Assembly (NCBI RefSeq): GCF_001025195.1
Contig: NZ_AP012325.1
Location: 1,612,001-1,676,000, forward strand
Length of the DNA: 64,000 nucleotides
Source of the DNA: Bifidobacterium catenulatum DSM 16992 = JCM 1194 = LMG 11043
GTDB lineage: Bacteria > Actinomycetota > Actinomycetes > Actinomycetales > Bifidobacteriaceae
Direction of reading: 5' to 3'
The notes under the pieces were generated by a model. The model was not told where the DNA came from, made no database searches, and was given only the letters and a program-made list of their open reading frames with translations. The translations under genes were made by a program, and so were the position numbers. Of this stretch, positions 1 through 64,000 are shown one piece after another. Positions within the stretch are counted from its first letter, which is position 1. Each line of letters opens with the position of its first letter.

Positions 1-3000
1 GTCTCTTCAGTCAAAGCGCACGGCCATGGCAGGAATCGCTCGCCTTCCAGAGGCTCAAGCGGTGCGTTCCAGGCGTCACCGACCACCGCATCCTCGAAAT
101 CGCAGGCATGCTCGCCCACGAAATATCCGCTTGGCAATGGCGCACCAATCGAATGCAAGCTGGAAATGCCATTTTCGGAAGCATTATTCCCGGAAATACC
201 ATCTCCAGAAAAAACGGCATCCGCACCATCCTCAACTTCCGCGATATCGCCCAGATTGCTCGGTTCATCCGCTCTGGAAACGATATTGTGCATGGAGTCA
301 TACACTTCCTGCCAGAAATTCGACGGTTTGGCCACTTGTTTACGCTCACCCACGGCACGCGGATCACGGCTTTCCACATTCGTTTCGCTATAGGTGAGCA
401 GCGCCTCATGGCGGGCGCGGGTCAACGCCACGTATGCGAGACGACGCTCGTCGGCATGCAAGCGGCGGCCATATTCCTCGCTCTGCGTCAAATACAGTCC
501 GTCCGGATCGACGCCTTCCATATCGTCAACATTCATGGTGCGCAGAGTGCCGAACACTTCATCATCGATGATTTCCGCATCTTCCAACGCTTCCAAGGCC
601 TCCAATGGATTCCAGCCGACGAGCGCGTCATGGGGGAATCGCGGCAGAATATCCGCATCCACGCGCACAGGAACAGGCACCGCGGCAGGATTCGTCAGCC
701 ATGTTTTGGCGTTTTCATGGTATTCAGGCGGCGTCCATACGCCATCTTGGAAACCATTGAGATGCGTTTCGTCAACGACAACGCTCAGGTTGTCGCCCTT
801 GTTACTGGGAAATCCACCATCGGTCATGCCGACCACGGCCACGGCATCCCATTCAAGCCCCTTCGACTGGTGCACGGTCATCAACACCACGTCGACGGGC
901 ACATCGGGGGCCACCGCGTTCTCTTCGGAAGCGTCACGCAGCGAATCCACCCATGAGATGAACGCACGCAGGCTCGGCAAGCCTTGCGATGCGATCTCCT
1001 GCATGTACGTGTCGACGAGTTTCATCACAGCGTCGATCGGCGACTTGGCGAGCGCCACGTGGGAGGCGTCAAGCATGGCCTCGGCATGATCGGCACGCAT
1101 ATGCCGAGCCAGCAGCATGTCGATGTCAAGATTCAACGCCGTAATGGCTTCGCGCACCACTTCCGGCAGCGGGTGGCCGAGCACGCGCTGCACTTGGCGG
1201 AGTGTATCCGCGGCACGAAGCACCGCCTGCGCTCCCCTGCGGCTCAGCCTGCCATCGATGAGTTGTTCAAGATCGTCTCGTAGCATGAGATCCACCAGAA
1301 AAACAGCATTCGGCACTTGGTCGCGATATTCGCGCACAATGGATCGGATTTCAGCATTCGACAGACCAGAATCGGAAATCGTTTCGCTATTTTCGGAATT
1401 ACTGGTTTTCCTGGAATCACCGGAATTTATAGAATCACCGGAATTCCCAGCTTTTGTGGTCTGTGCCGGAACAATTCCCGCCGATACGAGCGCACGATAC
1501 CGGTACACCGTATTCACTCTCTCCGCCGTGTCCGCAAGCGCCTGCAGATCGTCGGCTTCAACGGCGAATCGTGGCGTCGCCAGCAGTCGCATAAGCGCCG
1601 CACTGTCGGTATGGTCGCTGACCACGTGCAGCAGGGCGAACACGTCCCGCACTTCCGGACGTTCCAGCAGGGCCGCCTGCCCCACGACCAGCGTGGTCAG
1701 CCCGGCCTGCTCGAGCGCTTCCGCGTATTTCGACATGGTTCCTTTGGATCGGAACAGCACCGCCACATGCGGGCGATTGTTTTTCGCGCCATGGTCGAGG
1801 TCACGCGCAGAGGGCGTATGCAAGGCGATCGCATGTTTGGCGAAGCGCACGACCGCGTCGACTTCCTGGCCGAATGTGGCGAATCCGAGCACGCCAATCG
1901 TGCCTTCGGGGGCTTCTTCGATGTTGGAGAGTGCAGGCACGTCGACTTCGCGCATCAGCGAGCTGCTGAGGCGTCTGGCTGGCAGGCGCAACGGTTTGGT
2001 GAGATTGTTCGCCGCTTCGAGCACCATGCGCGAATTGCGCCGTGTCACCGTCAATGCGAACGGTTTTCTGGTGGCATCCATGCCGAAATCGTGTTGCAGC
2101 ATGCGGAATGCGCCCGGGCTTGCGCCTCGCCATGCGTAGATCGATTGGAAGGGGTCGCCGACCGCGTTGACCGCGCTGCGATGCGTATCGTCAGCGTGGA
2201 ACAGCGCGCTCAGCAGTGCGGCCTGCGTGGTGGAGGTGTCTTGGTATTCGTCGAGAAGCACATGCGAGTAGCGTTTGCGGTACGTTGCACCGATGGATGG
2301 GAATCGGGAGACCAGTTGGAATGCCGCGATGGTGAAATCGCTGAATTCCGCCATATTGCAGGCGCGTTTTTCGGCATGATAATCAAGCACGAGGTCGAGC
2401 AGCAGATTGCGCTGCTTGGCGACGGATGCGAGTTGCGTACTGTTGAATACGCACATGCTGTGCCCGAGTTCGCGATATTTCTCCAGTTTCTTTTCGTAAT
2501 CCGCATCGGAATCCTTTTTCAGCCGTTTCGGCGGTTTTGGGGATTTCGGCTGCTCAGTTGGCACGGTTTCGCCGTCAAGCGCCTTATCAACCTGTCTGAT
2601 GAACGCTTCATCCCAGTCGCGCACACGTTGCACCGCCTCGTCGAAGCTGGTGCAGCCGCTGCCGATCATAGCTCCGGAAATGGCGTTAGACAGGGCGAAT
2701 ACGTTGCCCGCTATGGTGTTGAACGATTTCAGATCGCCGTCGAACGCCATGAGATCGACCATATGCTTGTCGAGCACGGTGTGGATGAGCTGCATGGCTC
2801 CGGCCTCGCTCAATGGCTGCGTGTTTTGGTCGAAGCCGACAAGCAGTCCGTATTGACGCACAATGGATTGGAAGAAAGCGTCGTACGTGGAGACTTCCGG
2901 TTTGAGGAACGTCATATTCGCCGATTTCAGCCCACGTTCACGCTGGTTGCGGCTCACGGCCGCGGACACGCGCGACAGCAGTTCCGAAGCCGCTTTGCGC

Positions 3001-3185
3001 GTGAAAGTCAGCCCGAGGATTTTTTCGGGGCTCACGCCTTGTTCGATCAGTGTGATGATTCGCCTGGTCATTGTGTAGGTTTTGCCCGATCCGGCACCGG
3101 CGACCACCACCACATCCTCATAGGAGGGCGCTTGGATAACGGCGGCCTGCTCCGGACTGTCGGTGAATTTCATGGTTCCGCTCAT
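1..3185 (-). CDS. UvrD/PcrA-type ATP-dependent DNA helicase, AdnB-like (C-terminus outside window)
   Basis: This is a superfamily 1 helicase, read on the minus strand from an ATG at 3185 and still open at the left edge. Near the N-terminus it has a canonical Walker A (VVAGAGSGKTYT). Further on come Walker B (LLDEYQDTS), motif III (VGDPFQSIYAWRGA), motif V (TVHQSKGLEWD) and motif VI (LAYVALTRARHEALL), so the motor looks fully active. The start overlaps the stop of the upstream gene as ATGA, which implies translational coupling. Together the two genes resemble the mycobacterial AdnAB resection machine, where AdnB is the lead motor; a RecB-like nuclease domain would then lie beyond position 1, which I cannot see. 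A Ser/Asn/Asp-rich spacer is encoded near 1375-1450. The AdnB assignment is inference; the helicase call is firm. Confidence 0.88.
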   Translation of the reverse strand, partial: MSGTMKFTDSPEQAAVIQAPSYEDVVVVAGAGSGKTYTMTRRIITLIEQGVSPEKILGLTFTRKAASELLSRVSAAVSRNQRERGLKSANMTFLKPEVSTYDAFFQSIVRQYGLLVGFDQNTQPLSEAGAMQLIHTVLDKHMVDLMAFDGDLKSFNTIAGNVFALSNAISGAMIGSGCTSFDEAVQRVRDWDEAFIRQVDKALDGETVPTEQPKSPKPPKRLKKDSDADYEKKLEKYRELGHSMCVFNSTQLASVAKQRNLLLDLVLDYHAEKRACNMAEFSDFTIAAFQLVSRFPSIGATYRKRYSHVLLDEYQDTSTTQAALLSALFHADDTHRSAVNAVGDPFQSIYAWRGASPGAFRMLQHDFGMDATRKPFALTVTRRNSRMVLEAANNLTKPLRLPARRLSSSLMREVDVPALSNIEEAPEGTIGVLGFATFGQEVDAVVRFAKHAIALHTPSARDLDHGAKNNRPHVAVLFRSKGTMSKYAEALEQAGLTTLVVGQAALLERPEVRDVFALLHVVSDHTDSAALMRLLATPRFAVEADDLQALADTAERVNTVYRYRALVSAGIVPAQTTKAGNSGDSINSGDSRKTSNSENSETISDSGLSNAEIRSIVREYRDQVPNAVFLVDLMLRDDLEQLIDGRLSRRGAQAVLRAADTLRQVQRVLGHPLPEVVREAITALNLDIDMLLARHMRADHAEAMLDASHVALAKSPIDAVMKLVDTYMQEIASQGLPSLRAFISWVDSLRDASEENAVAPDVPVDVVLMTVHQSKGLEWDAVAVVGMTDGGFPSNKGDNLSVVVDETHLNGFQDGVWTPPEYHENAKTWLTNPAAVPVPVRVDADILPRFPHDALVGWNPLEALEALEDAEIIDDEVFGTLRTMNVDDMEGVDPDGLYLTQSEEYGRRLHADERRLAYVALTRARHEALLTYSETNVESRDPRAVGERKQVAKPSNFWQEVYDSMHNIVSRADEPSNLGDIAEVEDGADAVFSGDGISGNNASENGISSLHSIGAPLPSGYFVGEHACDFEDAVVGDAWNAPLEPLEGERFLPWPCALTEE

Positions 3186-6100
3186 GCCGTTCTCCTTTCG
3201 AATACGGTGTTCTGTTCGCCCGCGCAGGCCGGGCAGACCGCAGTGTTCCTGCAATATTTCATATGTTCCGATGTTGGCCTTGCCGTGATTTCGTTTGCCC
3301 TGCTGGCTGCGGCCGCGTAGAAGACCCTGGCGATCATGGTGAGAGACCATACCGCCATGGTGTTTCGCAAGCCGACGAATTCACTCCAATGCTCGTCGCT
3401 CACTTCCATCGGTGGAAGCATCTCGTCGAGTCCGTCTTGGAAATCCTTGTCAAGTTTTTTGATGTAGTAGCGCGGCACGAATGCGCCCGTATTTAGGCTT
3501 CCGTTCGCGAACAACGCCTGCTGCATATGCGATTCGGCGGCAGTGTTGCCATATGGTGCCGGGAATGCATGCTTCGTTACGTGGAACAGCGCGCTTTGCG
3601 TGATGTTCGGCGCAGCAGCCACCGCCTGCGCCCCATGCAGACCGCTTCCTTCGGGGAACACGAGTCCCAGCTGGTAGCAGACGAGCTGCAGATCGTTGAA
3701 CAGGCCTTCGCCGTTCGGACTTGCACCGGTTTTGTAGTCGATCAGACGCACTTGCTGCGTGCCGTCCGCCATATCACGACGTTCCACACGGTCGATTCTG
3801 CCGGTCAAGCGCACGGTGAGATGTTCGCTCATGCCTGTTTGAGGCCATCCTCCAACCAACGTTCCCATAATGGCGATCAATTCGTTTCGTGAAATCGCAT
3901 GAATGCCGTCCATCGCATTGTAGGCTGCGAGAATATCGTCGAAATCGAATTTTGCGGTGAATTTCAGTTCAGGTTCAGCTTTCGTGAGTTTTCCAACGCT
4001 GAACGCATCATTGTTTTTAATTGGATAATCACCATGATTCGATTGAACGAAATACGTGGCGATGTTACGCAACGCATCCTTCGCCTGTTCATCTTTTTTC
4101 AATGCCTGATATCGTTGCGCGGGATCGGTGATGCCGTTCAGATCGCCGCGTAGACGCTCATATTCGGCATACATTTGCTCGGTGATCGCGTCGATGTTGT
4201 CCATATCGCTGATGGCGGTGTGCTGTTCCGGCATGTCAAGTCCGGCTTCGGTGGCCTTCTGCGCCACCGTGTGGATCAGCGAGCCGAAATTCGTGGCGAC
4301 GCTGCCCATGCGCGGGCCGGAGAAACGGTTTTCAAGCATCCAGCACACCGGGCACGCCCACAGATTGTCCACCGCGGACGGAGACAGGGTCACCACGTCG
4401 GATTGCCGTGTCTTGCCATCTTGAATCGTTTCCCGTTCAGCGAGTGAAACAGGCTCCTCCACGAACGGCCAACAATCGGGATCAGCCGCCCTAATGCCTC
4501 GAGAGGCCAGCAATGCCAATGTTTCAGCGGCGTCACGGGCCTTCGGGCTGTTCGACGGTTCCATCGCAAGCACGCTTCGCGCGGCCGCGATCAAGCCACG
4601 GGGATCGGATTCAAGTCCCGCATAATCGCCCTGACTGCCGATCGCCGCATATTCGCGCCGTTCCATATCGGCGTCTCTATCGCGGTCAAACCATTCCGGC
4701 ACATATCCGTACAGAAAATCAGATGGCACGTGGTCGTCGTTCAGCACGGCGCTCATCACCGCGCACTCATCGGCACGGGTCAACGCCACCAGGAAGCTTT
4801 TCTGCTCGGATGCGAGCACGGCAGCCAATTGCGCATCCCGCTTGCCCGTCGAAGTGGTGACGGTATCGGACAGCTCGCCATGCAACATCACATCGGCGAG
4901 TTCCTCACCGCCGAACAATGTGTTACGTGGCGTAAGATTCGGCCATTGCCCTTGCTGCAAGGACGGCAGAAACACCAGGTTCCAATGCCTTCCCGCCGCG
5001 CCTGCGGGCGTGGTCAGCGTCACTGCCTGGTCGATGGGCGCGGTGTGAGCCAACGAATCCGCCTCGATAGTCAGCGAGCGCACCTGTTCCATGAACGCTT
5101 CAATGGTGCGTGCGGCGAACTCGCCGCTTGATTCGCCGCCGGAAGCGTAGTTGAACAAGCGCATCGCCGCATCAAGTCGGTCGTTCGCGGCACGGCCGGC
5201 CGCCGAATGCTCCAAGGCTACGCGCTGCCAGATTTCCGCCTTTCCGCAGGCACGCCATGCGCAATCCAACACGTATTGCGGTTCACGCAAAACCAGCTTG
5301 TGTTCCGCCTCGCACGTTTTGTCAAGCACTTTCCACAATGATGCGAAAGCCTTGACCTGTGGATCCGAGCCCGTCACGGAGGCGATCGTGTCGATCACAC
5401 GATCGGTGTTTCCTTCCAAAAGAAGCACGTATAGAGCGTCCATATCGAACACGGGATCATTCTGGTCTCCATCATGCCCACCATCATGTTGACCTTCGTC
5501 GGAAATCGCATGGCATTTCGCCATGTATTCATGCCAATCCGCCATCAAACGCAGCAGCGACGACTGCTGTTCGACGTCCGTCTTCGCCATGTTCGCAGAA
5601 TCCTGCGCGCGAATCTCATCATCGCCCACAATCTCAGCGAGCGAAGCCAACGCATGCATCGCGGATTCCACGGACGCGAGACGGGCCGGGCGCCCTTCAT
5701 GCTGCCTGTCGCCGCCGACCGTAATCAGCGGGGATGCCATGATCGACGCCACACGTGAACGAATATAGGATCCGGCCGCCTGCGGGTCCATACCCGAAGC
5801 CGCGATTGTCCGCCTTTTCAATTCCGCCAATTCAATCAGCGCGAACAGGCCTTGCACGAACGGTTCGTCCTTCAACGGCCGTGTCACGCTTGAATAGCGC
5901 ACGGGAACGCCGTCGGCACGCAGCCGTTCGCCGAACGCGCGTACGGTGGCATTGTCATGCGTGATCACAGCCATGTCGTTCCATTCGCGGGAACGTTGCA
6001 AATGCTCGGTTTTGATCTTCCACACCACGTCATCGAGCTCTTCGGACGAGGAACGGTACAGGGCCGTTTCCACACTGCCGTCGGCAGGCATGACACAAGC

Positions 6101-7243
6101 ATCCGTATTGCCGGACGGCAATGCTTCGATAGGCATCGCCCCCGGTATGTTCCGCATTTTGCCTGGTCGCTCCGGCAGAGGCACGTCAGTCGGTTCCGTG
6201 CTTGCGATCGACAGGCTTACGCGAGTCGCGACAAGAGTGCGATAGTCGTCATGCACGCTTTGTCTGTTCGACGCGTTTCGAATGGTTTGCGCGCCATCAT
6301 TTTCGCATGCGGCATACAGGTTTTCGATGCGTTCCAATCGCGCTCCCATGCGCGACTGCGCCTCGTTGAACAGATATTCCGGATACGATCCGCGGAACGT
6401 CTGCACTGCTTCGTCGGGATTGCCCACCAACAGCAGGCGCGTCCCGCGATTATGCAAGGCCTCAAGCAGGGCGAAGCCAGCCAACGTCGCATCCTGGAAA
6501 TCGTCGACGATCAGCATGTTTGGAATATCGGCATCCCGTATGTCAGACACGGCCTCGGTGGCGTCGATCATCAGTTGCGACGCATCAAGACGGTATTCGC
6601 CGGAATAGGCTGCACGAATCGCCGCATTGTATTCCTCACGCAGCGCGAAGGCGAGACGCCATTGGGTGCGCAGGCGTTCGCGACGCGCGTCAAGCTCGCC
6701 ATTCCTGCTGGCCGCGCGGGCGATGAGCATGTTTTCAAGCTCCGGTTTCGCACCGATCTCGTTCATGCGTGCAAGCATGTCTCGCAATTGGTTGGCGAAT
6801 GCGTCGGTGGAATCGTCGGCCACCAGTCCGGACCATTCGGAAACAGCGAAATAGACACGCAGCAGATCGCAGGTGTCGCACTCGTCGCCATGCTGCCTAT
6901 GTTCCACATGCGATGCAAGCACCTTGCGGATGATCACATCCTGTTCGGCGCCGTTCAACAGTTTCGGCAACGGTTTGCCCTGTGCGGATCTTGCGGCCGT
7001 CAGCAGGCGGAATGCGACGGCCGACAATGTGGTGACCGGTCGAGCCTGCGAAACCGCCGACAGTTCACGGATCGCGCGATCGCCCAACATGTCGGCGATC
7101 TGTCTGCCGGACACCGTCATCACGGCATTCGCATCACCATACCGCTTCATCGCGGCGATCAGCATGTCCAACGCAAACTCGGTTTTTCCACTGCGCGGCG
7201 CTCCCGCAACCAACGTGACGTGAGCAAGATCTTCCAAATCCAT
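3182..7243 (-). CDS. AdnA-like helicase-nuclease subunit (UvrD motor plus PD-(D/E)XK nuclease)
   Basis: This protein of about 1353 residues starts with Walker A (VAGAPRSGKTEFAL). It has a variant Walker B (IVDDFQDAT in place of DEYQD), motif III (LVGNPDEAVQTFRGS) and motif VI (VALTRADE). The C-terminus carries a RecB-family nuclease: GRIDRVE, LIDYKTG and a Q-x3-Y segment. It also has four cysteines placed like the Fe-S staple of AddB/AdnB nucleases (CPVC before the nuclease, C-x5-C-x2-C after it). It acts in end resection of double-strand breaks together with the gene that overlaps its stop. Two adjacent ATGs lie behind GGGAGGC; the second, at 7243, has the better spacing. The protein is roughly 300 residues longer than mycobacterial AdnA, as I recall that family. 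The degenerate Walker B fits AdnA being the weaker motor. Confidence 0.85.
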   Translation of the reverse strand: MDLEDLAHVTLVAGAPRSGKTEFALDMLIAAMKRYGDANAVMTVSGRQIADMLGDRAIRELSAVSQARPVTTLSAVAFRLLTAARSAQGKPLPKLLNGAEQDVIIRKVLASHVEHRQHGDECDTCDLLRVYFAVSEWSGLVADDSTDAFANQLRDMLARMNEIGAKPELENMLIARAASRNGELDARRERLRTQWRLAFALREEYNAAIRAAYSGEYRLDASQLMIDATEAVSDIRDADIPNMLIVDDFQDATLAGFALLEALHNRGTRLLLVGNPDEAVQTFRGSYPEYLFNEAQSRMGARLERIENLYAACENDGAQTIRNASNRQSVHDDYRTLVATRVSLSIASTEPTDVPLPERPGKMRNIPGAMPIEALPSGNTDACVMPADGSVETALYRSSSEELDDVVWKIKTEHLQRSREWNDMAVITHDNATVRAFGERLRADGVPVRYSSVTRPLKDEPFVQGLFALIELAELKRRTIAASGMDPQAAGSYIRSRVASIMASPLITVGGDRQHEGRPARLASVESAMHALASLAEIVGDDEIRAQDSANMAKTDVEQQSSLLRLMADWHEYMAKCHAISDEGQHDGGHDGDQNDPVFDMDALYVLLLEGNTDRVIDTIASVTGSDPQVKAFASLWKVLDKTCEAEHKLVLREPQYVLDCAWRACGKAEIWQRVALEHSAAGRAANDRLDAAMRLFNYASGGESSGEFAARTIEAFMEQVRSLTIEADSLAHTAPIDQAVTLTTPAGAAGRHWNLVFLPSLQQGQWPNLTPRNTLFGGEELADVMLHGELSDTVTTSTGKRDAQLAAVLASEQKSFLVALTRADECAVMSAVLNDDHVPSDFLYGYVPEWFDRDRDADMERREYAAIGSQGDYAGLESDPRGLIAAARSVLAMEPSNSPKARDAAETLALLASRGIRAADPDCWPFVEEPVSLAERETIQDGKTRQSDVVTLSPSAVDNLWACPVCWMLENRFSGPRMGSVATNFGSLIHTVAQKATEAGLDMPEQHTAISDMDNIDAITEQMYAEYERLRGDLNGITDPAQRYQALKKDEQAKDALRNIATYFVQSNHGDYPIKNNDAFSVGKLTKAEPELKFTAKFDFDDILAAYNAMDGIHAISRNELIAIMGTLVGGWPQTGMSEHLTVRLTGRIDRVERRDMADGTQQVRLIDYKTGASPNGEGLFNDLQLVCYQLGLVFPEGSGLHGAQAVAAAPNITQSALFHVTKHAFPAPYGNTAAESHMQQALFANGSLNTGAFVPRYYIKKLDKDFQDGLDEMLPPMEVSDEHWSEFVGLRNTMAVWSLTMIARVFYAAAASRANEITARPTSEHMKYCRNTAVCPACAGEQNTVFERRTA

Positions 7244-7480
7244 CATGCCTCCCAACACTACTAGTCTCGCCCTCCCTTACCTGACAAATCCGGCAATGGA
7301 GGAAACTCATGCTGGAAGGCTCGGTGGCCGCGAAAGGGCGGGATATGGGAACACCTCGGATGCCCGTCTTCGCATACGGATATTCAACCCCTTACTGGTA
7401 GGTTTCCGGGTTGGTCTTCGGATAGCATGGCCTTCAGAGAAGGCAGTGAAAAGCATACGCATTACGAGGAAAGAGAGCAT

Positions 7481-8905
7481 ATGGAAGCCATGGATAGCAT
7501 TCCCCCTCAAATCCCTGGGTACACATTCGCCCAGAAGTTGGGGTCCGGTTCCGAAGCGAACGTGTACTTGTATCAGCAGCTTTCCCCCAACCGTCAGGTG
7601 GCCATCAAAGTCAGCAAGGGAATGCTCGACCCGCGCGCGGCGGCAAGATTCCGTTCCGAAGCGAACTTCATGGGCAAAATCTCATCACACCCTTACATTC
7701 TTTCGGTGTATGAAAGCGGCGTCACTACCACAGGCAACGGCTACACCGTGTTCGAATACGCTCCGGGAGGCAATTACAAGACCTTCCTGGAATCCAACCG
7801 TCTCAACGCAGACCAGATGCTCACCGTCGGCATCAATCTGGCAAGCGCCCTTTCCACTGCGCATCGCGAAGGCATCATCCACCGCGACATCAAGCCCAGC
7901 AATATTCTCATCAACACGCACGGCATGCCCATGCTTTCCGATTTCGGCATCGCGGGAACGATTTACGGACGCCCCGGCATCGGCTACACCATCGCGTGGG
8001 CTCCGCCGGAAGTGCTTGCGAAGAACGGCGGAGGCAACGAATCCTCCGACATTTATTCTCTGGGGGCGACGCTGTTCGCCATGCTGACAGGCCAGTCGCC
8101 GTACGAATACGGCTATTCCGAAGCTCTTGGCGCAACCCGAGGCAAAGAACGCGGCACCCTACTGAGGAACATCATTCTCACCAATCCGCTGCCCAAGCTC
8201 AACAGTCCGGATGTTCCTCCACAAGTGGAGCGGATCCTGCGCAAGGCGTTGAATGAAACGCCGGAGGACCGATATTATTCCGCATATGATTTCGCGCGCG
8301 ACATGCAGCGTGTACAGCAGGAATTGTATGGCCATGCCACGCCGACCACGGTTGAGGGGGAACCGCCGTTCCCGCAGAACCTGTATGCACAGTCGCAGGC
8401 GAACATTCAGGTTTCGCCAACTGCCCCAAAGCAGCGTAGCATTTGGGCCAAGTCTCTTGTGATCGTTGTTTCGGTGGTCGCCGCGATTGCAGCCGTCGAG
8501 CTGGTGTTCGCGTATGTGATCATGCCGAATATGGATTCCGTCTCAGACAACAGCAGCGTGCAGATCAAGAATCCGGAAACGTATGATCAGGAGAACGATT
8601 CGCCTGATTCGGCCATCACCACCGGCAGTGTGCCCAGTATCGAGAATCTGACCGGGTCATATTCCGCCGATGGCGGCAGTGTGCAGTTCACTTGGGCAAA
8701 TCCCGACCCGCAGAACGGGGATTCATACGCATGGTCGATAGTCGGCGATGCCGGTGTTAATCCGAATACCCAGGGAACCACCACCGACACGCATATCAGC
8801 ATCGAACCCGCCGACGGCTCGCAGACCTGCATTCAGGTGAGCCTCATCCGAGCCGACCGTCAGATGTCGCAGAATCCTGCGATCGCGTGCGCAGCCAAAC
8901 CATAA
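7481..8905 (+). CDS. Membrane-anchored Ser/Thr protein kinase (PknB/Pkb2 type)
   Basis: This Hanks-type kinase has 474 residues. The glycine loop is GSGSEA (about 21-26), the ATP lysine is in VAIK (K43), the catalytic loop is HRDIKPSN (D136) and the DFG is at about 154-156. After a juxtamembrane linker rich in Pro and Gln comes one membrane segment (about 324-347) and an extracellular domain of about 125 residues that looks beta-rich, with no PASTA repeats. An upstream in-frame ATG at 7427 exists, but the start at 7481 is preceded by a purine-rich GAGGAAAGAGAG and gives the usual N-terminus. It heads the cluster that continues with the FN3, MoxR, DUF58 and transglutaminase-like genes. The literature describes this kinase as Pkb2 of the bifidobacterial PFNA cluster; that identification is from memory. 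Its usual PP2C partner is broken here. Confidence 0.93.
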   Translation: MEAMDSIPPQIPGYTFAQKLGSGSEANVYLYQQLSPNRQVAIKVSKGMLDPRAAARFRSEANFMGKISSHPYILSVYESGVTTTGNGYTVFEYAPGGNYKTFLESNRLNADQMLTVGINLASALSTAHREGIIHRDIKPSNILINTHGMPMLSDFGIAGTIYGRPGIGYTIAWAPPEVLAKNGGGNESSDIYSLGATLFAMLTGQSPYEYGYSEALGATRGKERGTLLRNIILTNPLPKLNSPDVPPQVERILRKALNETPEDRYYSAYDFARDMQRVQQELYGHATPTTVEGEPPFPQNLYAQSQANIQVSPTAPKQRSIWAKSLVIVVSVVAAIAAVELVFAYVIMPNMDSVSDNSSVQIKNPETYDQENDSPDSAITTGSVPSIENLTGSYSADGGSVQFTWANPDPQNGDSYAWSIVGDAGVNPNTQGTTTDTHISIEPADGSQTCIQVSLIRADRQMSQNPAIACAAKP

Positions 8906-9010
8906 GCATCACAGCACTTCATAACAGGGTTGGCCAACGGCATTATTCAATCGCAGGCGATGTCCGGAACGAACACAACGACCATCGAAACGCTCAAGGA
9001 AGAACCGAAA

Positions 9011-12000
9011 ATGGGCAAACGCAAGAACGCAGCCAATCAGTCGGCACAATCGCACGAACGACAATTGCGCTTCGGACCGATGATGCGCAAACTGCTGTTG
9101 CCGTCGAGAAGCAGACGGTGGATCACACCGATCGTCATGCTGCTTCTGCTGCTGGGCATCATCGCAGGCGCGTTCATCGTCAGTTCGGTAACACAACAGC
9201 ATGTACAACTTGACGACGGCACCGTGTGGATCACTTCGCTGAAGGACCGCAAGGCCGCACGATTCAATGCGAAAAACAAGGATGTGGACGCTGGAGTCTC
9301 GTCCACAGCCTCCCGTTTCGACGTGGCCCAACATAATGGCAGCACCGTGATTTCCGAAGGTACGAAAGCCAGCAACATCGCAGCTTCCACAATCAGCGAA
9401 ACCGGCAACACCGCCATCAAAACGGATATCGAAACCATTGTCGGAGGCGATACCGCAGCGTTCATCAACGTCAAAACCGGCAATGTGTGGGTGGGATCCG
9501 CTTCCGATGTGAAATCCGTCAATCCCACCACCGACAAGCCGAAAATGAAACTGGGATCCGGTGGAAAAATCACGGTGACGCATAACGGAACCGTGTACGG
9601 ATATCGTGCTTCCGATGGCGCGGTGATGAGCATCGACAAGTCGCAAGGCGCGTGCGAGCAAGTTGGCACGATAGGAGGCGCACCGCATGCCGAATCGTTC
9701 ACCGTCATCGGCGAAACCCCGGTCGTGGCGGCGAAAGGCACCGTGTATTGGCCGCAGGGAAGCGCAGCCATCAATCTGCAGGGCAGCATGACCTTGCAGG
9801 CCCCTTCCACGGACGGCAAACAAAACGGATGGGTGGCCGTGGCGACACCACGCGGGCTCGCAACGGTGAACCTCAGCACCAAGAAAGCCTCTGAAACACC
9901 AAATTCCGGCAAGGGCGAGCCCGCCCAGCCGGTATCCACAGGCGGATGCGTATTCTCCGCGTGGGCGCAGAAAGCCAACAATTACGCCAAAGTATGCTCC
10001 GCCGACGGTTCGGACATGGCGTTCGACACCCTGACCAACATCAACGCCACTTCGGAACTGATATTTCGCACCAACCATCGTCTGGTCATACTCAATGACG
10101 TGGTCAACGGCAACGTCTGGAATCCGCAGGAATCCACCAAAGTCATCAAAATCCAATGGAATAAGGTGGAAACCAAACAGTCGAAGCAACAGGAACAGAA
10201 CAACGACAGTGCCAACAACCAGCATAATTTCAGCAAAACCTGCTCGTCGCAATCCGGGCAGATCAAAGCGGAAGACGATTCGTTCGGCGCGAGAACAGGA
10301 TCGCAGCAGATCCTCGACGTGCTTCGCAACGACGAGCAGACCGACTGTTCCGTACTGCGCATCACCTTGGTAAGTGCCCCGGACGGAGCCAACATCAGCG
10401 TCTCGCCCGTATACGACGGACGATATCTGCAGCTCGACGCATCCGCGACAGCCGAAGGATCGGCATCGTTCAGCTATGAGATTTCCGACGGGCGCGGGCA
10501 GACATCCAACGCCAAAGTGAACCTCACCTTGGTCGGAGGCGACGACAACGCGCCCCAGCAAACCGATACGCCACCGGAAATCGACGTGGAGCAAGGAGCC
10601 ACCTACACCACTAACGCATTGGGCAGCTTCTCCGACCCCGACGGCGATCCGCTCACGCTCGTATCCGCAACCCCGCAGAACACCGACCAGGTGACCGTCT
10701 CCACGCGAGCCGACGGGCAGCTCGTATTCAACGCGGGATCCATGTCTTCCGGACGCGCCGGCATCGAAGTAACCGTTTCCGACGGCCAGCAGACCGGCAC
10801 CGGCATGGTGTATTTCTCAGTGAAACCGGCCAACACGTTGGCCGCGGTAATCGATCCGGTAGTCAAGCAGACCACGCCAGACACGCGCGCCACCGTCTCA
10901 CTCAAACAATACGTGCACGGCACCTCGGCCGAGCCCGCGCAGCTGACCGCCGTGGAAACCCCATCCGGCGCATCCACCACCATGAACGCCACCGACATGT
11001 CGTTCACCTTCAGCGCACCCAACCCCGGCACCTACTATGTGCCCTACACCATCACGCAAGGATCCATTCCCGCGACCGGCCTGGTTCGCATTGAAGTGCA
11101 GACCGTGGCCGGAGACTCCGCCAAGCCCATCGCCGCCAACGACGTGGCGCTGCTCGGTGCCGACAACACCGCGATCGTGGAACCCCTGGCCAACGACGTC
11201 GACCCGATGGGCGGCGTATTGTCCGTGACCAACGTGACCGCCGACGCGGAAAGCGGCATCAAAACCGGCGTCGTGAGCAACAAGCGCGTCTACATCACCG
11301 CACGGCAGGTACCGACCGAACCCGTGCAAATCAAATACGGCGTAGCCAACTCGGCAGGCACGTCGACCGGCGTGATCGTACTGCAGCCGCCGGCATTGAC
11401 CACCTCCAACTCCGTGCCGAAAGCCGACAACATCACCACGCAGGTACGCACCGACGGCATTGTTTCCATCAACGTGCTCGACCACGTTACCTATGCCGAC
11501 GGCACCACGGTAAGCCTGCAAAACGACCTGCAATACGACAAGAACACGTTCAAAGGACTCGTATTCGTATCAGGCAACACCGTACGATACCAAGCATCCG
11601 ACCGAACCGGATCCTTCCCCGTAACGTACACGGTCAAAGACAATCTCGGCAACGCGGCATCCGCCACAATCACCATCAACGTGCATCAAAAAGACGCCGA
11701 AAACAAGGCGGCGCCAACACCATCCGACGTTGAGGCACAGGTTGCGGCAGGGCAGAAAGTCCAGATCCCGATCACCTTGACCGGCATCGACTCCGATGGC
11801 GACGACGTGCAGCTGCTTGGTCTTGGTAACAAGGCTCCGACGCTCGGACGCATCAGCGAAGTCGGAGCCACCTACCTGGTATACGAAGCATATGCCGACT
11901 CCGCAGGAACCGACACCTTCTCATACGCCGTCGAAGACTGGACCGGTCAACGATCCCAAGCGCAGATCCGCGTGGGCGTGTTCAAATCCGGCACCGACTC

Positions 12001-15000
12001 GGGCGTGTACGCACGCGACGACGAAATCACATTGCGTCCCAACACCGCGGCAACCGTACCCGTGGCGCAAAACGACATTTCCGGAGACAGCACCGACCTG
12101 ACCGTCAGTGAAGACATCGAATCGCAAGACATCAGCAATGTGACCGTAGCGGATAATGTGCTCGCCTTCACCACACCGCAGCAGGTGGGCACCTATTACA
12201 TGGTGTATACGGTCAAAGACAAAGCCGGATTGTCTGACACCGCAACATTGACGGTGAACGTCGATGGCAACGCCACCATCGAACCGCCGACCGCATACGA
12301 CTATCGTGTGCCTTCTTCGGCGACGATCGACAAGAAATCGGTCGACGTGGACGTTTCGCAATGGATCGCGAACCCTTCCGGCAGCGCCGACGAACTGCAC
12401 GTGGCCGTTGATGATTCGGCCACCGACCATGCGCATGTCAAGAGCGGAGACAAGTCCACGACCATTACCGTGGAATTGACGGACGAGGCGCGAGCCGTGC
12501 CATACACCGTGACCAACACGACGTATGACATCACATCCACGGCGTTCATCCAAGTGCCCGCATACGGCGTGTTTCCGCCGATCCTTCGACCGAAAGCGCC
12601 GGCTTTGAAGGTGAACGCACGCGAGACGATCACCATCAATATCGCCGATTACGTGCGCGTGGGCGCAGGCAAGACCGCGTATGTGGACGGCGCCGATTCA
12701 GTGAGCGCCACGAAGGCTGCGGACGGCGACCTGTATGTGAACGACCAGATGTTGAAGTTCACCGCGCCGAAGGATTACTCCGGCCCCGCATCCATTACCT
12801 TCACCGCGGTCGATGGCAAGCGCGACAAGAACGACAAGGTGAAAATCATCAATTCGGCGGTGCTGACGTTGCCGATCACCGTAATCGGGCGCGACGTGCC
12901 CGCGCCGACATTCTCTTCGTCCACCATCGACGTGGTCGCCGGCGAAAGCGCCACCACCATTGATCTGACCGCGTTGACCCATTCGGCGTCCGACCTGTAC
13001 GACGATGAAAAGCGGTACACGTATTCGGGTGGCGCTGATTCCGACCAGGTGAGCGCCAATGTGAGTTCGAACGGCAAGCTGACCGTGTCCGCCGACAAGA
13101 CCACGTCGCCGGGAACTACGGTGAGCGTGCCCATTTCGATCCAATATTCGAAGGGCACGGTGAGCGCAGGCGTCACGGTTCGTGTGACGGCATCCAACAG
13201 GCCTTTGGCGCGCATCAACGCGAAAACCCTGAAGGTCAAGGCGGGAAGCAGCGAGGAAGTGAACCTGCTTGCCGACGCGTACAATCCGTTCCCCGATTCC
13301 ACGTTGACCGTGACCGGATGCACATCCGACGGCGCGTCGAAGCTGACCGTGGACTGTCCGGCCAACGGTGTGGTATCGATCAGCGCAGCTTCCGACATCG
13401 GCGCGAGCACCAACAAGGTGATCGTCAACGTGCGTGATGCCACCAATACGAAGGAACGTGAGGTGACAGGCACCATCAGCATTTCGGTAATGGACAAGCC
13501 GGATGCGCCTCTGCTCTCCCCCATCGCGGGAGACCCGCAGGATGGCGCGGTAAATTTGAGTTGGACGGCCGGCTCTTCGAACGGCAGCCCGATCAGCGAA
13601 TACAAGGTGACGTGGAGCGGCAACGGTTCCGGCGAGAAATCGTGCGGTTCCGTGACCTCCTGCCAGATTACCGGTTTGAAGAACGGCAAGACGTACTCGT
13701 TCAAGGTGCAAGCCAAGAATGAGATCGGCTGGTCGAAGGAGTCGAACGGTGTGGAAGGCACGCCTGACAAGCTTCCGGACGCACCGACCGATGTGAAGGC
13801 CGAAGCCGGCAAGAACACCGTTGTTGTCACATGGAAGGCTCCGGAAGGCAATTTCTCTGCCGTCGACGGCTATGAGGTGACATTAAATGGGTCCAATATG
13901 GCGAATCCGACGCAAAAGGTTGAAGGTACAAGCTTCACGTTCAAATTCAACAACAATGCGATTACCAATGGCGCATCCTATACAGCCACGGTCAAGGCGC
14001 ATAACAAGATGAACTGGAGTCAACCATCCGCCACATCCAATGCCGTTTCACCTTGGGGCACGCCCGACGAACCGACCATCTCAGCAGTGCAGAATAGCGA
14101 CAAGATTGTGGTGAGCGGGCGAATCAATGACGCCCGCAACTCGAAATACCAGTCGATTACGGTAAGTATCAGAAACGAAGACAAATCCGTGGAGACCAAT
14201 GCCACGAACTATTCCGTCGAATTCGACATCAAGAACGAGTGGTATTACGAAGAGATTAAGCCGACGATTACCGTGGTCACGGAACACAGTGGCTCATTGA
14301 GCAGCGAAACGTCCGTTTCGCCCTTCACGGCAGTCGATCCCCCAACCAATGTGAAGCTGGAACTCAACAACAATATATGTGTGGCAACCTGGTCCAAAAA
14401 AGGACGCGTCACGGGCTTTGTTGTAAAGGCCAAGGATTATTACAATGATGATGTTCACGAGAACAGGGCAGAGTGGCCGCTTTCCGGTAATTGGAGCACC
14501 TGCGATACGGTAAATGTCCAGCAATACTTCATTGATACGTCGCATATCAGCACCCCTGAAACTGCCAGCAGCAATACCGTAGGCAACAAAACCAGGGCGG
14601 AAATCACTACCATGCCGACCCTTGCCTGGGATGCCAATGCCACGAATCTCATCAAGGTCGCCGGCGGATCGGTGAAAACGTGGAATCAAATTGGCAGCTA
14701 CTCCTTCGTATTCACCGGAGGTGGCAAAACATACGAAATCCCTTGGACCCAAGGTACCAGTCAGTTGAACGCCGAAAAGCTGCCAACGGGGGTCGACTAC
14801 ACATGGAAGTTCAAAGTCACCGGTCCAGACCCGGCACTCAACAACGAGGTAGACGGATCAACGATCAAAGACTCCGACCGCTATAGCGAGCCGACCACTG
14901 ATCCTGAGACTGACCCCAATCTAGACCAGTCGGAATCAAAGCAAAGTAACACCCCTACGGCTTCATCCGTAGCTCTTTCCACCATCGATGGAAAAAGCAA

Positions 15001-15040
15001 GCCGTGGGTGAGAGGCTTGGCCTATTACGCCAATCGCTAG
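9011..15040 (+). CDS. Giant surface protein with Ig/cadherin-like repeats and FN3 domains
   Basis: The product is 2009 residues long. A short basic cytoplasmic head is followed by one membrane segment (about 37-60), so nearly everything is outside the cell. Residues about 65-420 look like a beta-propeller-type repeat region. Next come many cadherin/Ig-like beta domains with motifs such as SFSDPDGDPLTLVSATP and EPLANDVDPMGGVLSVTNV. Two clear fibronectin type III domains begin near 1495 and 1590, and weaker FN3-like domains extend to the C-terminus. I see no LPxTG sorting signal. The start at 9011 follows AAGGAAG with about 7 nt spacing; an upstream TTG at 8930 has no such site. The gene lies 105 bp after the kinase. 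FN3 proteins of this cluster have been proposed to bind host cytokines; nothing in the sequence proves that here. Confidence 0.9.
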   Translation: MGKRKNAANQSAQSHERQLRFGPMMRKLLLPSRSRRWITPIVMLLLLLGIIAGAFIVSSVTQQHVQLDDGTVWITSLKDRKAARFNAKNKDVDAGVSSTASRFDVAQHNGSTVISEGTKASNIAASTISETGNTAIKTDIETIVGGDTAAFINVKTGNVWVGSASDVKSVNPTTDKPKMKLGSGGKITVTHNGTVYGYRASDGAVMSIDKSQGACEQVGTIGGAPHAESFTVIGETPVVAAKGTVYWPQGSAAINLQGSMTLQAPSTDGKQNGWVAVATPRGLATVNLSTKKASETPNSGKGEPAQPVSTGGCVFSAWAQKANNYAKVCSADGSDMAFDTLTNINATSELIFRTNHRLVILNDVVNGNVWNPQESTKVIKIQWNKVETKQSKQQEQNNDSANNQHNFSKTCSSQSGQIKAEDDSFGARTGSQQILDVLRNDEQTDCSVLRITLVSAPDGANISVSPVYDGRYLQLDASATAEGSASFSYEISDGRGQTSNAKVNLTLVGGDDNAPQQTDTPPEIDVEQGATYTTNALGSFSDPDGDPLTLVSATPQNTDQVTVSTRADGQLVFNAGSMSSGRAGIEVTVSDGQQTGTGMVYFSVKPANTLAAVIDPVVKQTTPDTRATVSLKQYVHGTSAEPAQLTAVETPSGASTTMNATDMSFTFSAPNPGTYYVPYTITQGSIPATGLVRIEVQTVAGDSAKPIAANDVALLGADNTAIVEPLANDVDPMGGVLSVTNVTADAESGIKTGVVSNKRVYITARQVPTEPVQIKYGVANSAGTSTGVIVLQPPALTTSNSVPKADNITTQVRTDGIVSINVLDHVTYADGTTVSLQNDLQYDKNTFKGLVFVSGNTVRYQASDRTGSFPVTYTVKDNLGNAASATITINVHQKDAENKAAPTPSDVEAQVAAGQKVQIPITLTGIDSDGDDVQLLGLGNKAPTLGRISEVGATYLVYEAYADSAGTDTFSYAVEDWTGQRSQAQIRVGVFKSGTDSGVYARDDEITLRPNTAATVPVAQNDISGDSTDLTVSEDIESQDISNVTVADNVLAFTTPQQVGTYYMVYTVKDKAGLSDTATLTVNVDGNATIEPPTAYDYRVPSSATIDKKSVDVDVSQWIANPSGSADELHVAVDDSATDHAHVKSGDKSTTITVELTDEARAVPYTVTNTTYDITSTAFIQVPAYGVFPPILRPKAPALKVNARETITINIADYVRVGAGKTAYVDGADSVSATKAADGDLYVNDQMLKFTAPKDYSGPASITFTAVDGKRDKNDKVKIINSAVLTLPITVIGRDVPAPTFSSSTIDVVAGESATTIDLTALTHSASDLYDDEKRYTYSGGADSDQVSANVSSNGKLTVSADKTTSPGTTVSVPISIQYSKGTVSAGVTVRVTASNRPLARINAKTLKVKAGSSEEVNLLADAYNPFPDSTLTVTGCTSDGASKLTVDCPANGVVSISAASDIGASTNKVIVNVRDATNTKEREVTGTISISVMDKPDAPLLSPIAGDPQDGAVNLSWTAGSSNGSPISEYKVTWSGNGSGEKSCGSVTSCQITGLKNGKTYSFKVQAKNEIGWSKESNGVEGTPDKLPDAPTDVKAEAGKNTVVVTWKAPEGNFSAVDGYEVTLNGSNMANPTQKVEGTSFTFKFNNNAITNGASYTATVKAHNKMNWSQPSATSNAVSPWGTPDEPTISAVQNSDKIVVSGRINDARNSKYQSITVSIRNEDKSVETNATNYSVEFDIKNEWYYEEIKPTITVVTEHSGSLSSETSVSPFTAVDPPTNVKLELNNNICVATWSKKGRVTGFVVKAKDYYNDDVHENRAEWPLSGNWSTCDTVNVQQYFIDTSHISTPETASSNTVGNKTRAEITTMPTLAWDANATNLIKVAGGSVKTWNQIGSYSFVFTGGGKTYEIPWTQGTSQLNAEKLPTGVDYTWKFKVTGPDPALNNEVDGSTIKDSDRYSEPTTDPETDPNLDQSESKQSNTPTASSVALSTIDGKSKPWVRGLAYYANR

Positions 15041-15121
15041 CCGGTACGGCAATCTCGACGAACAATCCAATATCGACAGCCAATCATCAATACGACCAAC
15101 AGAAGCAAACAAGGAGCACCC

Positions 15122-16432
15122 ATGAGCAACGACAACGACGACGCCACCCAACTGGGTTCTATCCGGCACCATATGAACAAGCCGCAACAGCCCGGCAATC
15201 CGCAGGCGCGCCCCGCATTCCAAGCTCCAAGCCTGCCGACACATCCGCAGAAGCAAAGCGGCGACGATGAAGGCACGGTACTCAGCGCATACAATGCAAT
15301 GCCCTACAGGCCTGCAATGCCTACGGTTCCAACAACGCAACCCTTGAAGGCGCAACCGGCACAGCCTGTGCAGATGCAACAACCGTTACCGCAATCGCAG
15401 CCAATTCCGGCAGCGGCATCGCAAGCCAAGCCCGCGCAGCCAGCCGCAACCTCGTCCATGATGTCCGCCCCACAAGACGACATCACCGAATTCCACAACC
15501 AGTTCACCAAACTGGTCGACAGCGTCTCCCAGGTTGTGGTCGGCAAGGAGCAGCCGATCCGCCAATGTGCCACCGCCATGATCGTTGGCGGCCACATTCT
15601 GCTTGAAGACAACCCCGGAACAGGCAAGACACAGATGGCCCGAGGCCTCGCCAACTCCATCGACATGTCGTTCAAGCGCATCCAGTTCACTCCGGATCTG
15701 CTGCCTTCCGACGTGGTCGGCGTAACCTACTACGACCAGAAGAACAGCGAATTCGAATACCGCGAAGGCCCGATTTTCGCTTCCGTCGTGCTTGCCGACG
15801 AAATCAACCGAGCCTCGCCGAAAACACAGTCCGCACTGCTCGAAGTCATGGAAGAGCAGAAAGTCACCGTCGATGGCGAAACCCACGCGGTACCGCAGCC
15901 GTTCATGGTCATCGCCACCCAGAACCCCATAGAACAGCTCGGCACCTACAAACTGCCGGAAGCGCAGATGGATCGTTTCCTCATCAAAACAACCATCGGC
16001 TATCCGAGCCACGACGTGAGCGTGAGCATTCTCAAACAGGTCAACGTCACCGACCGTGCATCCACCGTGCATGCGGTGCTCACCGGCAACGACGTGCTGC
16101 GCATGCGCGCCATCAGCGAAACTGTACATCTTGACGACGCGATCCTCGAATACATCGTGCGCTTGGTGGAAGCGACGCGCCACAACGAACGCATCCAGGT
16201 CGGATCGTCCATGCGAGGCGCACTCGCGCTGACCCGATGCGCCCGCGTGTGGGCGGCGTCCAACAATCGCGGATATGTGGTGCCTGACGATGTGAAGCAG
16301 CTGGCTGTCGCTGTGCTCGCGCACCGCATCACGCTCACCGCGGAGGCCACGTTCGCCGGATCCACCCCCGAACTGATGATCGAACAGATCCTCGGAAACG
16401 TACCCGCACCGACCGTAGGCGCCATCGCCTGA
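15122..16432 (+). CDS. MoxR-family AAA+ ATPase
   Basis: This 436-residue ATPase has Walker A (EDNPGTGKT, about 162-170) and Walker B (VVLADEINRASPKTQSALLE, about 221-240). The sensor segment FMVIATQNPIEQ is followed by a C-terminal lid domain, the usual MoxR arrangement. The first 115 residues or so are an extra low-complexity Pro/Gln/Ala tail, probably disordered. MoxR proteins act as chaperone-like partners of VWA or DUF58 proteins, and the next gene encodes a DUF58 protein, so the pair is probably a functional unit. The start follows AAGGAG with good spacing. Confidence 0.93.
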   Translation: MSNDNDDATQLGSIRHHMNKPQQPGNPQARPAFQAPSLPTHPQKQSGDDEGTVLSAYNAMPYRPAMPTVPTTQPLKAQPAQPVQMQQPLPQSQPIPAAASQAKPAQPAATSSMMSAPQDDITEFHNQFTKLVDSVSQVVVGKEQPIRQCATAMIVGGHILLEDNPGTGKTQMARGLANSIDMSFKRIQFTPDLLPSDVVGVTYYDQKNSEFEYREGPIFASVVLADEINRASPKTQSALLEVMEEQKVTVDGETHAVPQPFMVIATQNPIEQLGTYKLPEAQMDRFLIKTTIGYPSHDVSVSILKQVNVTDRASTVHAVLTGNDVLRMRAISETVHLDDAILEYIVRLVEATRHNERIQVGSSMRGALALTRCARVWAASNNRGYVVPDDVKQLAVAVLAHRITLTAEATFAGSTPELMIEQILGNVPAPTVGAIA

Positions 16433-16522
16433 AGCGCATACCCAACGCAGCTGCACTGCACGCGCAGCAAGACAGAAGCACGCAATCGCACGAAACGTTC
16501 GTAAACACCCGAAAGGTCAAGT

Positions 16523-17743
16523 ATGCGACAATCCAAAACTATGCAACGCAGGAGAACCATGCAACGATCCCTGCGACGCATCAAGCATCGCATCAAACGA
16601 CTGGTCACCTCATATATGTCACCGCTCGGATGGGCCGTGACCGGACTCACCATCGCCTCACTCATAACGTTCACGATTCTCGGATGGCATGAACTGTTGG
16701 CCATGGCGATCGTGTTCGCCTGCATGATGGTCGCCGCCATCCTGCTGTCACTCGGCAACACGTCATTCACCGCCACCATAGACGTGTCCAGCAGACGAGT
16801 CACCGTGTCAGACACCGTAAAAGTCGACATACGCATCGACAATCCAGGACACACGCCAACCACATCCGCGCGAGGCGACCTGCCTATCGGCGACAACCAC
16901 GAACGATTCTCCATCCCCATACTCGCCGCCGGCCAATCACGCCAAACAACCGTGGAATTCACCGCCGTCTCCCGCGCAGTGCTGCCGATCGGACCGCTTT
17001 CCATACGCAAAGGCGACCCATTCGGACTCGTACGGCACGAAAAGAAACTCGTCGACCAAATCAACGTGTTCATCCACCCTCAAACCGTCATGCTGAACAC
17101 ACTCAACGCCGGAATTCCGCGAGACCTCGAAGGTCAGCCCAGCGGCGAAATCGTCGACGATGACCTCGACTTCTACGGACTGCGCGAATACGAGCCGGGC
17201 GACGACGTGCGCAACGTGCACTGGCTCAGCTCCGCAAAAACAGGAACGCTGATGATCCGCCAATACGAAGCGACCCGACGCACCGACACCGCATTGACCA
17301 TCAGCGTGAACCCAGACGACTACCTCAGCTCCGACGAATTCGAACTGGCGGTATCCGTCCACGCATCCATCGGCGTACAATGCCTGCTCCAAAACCGCCC
17401 GGTAACCGCACATGCAGGAAACGAACACGCCGTGCCACGCAACTCCACGGAATTCCTCGACGGCTGCAGCGCCATCACCCCCGACATCAACGATGATCCG
17501 AACCTCGCGCAAACCACCCTCACCCACACCCCCGACTCATCGTTCTACTACATCACCGTCGGCAGACTCAAAAGCATCGACGAGATCAAACACATGGCGC
17601 TTGCACTCCCCCGATCCGCAACCTGCGTGGTACTGCAAACCACCATCGGGCAACCACGTGCCATCAAACGATACTCCGACTTCACCCTGGCGACCGTAGG
17701 AAGCCTAGACGACCTCCCAATAATCATGGGGGTACTGGCATGA
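16523..17743 (+). CDS. DUF58 domain membrane protein
   Basis: This 406-residue protein has two close membrane segments (about 37-76) followed by a beta-sandwich region and the DUF58 signature (YEPGDDVRNVHWLSSAKTG). DUF58 proteins carry a VWA-like fold and work with MoxR ATPases; the molecular role is not settled. The start follows AAAGGTC. The stop overlaps the next start as ATGA, so translation is coupled to the transglutaminase-like gene. Confidence 0.92.
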   Translation: MRQSKTMQRRRTMQRSLRRIKHRIKRLVTSYMSPLGWAVTGLTIASLITFTILGWHELLAMAIVFACMMVAAILLSLGNTSFTATIDVSSRRVTVSDTVKVDIRIDNPGHTPTTSARGDLPIGDNHERFSIPILAAGQSRQTTVEFTAVSRAVLPIGPLSIRKGDPFGLVRHEKKLVDQINVFIHPQTVMLNTLNAGIPRDLEGQPSGEIVDDDLDFYGLREYEPGDDVRNVHWLSSAKTGTLMIRQYEATRRTDTALTISVNPDDYLSSDEFELAVSVHASIGVQCLLQNRPVTAHAGNEHAVPRNSTEFLDGCSAITPDINDDPNLAQTTLTHTPDSSFYYITVGRLKSIDEIKHMALALPRSATCVVLQTTIGQPRAIKRYSDFTLATVGSLDDLPIIMGVLA

Positions 17744-20256
17744 GCACCACAGGATTCAGCAAACACAACGCCAACGCCAATACCGACGAGACCAGCACCG
17801 GACACACCACCGGATTCGGCAACACCTTCACGGGAACAGGCACCGGAACAGGTTCATGGGCCGACTCCACACACTCCGTCATCTGGATGTCACGAGACAG
17901 CAAATCGCAAGCCCTACCCTACCTACGCCGACCACGCGCCTCACAATACGCAAGCCTTCTCGTAGCAGCCCTACTCACCCTCGCCGCAGCCAGCAACCTC
18001 ATCGATGTCTACGGATCAGTCGCATCCTGGGCCCTCGCCGCCATTCCAGCCACCATCATCGGATCCCTCGTAGCGCTCGCAGGCACGGTTCCCATGCTCC
18101 GTCTCTGGTGGCAAATGCTGTTCATGGCCGTCGCACAACTGGTTGTCGGCCCGGTTCTGTTCCTCAACGACACCACCATCGCACACTTCGTTCCAACCCT
18201 GCGCACGCTTACGCAAGGTTGGGCGCAGATGCTTGGCTCCTTCAAATTCATTCTGTCGGTCGAGCCTCCAACCGGTACCGCGGACGGCTGCCTGCTTGCC
18301 GTATGGACCATCTGCCTGTGGTCCGCGCTGCTCACCGGCATTTTCGCAGTGACGGAAGATGGCCGATTCACCATGATCGCCATCATTCCCGTCATCGCCA
18401 ATCTTGCGATCTGTGCATTGCTCGGCTCATCTTCCGGCTATTACCGCATATTCGTCGGCACCGCGATGGCGCTTGTGCTCGTGATTTGGATCAGCGCACG
18501 TTGGAAATTACTGGAATTGGGACGTTGGATCAGTTCCATGACAATCGTGGTTGTTTGCATCGCATTGGCGATTGGAGGATGCCTTGCCGTCGGTCAGGAC
18601 CGCACCATTCTGCGCGACCATTACGATCCGCCGCTCAGCCCGTACGATTACACAAGCCCGTTGAGCGGCATGCGTTCGTACATCAAAAACAGCAAGGACG
18701 ACGTGCTCCTCACCGTCGAAAACCTGCCCGCAGGATCGAGCGTGCGACTAGCGGTCATGGACCGTTTCGACGGCAACGTATGGAACCTGTCCGATTCCAC
18801 CATGTCGTCGGACTCCTCCAATTACCATCGCGTCGGCACCTCCATCACCAACAACGCCGAAGGCAAAAAATTCACCGCAACATTCACCGTGAACAAAGAC
18901 CTGAGCGACTACTGGCTACCCATTGCCGGAGCCGCATCCAGCGTGACCTTCGACAACAGTGAAAACGTCGACTCGTTCTATTACAACAGCGACACCATGT
19001 CGGCCATCTACCCCTCACGCACCTCCGAAGGCCTCACCTACACGGAAACCGGCATCATGCCAGCAGTTCCCACCGACAAGCAAATCACCAAAGCCAACGC
19101 AGCCTCCATCATCCAGCCTAAAGCCGAAGACGTGCCCGACTGTGTGGACAAACTCGCCACAGCCATAGCCGGCGGCCAATCCAAAGGCGGCGAAGCAGCC
19201 CAGGCCATCGCCGAAAAACTCAAGGAATCAGGCTGGTTCTCGCACGGCTTGAGCGGCGATTACCCGTCTACCGCCGGCCACGGCAACTACCGTATCGACC
19301 AGCTGCTCGCCGGAATGGCCATGGTCGGAGACAGCGAACAATACGCCTCCGCAATGGCACTCATGGCACGCAGCCTGGGACTTCCAAGCCGAGTGGTGCT
19401 TGGATTCATACCAAAAGACAATGAAGGCGAAATCAGCGAAAACCGCACCGAAAAACAAGGAAAAAACACCGTCATCGAATTCACCGGCAACGACGTGACC
19501 GCATGGGTGGAAATCAAACTGGACGGCTACGGCTGGGTGGCATTCTACCCGACGCCAAAGGAAACCAAAGTCCCCGACGAAAACCAGAACCTCACCCCGC
19601 CGAACCCGCAAACCCTGGTACGTCAACCCCCAGTACCCCTCACCGACCCGCTACGCGACGACACCCAAGCCAAAGGCAAGTCCTCAATCGGCGGAAGCAT
19701 GGCTGATGAAACGTCAATCAACCTCTTCTGGCAGCATTTCGGCAGAATCGCAAGAAAAGTAGCCATCTACGGAAGCCCCCTGTGGACGCTGCTCATCGTA
19801 TGCGGCCTCCTGCTCGCCATCAAAGCGATCGCACTGGCACGGTCAAGAAAACACGGCAGCGCGCAACAGCGAGTGGCGGCAGGATGGCAATCCGTGGCGG
19901 CGCTCGCTCGGCAAAGCGGACTCGACATTCAAGGCACGCGCAGCGAACAAGCGGTCTCCATCGCAAGCCAGATGGATATTTCCTGTGAAACGTTGCTTGC
20001 CTTGGGCACACAAGCCGATTACGCTGCCTTCTCCGGTAATACCATCAACGAGGAGCATGTGCAGCAGTATTGGCATGATATTGCGCAGGAACGCAAGTAC
20101 ATACTCAAGTCATTGCCGACATTACGCAGATGGCGCGCCAAACTTTCACTTGCCGACGTTTTCCATTTTCGAGGCAAACACGGCGGCAGCGTACGACAAT
20201 CCGCAAGTCGCCGCGGAAATGCTAGTGCAGTCCGCGCTCGATGCCGACGGCAATGA
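17740..20256 (+). CDS. Transglutaminase-fold membrane protein (TgpA-like), triad lost, frameshifted C-terminus
   Basis: The ORF encodes 838 residues: several N-terminal membrane helices, a large extracytoplasmic region with a transglutaminase-like core (about 520-615), a further helix near 685-705 and a cytoplasmic DUF4129-like tail. The core keeps the fold signature (SAMALMARSLGLPSRVVLGF), but all three catalytic positions differ. Ser532 stands where Cys is expected, Thr587 replaces the His of the HAW motif, and Tyr603 replaces the Asp of the DPT motif. The protein is therefore probably structural or a binding module. From about 20163 the reading frame runs into the remnant of the phosphatase gene in the wrong frame, so the last 30 or so residues, rich in Arg and Ser, are foreign. 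Confidence 0.87.
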   Translation: MSTTGFSKHNANANTDETSTGHTTGFGNTFTGTGTGTGSWADSTHSVIWMSRDSKSQALPYLRRPRASQYASLLVAALLTLAAASNLIDVYGSVASWALAAIPATIIGSLVALAGTVPMLRLWWQMLFMAVAQLVVGPVLFLNDTTIAHFVPTLRTLTQGWAQMLGSFKFILSVEPPTGTADGCLLAVWTICLWSALLTGIFAVTEDGRFTMIAIIPVIANLAICALLGSSSGYYRIFVGTAMALVLVIWISARWKLLELGRWISSMTIVVVCIALAIGGCLAVGQDRTILRDHYDPPLSPYDYTSPLSGMRSYIKNSKDDVLLTVENLPAGSSVRLAVMDRFDGNVWNLSDSTMSSDSSNYHRVGTSITNNAEGKKFTATFTVNKDLSDYWLPIAGAASSVTFDNSENVDSFYYNSDTMSAIYPSRTSEGLTYTETGIMPAVPTDKQITKANAASIIQPKAEDVPDCVDKLATAIAGGQSKGGEAAQAIAEKLKESGWFSHGLSGDYPSTAGHGNYRIDQLLAGMAMVGDSEQYASAMALMARSLGLPSRVVLGFIPKDNEGEISENRTEKQGKNTVIEFTGNDVTAWVEIKLDGYGWVAFYPTPKETKVPDENQNLTPPNPQTLVRQPPVPLTDPLRDDTQAKGKSSIGGSMADETSINLFWQHFGRIARKVAIYGSPLWTLLIVCGLLLAIKAIALARSRKHGSAQQRVAAGWQSVAALARQSGLDIQGTRSEQAVSIASQMDISCETLLALGTQADYAAFSGNTINEEHVQQYWHDIAQERKYILKSLPTLRRWRAKLSLADVFHFRGKHGGSVRQSASRRGNASAVRARCRRQ

Positions 20257-20428
20257 CAATGTCACGGCGATCGTGCTTGACCTGCGCGACGATTCAGCGA
20301 ATAACGCAGCCGATATGGCAACAAATACTACGGTTGACATCGATTGGAACGTCAGCAAAATCGGAGATTATGAAGATATCGGCGATTTGCAGGAAGGCAC
20401 ATTGCAGACGTTGCGAACCATTCAATAA
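20163..20428 (+). pseudogene. prpC: 3' remnant of PP2C-type Ser/Thr phosphatase gene (prpC)
   Basis: In the frame of 20165-20428 the sequence reads as the end of a PP2C phosphatase. It has NPQVAAEMLVQSALDADG followed by NDNVTAIVLDL, the conserved final block that carries a metal-binding Asp. An acidic tail follows, ending at a TAA at 20428. Everything upstream that a phosphatase needs is absent, and no start codon with a ribosome site precedes the remnant. In related clusters an intact prpC follows the transglutaminase gene, so this looks like a deletion that removed the end of one gene and most of the next. The exact junction cannot be fixed without an intact relative; about 20155-20175 is my estimate. 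Confidence 0.8.
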
Positions 20429-20527
20429 CACGCATGTTCCCGCAATGGCAATCGTTGATAATCAGATTGACCACTTTGTTATCAGCGCATTCAATACAAT
20501 ATTTACAGAACACGAGATAAGGAGATC

Positions 20528-21139
20528 ATGATGGTCGATTTCGATACCGCGGCTGCAGCCGTGCAGGATCCGAACGCAGATCCCGTGTTTCTAGCGAAAA
20601 TCGCTTACGAAAATCCGGAATTCGGCGCGAATGTGGTTGCCAATCCACGTGCGTACCCGGGTCTGAAACGTTGGGTCGCCCAATTCGGCGATGAGCGCGC
20701 ACGCCAGCAGCTGGTCGCGATGGGGTGGCCGGTTCCGCAGGAAGGCGTTATGCAGAGGAATACCGAAACCGCTCCGGAACCGGCACAGCAATTCCAAACG
20801 CAAGCGCAGTATCAGCAGCCGCAGCAATCGTCGGAAGTGCAGTATCAGACGCAATACCAGTCGCCGGCAACCGACCAATACCAGCCTGAATCGTTCATGG
20901 AAGTGCCGGCATCGAATACGGCGAACGACGTTTCAACGGAATATCTCGACCCGTACACCAATCCAGCGGAATTGGCCATGACCACGCAAGACAAGATGCT
21001 GATGGCTCAAATCGCGAGCGAGGCTCCGGAGCTGCGCCCCTTCCTCGCACGCAATCCGAATATCTACCCGGATCTGCTTGACTGGCTTGCCAGTCTCAAT
21101 GATTCCGCCGTCAACGCGGCCATCCGCCTGCGCAAGTAG
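20528..21139 (+). CDS. LRV-type (variant leucine-rich repeat) domain protein
   Basis: This cytoplasmic protein has 203 residues. The N-terminal 70 residues (PVFLAKIAYENPEFGANVV, then PRAYPGLKRWVAQFG) and the C-terminal 60 (MLMAQIASEAPELRP, then PNIYPDLLDWLASLN) are two copies of a short helical repeat resembling the variant leucine-rich repeat. They are joined by a linker very rich in Gln, Tyr and Pro. AAGGAG lies at 20519-20524 and two consecutive ATGs follow (20528, 20531); the second has better spacing. It sits directly behind the phosphatase remnant and belongs to the kinase cluster by position. Function unknown; a protein-interaction role is inferred. Confidence 0.78.
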   Translation: MMVDFDTAAAAVQDPNADPVFLAKIAYENPEFGANVVANPRAYPGLKRWVAQFGDERARQQLVAMGWPVPQEGVMQRNTETAPEPAQQFQTQAQYQQPQQSSEVQYQTQYQSPATDQYQPESFMEVPASNTANDVSTEYLDPYTNPAELAMTTQDKMLMAQIASEAPELRPFLARNPNIYPDLLDWLASLNDSAVNAAIRLRK

Positions 21140-21187
21140 CAAATAGCCAGTCAGCAAGCGCCAGTCGGTAGGCAGCGAATCGCAATA

Positions 21188-21235
21188 GTCGAAGAGGGGT
21201 GTACGCGCATCCTCACGTGTACAGCTCTCTTCGAC
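21188..21235. terminator. Hairpin between convergent LRV and FHA genes
   Basis: GTCGAAGAG and CTCTTCGAC form the base of a stem of about 20 bp with two G-U pairs and one mismatch when read as plus-strand RNA. It separates two convergent genes. There is no clear T-run on either side, so the terminator call is tentative. Confidence 0.45.
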
Positions 21236-21329
21236 TCTCGGCATCGTTCATTGTCGCACCGTCATTTCAATATATTCCAAACCTTGCGGTTTGACGGCAT
21301 ACTTGGCGATACGCAACACAACATCTCAA

Positions 21330-21899
21330 TCAGCGCTGTTCGAGAGTAAAGAACTGATCTCCGATACGAATCGTGCAAGGTGCCTCAAACTTTATCGGCT
21401 TGTGCTCGACCTTGGTCTCCTCATTGCCTTGAATAATGTACGTGCCATTAAGCGATTCGTAATCCTCAATCCACAACGTGCCATCCTGATCGAAGCTGAT
21501 CGCCGCATGATGGCGTGAAATCGTGCGCGTCGGATCCTCCAATTTCACGTATTTAGCACCTTCCGGCACTTCAACGGACGACTTGCGTCCCAGCAGCACG
21601 CCCATGTCGATAATCACTTCCTGACCGGTCTGCTCATTGTAAAGCGTGTATTCTAGCTTCAGCTGCTTCATGGTGAAGGCCGAAGACAGCACTGTGCCAT
21701 CCCAATCGATATCATCATCGTTGGCCGGTTCGTCGTTGACCGACTCGTCATTGATTGGTTCCAGCAACATGGAAACCTGCTCCATCGGCTGAGATTGCAC
21801 CGTTCCCGGCATTGCAGAATCGGCGAAGGAAGGCATTGCGGTGGCGTCATCGTCGTACCAGCCTGGTTCAGGCGGCGGCGGATATGGAAGAAAGCTCAT
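21330..21899 (-). CDS. FHA domain phosphothreonine-binding protein
   Basis: This protein of about 189 residues has a Pro-rich, acidic N-terminal half and a C-terminal forkhead-associated domain. The FHA core is visible: GRKSS, then SRHHAAI and SLNGTY, the residues that hold phosphothreonine. A Thr in an acidic context (DWDGTVLSS) lies just before the domain and could be a kinase site, as in other actinobacterial FHA proteins; that is inference. I chose the ATG at 21899 because GAGGG lies just before it and the Pro-rich head begins there; a longer frame reaches 22052. It faces the kinase cluster from the opposite strand and probably reads the kinase's output. Confidence 0.85.
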   Translation of the reverse strand: MSFLPYPPPPEPGWYDDDATAMPSFADSAMPGTVQSQPMEQVSMLLEPINDESVNDEPANDDDIDWDGTVLSSAFTMKQLKLEYTLYNEQTGQEVIIDMGVLLGRKSSVEVPEGAKYVKLEDPTRTISRHHAAISFDQDGTLWIEDYESLNGTYIIQGNEETKVEHKPIKFEAPCTIRIGDQFFTLEQR

Positions 21900-22016
21900 A
21901 CCCTCATTGTAATTTGACGTTTGATTTGCGATAGTGAATTCGCTCTGCAATACAGGCAGTTTCGTAATATGCCGACTGTTGGCATAATGATCGCAACAAT
22001 AGTGTTTTTTCGTATT

Positions 22017-22056
22017 AAAAATGGGGATCAGCTGTTTGAAGCCAATCCCCATTTTT
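22017..22056 (-). terminator. rpoBC transcription terminator
   Basis: The arms AAAAATGGGGAT and ATCCCCATTTTT are perfectly complementary over 12 bp with a 16-nt loop. Read on the minus strand the stem ends in a T-run, 53 bp after the rpoC stop. This is a textbook intrinsic terminator. Confidence 0.85.
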
Positions 22057-22108
22057 ATGTCTATCGGATGATTTCAGACGTTACGTCGTTCCATCATCGC
22101 CTTTCGGA

Positions 22109-26122
<4,014 letters not shown>

Positions 26123-26213
26123 TCTATTGTCCTGTCTATCGATTCTTAATGCTTAATCACGTTTCGTCAGACTGGTCGCGCCACGTTTTCATACGACGCG
26201 ACCAGCCATGGGA

Positions 26214-29200
26214 TCACTGGAATTCAGGTTCTTCCACAACCTGGTCAGCCTTGGCGACCGCGTCGGGACGCGCGCCAATGTTGAAGCCAAGATCGTCGGA
26301 GGAAGCAGACGGATCGTCATCCTCGTCCTTCATGTCGATGGCCACGCCTTCCGCGTTGAGCACTTCGACGTTCAGGGACAGGGACTGCATTTCCTTAAGC
26401 AGCACCTTGAAGGATTCCGGAATGCCTGCCGGCGGCAGGTTGTCACCCTTCACAATGGCACCGTAGACACGCACGCGGCCGTCGACGTCATCGGACTTGG
26501 TGGTCATCATCTCGTGCAGCGTGTAGGCGGCGCCGTAGGCCTCGAGGGCCCACACTTCCATCTCGCCGAAACGCTGGCCACCGAACTGGGCCTTGCCGCC
26601 CAACGGCTGCTGGGTGATCATGGAGTACGGGCCGGTGGAACGTGCGTGAATCTTGTCGTCGACCAGGTGGTGCAGCTTCAGCATGTACATGTAGCCAACG
26701 GAGATCGGCTTCGGGTACGGTTCGCCGGTACGACCGTCGAACAGCACGGCCTTGCCGTCGTCTCCGACCAGCTTGTTGCCGTCGCGATCCGGCAAGGTGC
26801 AGGAAAGCAGGCCCTTGATGGTTTCCGGACGAACGCCGTCGAACACCGGGGTTGCCACCGGAGTGCCCGGCTCGCCCTTTTCGGCGCCCTGCGGAATGTT
26901 CTTCTTCCAAGCGGCTTCAATATCCGGGTCGAGGGAGATGTCCCAGCCGGCATGCGCGATCCAGCCCAAATGCAGTTCCAGCACCTGTCCAAGGTTCATT
27001 CGAGAAGGCACACCCAGCGGGTTCAGCATGATGTCGACCGGAGTACCATCTGCGAGGAACGGCATATCCTCTTCCGGCAGAATGCGGGAGATAACGCCCT
27101 TGTTGCCATGTCGGCCGGAGAGCTTGTCGCCCTGGGTGATCTTACGATGCTGCGCAATGTAGACGCGGATCATCTGGTTCACGCCGTTCGGCAGCTCGTC
27201 GCCGTCTTCTTCGGCGTCTTCGCGGGTGATCTCCTTGACGTCAATCACCGTACCGGTCTCGCCGTGAGGCACACGCAGCGAGGTGTCACGCACTTCGCGG
27301 CTCTTCTCACCGAAGATGGCGCGCAGCAAGCGCTCTTCCGGAGTCAGCTCGGTTTCGCCCTTCGGGGTGACCTTACCCACCAGAATGTCGCCGGCTTCGA
27401 CTTCGGCGCCGATGCGGATAATGCCACGCTCATCGAGGTTGGCCACCGCGTCTTCGCCGACGTTCGGCAGATCACGGGTGATCTCCTCGGCACCCAGCTT
27501 GGTTTCGCGGGCGTCGATCTCGTATTCCTCGATGTGAATGGAGCTTAGGGTGTCGTCCTGCACGAGACGCTGGGAGATGATCACAGCATCCTCGTAGTTG
27601 TAGCCGTTCCACGGCATGAAGGCGATGAGCAGGTTCTTACCCAAAGCCATTTCACCCTTCTGGGTTGCCGGGCCGTCGGCCAGCACGGTACCGGCTTCCA
27701 CACGTTCGCCGTCGTGGATCAGCGGCACCTGGTTGTAGCAGGTGGTCTGGTTGGAACGGCGGAACTTGGCCAGCTTGTAGGAGCTGGTGGTGCCATCGTC
27801 GTTCATCACACGGATAATGTCGGCGGAAACGTAGGTCACCACGCCCGGCTTCTCAGCCAGAATGACATCGCCGGAATCAACGGCTGCACGCCATTCGGCA
27901 CCGGTGCCCACCAGCGGGCGCTCGGATTCGATCAGCGGCACGGCCTGACGCTGCATGTTGGTACCCATCAGCGCTCGGTGGCCCTCATCGTGCTCCAGGA
28001 ACGGGATCAGGGATGCACCGACGGAAACCATCTGGCGCGGGGAAACGTCCATGTAGTCAACGGAGCTGACCGGCACATCGACCGCTTCTTCCTCGCCGAC
28101 TCGGGCCAGGGCCTGCTTCTTGACGAAGTTGCCGTTATCGTCGAGCTCCTGATTGGCCTGTGCGATGACGTGCTCGGCATCGCGGTCTGCGGTCATGTAT
28201 TCGACCTCGTCGGTCACATGGCCGTTGACGACCTTACGGTACGGGGTCTCGATGAAGCCGAACGGATTGATGCGACCGAAGGTTGCCAGAGAGCCGATAA
28301 GACCGATGTTCGGGCCTTCAGGAGACTCGATCGGGCACATACGGCCGAAATGGGACGGGTGCACGTCTCGCACTTCCATGGATGCACGGTCGCGGGACAG
28401 ACCACCAGGGCCCAGAGCGGACAGACGACGCTTGTTGGTCACACCTGCCAGCGGGTTGTTCTGATCCATGAACTGCGACAGCTGGGAGGTTCCGAAGAAC
28501 TCCTTGATGGTAGCGTTCACCGGGCGGATGTTGATCAGGGACTGCGGGGTGATGGCCTCCGGATCCTGAGTGGTCATACGCTCGCGGACCACGCGCTCCA
28601 TACGGCTCAGACCAGTGCGCAACTGGTTCTGGATCAGCTCGCCGACCTGACGGATACGACGGTTGCCGAAGTGGTCGATATCGTCGACGTCCACGCGCAG
28701 ATCCACATCCTGACCATCGCGCTTGCCCGGGAACTTTGTGTCACCGGCATGCAGCGTGACCAGATACTTGATGGTGGAGATGATGTCTTCGCGAGACAGG
28801 CTGCGATCGTTGATATCCTTCTCCAAGCCAAGCTTGCGGTTGATCTTGTAACGGCCGACGCGGGCCAGATCGTAACGCTTGGTGTTGAAGTAGAAGGAAT
28901 CCAGCAGATTGCGGCCAGCTTCCGGCGTCGGAGTGTCGGCCGGGCGGATCTTGCGGTACAGATCGGTCAGAGCCTCGTCCTGGGTCTGCACGGTCTCCTT
29001 GGCGAGCGCGTCCATGACCAGCGGGTAATCCTTGAAGGCGTCGGCGATCTCATCTTTGGTCATGCCGATAGCCATGAGGAACACGATGGCGGACTGCTTG
29101 CGCTTACGATCCACGCGCACGCCGAGCACATCACGCTTGTCGATCTCAAACTCGAGCCATGCGCCACGGCTCGGAATAATCTTAGCGCCAAAAACTTCCT

Positions 29201-29774
29201 TGTCGGAAGTACGATCCTGGCTACGGTCGAAGTACACGCCCGGAGAACGCACCAGCTGCGACACGATCACTCGCTCGGTACCGCCGATGATGAAGGTGCC
29301 GTGCGGGGTCTGCAGCGGGAAATCGCCCATGAACACAGTCTGGGATTTGATTTCACCGGTGTCGCCGTTCTCGAACTCAGCGTTCACGTACAGCGGAGCA
29401 GAGTAGGTGTAATCCTTCTCCTTGCACTCCTGCACGGTGTGGCGCGGTTCCTCGAAATACGGATCGGAGAAGGTCAGGCTCATGGTCTGAGCGAAGTTCT
29501 CGATCGGAGAGATCTCCTGGAAGACCTCGTCAAGACCAGAAGTGTGGGACACGGTGTTGGTGCCGTTCTCCAGATCCTTCTCGACACGCTTCTGCCAGCG
29601 CTCATTGCCGATGAGCCAGTCAAAGCTGTCAGTCTGTACACCCAACAGGTAGGGTACATCAATGGGCTCGCGGATGGAGCCGAAGTTCACACGGTCCGAC
29701 GCCTTGTGCAGATCAATATCGTGCTGGTCGGCGCGTGCGATGATGGTGGTGGTGTTCGTCGTAGCCTCAGCCAA
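26214..29774 (-). CDS. rpoB: DNA-directed RNA polymerase subunit beta
   Basis: The beta subunit has about 1186 residues. The rifampicin pocket reads [20 protein letters not shown], then RLSALGPGG, and the downstream [20 protein letters not shown] block is intact. Residue 447, at the place of E. coli His526, is Asn. I set the start at the TTG at 29774: it follows AAGGAAC with good spacing, and the protein then begins close to the N-terminus I remember for bifidobacterial RpoB. The longer frame from ATG 29843 adds 23 residues that look like leader. It is followed by rpoC and preceded on the same strand by the membrane protein at 29938-30582. Confidence 0.98.
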
Positions 29775-29937
29775 TGGACGTTCCTTATCGCTCGCTAAAT
29801 CGTTTCGATATGTTTCCCCGGAAGCGCTCCCATTGGCCACCATATGCCTAGTACGCGGGCGCTTCTTCCTTGTCAGCGTGCCCGCTATATGACACGCATG
29901 TACGCAAAGTCATAAGAATAACATATCCTGTAGATTT

Positions 29938-30582
29938 TTATTCGACGGTTATGCCGACCGGATCGGACTTGGCCTTGGGATGTCCCTCAATCGAAAGCTG
30001 CGCCGAATACACGCCCCGATCCACCTTCGGTAGGGTGGATTCCTCCACACACTCACTGCCGGTACGCGTTCCCGGCCAAGTGATCGTCTGCTTGACCTTG
30101 TCGCCCTTCGCCAACAGACGATAATCCGCATCCACTGGGCACACATTAGACTTCCAAATCACATCATCGCCCGATTTGATCGTCAACACAACGTTGGAAG
30201 CAGATATATCGACCAAACAGCCTACCTTGCTGGAACCGTCATATTTGATATCCGTCGTAAAATCCATCGAACCGCCCACGCCGAGACTCGACGCCGCAGG
30301 AGTCAACGAAAGCGCAACATTCGTCGCATTGCAATCCGGCACCCCGCTTTTCTTCTTCTTCGTCGGGGACGGCACTTCCTTACGGGAAATCGCATACGCA
30401 TCCGCATGATGAATCTCCCGACTCACCGCGACAATCCCCCTAGACAGGGAATACAGGCAAAACACCAGAAAAGAGACCAGCACCACCACCGCAATACCGA
30501 CGACAATGCGACGACGACGAAATATCGCCTGCTGCTCTTTCGAACGCTTCTTGCCGGATTTCGAGGACGTCTTCTGTGCCAT
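29938..30582 (-). CDS. Single-pass membrane protein of unknown function
   Basis: This 214-residue protein has a very basic cytoplasmic head, one membrane helix (about 24-46) and an extracytoplasmic domain with four Cys that could form two disulfides. The domain is beta-rich and has the layout of a small Ig-like or inhibitor-like sandwich (VALSLTPAASSLGVGG, VLTIKSGDDVIWKS, GVYSAQLSIEG). I do not recognise the family. The ATG at 30582 gives the natural basic head; a longer frame reaches 30612. It lies between mutY and rpoB on the same strand. Confidence 0.75.
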   Translation of the reverse strand: MAQKTSSKSGKKRSKEQQAIFRRRRIVVGIAVVVLVSFLVFCLYSLSRGIVAVSREIHHADAYAISRKEVPSPTKKKKSGVPDCNATNVALSLTPAASSLGVGGSMDFTTDIKYDGSSKVGCLVDISASNVVLTIKSGDDVIWKSNVCPVDADYRLLAKGDKVKQTITWPGTRTGSECVEESTLPKVDRGVYSAQLSIEGHPKAKSDPVGITVE

Positions 30583-30633
30583 GATTCCACAGTCTAGCGT
30601 GCACGCATCCAAAGAACGTCAGCACCCGCCTTT

Positions 30634-31578
30634 TCATACCGGAAGACGCACATCCGCATGCGGCAGGATCTCAATAAGACCATCCTCATCCAACGACGCG
30701 ATGCAACGGTCAAGTTGGATATGATCATCCCACAATCGTTCAAGCGACTTACGGTCGACGGCAATCTCACCTTCCGGCAGATTACGCAACGCATTCAGCA
30801 CCAGCCCACGCACCTGACGATCCGTACCTTGGAAACGCTGACGCGGCCTTGTACGACGCTCCCCCAATCCCGGGCGTCCATCACGCAAAAACACACACCG
30901 CGAAGAAACCGGACACGCCTCACACAACGGCGATTTCGCCGTACACACAATCGCACCCAATTCCATAACCGACTGATTCCACACCACCGAAGAACGGTCG
31001 AACCGTCTGCATTTCGACACACTATCCTGCGGCAACACTTGCTTCGCCAACGCACGCTCAGCAGGGCTCGCAGCACCACCAAGCGACTCCACACCAAGAA
31101 AAACCCTCGAAAGCACCCTGCGAATATTCGTATCTACCACCGCGATGCGCTCTCCGAACGCGAAACTCATCACCGCGCTGGCCGTGTAATCGCCGATACC
31201 CGGCAGAGCCAACAGCTCATCGTATGTTTGCGGTAGCTCATTGCCATAGTCGGAAGCGACTACACGAGCGCATTCCTGCAATCGCAACGCACGCCGAGGG
31301 TACCCAAGCCTGCCCCAGGCAGTGATCACATCAGATTTCGCAGCACCTGCAAGCGCAGCCGCATCAGGCCAACGCTCCATCCAATCGTTCCAATACGGCA
31401 CCACACGGCTCATCTGCGTCTGCTGGCTCATCACCTCGGAAACAAGCACACCCCATGGCGTGGCACGGCCGAATCGCCACGGAAGGTCACGCGCCGAAGC
31501 ATGCCACCATTCGGCAAGCGCGACCGCCACAGCTTCGACATTTTCGATTTCTGCATTATTCCCGTTCGTGTCGTTCAT
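30634..31578 (-). CDS. mutY: A/G-specific adenine DNA glycosylase
   Basis: MutY removes adenine mispaired with 8-oxoguanine. The 314-residue protein has the catalytic Glu in VSEVMSQQTQ and the helix-hairpin-helix LPGIGDYTASAVMSFAFGE. The catalytic Asp is in VVDTNIRR, and the Fe-S loop C-x6-C-x2-C-x5-C (CTAKSPLCEACPVSSRC) is complete. The C-terminal region is short and not obviously a MutT-like domain. The ATG at 31578 follows TAGGT; longer frames exist but have no better site. It is divergent from trmL, with only 19 bp between the two start codons. Confidence 0.95.
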   Translation of the reverse strand: MNDTNGNNAEIENVEAVAVALAEWWHASARDLPWRFGRATPWGVLVSEVMSQQTQMSRVVPYWNDWMERWPDAAALAGAAKSDVITAWGRLGYPRRALRLQECARVVASDYGNELPQTYDELLALPGIGDYTASAVMSFAFGERIAVVDTNIRRVLSRVFLGVESLGGAASPAERALAKQVLPQDSVSKCRRFDRSSVVWNQSVMELGAIVCTAKSPLCEACPVSSRCVFLRDGRPGLGERRTRPRQRFQGTDRQVRGLVLNALRNLPEGEIAVDRKSLERLWDDHIQLDRCIASLDEDGLIEILPHADVRLPV

Positions 31579-31584
31579 CGTACC

Positions 31585-31590
31585 TATTCT
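31585..31590 (+). promoter_or_regulatory. -10 hexamer for a leaderless trmL transcript
   Basis: TATTCT lies 7 nt before the trmL ATG at 31598 and no Shine-Dalgarno sequence precedes that ATG. Transcription starting 7 nt after the hexamer would begin at the start codon. No good -35 is visible. Confidence 0.45.
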
Positions 31591-31597
31591 TGCATTC

Positions 31598-32263
31598 ATG
31601 ACGAACGAAGAGCATACCAATGACGCGCAAGGCGCAAATGCAGCGGAAGCCAAAGTCGAGAAAATGTTCGAATACGGCTATCGCAAGTCGAATTACGGTC
31701 CGGACGAACTCGTGACCGACGCGCACGGCAATCCGATTTCTGTAATCGACGCAATGCTGTCGGCCGAAGACGCGGCAAAAGCCGAAACTTCCACGCCCCA
31801 CCTGTGCTACTACTCCCCCCGAATTCCAGGCAACACCGGTTCGGCAATCCGCCTGTGCGCGGTGACCGGCACGATCCTGCATTTGGTGGAGCCGCTTGGA
31901 TTCAATCTGCGCGATACGAAGCTGCGCCGCGCCGGATTGGATTATCACGATATGGCGCACGTGGTATTACACCCGAATTTTGAAAACCTAGTGGAATCCA
32001 TGCCGAATTCACGCATCATCGCGTTCACTGCACACGCCACCAAACTGTATACCGACATCGAATACAAGCCGACCGACATTCTGCTATTCGGCCCGGAGCC
32101 GGGCAACATTCCCGATCCGATGGATATTATGGCCGGTCCGCACGTGGCCGAACAGGTGCGATTGCCAATGCGCCCGAGCCTGCGTTCCCTGAACCTCACC
32201 AACTGCGCATCCATCGCCATCTACGAAGCCTGGCGCCAACTAGGCTTCGCCGGCGGCCAGTAA
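31598..32263 (+). CDS. trmL: tRNA (cytidine(34)-2'-O)-methyltransferase, TrmL/YibK type
   Basis: This SPOUT-class methyltransferase uses S-adenosylmethionine to modify the wobble ribose of certain leucine tRNAs. The knotted-fold motifs are present: NTGSAIRLCAVTG, ILLFGPEPGNIP, and LRSLNLTNCASIAIYEAWRQ at the C-terminus. It has about 221 residues, with an N-terminal extension of about 60 residues before the domain that other YibK proteins do not need. A much longer frame opens at 31322 but overlaps mutY; the ATG at 31598 is the first plausible one and looks leaderless. The gene is followed by two palindromic elements. Confidence 0.9.
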   Translation: MTNEEHTNDAQGANAAEAKVEKMFEYGYRKSNYGPDELVTDAHGNPISVIDAMLSAEDAAKAETSTPHLCYYSPRIPGNTGSAIRLCAVTGTILHLVEPLGFNLRDTKLRRAGLDYHDMAHVVLHPNFENLVESMPNSRIIAFTAHATKLYTDIEYKPTDILLFGPEPGNIPDPMDIMAGPHVAEQVRLPMRPSLRSLNLTNCASIAIYEAWRQLGFAGGQ

Positions 32264-32318
32264 TCCCTCCCCTGCCTGCAACTTCTAGGTTTTTCAATAA
32301 TTTACTTGCTTTTTGTAT

Positions 32319-32326
32319 AGTAAGTT
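32319..32326 (+). repeat. 8-bp direct repeat AGTAAGTT, left copy
   Basis: AGTAAGTT recurs exactly at 32439-32446. The two copies flank the palindromic element at 32329-32420 and could be a target duplication; chance cannot be excluded for so short a word. Confidence 0.4.
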
Positions 32327-32328
32327 CC

Positions 32329-32420
32329 GCTGGAGAGGCGGCGGGGTCTATTCCCGACACGCTCCAGGCCGCTCAGGCCAAGTCTTTACGGTCTGAAACA
32401 GACCCCGCCGTCTCTCCAGC
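32329..32420 (+). repeat. Long-stem palindromic element, copy A
   Basis: A 21-nt arm at 32329-32349 pairs with 32400-32420, with one G-U pair and the rest Watson-Crick. The 50-nt loop contains a small GGCC-GGCC hairpin. Inner arm and loop match copy B on the opposite strand: CGACAC, AGGCCG, GGCCAAG and ACGGTCT occur in the same order. The outer arm differs from B but still pairs, so the stem has changed by compensation. It may act as an RNA or as a mobile palindrome; as a plain terminator the conserved loop would be unexplained. Confidence 0.8.
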
Positions 32421-32438
32421 TACGCTGAGTTCAACTTA

Positions 32439-32446
32439 AGTAAGTT
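32439..32446 (+). repeat. 8-bp direct repeat AGTAAGTT, right copy
   Basis: This is the partner of the copy at 32319-32326, just outside the palindromic element A. Confidence 0.4.
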
Positions 32447-32489
32447 TTCTTTTCTTTTATGCAAGACACAACGAAATGTACGAAAGCGA

Positions 32490-32576
32490 GCAGAAGAGCG
32501 GGATATTCTGTTCGAGACCGTAAGCTTGGCCGAACGGCCTTGAGTGTGTCGCGAATAGAATATCCCGCTCTTCTGC
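32490..32576 (-). repeat. Long-stem palindromic element, copy B
   Basis: A 25-nt arm at 32490-32514 pairs with 32552-32576, with one position not Watson-Crick. Read on the minus strand, the 37-nt loop is homologous to that of copy A (CGACACACTCAAGGCCG, then GGCCAAG and ACGGTCT). The two copies are thus inverted relatives 69 bp apart with different but self-complementary outer arms. Confidence 0.8.
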
Positions 32577-32675
32577 GACCTCCCCATTACAGCAGCTTAT
32601 GCACCCAACGCAAGCACAAATCGCAAGAATGAATCGCACGCGACAAGCATGCATCGGGAAGAGGGAAGGGAGGGG

Positions 32676-34040
32676 CTAGTTTTTGAAGCTGTGGATTGGG
32701 GCGGGGATGCGGCCGCCACGGGTCACGAAAGCTTCGCAGCTGGTCTGGTTCACCGGAATGATCGGCGCATAGCCCATCAGGCCGCCGAAGTTGGCCATCT
32801 CCCCTACGCCTTTGCCTTCCACCGGAATCACGCGCACGGCGGTGGTCTTCTGGTTGACCATGCCGATGGCGGCCTCATCGGCGATGATGCCGGAAATGGT
32901 GGATGCGGTGGTGTCTCCCGGAATGGCGATCATGTCGAGGCCGACGGAGCACACGCAGGTCATGGCCTCAAGCTTTTCGATCTTCAGGCAGCCATTGGTT
33001 GCCGCGTCAATCATGTTCTTATCTTCGGAGACAGGGATGAACGCGCCGGAAAGTCCGCCGACGTAGGAGGACGCCATGATGCCGCCCTTCTTCACCTGGT
33101 CGTTGAGCATGGCGAGCGCCGCGGTGGTGCCCGGTGCGCCAACCTGTTCGAGGCCAATCTTTTCAAGCACTTCGCCGACGGAGTCGCCTACGGCCGGGGT
33201 TGGCGCGAGGGAAAGGTCGATGATGCCGAATGGAATGCCGAGGCGACGGGATGCCTCCTGTGCCACCAGCTGGCCGACGCGCGTGATCTTGAACGCGGTG
33301 CGCTTGATGGTTTCGCACAGGAATTCGAAGTCTTTGCCCTTGGCTTCGTCCAGCGCGCGGGAAACCACGCCGGGGCCGGAAACGCCGACGTTGATGACCG
33401 CGTCGCCTTCGGTCACGCCATGGAAGCCGCCTGCCATGAACGGGTTGTCGTCGGGGGCATTGCAGAATGCCACGAATTTCACACATCCGTAGGAATCGTT
33501 ATCTGCGGTAGCGTGTGCGATGTCTTTGATGATGTGGCCGAGCAGCTCGACGGAGTTCATGTCGATGCCGGTTTTGGTGGATCCCACATTGACAGACGAG
33601 CAGACAATGTCGGTTTCGCTCAGCGCCTTCGGCAGGGAGCGGATGAGCAACTCTTCGGCAGGGGTCATGGACTTGGATACGAGCGCGGAGTAGCCGCCGA
33701 TCAGGTCGACGCCGACCTTCTTCGCCGCACGGTCAAGCGCATGCGCAATTTTCACGAAATCGTCCGACGTTTTGCACGAGCTTGCGCCGACCAGAGAAAT
33801 CGGGGTGACGGTGATGCGCTTATTGACGATCGGAATGCCGTAGTCGCGTTCGATGGCCTGGCCAGTGGATACGAGATCCTTGGCATACGTGGTGATCTTG
33901 TTGTAGATGTTGTCGCAGACTTCGTCGACGCTGTCGGCCGCGCAGTCCAACAGGCTGATGCCCATGGTGATGGTGCGCACGTCGAGCTTCTCCTGCTCGA
34001 TCATCTGGTTGGTCTCGTGGACCTCCATGATATTCAGCAT
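32676..34040 (-). CDS. PFL family protein (DUF711/UPF0210)
   Basis: This 454-residue cytoplasmic protein matches the DUF711/UPF0210 family. Conserved blocks include [10 protein letters not shown] near the N-terminus, [27 protein letters not shown] and [17 protein letters not shown]. The fold is related to glycyl-radical enzymes but I see no glycyl-radical motif, and no reaction is established. A small ACT-domain gene lies directly upstream on the same strand, the usual pairing for this family, so the two probably form a regulated unit. The start follows AAGGAAAAACC. Confidence 0.9.
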
Positions 34041-34106
34041 GGTTTTTCCTTACGATTAGTACGATTCGTGGCTTCGATTACTTGCGTGACTCACGTATGC
34101 CGCGGA

Positions 34107-34379
34107 TCAGACGCGGTGCATCTTGGTAAAGATCTCCTCGCGCTGGCAGCGGATGCGCACGCCAATCTCCTCGCCGAGCTTGTCGAGATCGTCCACGATC
34201 TCGCCGAATTCCTTGTCGGCGTTGGAATAATCCACGATCATCATCATGTTGAAGAAACCGTCGATGATGGTCTGGGAAATGTCAAGCACGTTGACCTGAT
34301 GTTCGGAAAGGTATGTGCAGACGCGTGCGATGATGCCGACAGTATCCTGACCGACGACGGTGATGATTGCCTTGTTCAT
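34107..34379 (-). CDS. ACT domain protein (UPF0237)
   Basis: The 90-residue protein is a single ACT domain with a short tail. The ligand-binding turn VGQDTVGIIARVCTYLSEHQ and the second strand (NVLDISQTIIDGFFNMMMI) are clear. ACT domains bind amino acids and regulate partner proteins; its partner is probably the PFL-family protein 66 bp downstream. The start follows AGGGAGT. Confidence 0.92.
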   Translation of the reverse strand: MNKAIITVVGQDTVGIIARVCTYLSEHQVNVLDISQTIIDGFFNMMMIVDYSNADKEFGEIVDDLDKLGEEIGVRIRCQREEIFTKMHRV

Positions 34380-34452
34380 GGAACTCCCTAAATGTTAGGT
34401 GCGAATATCCAGTTGCCGTCTCGGCGAATTGCCGGACGTGCCCTCAAGTATA

Positions 34453-34485
34453 GGAAAGGCACGTGCCAAAACACGTGCCTTTTCC
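34453..34485 (-). terminator. Hairpin after galK
   Basis: GGAAAGGCACGTG pairs with CACGTGCCTTTTCC with one bulged base. It lies downstream of galK on the minus strand and probably ends the deoR-galT-galK transcript. No strong T-run follows. Confidence 0.5.
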
Positions 34486-34611
34486 GTAATTCCGTTACAT
34501 ATTGAGATGGCCGTTGCTTACGGTCCCACTCGCGGTCTTCCGCGATGCAATCGTAAGTATATATTCATACATGCCTCATATATACACTACGATTCGTCGC
34601 GGAAACTGCGA

Positions 34612-35862
34612 TCAAGCCTCGCGGCTCGCGGAAGCCGCAGCGAACGCCGGCAAGGCGCGAGGCGCGTTGAAACCTTCCTTTTCGAAGCGGTCAGCAATCT
34701 TCTGTGCGATTTCGTGACCCTGGCCCTTGTCCACCAACGCGATGATGGAGCCGCCAAAGCCGCCGCCGGTCATACGTGCGCCGTACGCGCCGTTGACACG
34801 AGCCACATCCACGGCAATATCCAACTCGGGCACAGTCACTTCATAATCCGCTGCAAGCGAATCATGAGACGCGTTGAACAGTCGGCCTGCCTCGTCGATC
34901 TTGCCGTTGGCAAAGGCACGCACGAAGGAATTGACACGGGCGATTTCGGTGATGACGTGGCGCACGCGCTTCTTCATCGTGTCGTCTTCCAGCTTGTCGA
35001 GCGTTTCCTTAAGTGCCTGGAACGGATCCTCGGATTTAGCGATTTCGTCGGCAACCACACGCAGGTTGGCCACGCCGAGGATTTCGGCGGCCTTCTCGCA
35101 AGTGGCGCGACGCTGGGCATACTGGCCGTCGTTGAGCTGGTGCGGAGCCTGAGTGTCAAGCACCAGCAGTTCCAGACCGTACTTGTCGAGATCGAATTCC
35201 TGCTGGGAGACATTCTCCAGCGGGCTCAGCTCTGGACGGCAATCAAGACGCAACGCATGGCCGAAAGTGCAGCGCATGGATGCGTTCTGATCGAGACCAC
35301 CGGTGGACGCACCCGCCATGTCGTTTTCCGATTTGATGGCGGCGTTAATCAGTGTCACACGACCGGCATCGGATGCGCCATAACCCAAACCATACACGTC
35401 ATCCAGCGCCAAGGCGGTGGAGCAGGTCATGGCTGCGGAGGAGCTCAGACCGGATCCGAGCGGAACGCAGGAGGAGAATGCCGCGTCGAAGCCCTGCACC
35501 GCATCGAAGCCGGCTTCGCGCAATGCCCAGGCAACGCCTACCGGGTAGGCGGCCCAGCCTTCCACACCACCGGCCTGCAGACCATCGAGGTCGGCTTCGG
35601 TAACGTTTTCGGAATCAACGTCGGAAACCACGCGCACCTTGGTGTCTTCACGCGGCTTGAGCGCGATGAACGTGCGGTGCGGCAGTGCGATCGGCAGGCA
35701 CAGGCCCGCGTTGTAGTCGGTATGTTCGCCAATCAGGTTCACACGGCCCGGTGCGGCCCATACGCCAGCCGGTTCCTCACCGTAGGTGGCTCGGAACAGG
35801 TCGGTCGCGTTCTTCACACCCTCGTCGTGCGAGAGCGGCTCAATGAATTCAACAGCAGTCAT
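34612..35862 (-). CDS. galK: Galactokinase
   Basis: GalK phosphorylates galactose to galactose 1-phosphate. The 416-residue GHMP kinase has the galactokinase signature GRVNLIGEHTDYNAG near residue 40. The phosphate loop is VPLGSGLSSSAAM and the C-terminal motif is ARMTGGGFGGSIIAL. The start follows AAAGGAC. It is the last gene of the deoR-galT-galK group, 31 bp after galT. In bifidobacteria this route complements the lacto-N-biose pathway. Confidence 0.97.
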   Translation of the reverse strand: MTAVEFIEPLSHDEGVKNATDLFRATYGEEPAGVWAAPGRVNLIGEHTDYNAGLCLPIALPHRTFIALKPREDTKVRVVSDVDSENVTEADLDGLQAGGVEGWAAYPVGVAWALREAGFDAVQGFDAAFSSCVPLGSGLSSSAAMTCSTALALDDVYGLGYGASDAGRVTLINAAIKSENDMAGASTGGLDQNASMRCTFGHALRLDCRPELSPLENVSQQEFDLDKYGLELLVLDTQAPHQLNDGQYAQRRATCEKAAEILGVANLRVVADEIAKSEDPFQALKETLDKLEDDTMKKRVRHVITEIARVNSFVRAFANGKIDEAGRLFNASHDSLAADYEVTVPELDIAVDVARVNGAYGARMTGGGFGGSIIALVDKGQGHEIAQKIADRFEKEGFNAPRALPAFAAASASREA

Positions 35863-35893
35863 TGGTGTTTTGTCCTTTGGGTTTTATTGACTT

Positions 35894-37144
35894 TCAGCCT
35901 TCGATATCGATTGGTCCGAGCTCGTGGAAGCGCTTGGCGATGAGTTCCGGCGTGGTGTCGGAAACCCATGCGGCCATGCCGGATTCGGATCCGGCCAGAT
36001 ACTTGATCTTGTTGGCTGCGCGGCGGAACGAGAAGAACTGCAGATTCAGACGGTAGTTTTCACGGCGTGCGTCGTGGATCGGAGCCTGGTGCCATGCTGC
36101 GATGTATGGCAGGTCCATGCCCTTGCCGTCGCCCTTGTCGAAGAACGCGTTGCCGCGCTTGAGCAGGGTGGAGTACATGACGGCCAAATCCCAACGTTCC
36201 TGGTCATTGAGCTCGTCGAGGGTGAGCACGTCGCGTACCGGAGCCACATGCACCTCGAGAGGCCAGCGGGCTGCGGCTGGCACGTAGGCCACCCAGCTGT
36301 GGTTGCGCATGACGATGCGCTCCCCGGCTTCGATTTCGGAGTTCATGAGATCCTTGAGCAGGTTGCCGCCGGTCTTCTCATGGTAGGCTTCGGTCTGCTT
36401 GAGTTCGGCTTCCATCTTCGGCGCGATGAACGGGTAGCAGTAGACCTGTCCGTGAGGGTGCGCCAGGGAGACGCCGATTTCCTGTCCGTGGTTTTCGAAC
36501 GGGAAGATCTGTTCGATGCCTTCCATCTTGGAGATTTCGGCGGTACGGAACGCCCATGCTTCCACGACGGTACGCAGGCGGGAGACCGGCAGGTCCGCCG
36601 GCAGGCCGTCTTCGTCCGGGTCGAAGCAGATCACTTCGCAGCGACCTGCGGCGAGCTTCTTCTCCCACAGCGGGTTGCCATTGACGTATTCCACGGCTTC
36701 GGAACGGCCCGGCACGCGAACCATCGATGGGAAGCGGTTTTCGAACACGACCACGTTGTAGTCGGTGTCCGGTACTTCGCCGTCCTGGTACGGGTCGCCC
36801 GGCTTGCGTGCGGCCAGCGGGTTGCCCTTGGCGGTGGCGCCCGGTCCTGCGGTGATCGGGCGGTTCATGCGTGCGGTCGCCATCGGAATCCAGTCGCCGG
36901 TCAGTGGATCGCGACGCATTTCCGGAGCGGCGTACGGCACCTCCTCACCGGCTGCGTTGAGCTGGTTGGAGAAGCGGTATGCCAGCTGACGAGGATCGTT
37001 CAGTTCGCGCGTCTTCGCGCCGGAAACATATTCCGGATCATCGTCGAGGTAGAAGAACGCACGGCCATCGGCGAGCGTGGTCGGCGTGATGCGAATGTGT
37101 TCCTTCGCGTACTCTCCCGGAGTGTAGTTTGCGAATTCACTCAT
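35894..37144 (-). CDS. galT: Galactose-1-phosphate uridylyltransferase
   Basis: GalT exchanges UDP between UDP-glucose and galactose 1-phosphate. The protein has 416 residues, with the nucleophile region SLAHPHGQVYCYPF and the UDP-binding stretch NPLAARKPGDP. The second-domain histidine is in ARWPLEVHVAP. The start follows GGAAGGTG and lies 5 bp after the deoR stop, so the genes are co-transcribed and probably co-translated. Confidence 0.96.
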   Translation of the reverse strand: MSEFANYTPGEYAKEHIRITPTTLADGRAFFYLDDDPEYVSGAKTRELNDPRQLAYRFSNQLNAAGEEVPYAAPEMRRDPLTGDWIPMATARMNRPITAGPGATAKGNPLAARKPGDPYQDGEVPDTDYNVVVFENRFPSMVRVPGRSEAVEYVNGNPLWEKKLAAGRCEVICFDPDEDGLPADLPVSRLRTVVEAWAFRTAEISKMEGIEQIFPFENHGQEIGVSLAHPHGQVYCYPFIAPKMEAELKQTEAYHEKTGGNLLKDLMNSEIEAGERIVMRNHSWVAYVPAAARWPLEVHVAPVRDVLTLDELNDQERWDLAVMYSTLLKRGNAFFDKGDGKGMDLPYIAAWHQAPIHDARRENYRLNLQFFSFRRAANKIKYLAGSESGMAAWVSDTTPELIAKRFHELGPIDIEG

Positions 37145-37149
37145 TATGG

Positions 37150-37953
37150 TTATTCACCTTCCTGAATAGGCTCGGTCTGGTGCGCCAGCACGAGCTCTTT
37201 AACCAAATCCCTTGTTTTCCCAACCGAATCGGGGTCTAGTCCATCATCGGTAATGACCGTGTCCACTTGGTCGAAGCGTGCGAAAAGCGACAATGATGTG
37301 CAGCTCCACTTTGTGTGATCGGTCAAAATTATAGTTCGATCGGCAATGTCCATCATTGCCATATCGGTCGCGGCCTCAAGCGAGTTCGGCATGAGGAAGC
37401 CGCGCGGAATGGACACGGAATGCGTGCCCAGGAAGACCGTGTTGACGCGCAGAGAAGCCACCACCTTGTCAGCGATCGGCCCTACGAGCGAGTTGGATCG
37501 GGTGGTCACGCCGCCGGTCACGATGACTTCCACGTCTTTCGATTCCAGCGCCTGCACCAGTTCCGCCACCGGAATGGAGTTGGTGAGAATGGTGATGCCC
37601 GATGACTGCTGCGATTCAAGCAGATGTTGCGCGAATACGTATGCCGTGGTGCCGCCGCCGACGGCGATCACGTCGCCGGGCGCCACATATTTGATGGCTT
37701 CCTGCGCGATGGCGTCTTTGAGGCCGATGTCCATCTGCGACTTTACAGAGAACAGCGGCTCGCTCAGCAGCGTGCTGGTAGTGACGGCACCGCCGTGCAC
37801 TCGTTTCAGCAGACCCTTGTCGGCCAGATCGGCGATATCGCGGCGGATAGTCATGGCGGAAACGCCCAATTCCTTGGACAATGCGGTGATACGCACCGCA
37901 CCGCGGGTACGCAACCTGCTCAAAATCAAATGTTGACGTTGTGACGATATCAT
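37150..37953 (-). CDS. DeoR-family transcriptional repressor of the gal genes
   Basis: The protein has a DeoR-type helix-turn-helix at the N-terminus (RTRGAVRITALSKELGVSAM, then TIRRDIADLADKG). A sugar-phosphate sensing domain follows, with the conserved GDVIAVGGGTTAY and RVNTVFLGTHSV blocks. It has about 267 residues. A GTG at 37977 would add eight residues, but the ATG at 37953 fits a leaderless start six nt behind GATAAT. The gene immediately precedes galT-galK, so control of galactose use by a sugar phosphate is the likely role. A palindrome overlaps its own -10 box, suggesting self-repression. Confidence 0.9.
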   Translation of the reverse strand: MISSQRQHLILSRLRTRGAVRITALSKELGVSAMTIRRDIADLADKGLLKRVHGGAVTTSTLLSEPLFSVKSQMDIGLKDAIAQEAIKYVAPGDVIAVGGGTTAYVFAQHLLESQQSSGITILTNSIPVAELVQALESKDVEVIVTGGVTTRSNSLVGPIADKVVASLRVNTVFLGTHSVSIPRGFLMPNSLEAATDMAMMDIADRTIILTDHTKWSCTSLSLFARFDQVDTVITDDGLDPDSVGKTRDLVKELVLAHQTEPIQEGE

Positions 37954-37955
37954 TC

Positions 37956-37975
37956 GAACATTATCGCACATGTTC
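37956..37975. promoter_or_regulatory. Candidate DeoR operator over the promoter
   Basis: GAACAT, an 8-nt spacer and ATGTTC form a perfect inverted repeat. The left half overlaps the likely -10 box (GATAAT, minus strand, 37960-37965) of the deoR-galT-galK transcript, which would begin at the ATG at 37953. A dimeric repressor here would block polymerase. Binding is inferred. Confidence 0.6.
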
Positions 37976-38142
37976 ACTCAAAATAAAAACTGAGATGATC
38001 GCTTCGCGTGTTTTACTTGCAAAAAATGTACTTGAATATCCCATAATCTTCCGAATCGCACAAAAACGAACGTCGACGTTCCGTCAATGCAACCAATCAC
38101 CATGTTGCCTTCTTGCGGCAAACGGTGCGAGAATGGTGAACC

Positions 38143-39291
38143 ATGACGTACGTTTCTGAGAATTTTTGGCACGATGCGGTGAACAAAGCCACCACCGATC
38201 TCTTCACCTTCGGCTACAAACACATCATCAAGCCGTATTTCATCTTCAATCAAACGCCCGACGTGGCGCATGACCAGATGATCCAGTTCTGCAAGATCAC
38301 CAAGAACATCCCTCCACTGATGTGGGCGTGCCGTGAAATGCTCAACTATTCCGACCCGGTGCTGGAAACCAATGTGATGGGCATCGACTTCGTCAATCCG
38401 TTCGGTCTTTCCGCCGGTCTTGACAAGAACTGCGAGATGCCGGTCTTGCTCGACAATGCCGGTTTCGGCTTCGAAACAGTCGGCTCCACCACGTCTCGCC
38501 CCTGCCCCGGCAATCCGAGGCCATGGTTCCATCGTCTGCCTGAATACGATTCGATGATGGTGCACGTCGGTCTTGCCAATGAGGGATCGGAAATCGTGGT
38601 TCCTCGTGCGGAGCAGGCTTGGACAAAAGCTCACGACATGCAGATTTCCGTGTCCATCGCACGCACGAACGACAACAAAACCGGCGATTTGGAAGAAGGC
38701 ATCGAAGATTACTGCATTTCGATGCGTCGCGCCACCGGCCGCACCGCCATGGTCGAAGTGAACATCTCCTGCCCGAACACCATGGCCGGCGAACCGTTCA
38801 ACGAAAGCCCGGAGGCGCTCGACAAACTATTCACCGAACTCGACAAGATCGAACGCCCACAGCCCACACTGGTGAAACTGCCGTTGAACAAGAGCTGGGA
38901 AGAGTTCAAGGAACTGCTTGACGTGCTTACCGGGCACAACGTGCAGGGCCTGTCGATCGCGAACCTGCAGAAGGATCGTACCGGCATGAGCATCCCGCGT
39001 GATTGGGAAGGCGGATTGTCGGGCTCGCCTTGCTATGCGGCCAGCAACGAACGCATCAAGCAGGTGTACCGCGAGTACGGCGACCGTTTCACGATCGCAG
39101 GCATCGGCGGCGTGTTCACTCCGCAGCAGGCCTATGAAAAGATCCGTTCCGGCTCGTCGTTGGTGATGTTCATCAGCTCGCTGATGTACCGAGGCCCGCA
39201 GCAGATCACCGTGTTGAAGCGTGGTCTCGCCGAACTGCTCAAGCGCGACGGTTTCGACCACGTCAGCCAGGCCGTCGGCATCGACGCCTGA
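38143..39291 (+). CDS. pyrD: Dihydroorotate dehydrogenase, class 2-like
   Basis: The enzyme oxidises dihydroorotate to orotate in pyrimidine synthesis with FMN. The 382-residue protein has the class 2 layout: an N-terminal helical extension, NPFGLSAGLDKN, VGSTTSRPCPGNPRP and the phosphate-binding GIGGVFTPQQAYEKIRSGSS. The catalytic loop reads VNISCPNT, with Cys210 where class 2 enzymes normally have Ser; Cys is the base of class 1 enzymes. Bifidobacteria are not known to have quinones, so the electron acceptor is unclear. The ribosome site is weak (GGTGAACC). Confidence 0.9.
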   Translation: MTYVSENFWHDAVNKATTDLFTFGYKHIIKPYFIFNQTPDVAHDQMIQFCKITKNIPPLMWACREMLNYSDPVLETNVMGIDFVNPFGLSAGLDKNCEMPVLLDNAGFGFETVGSTTSRPCPGNPRPWFHRLPEYDSMMVHVGLANEGSEIVVPRAEQAWTKAHDMQISVSIARTNDNKTGDLEEGIEDYCISMRRATGRTAMVEVNISCPNTMAGEPFNESPEALDKLFTELDKIERPQPTLVKLPLNKSWEEFKELLDVLTGHNVQGLSIANLQKDRTGMSIPRDWEGGLSGSPCYAASNERIKQVYREYGDRFTIAGIGGVFTPQQAYEKIRSGSSLVMFISSLMYRGPQQITVLKRGLAELLKRDGFDHVSQAVGIDA

Positions 39292-39323
39292 TTTCAGCCG
39301 GATTCCCGATAAACGAAAGCAGC

Positions 39324-39372
39324 AAAATAATGCGCCCCGCAACCAATACCCTGGTACGGGGCGCATTATTTT
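39324..39372. terminator. Bidirectional terminator between pyrD and OYE genes
   Basis: AAAATAATGCGCCCCG pairs perfectly with CGGGGCGCATTATTTT (16 bp, 17-nt loop). T-runs occur on both strands, so it can serve both convergent genes. Confidence 0.85.
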
Positions 39373-39441
39373 ATTGCGATTGCCGATACTGCCTATTTTT
39401 ATCTGATATTTATCTGACGATAATCCAATCTATCGGCTCCA

Positions 39442-40578
39442 TTAATACGCGCCTCGCACGTATTGCGGCTGATAGGGCGCATTTTCGGTTGGAATATCAA
39501 GCTTGGCTGCGGCACGCAACGGCCAGTTCGGATCACGCAATGCCGCACGTCCGATTTCGATGGCATCGGCGGCGCCGGATTTGAGGATCTTCTTGGCCCG
39601 CTTCGGCTTGGTGATCAGACCGACCGCCGTGGTTGGGATTCCAGCTCGCGAACGCACCTGCTCCGAGAACGGAACCTGATAGCCGGGCTTGACCGGAATG
39701 GCCACACCCGGAATCATGCCTCCGGTGGAAACATCCACCAGATCGACGCCATGCTCCTTCAACACTTTGGCAAGGTCGACGGTCTGGTCGAGATCCCAAC
39801 CGCCGGCGGCCCAGTCGGTTGCGGAAACGCGCACCAGCACCGGCATGGTGTCGGGCACGACGGAACGCACGGCGTCCACGACCTCGACCAGCATGCGAAT
39901 GCGGTTTTTGAACGATCCGCCATACTCATCCTCACGCTCGTTGATCAGTGGATCGAGGAACTGAGACAGCAGATAGCCGTGGGCCGCATGAATTTCCACC
40001 GCGTCAAAGCCGATATCATAAGCACGCCAAGCGGCATCGCGGAACTGGTCGACAATGGCATGGATCTCGTCAACGGTCAACGCGCGAGGCTTAGTCAGCG
40101 AGCCAAACGCGTTGGCGCTTGGCCCCACGGTCTTCCAACCGCCCTGCTCCTCCGGCACGCTCTCATGCTCGAAACCAATGGAGAAGCAGCCGGTGGAGGC
40201 CTTGCGTCCGGCATGGTTGAGCTGCACCGCCATGGTGGCGCCGGCGGCCTTCGTATCGGCAACGATCCAACGCCATGCATCCATCTGCTCGTCGGCCCAC
40301 AATCCCAAGTCGCACGGCGAAATACGACCCTCCGGCGCCACTGCGGTGGCTTCCACGATAATCATGCCGAAACCGCCCATGGCACGCGACACATAATGCT
40401 GATAGTGGAATGGCGTGGGCAGGCCATCCTGGGCCAACGCGGAATACGTGTCCATCGGCGGCAGCCAGATGCGGTTGCGCACGGTCACGCCACGCAAGGT
40501 CATAGGATCGAACAGGCCAACCGTACCACTGGTTTTGGCCTTCTTCGACTGCTTCGCTTTCTTTTCGTCTTCGCTCAT
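39442..40578 (-). CDS. NADH:flavin oxidoreductase, Old Yellow Enzyme family
   Basis: This FMN-dependent ene-reductase of 378 residues has a lysine-rich N-terminal tail of about 20 residues. The OYE barrel includes LFDPMTLRGVTVRNRIWLPP, VQLNHAGRKAS, AHGYLLSQFLDP and NEREDEYGGS. The C-terminal FMN-phosphate region is KSGAADAIEIGRAALRDPNW. It resembles the YqjM/NamA branch that reduces activated C=C bonds. The ATG at 40578 follows GGAGGGGAGC; the longer frame to 40677 is ignored. The physiological substrate cannot be read from sequence. Confidence 0.92.
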   Translation of the reverse strand: MSEDEKKAKQSKKAKTSGTVGLFDPMTLRGVTVRNRIWLPPMDTYSALAQDGLPTPFHYQHYVSRAMGGFGMIIVEATAVAPEGRISPCDLGLWADEQMDAWRWIVADTKAAGATMAVQLNHAGRKASTGCFSIGFEHESVPEEQGGWKTVGPSANAFGSLTKPRALTVDEIHAIVDQFRDAAWRAYDIGFDAVEIHAAHGYLLSQFLDPLINEREDEYGGSFKNRIRMLVEVVDAVRSVVPDTMPVLVRVSATDWAAGGWDLDQTVDLAKVLKEHGVDLVDVSTGGMIPGVAIPVKPGYQVPFSEQVRSRAGIPTTAVGLITKPKRAKKILKSGAADAIEIGRAALRDPNWPLRAAAKLDIPTENAPYQPQYVRGAY

Positions 40579-40705
40579 CGTAGTAGCTCCCCTCCGGTCG
40601 CGTCTACTGGCTTCATGCCGATCAGCTGAACCTTCTTCTTGTATTTCCCTTGTGCTTCTCTGGGAATCTCGTGCCATAGAACCGGCACTATCTGCATTCT
40701 ACGCA

Positions 40706-40733
40706 GAACGCCCGCCGAACATGGCGGGCGTTC
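40706..40733. terminator. Hairpin after the PBP gene
   Basis: GAACGCCCGCC and GGCGGGCGTTC pair perfectly over 11 bp around a 6-nt loop, downstream of the PBP gene. The T-run is poor. Confidence 0.55.
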
Positions 40734-40798
40734 ATTGATTGTTCACTTCCATTCACTGAATTGCGGAAGCGTCACTCATCTTCAGTCTGCTGCTGATC

Positions 40799-43075
40799 CT
40801 AATCATCCTGCTGGTCGTTCTGCTGGCTTTGCTGCTGAAGCGACTGGTTCTGCTGCTGAATGATTGTGCTTTGCTGCTGCGTGGCATTCTGCCTTCCACC
40901 GCCGATCCTGGTGACTGTGCTGGATGTTGCGGAATACTTGGCCGCAGGCTGCCCATAACCATTGTCAATCGGCAGCTGTTTGCGTTCAGCATAAGCATTC
41001 ATAAAGTCACGCCATGCCGGGGCCGCGATGGTAGAACCATCCCAATAGCTGTGGTATTGGCCGTTGATAGCGATATTCGCAATCGGGTGTCCAACCGGGT
41101 TCTGCACGTCACCGACGAGCACGAATGTAGCGATCTGGTTCGGAATGAAACCACCTGTCGTAACTAGCTGATCCTCGTGGGTACCGGTCTTGGCGAAGGT
41201 CTTACGTCCATTGGCCAGCTGTGCCACACCGCCTGCGCCGTCAGGACGAACAACGCCTTGATTCATGGCCCAAGCAAGCGTTTGAATGATTTCCGGATCA
41301 ACCGCCTGATGGCAGTTCGCAGAAGGCACCTTGATATCATTGCCGTCCACATCAGTCACCTGCTTCAGCGCAATCGGATTGCACTGCACGCCATTGGACG
41401 CATATACAGCGAAGATGCTTGCCATCGTCAGCGGGGACACGTTGACGTTGCCGACCATCATGGCAGGCACGAACGATGAGGTCTTGTCGAGCGTCTCACC
41501 GGTATTCGCATCATGATAGCCAAGTTCAGTTGCGGTATCGGCAATCTTGCACAAGCCGATGATGGATCCCATGGAAGCCTGCGTGGTGTTATGAGACCTT
41601 GCCAAAGCCAATGCCGGCGTTTCCGGATTCACCGTTCCATTGGTTATTGCGTTGGTGACGTTCCACGAATCAGTGCCGCCGGTATAACGATCGCATGCGA
41701 ACAACGAGGTCGAATACCTCGTGGTCGTCTGCAGGTTCTCGTTGACGGAATGTCCCGCTTCCATCCATGCCACCAGATTGATAGGCTTCCACGACGAGCC
41801 GATGGAGAAGCCCATGCCGCCGCCGTCTTCTCGGTCCACGGCATAGTTCATGGAATCCCTGGTCTGGTCGTTCTGCGCCGCTTCGGTGGCATCATACGTT
41901 CGATTCAGACCGAAGCCCAACACTTCTCCGGTGCCCGGTTTGACGGACGCCATCACGATTTCCATGCCGGAGGAATCTTCCGGTGGAATGGTGTTGCGCG
42001 CGGTTTCGTTCAACAAGGTGTTGGCATCGATATCCAACGTGGTGACGATCTTCAGACCGCCCTCTTTCAGCAACCTTTCCCTATCCTCGCTGGTCTTGCC
42101 GAATTCCTTGGAATTCAAAATCTTATGCACCACATAATCGCAGAAATAGCCCGCATCATAATCCGCGGCCATGCAACCGGTGGAAATAGGCTGGACATCA
42201 AGCGTATCTGCGAGTGGAGTATTGACCGCCTCCTGATATTCCGCATCCGAAATATAGCCCTGCTCGTTCATCAGCTGCAGCACGATATTGCGTTGTTTCT
42301 CGGATTCCGGCTGGTTCGATTCGACGGAAGGATCGTACGCGTTCGGATTCTTGGTGATTGCCGCGATGGTGGCGGACTGCACGATGTTCAGTTGGTCTGC
42401 GGTGGTGTTGAAATACCGCTTCGCAGCCGCCTGCACGCCATAGAGGCTATTGCCGCCGAACTGTGCGATATTGAGATATCCCTGCAAAATCTCAGGCTTG
42501 GAATACTGCTTCTCCATTTGCACGGAAATCAGCATTTCCCTCAATTTTCGTGCAATGGTATCTTCCGACGCATGGTATTGCGCAATCGGATCGTTATCCT
42601 GCTGCGCCTGCAGGATCAGCACGTTTTTGACATACTGCTGGGTAAGGGAGGAACCGCCCTGATGGTCGCCCTTCATGTATGTTTGGACGAACGCACGGAA
42701 CACACCCTGTACATCCACGCCGCCGTGAGTGAAGAATCGTCTGTCTTCACGCGAGACCACGGCCTGCTGCATGTATTTGGAAATCTTCTTCAAGGGCACG
42801 ACTTCACGATTCTGATCCCAGAATTCGGTGATTTTCGTGGTGCCATCGGAAGCGTACATGGTCGACTTCTGCGGCAGGCTGGTCACATCAAAATCAATAC
42901 CTTCGACCGACAGCGACGGAATAACCGCCTTGGCGACGCTGTTCGCGCCGAAAACCGCCGGTAGGAGGAACAAACTGGCGGCCACGCCGCCACCCACACT
43001 CAGCGTGATGTAGGCAATCACGAGTGCGAGCACACGTTGAACGGTCAAAGTCTTCTTTTCGGGCATGGTGCCCAT
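40799..43075 (-). CDS. Bifunctional penicillin-binding protein (class A)
   Basis: This 758-residue cell-wall synthase is anchored by one N-terminal helix (about 14-40). The transglycosylase domain has the catalytic Glu in EDRRFFTHGGVD and GGSSLTQQYVKN. The transpeptidase domain has the active-site Ser in GSSWKP, SHN as the second motif and KTGT as the third. The tail is a Gln-rich low-complexity stretch. Codons 1 and 4 are both ATG; neither has a strong ribosome site, so the exact start is uncertain by three residues. It lies near a Crp-family regulator on the same strand. Confidence 0.95.
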   Translation of the reverse strand: MGTMPEKKTLTVQRVLALVIAYITLSVGGGVAASLFLLPAVFGANSVAKAVIPSLSVEGIDFDVTSLPQKSTMYASDGTTKITEFWDQNREVVPLKKISKYMQQAVVSREDRRFFTHGGVDVQGVFRAFVQTYMKGDHQGGSSLTQQYVKNVLILQAQQDNDPIAQYHASEDTIARKLREMLISVQMEKQYSKPEILQGYLNIAQFGGNSLYGVQAAAKRYFNTTADQLNIVQSATIAAITKNPNAYDPSVESNQPESEKQRNIVLQLMNEQGYISDAEYQEAVNTPLADTLDVQPISTGCMAADYDAGYFCDYVVHKILNSKEFGKTSEDRERLLKEGGLKIVTTLDIDANTLLNETARNTIPPEDSSGMEIVMASVKPGTGEVLGFGLNRTYDATEAAQNDQTRDSMNYAVDREDGGGMGFSIGSSWKPINLVAWMEAGHSVNENLQTTTRYSTSLFACDRYTGGTDSWNVTNAITNGTVNPETPALALARSHNTTQASMGSIIGLCKIADTATELGYHDANTGETLDKTSSFVPAMMVGNVNVSPLTMASIFAVYASNGVQCNPIALKQVTDVDGNDIKVPSANCHQAVDPEIIQTLAWAMNQGVVRPDGAGGVAQLANGRKTFAKTGTHEDQLVTTGGFIPNQIATFVLVGDVQNPVGHPIANIAINGQYHSYWDGSTIAAPAWRDFMNAYAERKQLPIDNGYGQPAAKYSATSSTVTRIGGGRQNATQQQSTIIQQQNQSLQQQSQQNDQQDD

Positions 43076-43176
43076 TCTAAAGTGGTGGGTCTACTAATCA
43101 ACCGCTCGTCAGCAGGTGTCACGGGTTTCTCACAAACAACCGTAAAACTTGAAAAACGCTGGAAAATAGTCGAAAA

Positions 43177-43902
43177 TTATCGTCTCGATCGCCGAATAAG
43201 CATACCCGGCTGGTAGATGATGATGGAACGGCCCTCACGCGCAATCCATCCGCGGTTGGCGAAATCCATCAGCGCCTTGTTCACCGTCTCGCGTGACGAA
43301 CCAACCAGCTGCGCCATTTCTTCCTGCGTCAGATTATGCGGCACCTTCAGCCCCGCCTCGACCGGCTCACCGAAACGTGATGCCAGATTCAGCAGCGTTT
43401 TTGCCAAACGTCCCGGTACGTCCATGAACACAAGTTCCGAAATGCGCTCGTTGTTGTCACGCATGCGATGCGCGAGCACCTGAAGCATGTCGACGGCCAC
43501 GCGCGGATGCTCGTCAAGCCATGCGAACAGGGCGTCATGCTCAAGCCACACGACTTTCGTGTCATTGGTCATGGCCACGGCGGACGCGGTGCGCGGCCCA
43601 CCGTGCGGATCGAACACCGGAATCTCACCCAACACTTCGCCGTACGCATGAATGCTCAACAACTGCACACGTCTGTCGGACGATTGCCGGATCAGTTTGA
43701 CTCGCCCGCGTTCCAGCAGATACATGCGATGATCGGTGTCGCCTTCGCGGAAAATATAGTCGCCCTTGTTATATTCGGCATGCTGCAGATGCGGTAGCAG
43801 TTCCTCCGCCTCTTCGGAAGAAACCTGCTTGAACAACGCGGTATGCAGCAACGTCGCGCTTTCGCCACTGGGTCCACTATTGGTCTCGTTTGGCGTAGCC
43901 AT
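43177..43902 (-). CDS. Crp/Fnr-family transcriptional regulator (GlxR-like)
   Basis: This 241-residue regulator has a cyclic-nucleotide-binding beta-barrel (GDYIFREGDTDHRMYLLERG, then GEVLGEIPVFDP and RTASAVA). A C-terminal winged helix follows (LTQEEMAQLVGSSRETVNKA). The shape is that of the actinobacterial Crp/GlxR group, global regulators that respond to cAMP. The ATG at 43902 has GGAGGTG ahead of it with 6 nt spacing; the GTG three codons earlier lies inside the ribosome site and is rejected. Confidence 0.93.
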   Translation of the reverse strand: MATPNETNSGPSGESATLLHTALFKQVSSEEAEELLPHLQHAEYNKGDYIFREGDTDHRMYLLERGRVKLIRQSSDRRVQLLSIHAYGEVLGEIPVFDPHGGPRTASAVAMTNDTKVVWLEHDALFAWLDEHPRVAVDMLQVLAHRMRDNNERISELVFMDVPGRLAKTLLNLASRFGEPVEAGLKVPHNLTQEEMAQLVGSSRETVNKALMDFANRGWIAREGRSIIIYQPGMLIRRSRR

Positions 43903-44072
43903 TTGTCGCACCTCCGTTCATAGGCACATCCTCTGGGCACGCCGACAGGCGTGTTGCCAGGCGCGCTGCCGCGGCTTCGAAAGCTTGCTACGATTCCACA
44001 TGCCCTCACGGAACACCAAGCTTTCGTAACGTTCTCATCGCCCTTGACATCAGGGCGGCTTCGACCATCGGG

Positions 44073-45215
44073 CTACATTGTAACTCGCCTGGCGGCGTCG
44101 AGCAGCCGTTCAACCACGTCTTCACGGCTCATGCCCGTCTGCGAGCGCATTGGATCGACTCGTTTTACCGCTGATTTCACCGCTTTGTCCGACATTTTCT
44201 CGCGTGAGGTGTTCAACACCCGCCCCATTTTTTCCGCGTCGATATCGTAGGCGAGGGTCACGTGGTGCAGTATGGCGCCAGGCCCTCCCTCTGCTGGCGT
44301 GAAGCGACGTTGCGCGGCTCCGCCGAGTTTGCCGTATTGCGTGGCGATGTCGTTGAGGCCGGCGAATCGTACGTCGAGCCCGAGTTCCTTAAGCGCGCGC
44401 ACCAGCCAGAAATCGCAGAGCCGGTATGATTCCTCGATACTTATGCCTTGGGCGAAATCGAGCGGCGCGTATAGCGAGTAGGTAATGGTGTTACCCGGTT
44501 CGATGAACATCGCCCCGCCGCCAGTACAACGTCGGACCACGGCGAATCCTTCCTTCTGCGCGACCGCCGTGTTGACTTCGTCTTCGAGCGACTGGAATTT
44601 GCCGATGACCACCGCCGGAGCGGCCCATTCCCAGATCCGCAGCGTGGGTTCGCGTTTGCCTGCCGCCACTTCGCGCGCCCATGCGATGTCGGTTTCCATT
44701 TGTTCGTTTGGATTTCGCGGTTTGTCGTGGATGACGGTCGGTTTCAGGACCCGCCAGCGTTCCAGATATTCCTCTTGTGTCAGCGCATTATGCATTTCCG
44801 GTTGTTTCCCGGAATATTGTTTCGTAGACCGCGCGATATTTCCGTTGTTCGTTGCATCTTCCGCATTGCGCGATTCGCTGCTTGTGATTGCGCGGAGGAA
44901 AGCGATGGCGATGCCTTCTTCCGTCATACCCACCAATCGCACGTTCGGATAGTTCGCGGTAATCGCTTGCAATCGTCGCGTAATGTCGCGTGCGGACGCG
45001 CTTTGCTGGCTTTGCAGCAAATTTTCCAAATCCTGCAATAGTCGGCGGGAATCCTTGTCATCGCCGTCAAGAAAGAAATCGCCGTCGATCCGGCATTGTT
45101 CCACGGATTGGGTGGAACTTGCGCATTCGCGGGAATATGCTGGAACGGCATCAGAAAGCCGGACGGAAACCCCTACGAGTTTTCCGCCCGGCTGCTTGTA
45201 CAGGCCTCTGCTCAT
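44073..45215 (-). CDS. Lipoate-protein ligase with N-terminal accessory domain
   Basis: The enzyme attaches lipoate to a lysine of carrier proteins through lipoyl-AMP. The 380-residue chain begins with the accessory domain (YKQPGGKLVGVSVRL) that sits at the C-terminus of E. coli LplA, or in a separate LplB in archaea. A linker of about 50 residues leads to the catalytic domain, with RRCTGGGAMFIEPGNTITYS and the catalytic Lys in YGKLGGAAQRR. The ATG at 45215 overlaps the stop of the TM2 gene as TGATG, so translation is coupled. The only visible substrate in the window is the GcvH protein at 51150-51554. Confidence 0.9.
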   Translation of the reverse strand: MSRGLYKQPGGKLVGVSVRLSDAVPAYSRECASSTQSVEQCRIDGDFFLDGDDKDSRRLLQDLENLLQSQQSASARDITRRLQAITANYPNVRLVGMTEEGIAIAFLRAITSSESRNAEDATNNGNIARSTKQYSGKQPEMHNALTQEEYLERWRVLKPTVIHDKPRNPNEQMETDIAWAREVAAGKREPTLRIWEWAAPAVVIGKFQSLEDEVNTAVAQKEGFAVVRRCTGGGAMFIEPGNTITYSLYAPLDFAQGISIEESYRLCDFWLVRALKELGLDVRFAGLNDIATQYGKLGGAAQRRFTPAEGGPGAILHHVTLAYDIDAEKMGRVLNTSREKMSDKAVKSAVKRVDPMRSQTGMSREDVVERLLDAARRVTM

Positions 45216-45808
45216 CAATCTTGGAGCTCTTGGCCGCGCCCATCGCGGTGCCAGTTAGACCCGTAACTGGAGCACAGGATGAGGACGGATTCGATCAGAG
45301 CCCAGATTCCGGAAATGATCGGTCCGATAAGGATGATCCATCCGATCAGGGTCAGCAACAGCTGAGCCACGGCCTTGCCGGTGTATCCCAGATAGAAGTT
45401 ATGCACGCCGAGGCCACCGAGGAACAGGCCGAGCAAGCCGGCGACGATCTTCGACTTCTGCGCGTAACCGTAGCCGGGCTGCTGTTGGGCCGCCTGATAG
45501 TAGGTCTGCTGCGCGTAGATTGGTGGCTGATTGTATGAGGGCTGCTCGTATCGGGGCTGCGCCTGCTGCTGATAATAGGGGGGCTGCGCCGATTGTGTGT
45601 AATCCGGCTGTCCGTACGTCGGCTGTCCGTAGAAGGGCTGTGCAGGTTGCGCAGGCTGCTGCGATGCATACGGGTTGGGATTGTACGGTTGCGCTGCAGG
45701 CTGATTGCGGCCATCCTGGAATTGTCCGAAATCAGCTTGGGCCGAATTATTCGAAGCGTAATAGTTGTCTTGGTCGGAATCGTTGTAGCCGGCATTGTTG
45801 TCACTCAT
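45215..45808 (-). CDS. TM2 domain membrane protein with Pro/Gln/Tyr-rich head
   Basis: The first 115 residues or so of this 197-residue protein are a low-complexity Gln, Pro, Tyr and Asn tract (repeating GQPTYGQPDY-like units). A TM2 domain follows: two membrane helices with GLFLGGLGVHNFYLGYTGK between them. TM2 proteins have no agreed function. The likely -10 (GATAAT, 45818-45823) is so near the ATG that the 5' leader would be only two or three nucleotides. It is coupled to the lipoate ligase downstream. Confidence 0.88.
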   Translation of the reverse strand: MSDNNAGYNDSDQDNYYASNNSAQADFGQFQDGRNQPAAQPYNPNPYASQQPAQPAQPFYGQPTYGQPDYTQSAQPPYYQQQAQPRYEQPSYNQPPIYAQQTYYQAAQQQPGYGYAQKSKIVAGLLGLFLGGLGVHNFYLGYTGKAVAQLLLTLIGWIILIGPIISGIWALIESVLILCSSYGSNWHRDGRGQELQD

Positions 45809-45892
45809 GGTTCCAACATTATCCCATAATTTGCCTTATTTCCTTCATCCACCCTGAAAGCAATCCCTGAAATCTCCCTGAATATGCGTGAA

Positions 45893-45929
45893 GCCCGTCG
45901 AATCGAGCGTGAAACTCGATTCGACGGGC
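45893..45929 (-). terminator. leuB terminator
   Basis: GCCCGTCGAATCGAG and CTCGATTCGACGGGC are perfectly complementary over 15 bp with a 7-nt loop, downstream of leuB and between it and the start of the TM2 gene. Confidence 0.7.
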
Positions 45930-45981
45930 GTCTCAACAGGCAAACAGATCCGGCAAAATCATATAATCCGGATCATGACCG

Positions 45982-47022
45982 TCACATACGGGCCAGAATG
46001 TCGCGTCCGACCTCGTCGGTGGAGCGAGTGGTGGATCCCAGTTCCTCAATGTCGGCTTCGACGGCCGCATCAATCTTGGCTGCGGCTTCGTCGAAACCGA
46101 GGTGGCGCAGCAGCATGGCTGCGGAAAGGATCGCGGCGGTTGGATTGGCCTTGTTCTGGCCTGCGATATCCGGTGCGGAACCGTGGATCGGCTCGAACAT
46201 GGACGGGTATTCGTCGGAAGCGTTGATGCATCCGGAAGCGGAATAGCCAACGCCACCGACCACGGCACCGGCCTCGTCGGTGATGATGTCGCCGAACAGG
46301 TTGTCGGTGAGGATCACATCGAAGCGAGACGGATTGGACACCATGAAGATGGTAGTCGCGTCGATGTGCAGATAGTCGTGGGAGACTTCCGGATATTCCT
46401 CGGCAACCTTGTCTACGATGCGCTGCCACATGTCGCCCGCATTGACGAGCACGTTCTTCTTGTGCACGAGAGTCACATGCTTCCTGCGCTTCATGGCCAG
46501 CTGGAAGGCGTAACGTACCACGCGCTCCACACCGTAGGCGGTGTTGATGGAGACTTCGGTGGCCACCTCGTTCGGAGTACCGCGACGCACCGCTCCGCCG
46601 GCACCGCAGTACAGGCCTTCGGTGCCTTCACGCACCACAACGAAGTCGATGTCGCCCGGATTGGCGAGCGGGGAGGTCACGCCCTTATACAGCTTGGAAG
46701 GACGCAGGTTGACGTACTGGTCGAGATCGAAGCGGAGCTTGAGCAGCAGGCCACGCTCCAAAATGCCGGCCTTGATACGCGGATCGCCGACGGCACCCAG
46801 CAGAATCGCGTCGGTCTTCTTGATGCGCTCCTCTTCCTCTTCCGGAAGAATTGCACCGTCACGCAGATAACGCTCAGCACCAAGATCGAAATTCTCGTAA
46901 TCGAATTCGGCGACGCCCTCGGCCGCTTTCTCCAGAGCCTTCTGAGCCCACGGAGTCACTTCCTTGCCAATGCCATCGCCCGGAATGACGGCGATGGTGT
47001 ACTTCTTTGCAGAATCACTCAT
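45982..47022 (-). CDS. leuB: 3-isopropylmalate dehydrogenase
   Basis: LeuB oxidises and decarboxylates 3-isopropylmalate in leucine synthesis, using NAD. The 346-residue protein is of the actinobacterial type. It shows [12 protein letters not shown], the substrate-binding [20 protein letters not shown], the [12 protein letters not shown] loop, [13 protein letters not shown] with the metal-binding Asp residues, and [18 protein letters not shown]. No other leu gene lies nearby. The ATG at 47022 has no Shine-Dalgarno; TAGAGT 8 nt upstream suggests a leaderless transcript. Confidence 0.96.
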
Positions 47023-47154
47023 AGCACGCGACTCTAGTCAACGAATCAGCACGTGGACGCATAACGCTCAACTAATGGACACTCCATGCCGCTTTCCTGT
47101 ACGAAACACACGAAAAGCATGAATCATACGAATCTCACAAATCGCACAACCTAA

Positions 47155-49689
47155 TCAGCTGGTAATACCCATCACGCCAAGGCACCAGGCATTCTCATAG
47201 GAGATCTCCTCCCACTGCTTGTACCTTCCGGACGTACCCCCATGACCGGCCTCGACCTCAATCTTCGCCACAGCATCCACACCAGCACGCTGCAGGCGAG
47301 CCAACCATTTCATCGGCTCCACATACAGCACACGCGTGTCATTCATCGACGTGGTGATGAAAATCTTCGGGAAAACCGCAACTCGAGCATCATTCGCATC
47401 AGCCGGCGCATTCTCATACGGCGTATATCCCTTCATATACCTGTACACGTCCGCATTATGCAACGGATCGCCCCATTCATCCCACTCCGTAACCGTCAAC
47501 GGCAACGACGGGTCAAGAATCGACGTCAACGCATCCACAAAAGGCACATCCGCCTCAATACCGGCAAAACATTCAGGAGCCATATTCGCCACAGCACCCA
47601 TCAACAAGCCACCGGCGGAACCGCCATCGGCCACCGTGCGAACAGGCGACGCCAAACCGGCACGCTGCAATGCACGCACGGCATCAACGAAATCCTCAAA
47701 CGAATGCTTCTTATTGAGCAAATGCCCCTGCTCATACCAGGCACGACCCATCTCACCGCCGCCGCGAATGTGCGGCACCGCATAAAGCACACCACGATCA
47801 AGCATACTGATACGAGACACCGAGAATCCCGGATCCGAACTGATCTCATACGCGCCATAACCAGTAACGAACATCGCCGAATCACAAGCAGGCACGTCAC
47901 GACGCCACACCAAGGAAACGGGAATGCGCTCGCCATCGCGGGCGGTAACCCACACTCGGCGCTCCATATATTCGCGCGGCTCAAATCCACCAAGCACGGT
48001 GGCACGCTTCAACAGGCGATCCTCGCCGGTTGCCGGATCGATATCATGCAGCTCACCGGGACGCGTGTAACTGGCGAACGAGTAGCGTATACGGGGCGCA
48101 TCATATGAAGGATTACCTCCCAGACCGATCGAATACAAGCGCCGGGTCTCCCCCGGCATCGCATCGGCGGTCGCGCCATCCGACGAGGTCATCGCCTTGC
48201 GGGAAATCCCATGCACGGCCGACCCTTCGCCTTGCGCAGCGGCCAACTGGTCGAGTGCGCCCCACACTTCGGCACGCTCCACGTTGATCTCGTCCACCGA
48301 CTCGTCAACATCCCAATCGCCTTCCAACGCGTGCGGAACCAACTCGGTGAACCGCCACGGTCGCCCTGCAAGAAAATCCTCCGCGGCCGCATTCTTCGTC
48401 ATCACCGCGATATGCGCCAGACTTTCCGCACGGTACTGCAACGCCACATAATGCCGGTGAATCGAAATTCCCTCGATACCAAGACCGTGCGCACCCTGCA
48501 AAATGGCGGGATTGCAAGGATTCGAATACGGAGTGCCAATCGGCATCGAAGAAGCGCCCGGTTCGACATCGTCACCATGCTCGCATCCATACGGCGAGCC
48601 AACGGCCACACGCACACCCTCACCCAAACGGTATGGGGGCTCATGCAAACGCATGTCGATCACATCGATTTCAAAATTCGGGTTCAACGCATTATGGTAG
48701 ACCACAGCGAGCGGAATGTCCTCGCCATGCTCGCCGGCACCTTCAAAACGGCTGAAGCTCACATCGTATTCCACATCCGGCTCGCGCGGAATGAACGCAC
48801 GGAATTCACCTTCCGGATCGTCGGTGGAAAGCAGCAGCACTTCGGTGGTGGTTTTCGAACCGGTGCCGATCACCAGATTGCGTTCGTCGAACGACAGGCC
48901 GATGCCCACCCAGAATCGTTCGTCCTGTTCGCGATACACCTCCACATCGTCGGTTATGGGAGTGCCAACGCGGTGACGCATCACCGCATATGGACGCCAT
49001 GCGTCGTCGAGCAGCACATAGAACACCCATTGCGCGTCCGGTGTGAAGCAGGCGCCGCCGATGCCTTCGAACACTTCCGGCAGCTCATCGCCGGTTTCGA
49101 TGTTGCGAATACGGAAATCGTAACGTTCGTCGCCGCTGGTATCAGTGCCGTACAACATCCAACGTCCATCTTTGGAAATATCCATGCCGCCGACGCGGAA
49201 GAAATCGTGGTCTTGCGCTTCGGCATTCGTATCGAACACCACTTGCTCACCATCCATGGGCACGCCGATCTCAATGGTCGGCGGATCCCAATCGTCTGCG
49301 CCTCGAATCGGCACACGGCATTGCACCGCATACTGCTGGCCTTCCTTGGTGCGTGTGAAATACCAGTAGCCGTCCATGCGCGTCGGCACGGACATGTCAG
49401 TTTCCTGTACGTGCGATTTGAACTCGTCGAACAATGTGGTACGTAGGTTTTTCAACGCTTCCATGCGCTGTTCGCAATACCGGTTCTGTGCGGCGACGTA
49501 ATCCTGCACGTCCTGCGATTCCTTGTCGCGCAGCCATTCGTACTCGTCGATGAAGGTGTCGCCGTGGAACACGCGCTTCGTTGGCACGCGTTTCGCGATC
49601 GGCATCCCGCATTCGTCCAGACGGCCCTGACGGCTCTTGCCGCTTTCCTGCGCGCCCGTTGCGCCCTGTTCACCCCGAAAATCAGTCAT
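47155..49689 (-). CDS. ptrB: Prolyl oligopeptidase family serine peptidase (oligopeptidase B-like)
   Basis: This S9A peptidase of 844 residues has an N-terminal beta-propeller and a C-terminal alpha/beta hydrolase domain. The catalytic Ser is in ADGGSAGGLLMG, the Asp in SMNDTRVLYVEP and the His in VEAGHGGTSGR. PHIRGGGEMGRAWYEQGHLL supports the oligopeptidase B group, which cleaves short peptides after basic residues. Its propeller is longer than usual, with loops in the 380-540 region. The ATG at 49689 sits 7 nt behind a perfect TATAAT, so the message is probably leaderless; the longer frame to 49752 is rejected. Confidence 0.92.
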   Translation of the reverse strand: MTDFRGEQGATGAQESGKSRQGRLDECGMPIAKRVPTKRVFHGDTFIDEYEWLRDKESQDVQDYVAAQNRYCEQRMEALKNLRTTLFDEFKSHVQETDMSVPTRMDGYWYFTRTKEGQQYAVQCRVPIRGADDWDPPTIEIGVPMDGEQVVFDTNAEAQDHDFFRVGGMDISKDGRWMLYGTDTSGDERYDFRIRNIETGDELPEVFEGIGGACFTPDAQWVFYVLLDDAWRPYAVMRHRVGTPITDDVEVYREQDERFWVGIGLSFDERNLVIGTGSKTTTEVLLLSTDDPEGEFRAFIPREPDVEYDVSFSRFEGAGEHGEDIPLAVVYHNALNPNFEIDVIDMRLHEPPYRLGEGVRVAVGSPYGCEHGDDVEPGASSMPIGTPYSNPCNPAILQGAHGLGIEGISIHRHYVALQYRAESLAHIAVMTKNAAAEDFLAGRPWRFTELVPHALEGDWDVDESVDEINVERAEVWGALDQLAAAQGEGSAVHGISRKAMTSSDGATADAMPGETRRLYSIGLGGNPSYDAPRIRYSFASYTRPGELHDIDPATGEDRLLKRATVLGGFEPREYMERRVWVTARDGERIPVSLVWRRDVPACDSAMFVTGYGAYEISSDPGFSVSRISMLDRGVLYAVPHIRGGGEMGRAWYEQGHLLNKKHSFEDFVDAVRALQRAGLASPVRTVADGGSAGGLLMGAVANMAPECFAGIEADVPFVDALTSILDPSLPLTVTEWDEWGDPLHNADVYRYMKGYTPYENAPADANDARVAVFPKIFITTSMNDTRVLYVEPMKWLARLQRAGVDAVAKIEVEAGHGGTSGRYKQWEEISYENAWCLGVMGITS

Positions 49690-49696
49690 GCAGGCG

Positions 49697-49702
49697 ATTA
49701 TA
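49697..49702 (-). promoter_or_regulatory. Consensus -10 box for leaderless oligopeptidase mRNA
   Basis: TATAAT on the minus strand ends 7 nt before the ATG at 49689, so the predicted transcription start is the start codon. There is no Shine-Dalgarno and no good -35. Confidence 0.6.
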
Positions 49703-49768
49703 CCGGCATCGCGGTCCCAATCCAGCGCAACGCGCATCCCCCCTTGCTGCAAGTTGAAAGAAAACCCG

Positions 49769-51004
49769 TCAGACGCCCAGCTGTTGTTTCAGGAACGGCA
49801 GCATGGTTCTCATCAGATTCGATCCGGTCGTTCCCGTGAATACAGGAACGTCGGTGACTGGAATCGGCTGCGTGGCCGCACGCCCCGCAACGGTGCCGAG
49901 ATTACCGGCGGCCTCACGTGGAGACAGCTGCCGAATGCCGATCGCAAGCACACGACCCGGATACCGACGCGCGATCGTGGCGTACGTGGTCGGATCCTTC
50001 TGCCCATCATCGCCGATCAGAATGAACTTCATATCAGGAAAATCAGCCATCAATTGTTCGGCATACTCGAGTTTGTGCTGCACTCCGGTAGGAATGAACG
50101 TTTTCGGGCGGGGATCGAGGTCACGCAGCAGCAGCGGTCCTTCCGGGAACCCATGGTCGGCGATGAAATGCCTAATCGAGCTTTCCACGTTCCACGGCGA
50201 CGTCGACAGGTAAAAGAACGGGGCGTCCGGAAACATGTCCGCAATGCGGTTGAACAGCAGGTTCATGCCCGCAACCGGCATTTTCTTCTTCGGATCGAGC
50301 AGCAGCAGATTGTAGGCCGCTTTCATCAGGCTTGGCGCCTGCGTGACCATGACGGTGTCGTCCACGTCGGAGATCACACCGACTTTCGTACCACTGGGAA
50401 TGGTGAACAGGTTGGCTTTGACCGGCTTGCGGCTGCGCACCTTGTATGACACGTCGTGCACGCCCGGTTCGAGCGAATGCTCGGCCACGAGATCGAGATA
50501 GCCTGCTGAATCGGATGCGACGAATTCGCTGGAAACATTGCGCTGCGCATCCACTTCGTCATACACTTCCGACATCCCCACCTGCACGGTTTCCAGGGGC
50601 ATGCCGTCGATGGCAATGCGCACCTTCGTATGCGGCGAGGGGATGGTGAGCATGGCACGTATGCCTCGGGTCAGACGGCCCGCCTGTCGTTTGAATGGGC
50701 CGTACACGGTTCGGCAGATTAGGCGCGAGTAATGTTCGGTGCCATAGCCGACATACGGTTCCACGCGCGGATACCAGTTGAGATTGCGTACCATGTTTGT
50801 CGAGACCGTCACCCATCCGTTGAACGCTTTGGTGATGGTACGGCGGAACAGCTGTGTCAGCGGAGGCTTGACTTCGATGCGCTCATGTTTCGAGGCGGCG
50901 TCGAAGGTGGTGACCACCTTGCGTGCGGGAATGGGCACGGTCGGCATGTCATCTTCGGATATGGCATCCGGTTCACGCTGGGGCAGCGGCTGTGGTTCAG
51001 TCAT
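49769..51004 (-). CDS. App1-family phosphatidate phosphatase (DUF2183)
   Basis: The 411-residue protein ends in the App1 catalytic domain of the HAD type. The nucleophile motif is VGVISDVDDTVMVT, followed by FFYLSTSPWN and the late motif FILIGDDGQKDP. The family dephosphorylates phosphatidic acid in yeast; the bacterial substrate is unproven. The N-terminal half contains a membrane-associating or beta-rich region with no clear signal peptide. The ATG at 51004 lies 6 nt after TATAGT; the GGGG between them is too close to work well as a ribosome site, so the start may be leaderless. Confidence 0.88.
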   Translation of the reverse strand: MTEPQPLPQREPDAISEDDMPTVPIPARKVVTTFDAASKHERIEVKPPLTQLFRRTITKAFNGWVTVSTNMVRNLNWYPRVEPYVGYGTEHYSRLICRTVYGPFKRQAGRLTRGIRAMLTIPSPHTKVRIAIDGMPLETVQVGMSEVYDEVDAQRNVSSEFVASDSAGYLDLVAEHSLEPGVHDVSYKVRSRKPVKANLFTIPSGTKVGVISDVDDTVMVTQAPSLMKAAYNLLLLDPKKKMPVAGMNLLFNRIADMFPDAPFFYLSTSPWNVESSIRHFIADHGFPEGPLLLRDLDPRPKTFIPTGVQHKLEYAEQLMADFPDMKFILIGDDGQKDPTTYATIARRYPGRVLAIGIRQLSPREAAGNLGTVAGRAATQPIPVTDVPVFTGTTGSNLMRTMLPFLKQQLGV

Positions 51005-51010
51005 ATCCCC

Positions 51011-51016
51011 ACTATA
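51011..51016 (-). promoter_or_regulatory. -10 box TATAGT ahead of the App1 gene
   Basis: The hexamer ends 6 nt before the ATG at 51004, the distance expected for transcription starting at or next to the start codon. Confidence 0.5.
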
Positions 51017-51149
51017 AAGGCGATTGCCGAACTCCTTGGTGCCCCAGCCGTGAAAATCAGGGATTATTCAGGGAACGGTAACGATTTCATACCTGATTTC
51101 GCATGCGGTTCCCTGTTTCTAGATGTTTCGAGACGTTTTGCCAAGCCGT

Positions 51150-51554
51150 TTATTCCGCCACGATGTTGGCGTATTCTTCGGAGGAAAGCAGTCCCGGTTC
51201 GTCATCCTCAAGCTCGATTTTAAAAATCCAGCCTTCGCCATACGGATCGCCGGTAACGATGCCCGGATCGTCGGCCGCTTCGCTGTTCACATAGCGGATT
51301 ACGCCAGCCACTGGAGTGACCAACGGCGTAACGGCTTTGGAGGATTCCAATTCCGCCACTTCGTCGCCGGCCTGCACTTCGGTGCCGACTTCCGGCAGAT
51401 CGATGTATACGAGTTCGCCAAGCTGGTCGGCCGCATATTCGGTGATGCCCACCATGGCCGGTTCGGTGGAGGCGTCCACCCACACATGCTCGTCGGAGTA
51501 TTCGAGATGCTCGGGAACGTCCAGATTCGGCTTGTTTTCGTTTTCTTCACTCAT
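51150..51554 (-). CDS. gcvH: Glycine cleavage system H-like lipoyl carrier protein
   Basis: This 134-residue carrier has an acidic N-terminal tail of about 14 residues and then the H-protein fold. The lipoyl-lysine hairpin is VAELESSKAVTP (Lys73), and the helix near the end (SSEEYANIVAE) is present. It would carry the aminomethyl group between glycine decarboxylase and the T protein. None of its usual partners lies in this window and bifidobacteria are thought to lack them, so the carrier may do something else. TAGAAT 8 nt ahead of the ATG suggests a leaderless transcript. Confidence 0.92.
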   Translation of the reverse strand: MSEENENKPNLDVPEHLEYSDEHVWVDASTEPAMVGITEYAADQLGELVYIDLPEVGTEVQAGDEVAELESSKAVTPLVTPVAGVIRYVNSEAADDPGIVTGDPYGEGWIFKIELEDDEPGLLSSEEYANIVAE

Positions 51555-51610
51555 GAAAACTCATTCTACGTCAATCACGTGCATTTCCCTTAGCGCTGGA
51601 CCGAAACTTG

Positions 51611-52699
51611 TTACGGCAGATCGTGGCCGAGCCATTCTTCGATCATGTAGCGGGCTATGGTGGCCTTTCCGGGGGATTCCATACGCCCTGCTACCAGCTC
51701 GTTCATATACTCGTCTCGGGTCATCCAACGCGCCTGCAGGGTCTCGTCGCCGTCCACGTGCACGTCGGTGGTATTGGCCACGCCTTTGAACGCCATCATG
51801 AGCGAGGCTGGGAATGGCCATGGCTGCGATCCCAAATATTTGAGTTCGCCGAGGTCGATGCCGACCTCCTCTTTGGCTTCGCGCCGGCATGCGTGCTCCA
51901 GGTTCTCACCCGCCTCCACGAAGCCTGCGGACACGGAATACAGGCCGGTATTGCGCCATGCACTGTTGTGCTGCAGCAGCAGACGATCCTCATGGTCCAC
52001 GATCGCCGTGATAACGGCCGGTTCCACTCTGGGGAACAGCAGCCGTTTGCCATCCGCTTCGCTGGTGCACCGCTGCGCCCATCCGCCCAACGCGGGTTCG
52101 GTCGGGGCGCCGCATGTGGGGCAATGGCGTTGACGCGCATGCCATACGCTCAGCGAGATCGCCGTTGTGGCCTGGCCTGCTTCGCGTGCGCTGGCGTGCG
52201 GGGCGAAGCCACGCAGGTCAACCCAGTCGAATCGTTCCGCCGCGTTTTCCAACAGCGATTTCGACGTTTTCTCTTCCGGTTCGCGCTGTTCGTCGAACGC
52301 GTCGTCCGCGCCCATATGCTCGCTGCTCGCAGCCACCGGTTCTACAGCCTTCACACGAGACACGTCAACGGCCACCACATGCTCGTCACGCTTGCCGCCA
52401 TATGAGCCGAGGAATATGGCGAACGCCGTCGGATGCGTGTGCAGTTCCGCCGCCACGTAGTCTCCGGGCAGCTGTGCCAAACGCATGTGCACGTTGGCGT
52501 AGTCCGCGATGGCACCTTGTCCGTGTGGCACCGCCACCATGCCGTCTTTGATGAGAATGACTTTCGTGGCAGGTTCCAGCAGCACCGTGTCGAACAGGTC
52601 GGGTTCGTCGCGTCTTGAAACCTCATAGTCGATGTCGCCTTGTGCAAGTGGCAGGAACGGCAGTGCCTGGGTCAGCGCCAGTGGCGAGAACACGCTCAT
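51611..52699 (-). CDS. nudC: NAD(+)/NADH pyrophosphatase, Nudix family
   Basis: This 362-residue Nudix enzyme hydrolyses NADH and may decap NAD-capped RNA. The Nudix box GFVEAGENLEHACRREAKEE, then VGI, is complete and the NudC marker SQPWPFPAS follows it. The zinc ribbon has CPTCG and one further Cys (QRCTSE); the fourth position is not Cys, as I recall for other actinobacterial NudC. The start follows AAGGAAAG. An AT-rich region with an inverted repeat lies upstream. Confidence 0.93.
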   Translation of the reverse strand: MSVFSPLALTQALPFLPLAQGDIDYEVSRRDEPDLFDTVLLEPATKVILIKDGMVAVPHGQGAIADYANVHMRLAQLPGDYVAAELHTHPTAFAIFLGSYGGKRDEHVVAVDVSRVKAVEPVAASSEHMGADDAFDEQREPEEKTSKSLLENAAERFDWVDLRGFAPHASAREAGQATTAISLSVWHARQRHCPTCGAPTEPALGGWAQRCTSEADGKRLLFPRVEPAVITAIVDHEDRLLLQHNSAWRNTGLYSVSAGFVEAGENLEHACRREAKEEVGIDLGELKYLGSQPWPFPASLMMAFKGVANTTDVHVDGDETLQARWMTRDEYMNELVAGRMESPGKATIARYMIEEWLGHDLP

Positions 52700-52718
52700 C
52701 GATTGCTTCTTTCCTTGA

Positions 52719-52759
52719 ATACGATATATGGAAGATATATTTTTCTATATAAATCGTAT
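52719..52759. promoter_or_regulatory. AT-rich upstream region with inverted repeat before nudC
   Basis: ATACGATATAT at 52719-52729 and ATATAAATCGTAT at 52747-52759 are near-perfect inverted copies in the most AT-rich stretch of the window. It probably holds the nudC promoter and possibly an operator; no regulator is identified. Confidence 0.4.
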
Positions 52760-52818
52760 TTTCTTTATATTTTTTGTATATCTGATTGCGCTATTGACGG
52801 TAGCTGCGGGAATATCGG

Positions 52819-53667
52819 CTACTGCACTCTGCGCACCAATGCAAGCAGCGCGTCGGCGACCGCCTGCGGATGCTCATAAGCGCTGAAATGACCGCAATCA
52901 AACACCACCGTCATATCCGTGCTCGTAGCCGTCATCGCATCGGCGATCGGTGCCATCACGCTCGGTGGGCTCGACGGATCCTTGTCGCCGCAGATCACAG
53001 CGACCGGCGCTGTAATCGTCGATAGCACATCGTTCAGGTCCGGGCGCCCGGCCGCCATGCGTTCACGCCAAGCGATGCCTTCGGCTGGCTGCTCGTTGAT
53101 CCATGCAGTGAACTGTTCGCGGTAGGCGTCCGACTGTTTGATGGTTGAATCCTCAGACGTGGCGGCGGCGAATCCCATAACCGGTTCGTGCGTGCCCGTC
53201 GATTCGCATTCCTCGGCGATCGCGATGCGTTTCGCACGCATCTTCTCGGAATCAGCTGCGGCCTTCGTGTCGCATAATGCCAGTGCGGCGACGGCTTCGG
53301 GGTGCAAACGCTGAACGTCGAGGATCAGGTAGCCGCCCATCGAAAGACCTACCCAAATCGCCTTGTCGTATCCGGCAGCGTGCAACAGGTCGACGTAAGC
53401 GTCGGCCATACGGTCCAAACCATTGAGGAAAGCGCCGTCCGTGTCTTTGCCTCCACTGTTCTCGTCGGAAGGAATCGGCCCTTCTCCCGCGCCGGGCATG
53501 TCTGGAGCCCAAATCGGGAACTGTTTCATGCCATGTTCCGCAGCGGTCGTTTTCAACGCATCCGCGCATTCGTTCCACATGCGGTGGTCCACGGGGAACC
53601 CGTGCACCAACACCACAGGAATCCCCTCACCCTCGCAATACACATTGTTATGCAATTCGATTGTCAT
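52819..53667 (-). CDS. Alpha/beta hydrolase
   Basis: This 282-residue hydrolase has the oxyanion motif VVLVHGFPVDHRMW, the nucleophile elbow VGLSMGGYL, an Asp in VICGDKDPSS and the His in FDCGHFSAYEHP. A helical cap lies between. The ATG at 53667 follows GGAGGAGC at good distance. Substrate unknown; esterases and haloperoxidase-like enzymes share this layout. Confidence 0.9.
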   Translation of the reverse strand: MTIELHNNVYCEGEGIPVVLVHGFPVDHRMWNECADALKTTAAEHGMKQFPIWAPDMPGAGEGPIPSDENSGGKDTDGAFLNGLDRMADAYVDLLHAAGYDKAIWVGLSMGGYLILDVQRLHPEAVAALALCDTKAAADSEKMRAKRIAIAEECESTGTHEPVMGFAAATSEDSTIKQSDAYREQFTAWINEQPAEGIAWRERMAAGRPDLNDVLSTITAPVAVICGDKDPSSPPSVMAPIADAMTATSTDMTVVFDCGHFSAYEHPQAVADALLALVRRVQ

Positions 53668-53714
53668 ATGCGCTCCTCCGTTGCTCTCCCCTGTTGTTGC
53701 ATGTATTCGCATGC

Positions 53715-54335
53715 CTATTTGCCGGTCCAAGCGATCGCCTGACGCACAATCGTGCCATATCCGTTGCTCATCTGGTTGACGAAAGTGTCGAGGATCTCAC
53801 TGTTCGGATTGACCCATTCCACGTCGAGCGTCTCGTCCTGCGGCTTGCAATCGCCTGCAATTGGCACCACATAGCACAATGCGATCGCATGCTGACGGGA
53901 ATCGAAATAGTCAGACAGTCCGGGCGTCGGGAAAAATTCAGCCACGGTGAACGGCTGCAGGCTCACTGGCAACTGCGGCAGCGCGATATCTCCCAAATCC
54001 TTGGCGATATTGCGTGCCACGGCCTCACGCAACGATTCGTGGTAGAGCACGCGGCCGGCGATCAGCGTTCGTTCGATGCTGCCATCGTCAGACACACGCA
54101 GCAGCGATCCGACCTGTGAGACGCGTCCCAGATCGTCGGTACGCACCGGCACCACGAGCACGTATGGGATCGGCATTTCACCACGCATACGGTTGATCTC
54201 GTCGGAAGCAAGCCATCCTGGAGGGTTTCCTATTCCACGGATGAAATCCTCCGGCGTGATGTCGTCGAATTCTCCGCGACGGCGGCCTGCATCGAAATCG
54301 CCCTCGTCGGGCACTTCATCATTCATCACTGGCAT
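53715..54335 (-). CDS. Nudix-like DUF4916 family protein
   Basis: This protein of about 206 residues has an acidic N-terminus followed by a Nudix-like fold. The segment RVLYHESLREAVARNIAKDL occupies the Nudix helix position but lacks the REUXEE catalytic core, which suggests no pyrophosphatase activity. I assign it to the actinobacterial DUF4916 group from its overall pattern. The ATG at 54335 lies 6 nt behind GATAAT and is probably leaderless; an ATG three codons later and longer frames to 54473 are alternatives. Confidence 0.75.
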   Translation of the reverse strand: MPVMNDEVPDEGDFDAGRRRGEFDDITPEDFIRGIGNPPGWLASDEINRMRGEMPIPYVLVVPVRTDDLGRVSQVGSLLRVSDDGSIERTLIAGRVLYHESLREAVARNIAKDLGDIALPQLPVSLQPFTVAEFFPTPGLSDYFDSRQHAIALCYVVPIAGDCKPQDETLDVEWVNPNSEILDTFVNQMSNGYGTIVRQAIAWTGK

Positions 54336-54341
54336 AGTCCC

Positions 54342-54347
54342 ATTATC
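54342..54347 (-). promoter_or_regulatory. -10 box GATAAT ahead of the DUF4916 gene
   Basis: The hexamer ends 6 nt before the ATG at 54335, again matching a leaderless start. Confidence 0.5.
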
Positions 54348-54525
54348 ACGCATCTTGTGTGAATTGGCTGGAAAAGCATGCGCTGGAAGACGATTCCTCT
54401 GATAGCGGATCTTGCGCATGCCGGGAATACGTAGGGTTGGGGCACGGTTATATACTCCAAAGCAATCGCACACGAAAGGCGTAGCCCGTCACGCGCGTCG
54501 ATGGCACGAACAGCAAGGAGCAATC

Positions 54526-54891
54526 ATGGCAACGCATGCAGTCACTTCCAAGGATTTCAATCAGATTGTGGAATCCAACGATCTGGTATTCGTGGATTTT
54601 TGGGCGACCTGGTGCGGTCCGTGCCGCGCATTCGGTCCGACGTTTGAAAAGGCGAGCGAAGCGAATTCCGACATTTACTTCGCCAAGGTCGATATCGACC
54701 AGAATCCGGATCTCGCTTCCGCGGCCAAGGTACAGGCTGTGCCGACGTTGATGGTGATCAAGAACCAGCAGATCGTGTTCCAGCAGGCCGGTGCGTTGCG
54801 TGCGTCGGATCTGGACGATCTGATCGCGCAGGCCAAGGCGTTGGACGTCAACGCGGCCGCTGCCGAAGAGGCTGAGGCGCAAGCGGAGTAG
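54526..54891 (+). CDS. trxA: Thioredoxin
   Basis: This 121-residue thioredoxin has the WCGPC redox site at 29-33, preceded by VFVDFWAT, and the conserved cis-proline loop AVPTLMVI. An alanine/glutamate-rich tail of about 13 residues is extra. AAGGAG at 54515-54520 fixes the start. It stands alone and ends at a good hairpin. Confidence 0.95.
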   Translation: MATHAVTSKDFNQIVESNDLVFVDFWATWCGPCRAFGPTFEKASEANSDIYFAKVDIDQNPDLASAAKVQAVPTLMVIKNQQIVFQQAGALRASDLDDLIAQAKALDVNAAAAEEAEAQAE

Positions 54892-54912
54892 GCTAAAAAT
54901 TACAACGATTTC

Positions 54913-54954
54913 AGAGGTGTCGTTCGATGGGAAACATCAACGGCACCTTTGTTT
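54913..54954 (+). terminator. trxA terminator
   Basis: AGGTGTCGTT pairs with AACGGCACCT (one G-U or mismatch position) and a GTTTTG run follows, 22 bp after the trxA stop. Confidence 0.7.
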
Positions 54955-55044
54955 TGCACGCCTATTGCCTACGCTTGCTCTGCTCGTCTGTTACATATAC
55001 GCCCGCCCGGTTTCCATGGCGTGAGGTAAACTCGTTCGTTAGAT

Positions 55045-55097
55045 GCGCGCTTTCCGGCGAAGCCCCGTGTGGCAGCGCGCCGCATGCCGAGCATGCG
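55045..55097 (+). promoter_or_regulatory. Structured leader of the G5/SLT gene
   Basis: Two GC-rich hairpins lie just ahead of the gene: GCGCGC at 55045-55050 with 55075-55080, and CGCATGC at 55081-55087 with GCATGCG at 55091-55097 (3-nt loop). Cell-wall hydrolase genes in actinobacteria often have riboswitch leaders, but I cannot match these to a known class. Confidence 0.3.
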
Positions 55098-55136
55098 TGA
55101 ATTCGTCGAGGATCTGAACGCGCGTATAGGAGCAGA

Positions 55137-56135
55137 ATGGCTAACCACAGCAAGCACGCCCGATCATCTACCTTCGTCATGCCGAGCAAGTCCTCGCTGA
55201 TGAAGATCGCCGCAACGGTTGCGGCGGTGGGCCTGTTGGCTACCGGCGGCATTGTGTCGCGCAATCTTTACACGTCCGCGAAGCAGAATACAACCAATCA
55301 GGCCACAGCTTTCTCCGTCACGGATTCCGCGGAGGCGTCCCGTGGTAATGCCCGCGAGCTGCTTAATGGAGACACCTCGTACGTTACCGTGAAGATCAAC
55401 GGCAAGTCGCGCGTGGTGCCCGGTGCCAATTTCACCGACGTGAAGTCCGTGCTTGACGCGGGTGACATCACGCTCGAACCGGAAGACACGGTCTCCCCCT
55501 CGCTCACCACCAAGGTCGATGAGAAAACCGTGATCACCATTCAGCGTGCCGGCGCGAGCGTCGAGGTTTCCGACACCGCCATTGGCTTCAATGTCGTCAA
55601 GAAGGAAACCTCAAGCCTGCCGGAAGGCCAGGAGAAGGTCGAGACGGAAGGCGAAGAGGGCGTGATGGAAACCACGAACCTCGTGACCAAGTCCGGCGAC
55701 ACCGTGGTTTCCTCCAACATGATCAGCTCGTATGTGAAGAAGGCTCCGGTCGACAAGGTCATTCTCGTCGGCACCGGCTCCACTTCGTCATCGTCCTCCA
55801 ACGCTTCCACGTCAATCGGCACCACTGTGCCGGCTGGCGAAATGCAGCAGTGGGCGCACGATTATCTGCTGTCGAACGGCTACACCGAAGCCGATTTCAC
55901 CGCCACCGTATACATCATCACCCACGAGTCCGGCTGGAGCGTCACCGCAACGAATCCAAGTTCGGGTGCCTATGGCCTGCCCCAGGCATTGCCTGGCAGC
56001 AAAATGGTGAGCGAGGGTGCTGATTGGGCCACCAATTATCAGACCCAGCTCAAGTGGTTCTGGGGCTATTGCGCGCAACGTTACGGTTCCATCCAGGGAG
56101 CCTATTCGTACTGGCTCGCCAATCACTGCTACTGA
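55137..56135 (+). CDS. Secreted/anchored G5 domain protein with lysozyme-like C-terminal domain
   Basis: This 332-residue protein has a basic head and one hydrophobic segment (about 22-42), a DUF348-like region (VTVKINGKSRVVPGANF) and a G5 domain ending in YVKKAPVDKVILVG. A Ser-rich linker leads to a lysozyme-fold domain with the probable catalytic Glu in ITHESGWSVTATNPSSGAYG. This resembles resuscitation-promoting or SLT-type muralytic factors that trim peptidoglycan. AGGAGC 5 nt ahead fixes the start. The last domain is short and ends in Cys-Tyr. Confidence 0.88.
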   Translation: MANHSKHARSSTFVMPSKSSLMKIAATVAAVGLLATGGIVSRNLYTSAKQNTTNQATAFSVTDSAEASRGNARELLNGDTSYVTVKINGKSRVVPGANFTDVKSVLDAGDITLEPEDTVSPSLTTKVDEKTVITIQRAGASVEVSDTAIGFNVVKKETSSLPEGQEKVETEGEEGVMETTNLVTKSGDTVVSSNMISSYVKKAPVDKVILVGTGSTSSSSSNASTSIGTTVPAGEMQQWAHDYLLSNGYTEADFTATVYIITHESGWSVTATNPSSGAYGLPQALPGSKMVSEGADWATNYQTQLKWFWGYCAQRYGSIQGAYSYWLANHCY

Positions 56136-56139
56136 TCTG

Positions 56140-56176
56140 CATTGCCATCTGATTTGATTTCAATCAGATGGCAATG
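56140..56176 (+). terminator. Terminator of the G5/SLT gene
   Basis: CATTGCCATCTGATT and AATCAGATGGCAATG pair perfectly (15 bp, 7-nt loop) only 4 nt after the stop codon. The T-run is short. Confidence 0.7.
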
Positions 56177-56235
56177 TTCGTATTGAAATGTTTACGTTGA
56201 TTAGTGATTAATATTCAATTTACGTAATTCACCGC

Positions 56236-56287
56236 ATATAGTTTGAGCCCCGTAATATTCGAAGATATTACGGGGCTCAAACTATAT
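56236..56287 (-). terminator. 23-bp perfect hairpin after the 166-residue gene
   Basis: Two 23-nt arms at 56236-56258 and 56265-56287 are exactly complementary around the 6-nt loop TCGAAG. It sits 35 bp beyond the stop of the minus-strand gene. The stem is unusually long for a simple terminator. Confidence 0.65.
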
Positions 56288-56321
56288 TGTGATTCGAGAT
56301 ATCATCAAAATACTATCAGTT

Positions 56322-56822
56322 TCACAGGGCGTTGTTGGCGCCGATCACCGTAGCTTCCTTGACATCGTCAATCTTCCTGCGCTTGCGGCCGCCATGTCCG
56401 GCCTTCGGACCGCGCTTGCCGACGGTGCCGCTACGAACCCCGTTCTTGGCGTCGAAGAGGATCACGCGCTCATCGCTGTGATATTCGCCTTCCAAGGCGA
56501 AGTAGGCGATCTTGTCTGCAGGCACTTCCGGGAAAGTGAAGAACTTCTGCGTTGCAACAAGCAGGTCAAGATTGCGAGTGGTCACGGAAGCCGGACGATC
56601 AGCGTTCGGATTGTTGAACTGAACCGCGAAATCGTCGTTCTCGTCGCACACCTGGATTGCGAACTTGCCGCGCTCGTAATTCACCAGCAGCTTGACGAAT
56701 TCCGGACGGCCGAGCACTTCGGAAACACCCTTGGAAAAACGAACAGATTCAAGCATGACCGTCATGGTCAACTTGCCACCCGTTCTTTCGCCAACTTCTT
56801 TGAAACCATCAAGAACGGACAT
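56322..56822 (-). CDS. Protein of unknown function with basic C-terminal tail
   Basis: The 166-residue protein has a mixed alpha/beta N-terminal 120 residues (TMTVMLESVRFSKGVSEVLG, FVKLLVNYERGKFAIQVCDE, DKIAYFALEGEYH). The tail is strongly basic with Gly-Pro-Lys (SGTVGKRGPKAGHGGRKRRK), which recalls nucleic-acid-binding hooks. I do not recognise it. AAAGGA gives a clear start and two strong hairpins insulate it from the gene before, so it is a real, separately transcribed gene. It is flanked by 750 bp of non-coding DNA. Confidence 0.75.
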   Translation of the reverse strand: MSVLDGFKEVGERTGGKLTMTVMLESVRFSKGVSEVLGRPEFVKLLVNYERGKFAIQVCDENDDFAVQFNNPNADRPASVTTRNLDLLVATQKFFTFPEVPADKIAYFALEGEYHSDERVILFDAKNGVRSGTVGKRGPKAGHGGRKRRKIDDVKEATVIGANNAL

Positions 56823-57346
56823 GTAAATCCTTTCTTTATTGTAAATAACTACGTGAAATACTGTACCTCATTGCCGGCAATAAAACGAATCGAATCTTAG
56901 GGAATATATATGTATTTTCAAGAACACAACATAATACGAAAAACATAATGAGGCCATCTCACGTAACCACTTTTGTAATCAGTTTCTTTTTTAAAATGTT
57001 TTCCCAGCAACGATTTTCATTGAAATTCCGCCATTTCTTGGCACTTTTTACACTCCAATTGAAATAGAACATACACTACACGGTTACAGCATCACAAGCG
57101 CAATCAAAGAAGATGGAACCCCGTCGCAAAGCAGGATTCCGACATTGCTAACAGCGTGGCGGAATCCTTGAGCAATGTGGTGGAAAAGTCGCTGCACACT
57201 TCCAGCAAAGAGTCACCGATGAAGCTTTCCATGGTGCAGCGCACCGCGGAGCCCGTAGCCCCCAGCTTCCCCCGAAGGCGGCAAGAAGAGCCAAAGGAGC
57301 CGAAAGAAGAGCAAGCACAAAAGCTGACCTTGAGGCTTCTCAACCA

Positions 57347-57391
57347 AAAGGGGTTATGGGTGAACCTTGATGATTCGCCCATAACCCCTTT
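57347..57391 (-). terminator. Hairpin downstream of the GH31 gene
   Basis: AAAGGGGTTATGGG and CCCATAACCCCTTT pair over 14 bp with a 17-nt loop; on the minus strand a TTTT run follows. It is 180 bp past the GH31 stop. Confidence 0.6.
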
Positions 57392-57427
57392 CTCATGCCC
57401 GCCCGCATATTGGCTACATATCTGGCC

Positions 57428-57555
57428 TATATATGGCAGATTTCGTGTCTTGACATGAGACATCTCGCTTATATATATATGGCAGATTACTGCCAGAAAA
57501 AGCCCAGCAGAGGGCATGTTTTCGCACTCTTTCGCCACTTCGTCTGCCATATATA
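57428..57555. repeat. Three copies of TATATATGGCAGA
   Basis: Direct copies of TATATATGGCAGATT lie at 57428-57442 and 57474-57488. An inverted copy of the first 13 bases is at 57543-57555, next to ATCTCGCT and its complement, so 57462-57486 and 57543-57563 form an interrupted palindrome. Confidence 0.65.
57450..57478 (+). promoter_or_regulatory. Candidate sigma-70 promoter pointing at the GH31 3' end
   Basis: TTGACA at 57450-57455 is followed after 16 or 17 nt by TATATA/ATATAT. No plus-strand gene follows; a transcript would run antisense into the end of the GH31 gene. Confidence 0.35.
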
Positions 57556-57573
57556 AGCGAGATACTCACCTAA

Positions 57574-60312
57574 TCAGCTGCGGAGGAGGATTTCTTCTAG
57601 GGCGCTGATTACCGAATCAGGCATGCCGGACGTGACGAACAGTTCTTTGCTGAAGCGGGGCGCAGTATCGAAAGTGCGCAGAGCACCGAGCGAGCGCACT
57701 CCTTGCTCACGAATCGCCTGCATCGCATGCTCTTTGGAAATGTATGGCATTTGCGCGTGCAAGAGCACGTCGAGTGAGTCCTGTTCGACTGGATTCTCGG
57801 CAATCTGCAATCCATTTGCAATCGTAACGTTCAAACATGCAGTAGACGGCACGTCGCGCACAACGACCGACAGACTCAACGTCTGCTGATCGTATGTAAT
57901 TTCTGTAGTATTGCAAGCTTTACCGTCAATTTCGATACGAACGTTCTGCGTGTCTGTCTGCGCAACTCCACGGAACACAATCTCCCAGCTACGCTGTGCC
58001 GGAATGGCTTCAGCACAGCCTTCCACCGGACTGATGGTGAACTGCGTGGCATTGCCCGCATTCTTCCAGTCGAAGCTCATGTGCGTATCGGCAACATGAG
58101 TTTGGCCATCGCAAGACTCGGCAGATGCAGAGCCGGAAGCAGCAGAAGCCACAGAACCGTCGTCTTCCTTGAGTGTGAACGAACCGTTCGCACCGGGGAA
58201 CACCAGCACCTGCAGGGACTCCGGATTGCCCAGATCATTCACCTTATTGCCCTCGCCAAGCTGCTGTAACGGCACAATACCGCCAGCCTTGGCAAACACC
58301 GGCATACGGTCAATCGCACGCCACACTTCCAAACGACGACCGGACTTCCCTGCCGAAACGTAACGGCGACCGTCAAAGAAGTCATACCATTCGCCTTGTG
58401 GCAGCCATACTTCCGTACTACCAAGATGCGCAGAATCGTCATTGTCAGAAACGATTGGCGCAACCAGCAGCTCAGTGCCGAAACGGAATTCGTCCGGCAC
58501 CTCGTACGCCTGCGGATTATTCGGCTCCGCCCAATACATCGGTTCTACCAATGGCATGCCCTCGAACGCGGCACGATAGTTCATGGTGTACAGGTACGGC
58601 AGCATCATATGGCGCAGTCGCAGCGAACTCACCATGGAATCGCGCACTTCCGCAGAGAAATTCCACGGTTCCTTGCCCATGAACTGCGAATTGCTGGAAT
58701 GCAGGCGATTGATCGGGCTGAACGTGCCAAGCTGATACCAGCGGGCTTCCAAATGCTCGTTGCGGTACCCACACATGTGACCGCCAATATCGTGACTCCA
58801 CCATCCGTAGCCGATATTCGACGCGGTAGCAGTGAAATACGGCTGGAATTGCAAGGATTCCCACGTAACAATGGTGTCTCCCGAGAAGCCAACTGGGTAG
58901 CGGTGCGAACCCGGACCGGCATACCGCGAGAAGGTGAGCGGCCAACGGTTATTGCATTCCGCACAACTCACGTTACGTTTGGATTGCTCGATATGCATTT
59001 CATGTTCATCGCGAGCGCCCGGCTCAGTGCACTTTTCGCATTCGCAGTTTTCCCCTGCGTTGCGTTCGGAAGAAGTCGCGCCGCGCCCGGAATCCAGGTA
59101 GTGCAAGTGGTTGAGCACCCACAGCGGGTCGAGTCCCGGCTGACGGGTCACGCCGCCCTGCTGCCAGTCGAGCCACCAGAAGTCAACACCTTCAGCTTCC
59201 ATGCGATGATGCATGTCGAAGTAAGCGCTCACGAAATCCGGATTCGTCAGGTCGAATTCCACCGCCTCTTCGGTTGCAGGATCGATGCCGACGCGCTTGG
59301 CCACCGCCGCATAGTCGTCTTCGAACGCGCGCACGCCGTCTCGCGGATGCACGTTCAACGTGGTTTTCAGGCCGCGCTCGTGCAAGTCGCGTAAGAACGC
59401 CTCGTGATCGGGGAACAGCTGCTTGTTCCACGAATAGCCGGTCCAACCGGAACCGTATTTCGGATCGACATCGTCCACGCGGTGCCAGTCCATGTCGATC
59501 ACGGATGTGGTGAATGGAATGCCTTCGCGCTTGAACCGGTCCATGAGCTGCAGGTATTCGTCTTGCGTGTAGCGGTAGTAGCGGCTCCACCAGTTGCCGA
59601 GTGCGAAGCGCGGCAGCAGAGGCGTTGGTCCGGTCAGCTTGTAGAAGTCTTGCACAGCTTCGGTGTAGCGGCGGCCGTAGCCGAAGAAGTACAAGTCGGT
59701 TTCCTTGTGAGCGCGCGGTTTCACCCAAGCCCCCAGCGGATTCGACTTGCCGTCCACTTCGTGTGCTTCCACGATCACGTTTGCGGCGGAATCGTCGAGC
59801 ACTGCCCAACCGTCTCGCGAAATCACACCATCGTCCAGAGGAATTTCGCCATTCGCCTCGTCGAGCGTGCGCGCGGTGCCTTTGAGATTATGCTTCGGCT
59901 CGTCGCCGTAATGCCACGTATTGAACTGGGTGTCGGCCACGCCCTTGACGACCACGTTTAAGCCTTCTTTGCTGAACGGCTTGCCATCGTACGTCACATA
60001 TAGTGCGGGGGTGTCAACAATGAGCAGTCCGTCGCGATGTGTCACCGTGAATTGCGGATCGGCGCCAAAATCGCGGTTGACCACCATCTGCGTGAGATTG
60101 TCTTCAAATTCGCCGGAATCTGACCATTCGAAACGGATCAGCGATTCCGTTAGAATGCCGATCCTCCAATGCTCCCCCTGCAGGATCGACGCTTCTCGCA
60201 TATTCGGCCGCGCCTTGCGCACATACCTCACAAACGGCCCATCCGACGCGTTCGCAGCACTGTTCACAGCGTCATTCACCGCGCTCTCTGCATCCGTTCC
60301 GATGTCTGACAT
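57574..60312 (-). CDS. GH31 alpha-glucosidase with a cysteine-rich insert
   Basis: This family 31 glycoside hydrolase (912 residues) is cytoplasmic, with no signal peptide. Domains in order: an N-terminal beta-sandwich, a TIM barrel (about 230-620) and C-terminal beta domains. The nucleophile is Asp382 in WWLDWQQG and the acid/base is Asp479 in GFSGDTIVTWES; FSRYAGPGSHRYPVG and SHDIGGHM are typical. Between them an insert of about 45 residues carries Cys at 423, 425, 428, 450 and 453 (CECEKC and CAEC), an arrangement that could bind zinc. Related bifidobacterial enzymes run straight from HYLDS to the FSRYAGPG block, as I recall. AAGGAG precedes the ATG. It probably acts on maltose- or isomaltose-type alpha-glucosides. 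Confidence 0.93.
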   Translation of the reverse strand: MSDIGTDAESAVNDAVNSAANASDGPFVRYVRKARPNMREASILQGEHWRIGILTESLIRFEWSDSGEFEDNLTQMVVNRDFGADPQFTVTHRDGLLIVDTPALYVTYDGKPFSKEGLNVVVKGVADTQFNTWHYGDEPKHNLKGTARTLDEANGEIPLDDGVISRDGWAVLDDSAANVIVEAHEVDGKSNPLGAWVKPRAHKETDLYFFGYGRRYTEAVQDFYKLTGPTPLLPRFALGNWWSRYYRYTQDEYLQLMDRFKREGIPFTTSVIDMDWHRVDDVDPKYGSGWTGYSWNKQLFPDHEAFLRDLHERGLKTTLNVHPRDGVRAFEDDYAAVAKRVGIDPATEEAVEFDLTNPDFVSAYFDMHHRMEAEGVDFWWLDWQQGGVTRQPGLDPLWVLNHLHYLDSGRGATSSERNAGENCECEKCTEPGARDEHEMHIEQSKRNVSCAECNNRWPLTFSRYAGPGSHRYPVGFSGDTIVTWESLQFQPYFTATASNIGYGWWSHDIGGHMCGYRNEHLEARWYQLGTFSPINRLHSSNSQFMGKEPWNFSAEVRDSMVSSLRLRHMMLPYLYTMNYRAAFEGMPLVEPMYWAEPNNPQAYEVPDEFRFGTELLVAPIVSDNDDSAHLGSTEVWLPQGEWYDFFDGRRYVSAGKSGRRLEVWRAIDRMPVFAKAGGIVPLQQLGEGNKVNDLGNPESLQVLVFPGANGSFTLKEDDGSVASAASGSASAESCDGQTHVADTHMSFDWKNAGNATQFTISPVEGCAEAIPAQRSWEIVFRGVAQTDTQNVRIEIDGKACNTTEITYDQQTLSLSVVVRDVPSTACLNVTIANGLQIAENPVEQDSLDVLLHAQMPYISKEHAMQAIREQGVRSLGALRTFDTAPRFSKELFVTSGMPDSVISALEEILLRS

Positions 60313-60722
60313 AATAACTCCTTACGTTTCTGCCATAATAGCGCGCCCTGCAAAAGACCCACGTGCAACTTTTCTTATGCCGTTCGATGTACTTTTCTTC
60401 ACACGCATGTACGTTTAATCTTCTAAAGCACCGATACGAATCAAACACACCAATGCTCGCACCGTCAACGGCATACGCCAAGCCAATAGCACGGACTCAA
60501 TCCAAACCACTAACATCAGTAGTTTGGCGGATACTCGCACGCATAGCCGTCGCCATCCGCCTCAAGTTTGGAACGGTATCCCAAATCGTTCCTAGTTATG
60601 CCATGCCCCAATACGTCCCAGACAGCTTTGCAATTCTTGTAATATGCGCCGCCAGCACTGCCGCCTGAAGCCGAATTTCCTGAATATGTTGACGATTCCT
60701 CAGTGTTCGTTAGGATGGCCTC
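60313..60722. other. 410-bp region: GH31 upstream region and Excalibur remnant
   Basis: 60313-60515 should contain the GH31 promoter, but I cannot assign a clear -35/-10 pair or a LacI-type operator. The rest is the headless Excalibur fragment described separately. Confidence 0.6.
60516..60720 (-). pseudogene. Headless Excalibur-domain gene fragment
   Basis: Reading the minus strand to the TGA at 60518-60516 gives a Gly/Ser linker (TYSGNSASGGSAGG) and then a clear Excalibur calcium-binding domain: YYKNCKAVWDVLGHG, GYRSKLEADGDGYACE. The frame is open back to a stop inside the yccF region but has no ATG, GTG or TTG, so the 5' part of the gene has been lost. Excalibur domains normally close secreted or membrane proteins. 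The intact parent is not in the window. Confidence 0.65.
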
Positions 60723-61088
60723 GTGAGACTTCTTGGCAATATTTTGTGGCTGATTTTGGGCGGGCTGCTGCTCGCCGCCAGTTGGGCGATTATCGGCCTG
60801 GTGCTGTGCGTCACCATTATGGGCATTCCGCTAGGCATTCAGGCGTTCAAAATGGCAGGTTTAACGCTGACCCCGTTCGGCAAAACCGTGGTGTATGGCG
60901 GCGGTGTGGGATCGGTGCTGGCCAATATCGTGTGGTTTGTGTTGGCCGGTGTGTGGATGGCGATTGGCTATGTGTGCGCCGGGCTGCTCAACTGCGTCAC
61001 CATCATTGGTATTCCGTTCGGCATTCAATCGTTCAAGATGGCCAAATTAGCGCTATGGCCGTTCGGCTCGCAAATCCGCAGCTTGTAA
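60723..61088 (+). CDS. YccF domain inner-membrane protein
   Basis: This 121-residue membrane protein has two internally similar halves, each ending in a GIP motif (VTIMGIPLGIQAFKMAGLTL and VTIIGIPFGIQSFKMAKLAL). That is the YccF family; function unknown. The start is a GTG preceded by AGGA. It abuts the truncated Excalibur fragment on the other strand. Confidence 0.92.
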   Translation: MRLLGNILWLILGGLLLAASWAIIGLVLCVTIMGIPLGIQAFKMAGLTLTPFGKTVVYGGGVGSVLANIVWFVLAGVWMAIGYVCAGLLNCVTIIGIPFGIQSFKMAKLALWPFGSQIRSL

Positions 61089-61387
61089 ATCACTTCAGAT
61101 CACTTCACCCAACATAGACGGCCATCGACTGCCGTCTTGCATATAAGTATCGAGGAGCTGCGGTCCGAACAGGCCGTGACCACTGCACCCTAAGCAACGA
61201 AACACGTCTCATTTCGCTTATGGCAGCTCCAGAGCGGCAAGGCTCAAAAACTGAACAGTCGAACATTACCTACCCAAATGATTGCTAATGCCAACCGCCT
61301 TGTGGACAGGTTAAAGAATACTTGCGATAGCGGCTTCTCTAACCGTAAGTTATCTAGAAGAAGACATCCGTACCCCGTCAAATATGG
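61089..61387. other. 299-bp intergenic region
   Basis: AGACGGC and GCCGTCT (61116-61122, 61131-61137) may end yccF transcription. GGAGCTGC and GCAGCTCC, about 65 bp apart, form a loose inverted repeat. I see no gene. Confidence 0.5.
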
Positions 61388-62782
61388 TTACTTGCGCAGC
61401 TTGCTTGCCGCGAAGATAAACAATGGCAGCGCGGCGAACGCGTAGTTCTCGCACTGGATATACAGGTACACGATCAGGACAAGCCAGCAGATAACAGTCT
61501 TGCTCCAAACACCATGCTCGGCAGCTGCCGTATCGAAGACACGCGTCATGGAAACTATGGAAGCGATGACCAGCAGAACCAGGCCGATCAATCCGTATTC
61601 GGCGACGACGCTGGTATACGCACACATCGTCCATACGGTGTCTGCATTCATGCCAGTCGCGAATCCCACCGCAGCACTTCCATTCATGCCCAGGCCATTC
61701 AACAATCGTTCCGCATGCTTCGCGCCGGCCCATACCGCGTTGATGATGTTGCCGGAGCCATATCCGGTAAGCACCGTCCACGGATGGGCGAGCAGCCCGC
61801 ATATCGGGTCAAGACTCTGGTAGATTCGCGCGAAGAACGATCCGTCTCCTTCGGCACCGTTTTCCGCAATCGAAGATAGTCGGGAATCGGCAAGCACGCC
61901 CATCAGACCAAGCATAACCGCACCCAGCAGCTGCGCAATACCACGCACACGCTGTTTCTTGTCGCACCACGAATTATGCGCAATAATGGCAACCAGCAAC
62001 GCCACCACCGAATCAAGGACGATCCGGGTGCCGGCCTGCATTAGCACAGCGCCAATCGCATACACAACGATGAGGTTGCGCAACCGCTTGGCATAGATAC
62101 GGTCGCGCCCACGCATAAGCCACATAAGCGGCAGCAATACGCCGAACAGATGCATGCCGATATAGCTGGGCTCCGCGAACAGGAACTGCGGGCGACCACC
62201 GCCCCACACCGAGCTTTCATTGATGTACTGCCGGTACATGAGGTGCGCGAAATAGTCGGTCAGCGGCTTGATATGCAGATGGATGGATAGCCATTGCACC
62301 ACGCCCACGCCGAAGGAGAACCAGTAAGAAGCGATGAGAATCCGCAATGGCGTACGCCATGGAATGCGTTTGATGCCGAACGCAATGGCGATCGCCCCCA
62401 AAGTGGCGAGCACGCCCAATAATCCGGTGATGCTCATGAACGCGGCGTTGAGATGAATGCCGAAGCGCAGCCACCCGGGGATGGACAGGATGATGCAAGC
62501 GACCGGCAGCAGGAACATAGGCAGGTACCGGTTGGCTGCGATGCGCAGTTGACGCCAATTGCATAGGCAGTACACGGCGAACAGCGCCGGACTGATTGGC
62601 GACCAGAACGGCGCGTACAGGCCGAGCGTAGTGCCGTCCACCGGAAGAAAAGCGATGGCCAGCAGCAACCAAACGACGTTGCGTTCCTGCGTTGTCAGAA
62701 ATTGCAGGAACGGCCAGTATTGCGGCCGGCCATGATGGTTGCCCGCGTCGATGGTGTCATTGTGTACGCATGCCTGGTTCAT
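61388..62782 (-). CDS. O-antigen ligase/polymerase-like membrane protein
   Basis: This 464-residue protein has about 11 membrane helices and the pattern of O-antigen ligase or Wzy polysaccharide polymerase proteins. A large external loop precedes a segment with FAEPSYIGMHLFGVLLPLM, and a late loop holds LTGYGSGNIINAV. It may polymerise or transfer cell-surface polysaccharide, but no glycosyltransferase cluster is visible here. The ATG at 62782 follows GGAGGGGGAA. The longer frame to 62827 is rejected. Confidence 0.82.
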   Translation of the reverse strand: MNQACVHNDTIDAGNHHGRPQYWPFLQFLTTQERNVVWLLLAIAFLPVDGTTLGLYAPFWSPISPALFAVYCLCNWRQLRIAANRYLPMFLLPVACIILSIPGWLRFGIHLNAAFMSITGLLGVLATLGAIAIAFGIKRIPWRTPLRILIASYWFSFGVGVVQWLSIHLHIKPLTDYFAHLMYRQYINESSVWGGGRPQFLFAEPSYIGMHLFGVLLPLMWLMRGRDRIYAKRLRNLIVVYAIGAVLMQAGTRIVLDSVVALLVAIIAHNSWCDKKQRVRGIAQLLGAVMLGLMGVLADSRLSSIAENGAEGDGSFFARIYQSLDPICGLLAHPWTVLTGYGSGNIINAVWAGAKHAERLLNGLGMNGSAAVGFATGMNADTVWTMCAYTSVVAEYGLIGLVLLVIASIVSMTRVFDTAAAEHGVWSKTVICWLVLIVYLYIQCENYAFAALPLFIFAASKLRK

Positions 62783-62980
62783 GTGATTCCCCCTCCCCGT
62801 CAACCTTACTCGTTCATCGTGATGCATGATGCCACCCGTTGTTCATTTGTAAGCGCAACGCCTTCGTCAGGCTTGTAGGCCTGGCGGTTCGTCGGCGAAT
62901 GGCTCGGCGGGCGTGCGGTAGCCGAGCATTCGCATGGGCCGGTCGACCTTGCGCTGTAGCGGACAGGCGGCAGCCCGTCA

Positions 62981-63472
62981 TCATTCATCGATTAAACGTC
63001 CACTTCTCCTCAGGATTGCGGCAAATTGTTCTTCCGTGATTTCTTCTGTCACCAGTCTGGAAATGAGTTTATATAGGGTATTTCGTTCTGGCTCTGGATC
63101 ATCATCGATATCCAAATCAATTCTTTCCATTTTCAGGATGGCCAAGGATATAGCCATTGCGGTGCGCTTGTTGCCATCAGCGAAATAATGATTTTTGGCT
63201 AGGTGAAAGGTAAAATGCGCCATTTGTCGAAACAAATCTTCGAATCGTTCTTTCGGCGATTGACCGAATACCGGCAGAAACGTTGAATCAACAACGCTGC
63301 TTACGGAACCGATGTCGCTGGTTCTTTCCACGGTAAATCCGCCGATGTCGTCAAGTTGCTTCCTGTGTACTCGGACGATTGCTTGTGTCATTGCTTCTGC
63401 GAAATCATCAAATGGAAAAACGAGTGGTGACGCTTGGATATGCCACCACTCGTCAGTGTATTGCTCAGGCAT
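62981..63472 (-). CDS. Doc-type toxin (Fic/Doc fold)
   Basis: This 163-residue protein has the Doc motif HYFADGNKRTA (His95), the HxFx(D/N)(A/G)NKR signature of phosphotransferases that inactivate EF-Tu. The upstream half lacks the Fic N-terminal inhibitory helix motif. The ATG at 63472 lies inside the end of the upstream gene (8-nt overlap), so synthesis is coupled. The upstream gene encodes a Panacea-domain protein, so this is the toxin of a two-gene system. Confidence 0.88.
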   Translation of the reverse strand: MPEQYTDEWWHIQASPLVFPFDDFAEAMTQAIVRVHRKQLDDIGGFTVERTSDIGSVSSVVDSTFLPVFGQSPKERFEDLFRQMAHFTFHLAKNHYFADGNKRTAMAISLAILKMERIDLDIDDDPEPERNTLYKLISRLVTEEITEEQFAAILRRSGRLIDE

Positions 63473-63971
63473 TGCGCAGAATCCTGAAGGTGTTCTGCCA
63501 TTTTGCATTTACTTCATCCAAACTAGATGCAAGAGTGTTTTTGGGGAAGGTCAGACCGTCGTCGGATGCGAGAATGGCATCGTTGGTGATTTCGACGTTT
63601 TCTCCTTCCCTGTAGACATTCTTCCAAGCGGAGTTCTTTCGATGGGAGAATCCCACAAGATCGAATGCCGTCAGAAAACCATATTTCTTTGCCGTCCCAT
63701 CTACGACGGATAAGGCCTGTTCATCCTTTGCGGTTTCGCCCTCGGGCTTGAGAATCCTGTTGCGTCCGTATTTTTGGAAAGTGAAATAAACGTTCCTCTC
63801 AACCGGACCGTAAGGCCACGCTTCAATCTTGTCTTCGAACAATGGTTTCCCGGTTGCGCGCAGAGACTCGACTTGTGCGAAATAAACGAGCTTGTTCAGC
63901 ACAAGATTCGTAATGTCGATATCAGAGCCATGGCGAAGAATGAAAGCATTCGCTACTTGTATTGACTTCAT
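63465..63971 (-). CDS. Panacea-domain (SocA/DUF4065-like) antitoxin
   Basis: This 168-residue protein has the Panacea/SocA hallmarks: VANAFILRHGSDIDITNLVL, NKLVYFAQVESLRATGKPLF and EDKIEAWPYGPVERNVYFTF. This fold neutralises many unrelated toxins. GAGGAGGGGC precedes the ATG. It overlaps the Doc gene by 8 nt with the antitoxin first, the expected order. Confidence 0.88.
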   Translation of the reverse strand: MKSIQVANAFILRHGSDIDITNLVLNKLVYFAQVESLRATGKPLFEDKIEAWPYGPVERNVYFTFQKYGRNRILKPEGETAKDEQALSVVDGTAKKYGFLTAFDLVGFSHRKNSAWKNVYREGENVEITNDAILASDDGLTFPKNTLASSLDEVNAKWQNTFRILRNA

Positions 63972-64000
63972 GCCCCTCCTCTGTCATGGAAATTTCTATG

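Follow-up and report, generated by a model that had tools for sequence, protein, structure and literature searches.

Short palindromic repeats that lie dispersed outside genes are known from bacteria as the REP, BIME and REPIN sequences, which carry a GTAG or a CGTC tag and are found singly or as inverted pairs, some of them heterotypic (PMC3733652, PMC3116915). The element described here shares each of these habits apart from the tag, and the CGTC-tagged repeats, too, seem to be without a dedicated transposase (PMC3733652); neither "Actinobact" nor "bifid" occurs in the main text of that study. A second point of comparison is provided by Bifidobacterium breve UCC2003, in which transcription often ends at GC-rich stem-loops that are not classed as Rho-independent and are without a clear consensus (PMC5746004). 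By this description they resemble the element, being stem-loops near 3' ends, and the element is likewise mostly without a T-tail. The two differ in that the available text of the B. breve study names no conserved core or family.

Two copies of the element, A and B, lie in the window, by which we mean the whole 64-kb stretch of Bifidobacterium catenulatum DNA that was analyzed. Both are found between a gene of the SpoU rRNA methylase family, the start of which was picked by hand where a longer ORF exists, and a convergent gene of the DUF711 family, with 65 nt separating the SpoU-family gene from copy A and the DUF711 gene ending 99 nt past copy B (Table 1). The initial annotation had placed copy A at 32329-32420 on the plus strand and copy B at 32490-32576 on the minus strand, and an inverted-repeat search agrees with both placements, giving 87% complementarity between the arms of copy A (32329-32358/32391-32420) and 93% between those of copy B (32490-32518/32548-32576). 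A core common to the two copies and running in the same order had also been described and was confirmed by alignment. The further claim of one non-Watson-Crick position in each stem holds for the outer 21-25 bp and fails for the full stems, in which 22 of 24 positions (copy A) and 27 of 29 (copy B) are Watson-Crick.

Table 1. Position of the two copies, their parts, the neighboring genes and other hairpins, in window coordinates
Feature	Position	Strand	Basis
Upstream gene, SpoU rRNA methylase family	31598..32263	+	PF00588, E 5.5e-22
Copy A, whole element (A type, 39-nt core)	32328..32421	+	covariance model R1, 66.7 bits, E 2.8e-14
Copy A, 5' arm	32329..32354	+	inverted-repeat search
Copy A, conserved core CGACAC...GGTC	32355..32393	+	alignment with other copies
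GGCC/GGCC apical hairpin inside copy A core	32367-32379	+	read from sequence
Copy A, 3' arm	32394..32420	+	inverted-repeat search
Linker, copy A to copy B	32421..32489		aligned with G060 linker
Copy B, whole element (B type, 36-nt core)	32488..32578	-	covariance model R1, 95.9 bits, E 1.5e-21
Copy B, 3' arm (on - strand)	32490..32515	-	inverted-repeat search
Copy B, conserved core	32516..32551	-	alignment with other copies
Copy B, 5' arm (on - strand)	32552..32576	-	inverted-repeat search
Weak terminator-like site, 7 pairs	32635..32653	-	
Convergent downstream gene, DUF711 family	32676..34040	-	PF05167, E 1.1e-192
Core-less long hairpins in window	21187-21236, 22016-22057, 39319-39377, 45888-45934, 56140-56176, 56236-56287, 57347-57391, 57462-57563		

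The folding energies of the window hairpins lie 7.8 to 9.7 sd below those of dinucleotide shuffles in four folds, with 0 of 200 shuffles folding as well in each of the four. A covariance model (R1) built from 60 copies, copy B among them and copy A not, returned these two copies as its sole matches in the 64-kb window at E up to 1. As further copies exist elsewhere, the window hairpins are far beyond chance, and the observation of two covarying hairpins is confirmed. Eight other long hairpins (15-23 bp), all without the core, are located in gaps of the window, in five cases where the flanking genes converge; by eye, the hairpin at 21187-21236 has arms resembling those of the element family. 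Hairpins of at least 14 bp number 11 in all in the window, compared with 4 and 0 in two shuffles.

Copies A and B belong to a dispersed Bifidobacteriaceae family of long extragenic hairpins. A covariance-model search of Bifidobacterium genomes, proposed when the two copies were first noticed, revealed further copies with the conserved loop and compensating arms in many genomes: R1 matched in 71 of 112 Bifidobacterium genomes and, under strict filters, found nothing in the remaining 41, and across the family it matched in 80 of 189 genomes belonging to 4 of 16 genera. A class-wide sample of 246 genomes gave matches in one, the window's own. The core pattern by itself occurs in 51 of the 112 Bifidobacterium genomes, its reversed control in 0 of 112, and a scan of named genomes for the core found at least 120 stretches, the 80 matches listed being all from Bifidobacterium. 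Copy numbers per genome from the R1 searches of genus and family are lower bounds. The window's own genome contains 3 exact core-pattern matches, at least 6 copies by the model and 7 in a smaller, more permissive search; in that search G072 gave 68 matches, G055 52, G017 45, G068 42 and G088 38, all of these counts, the 7 included, possibly counting both strands of one copy. Among the 150 matches listed from it for 6 genomes, three genomes have at least 58, at least 34 and at least 33 copies.

Carriage of the element by phages or plasmids was rejected, as the exact core had 0 matches in viral contigs and the best 20 of 30 records in a plasmid search, all 30 from Rhizobium, reached E about 3. 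One copy (L196) is present in MT837054.1:9062-9150, in an unverified record from human faeces in Mexico that bears the label "Bacteriophage sp." and resembles a piece of bifidobacterial chromosome, with MurJ-like and thioredoxin-reductase-like proteins named from sequence.

Each copy consists of a near-invariant core of 36-39 nt on arms of ~25 bp, the sequence of which differs between copies and yet pairs. There are two main core types, B (36 nt) and A (39 nt), and the commonest core is CGACACACTCAAGGCCGTTCGGCCAAGCCTACGGTC. Across 90 copies 25 of 36 core columns are invariant, compared with mostly 0.1-0.6 bits at arm positions, the highest of which, about 1.0, adjoin the core. The loop is nearly frozen while the stem changes fast yet stays paired. 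The 60 copies behind R1, drawn from 72 non-redundant copies with a 36-nt core, align without gaps over 91 columns; 95.9% of their cells are paired, against 64.3% in shuffles, a value that leans high because the 12 copies left out (L016, L017, L041, L073, L076, L085, L089, L101, L103, L120 and two of L125) partly have weaker arms. In the same alignment double-changed cells number 598 against 155.5 in shuffles (sd 12.4), and 25 of 29 stem pairs are changed on both sides, without excess over shuffles (24.3). Independent of this selection are the core invariance in 90 copies and the pairing counts from 108 non-redundant copies with a 36-nt core, in which 2461 of 2700 arm pairs are Watson-Crick, 46 G-T, 77 A-C and 116 other, G-T thus being rarer than A-C.

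Within the core, covariation links the apical loop to either side of the internal loop, through two contacts that cross the GGCC/GGCC hairpin. Columns 34-45 are A-T in 82 copies, G-C in 22, C-G in 1 and G-T in 3 (Watson-Crick in 105 of 108), and columns 47-60 are C-G in 91 and T-A in 15, with two others (106 of 108); 0 of 10,000 shuffles, which ignore relatedness, reached either value. Some cores extend to 53-80 nt by an extra hairpin between GGCC and TACGGTC. The arms of this second hairpin (L007, L023, L028, L034, L048, L102, L130, L142 and others) differ between copies yet pair, and by eye they apparently covary.

Integron attC sites are also long imperfect hairpins in which the sequence varies and pairing is kept, with R'' and R' end boxes and an integron integrase. 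They share with the element the variable sequence, the kept pairing and the long hairpin, but they keep their outer boxes and vary inside, the opposite of what is seen here, where the element ends (arm positions of the alignment) hold no strongly conserved bases. The closer likeness is to REP sequences, in that the element is extragenic, has many copies and occurs in pairs of opposite orientation. It differs from them by its conserved core and hypervariable stem, a unit of ~90 nt with 25-bp arms, crossing loop contacts, the absence of an end tag and of a RAYT link, and its restriction, in the genomes searched, to Bifidobacteriaceae. Among 166 copies GTAG was found at the 5' end in 11, CTAC at the 3' end in 17, CGTC at the 3' end in 16 and GACG at the 5' end in 37, with GTAG or CTAC near an end in 22, and identity with a tagged REP was rejected on these counts. 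Nor is there a conserved stem sequence of the REP kind, given the low information of the arms against the invariant columns of the core.

The initial annotation had also suggested a linked Y1 transposase of the REP/RAYT type, an expectation that was not borne out: Y1 transposases occur in 7 of 112 genomes compared with 71 of 112 for the element, 66 of the 71 element-carrying genomes are without one, and six Y1 loci (about 3.4 kb each) contain no element. A linked RAYT transposase was rejected on these counts and the element-free loci. The single Y1 transposase gene of the window's genome (G000 C1:1580335-1580712, L164) has no element within the surrounding 3.4 kb. A description of such a Bifidobacterium repeat was not found among the papers listed from the open-access literature, the available text of PMC2864571 mentioning Bifidobacterium only in a reference, and the family is apparently undescribed so far.

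The placement of the copies relative to genes was investigated with gene calls from our own codon-usage script, not annotation. The 178 copies surveyed occupy 117 distinct gaps, of which 62 are tandem, 39 convergent and 1 divergent, the other 15 lying at an edge or inside a predicted gene; the element-free gaps of at least 100 nt at the same loci comprise 173 tandem, 44 convergent and 89 divergent ones. Divergent gaps are thus avoided (1 of 102 against 89 of 306; Fisher p 9e-12), and convergent gaps are enriched relative to tandem ones (p 9e-4). In tandem gaps, single sense copies sit at a median of 19 nt past the upstream stop codon (n = 21) and single antisense copies at 67-86 nt from the stop codon (n = 28; sense/antisense p 4.5e-6), the antisense orientation accounting for 28 of 49. 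Where a convergent gap holds one copy, its sense side is the nearer (medians 38 versus 101 nt, p 0.012); the permutation tests ignore relatedness between genomes. All 22 close pairs among the 150 matches listed for 6 genomes are ordered "+ then -", and adjacent copies sharing a gap in the 178-copy survey are "+-" in 15 cases, "++" in 1, "--" in 1 and "-+" in 0. Consequently, when two transcripts converge on such a pair, the copy that either of them reaches first is core-forward. Copies are also found between sufC-like and sufS-like genes, probably inside an operon (L023, L025, L029, L043, L064, L107), where they recur across several species and as many as 17 of 25 arm pairs have changed.

T-rich tails downstream of the 3' arm were seen on the core strand of 24 of 166 copies, compared with 2 of 166 for the opposite strand and 180 of 2031 controls; with so few tails, a classical intrinsic (Rho-independent) terminator was rejected for most copies. 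Neither window copy was called terminator-like in a scan allowing loops of 3-8 only. A weak terminator-like site separates copy B from the stop codon of the DUF711 gene (Table 1), and the scanned stretch of the window yielded 1 such site where 1.3 are expected by chance. An intrinsic terminator is present at 11 of 85 genes that have a sense copy, at 15 of 59 whose copies are all antisense and at 89 of 399 that have no copy, which amounts to a slight scarcity beside sense copies.

Comparison of 48 orthologous pairs, excluding rows with L026 (one-base shift), revealed differences at 727 of 2496 arm sites, 549 of 3502 sites in adjacent intergenic DNA and 111 of 2017 core sites; with each copy used once (25 rows) the values are 347 of 1300, 287 of 1917 and 66 of 1160, respectively, the core divergence in both sets being biased toward low values, since the core was what the copies were searched by. 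A separate comparison yielded values close to these. The arms therefore diverge faster than neighboring DNA while staying paired. At flank identities of at least 95% changed arm pairs comprise 7 single and 9 double changes, 8 of the 9 doubles coming from L090 and L128; at 90-95% there are 48 single and 29 double, at 85-90% 29 and 108, and below 85% 22 and 150. Double changes thus arise early and later dominate over single ones, but close relatives often differ by single changes, so the data fall short of proving that both sides change at once.

Individual loci, read by eye, show the core to be absent, decayed or inverted in place within related arms. At the uppS locus (named from sequence) the core is forward in L102 and L130 and inverted in L142 between nearly identical arms, and this was the one pair returned by a systematic search for orthologues with an inverted core. 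In the gap of L155, another copy of the window's genome, a hairpin is present at the same place in 14 of 14 genomes, its own included, with an intact core in five of them (two arm versions), a short loop only in five, decayed cores in G051 and G069, a truncated core in G001 and an inverted core in G027. The gap of L156 is similar, with five genomes matching only weakly there and no such hairpin in G001 and G069. In the window gap the A-B pair is common to G019, G037, G040 and G045, and in G060 the entire unit of A, linker and B is inverted (alignment score 262 in reverse, 114 forward). G019, which is assigned to the species of the window, is identical over 340-343 nt next to the element to a locus of B. 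catenulatum subsp. kashiwanohense (L082). The linker of the window aligned to that of G060 scores 5 in reverse, where the best of 300 shuffles reached -3, and -19 forward, where the best reached 9. An ordinary short terminator-like hairpin takes the place of the pair in G001, G027 and G051, and other sequence with its own hairpins is found in G030, G041 and G055.

Simultaneous compensatory changes and fully inverted loops have been interpreted as footprints of template switching (PMC8794818), and inverted loops and double changes like those of template-switch hairpins (PMC8794818, PMC8604942) also occur in the element. Unlike the element, template switching is a mutational mechanism and no family, and PMC8794818, in its available text, concerns RNA genes including rRNA. 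Given the inverted loops, the early double changes and G-T pairs rarer than A-C, template switching during replication could keep the arms paired without selection on RNA. Of the original claim that diverged but complementary arms indicate selection on structure, the structured, covarying element with its conserved loop was upheld; arm complementarity alone does not serve as proof of such selection.

From this distribution and structure we infer a function with some reserve. Position, pair order, the hugging of stop codons and the T-rich tail on the core strand favor a bidirectional 3'-end hairpin, and copies A and B may well constitute a REP/BIME-like pair that terminates transcripts or stabilizes their 3' ends, with a core read by a putative factor; this is our tentative preference. 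On transcription of the upstream gene, the core-forward hairpin would form immediately downstream of the stop codon in the nascent RNA, where it would end or protect the transcript, aided by the putative factor reading the knotted core. As the hairpin would act core-forward at a transcript end, two convergent copies would serve two converging transcripts. The arms would need to pair but be free in sequence; template switching between them during replication probably restores their match and occasionally turns the loop around or removes it, and this would account for stems that are hypervariable but paired. The crossing contacts, the avoidance of divergent gaps and the replacement of the pair by terminator-like hairpins in G001, G027 and G051 also speak for the 3'-end hairpin. 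The points that count against it are the rarity of T-rich tails, the only slight scarcity of terminators, the antisense orientation of most single tandem copies, the weak terminator-like site near copy B and the 41 genomes of the genus without a match. The arms' lack of preference for G-T further makes it less likely that selection acts mainly on RNA pairing, and no partner protein for the element was found.

Next in rank, and somewhat doubtful, is mobile DNA of the REP, REPIN or MITE type, a unit that would spread as DNA through an enzyme supplied elsewhere and settle at the least harmful spots, gene 3' ends, with the core as the enzyme's recognition structure. Dispersal, with the copy numbers listed above for three genomes, is in keeping with such mobility, as are the extragenic placement with avoidance of divergent gaps, the heterotypic inverted pairs, as in BIMEs, and the remnants, judged by eye, that are degenerate or retain arms alone. 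Some copies within one genome are related, given that the most similar two of 25 G072 arms differ at 4 of 26 positions and others at 5 to 7; however, no two of the 25 are identical, and matches between the linkers of different G072 pairs are at most 15 nt long. Mobility is further opposed by the scarcity of Y1 transposases, three loci at which neither a target-site duplication nor a clean empty site was seen, the other hairpins that relatives mostly carry at the same spot and the viral contigs without an exact core. The 30 largest protein clusters near copies include, by eye, no mobile gene, on which ground a mobile gene beside the copies was rejected.

An improbable account is a DNA-level signal, an extruded hairpin or cruciform whose core would be bound by a DNA-binding protein in chromosome organization, replication or uptake. 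Its orientation would matter little, since both strands of a cruciform present the core, and the absence of a G-T preference together with the tolerated in-place inversions is compatible with a DNA-level role; the occurrence in 4 genera agrees with it. Such a signal fits poorly with sense copies that hug stop codons, a strand-biased T-tail, the strict order in the pairs seen and the Bifidobacterium genomes without a match.

Very improbable is a structured small RNA, riboswitch or ribozyme family, for which the conserved apex with its crossing contacts and the apparently covarying extra hairpin of the long-loop variants could be cited. The initial annotation knew of no named family, and rightly so: the whole window has 0 Rfam matches at the gathering score, and three loci gave 5 weak, unrelated matches below it (E up to 1), for which reason the element was rejected as an Rfam RNA. 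Its occurrence in both orientations relative to genes, its site after stop codons and arms without a G-T preference argue against it as well. Least probable of all are neutral hairpins, native gene-end palindromes carrying the core as an accidental passenger and covarying through template switching alone, which would accommodate the inverted loops, the double changes among near orthologues and the core-less hairpins at the same spots in relatives but would leave the near-invariant core in many species, its crossing contacts and the orientation rules unexplained.

It is unlikely, though conceivable, that Bifidobacteriaceae have an undescribed factor-dependent system for 3' ends with the core as its address, in which a protein would read the knotted loop in nascent RNA or extruded DNA and end transcripts on both strands, the stem being a free-running, self-correcting palindrome in which the signal can invert in place. 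If so, the terminator would be coded in the loop and not in stem plus T-tail. The element has a REP/BIME-like habit and a different architecture, and it is probably a REP-like signal of gene ends with the construction reversed. It is the usual palindromic repeat turned inside out, with a frozen loop and a drifting stem. The family thereby offers many natural replicates for hairpin rebuilding and loop inversion, processes usually inferred case by case, and it cautions against taking strong covariation with Watson-Crick replacement as a sure sign of selection on RNA. A core that did signal gene ends would help to explain the many bifidobacterial transcript ends without classical terminators and would point to a putative new factor in a widely used probiotic group.
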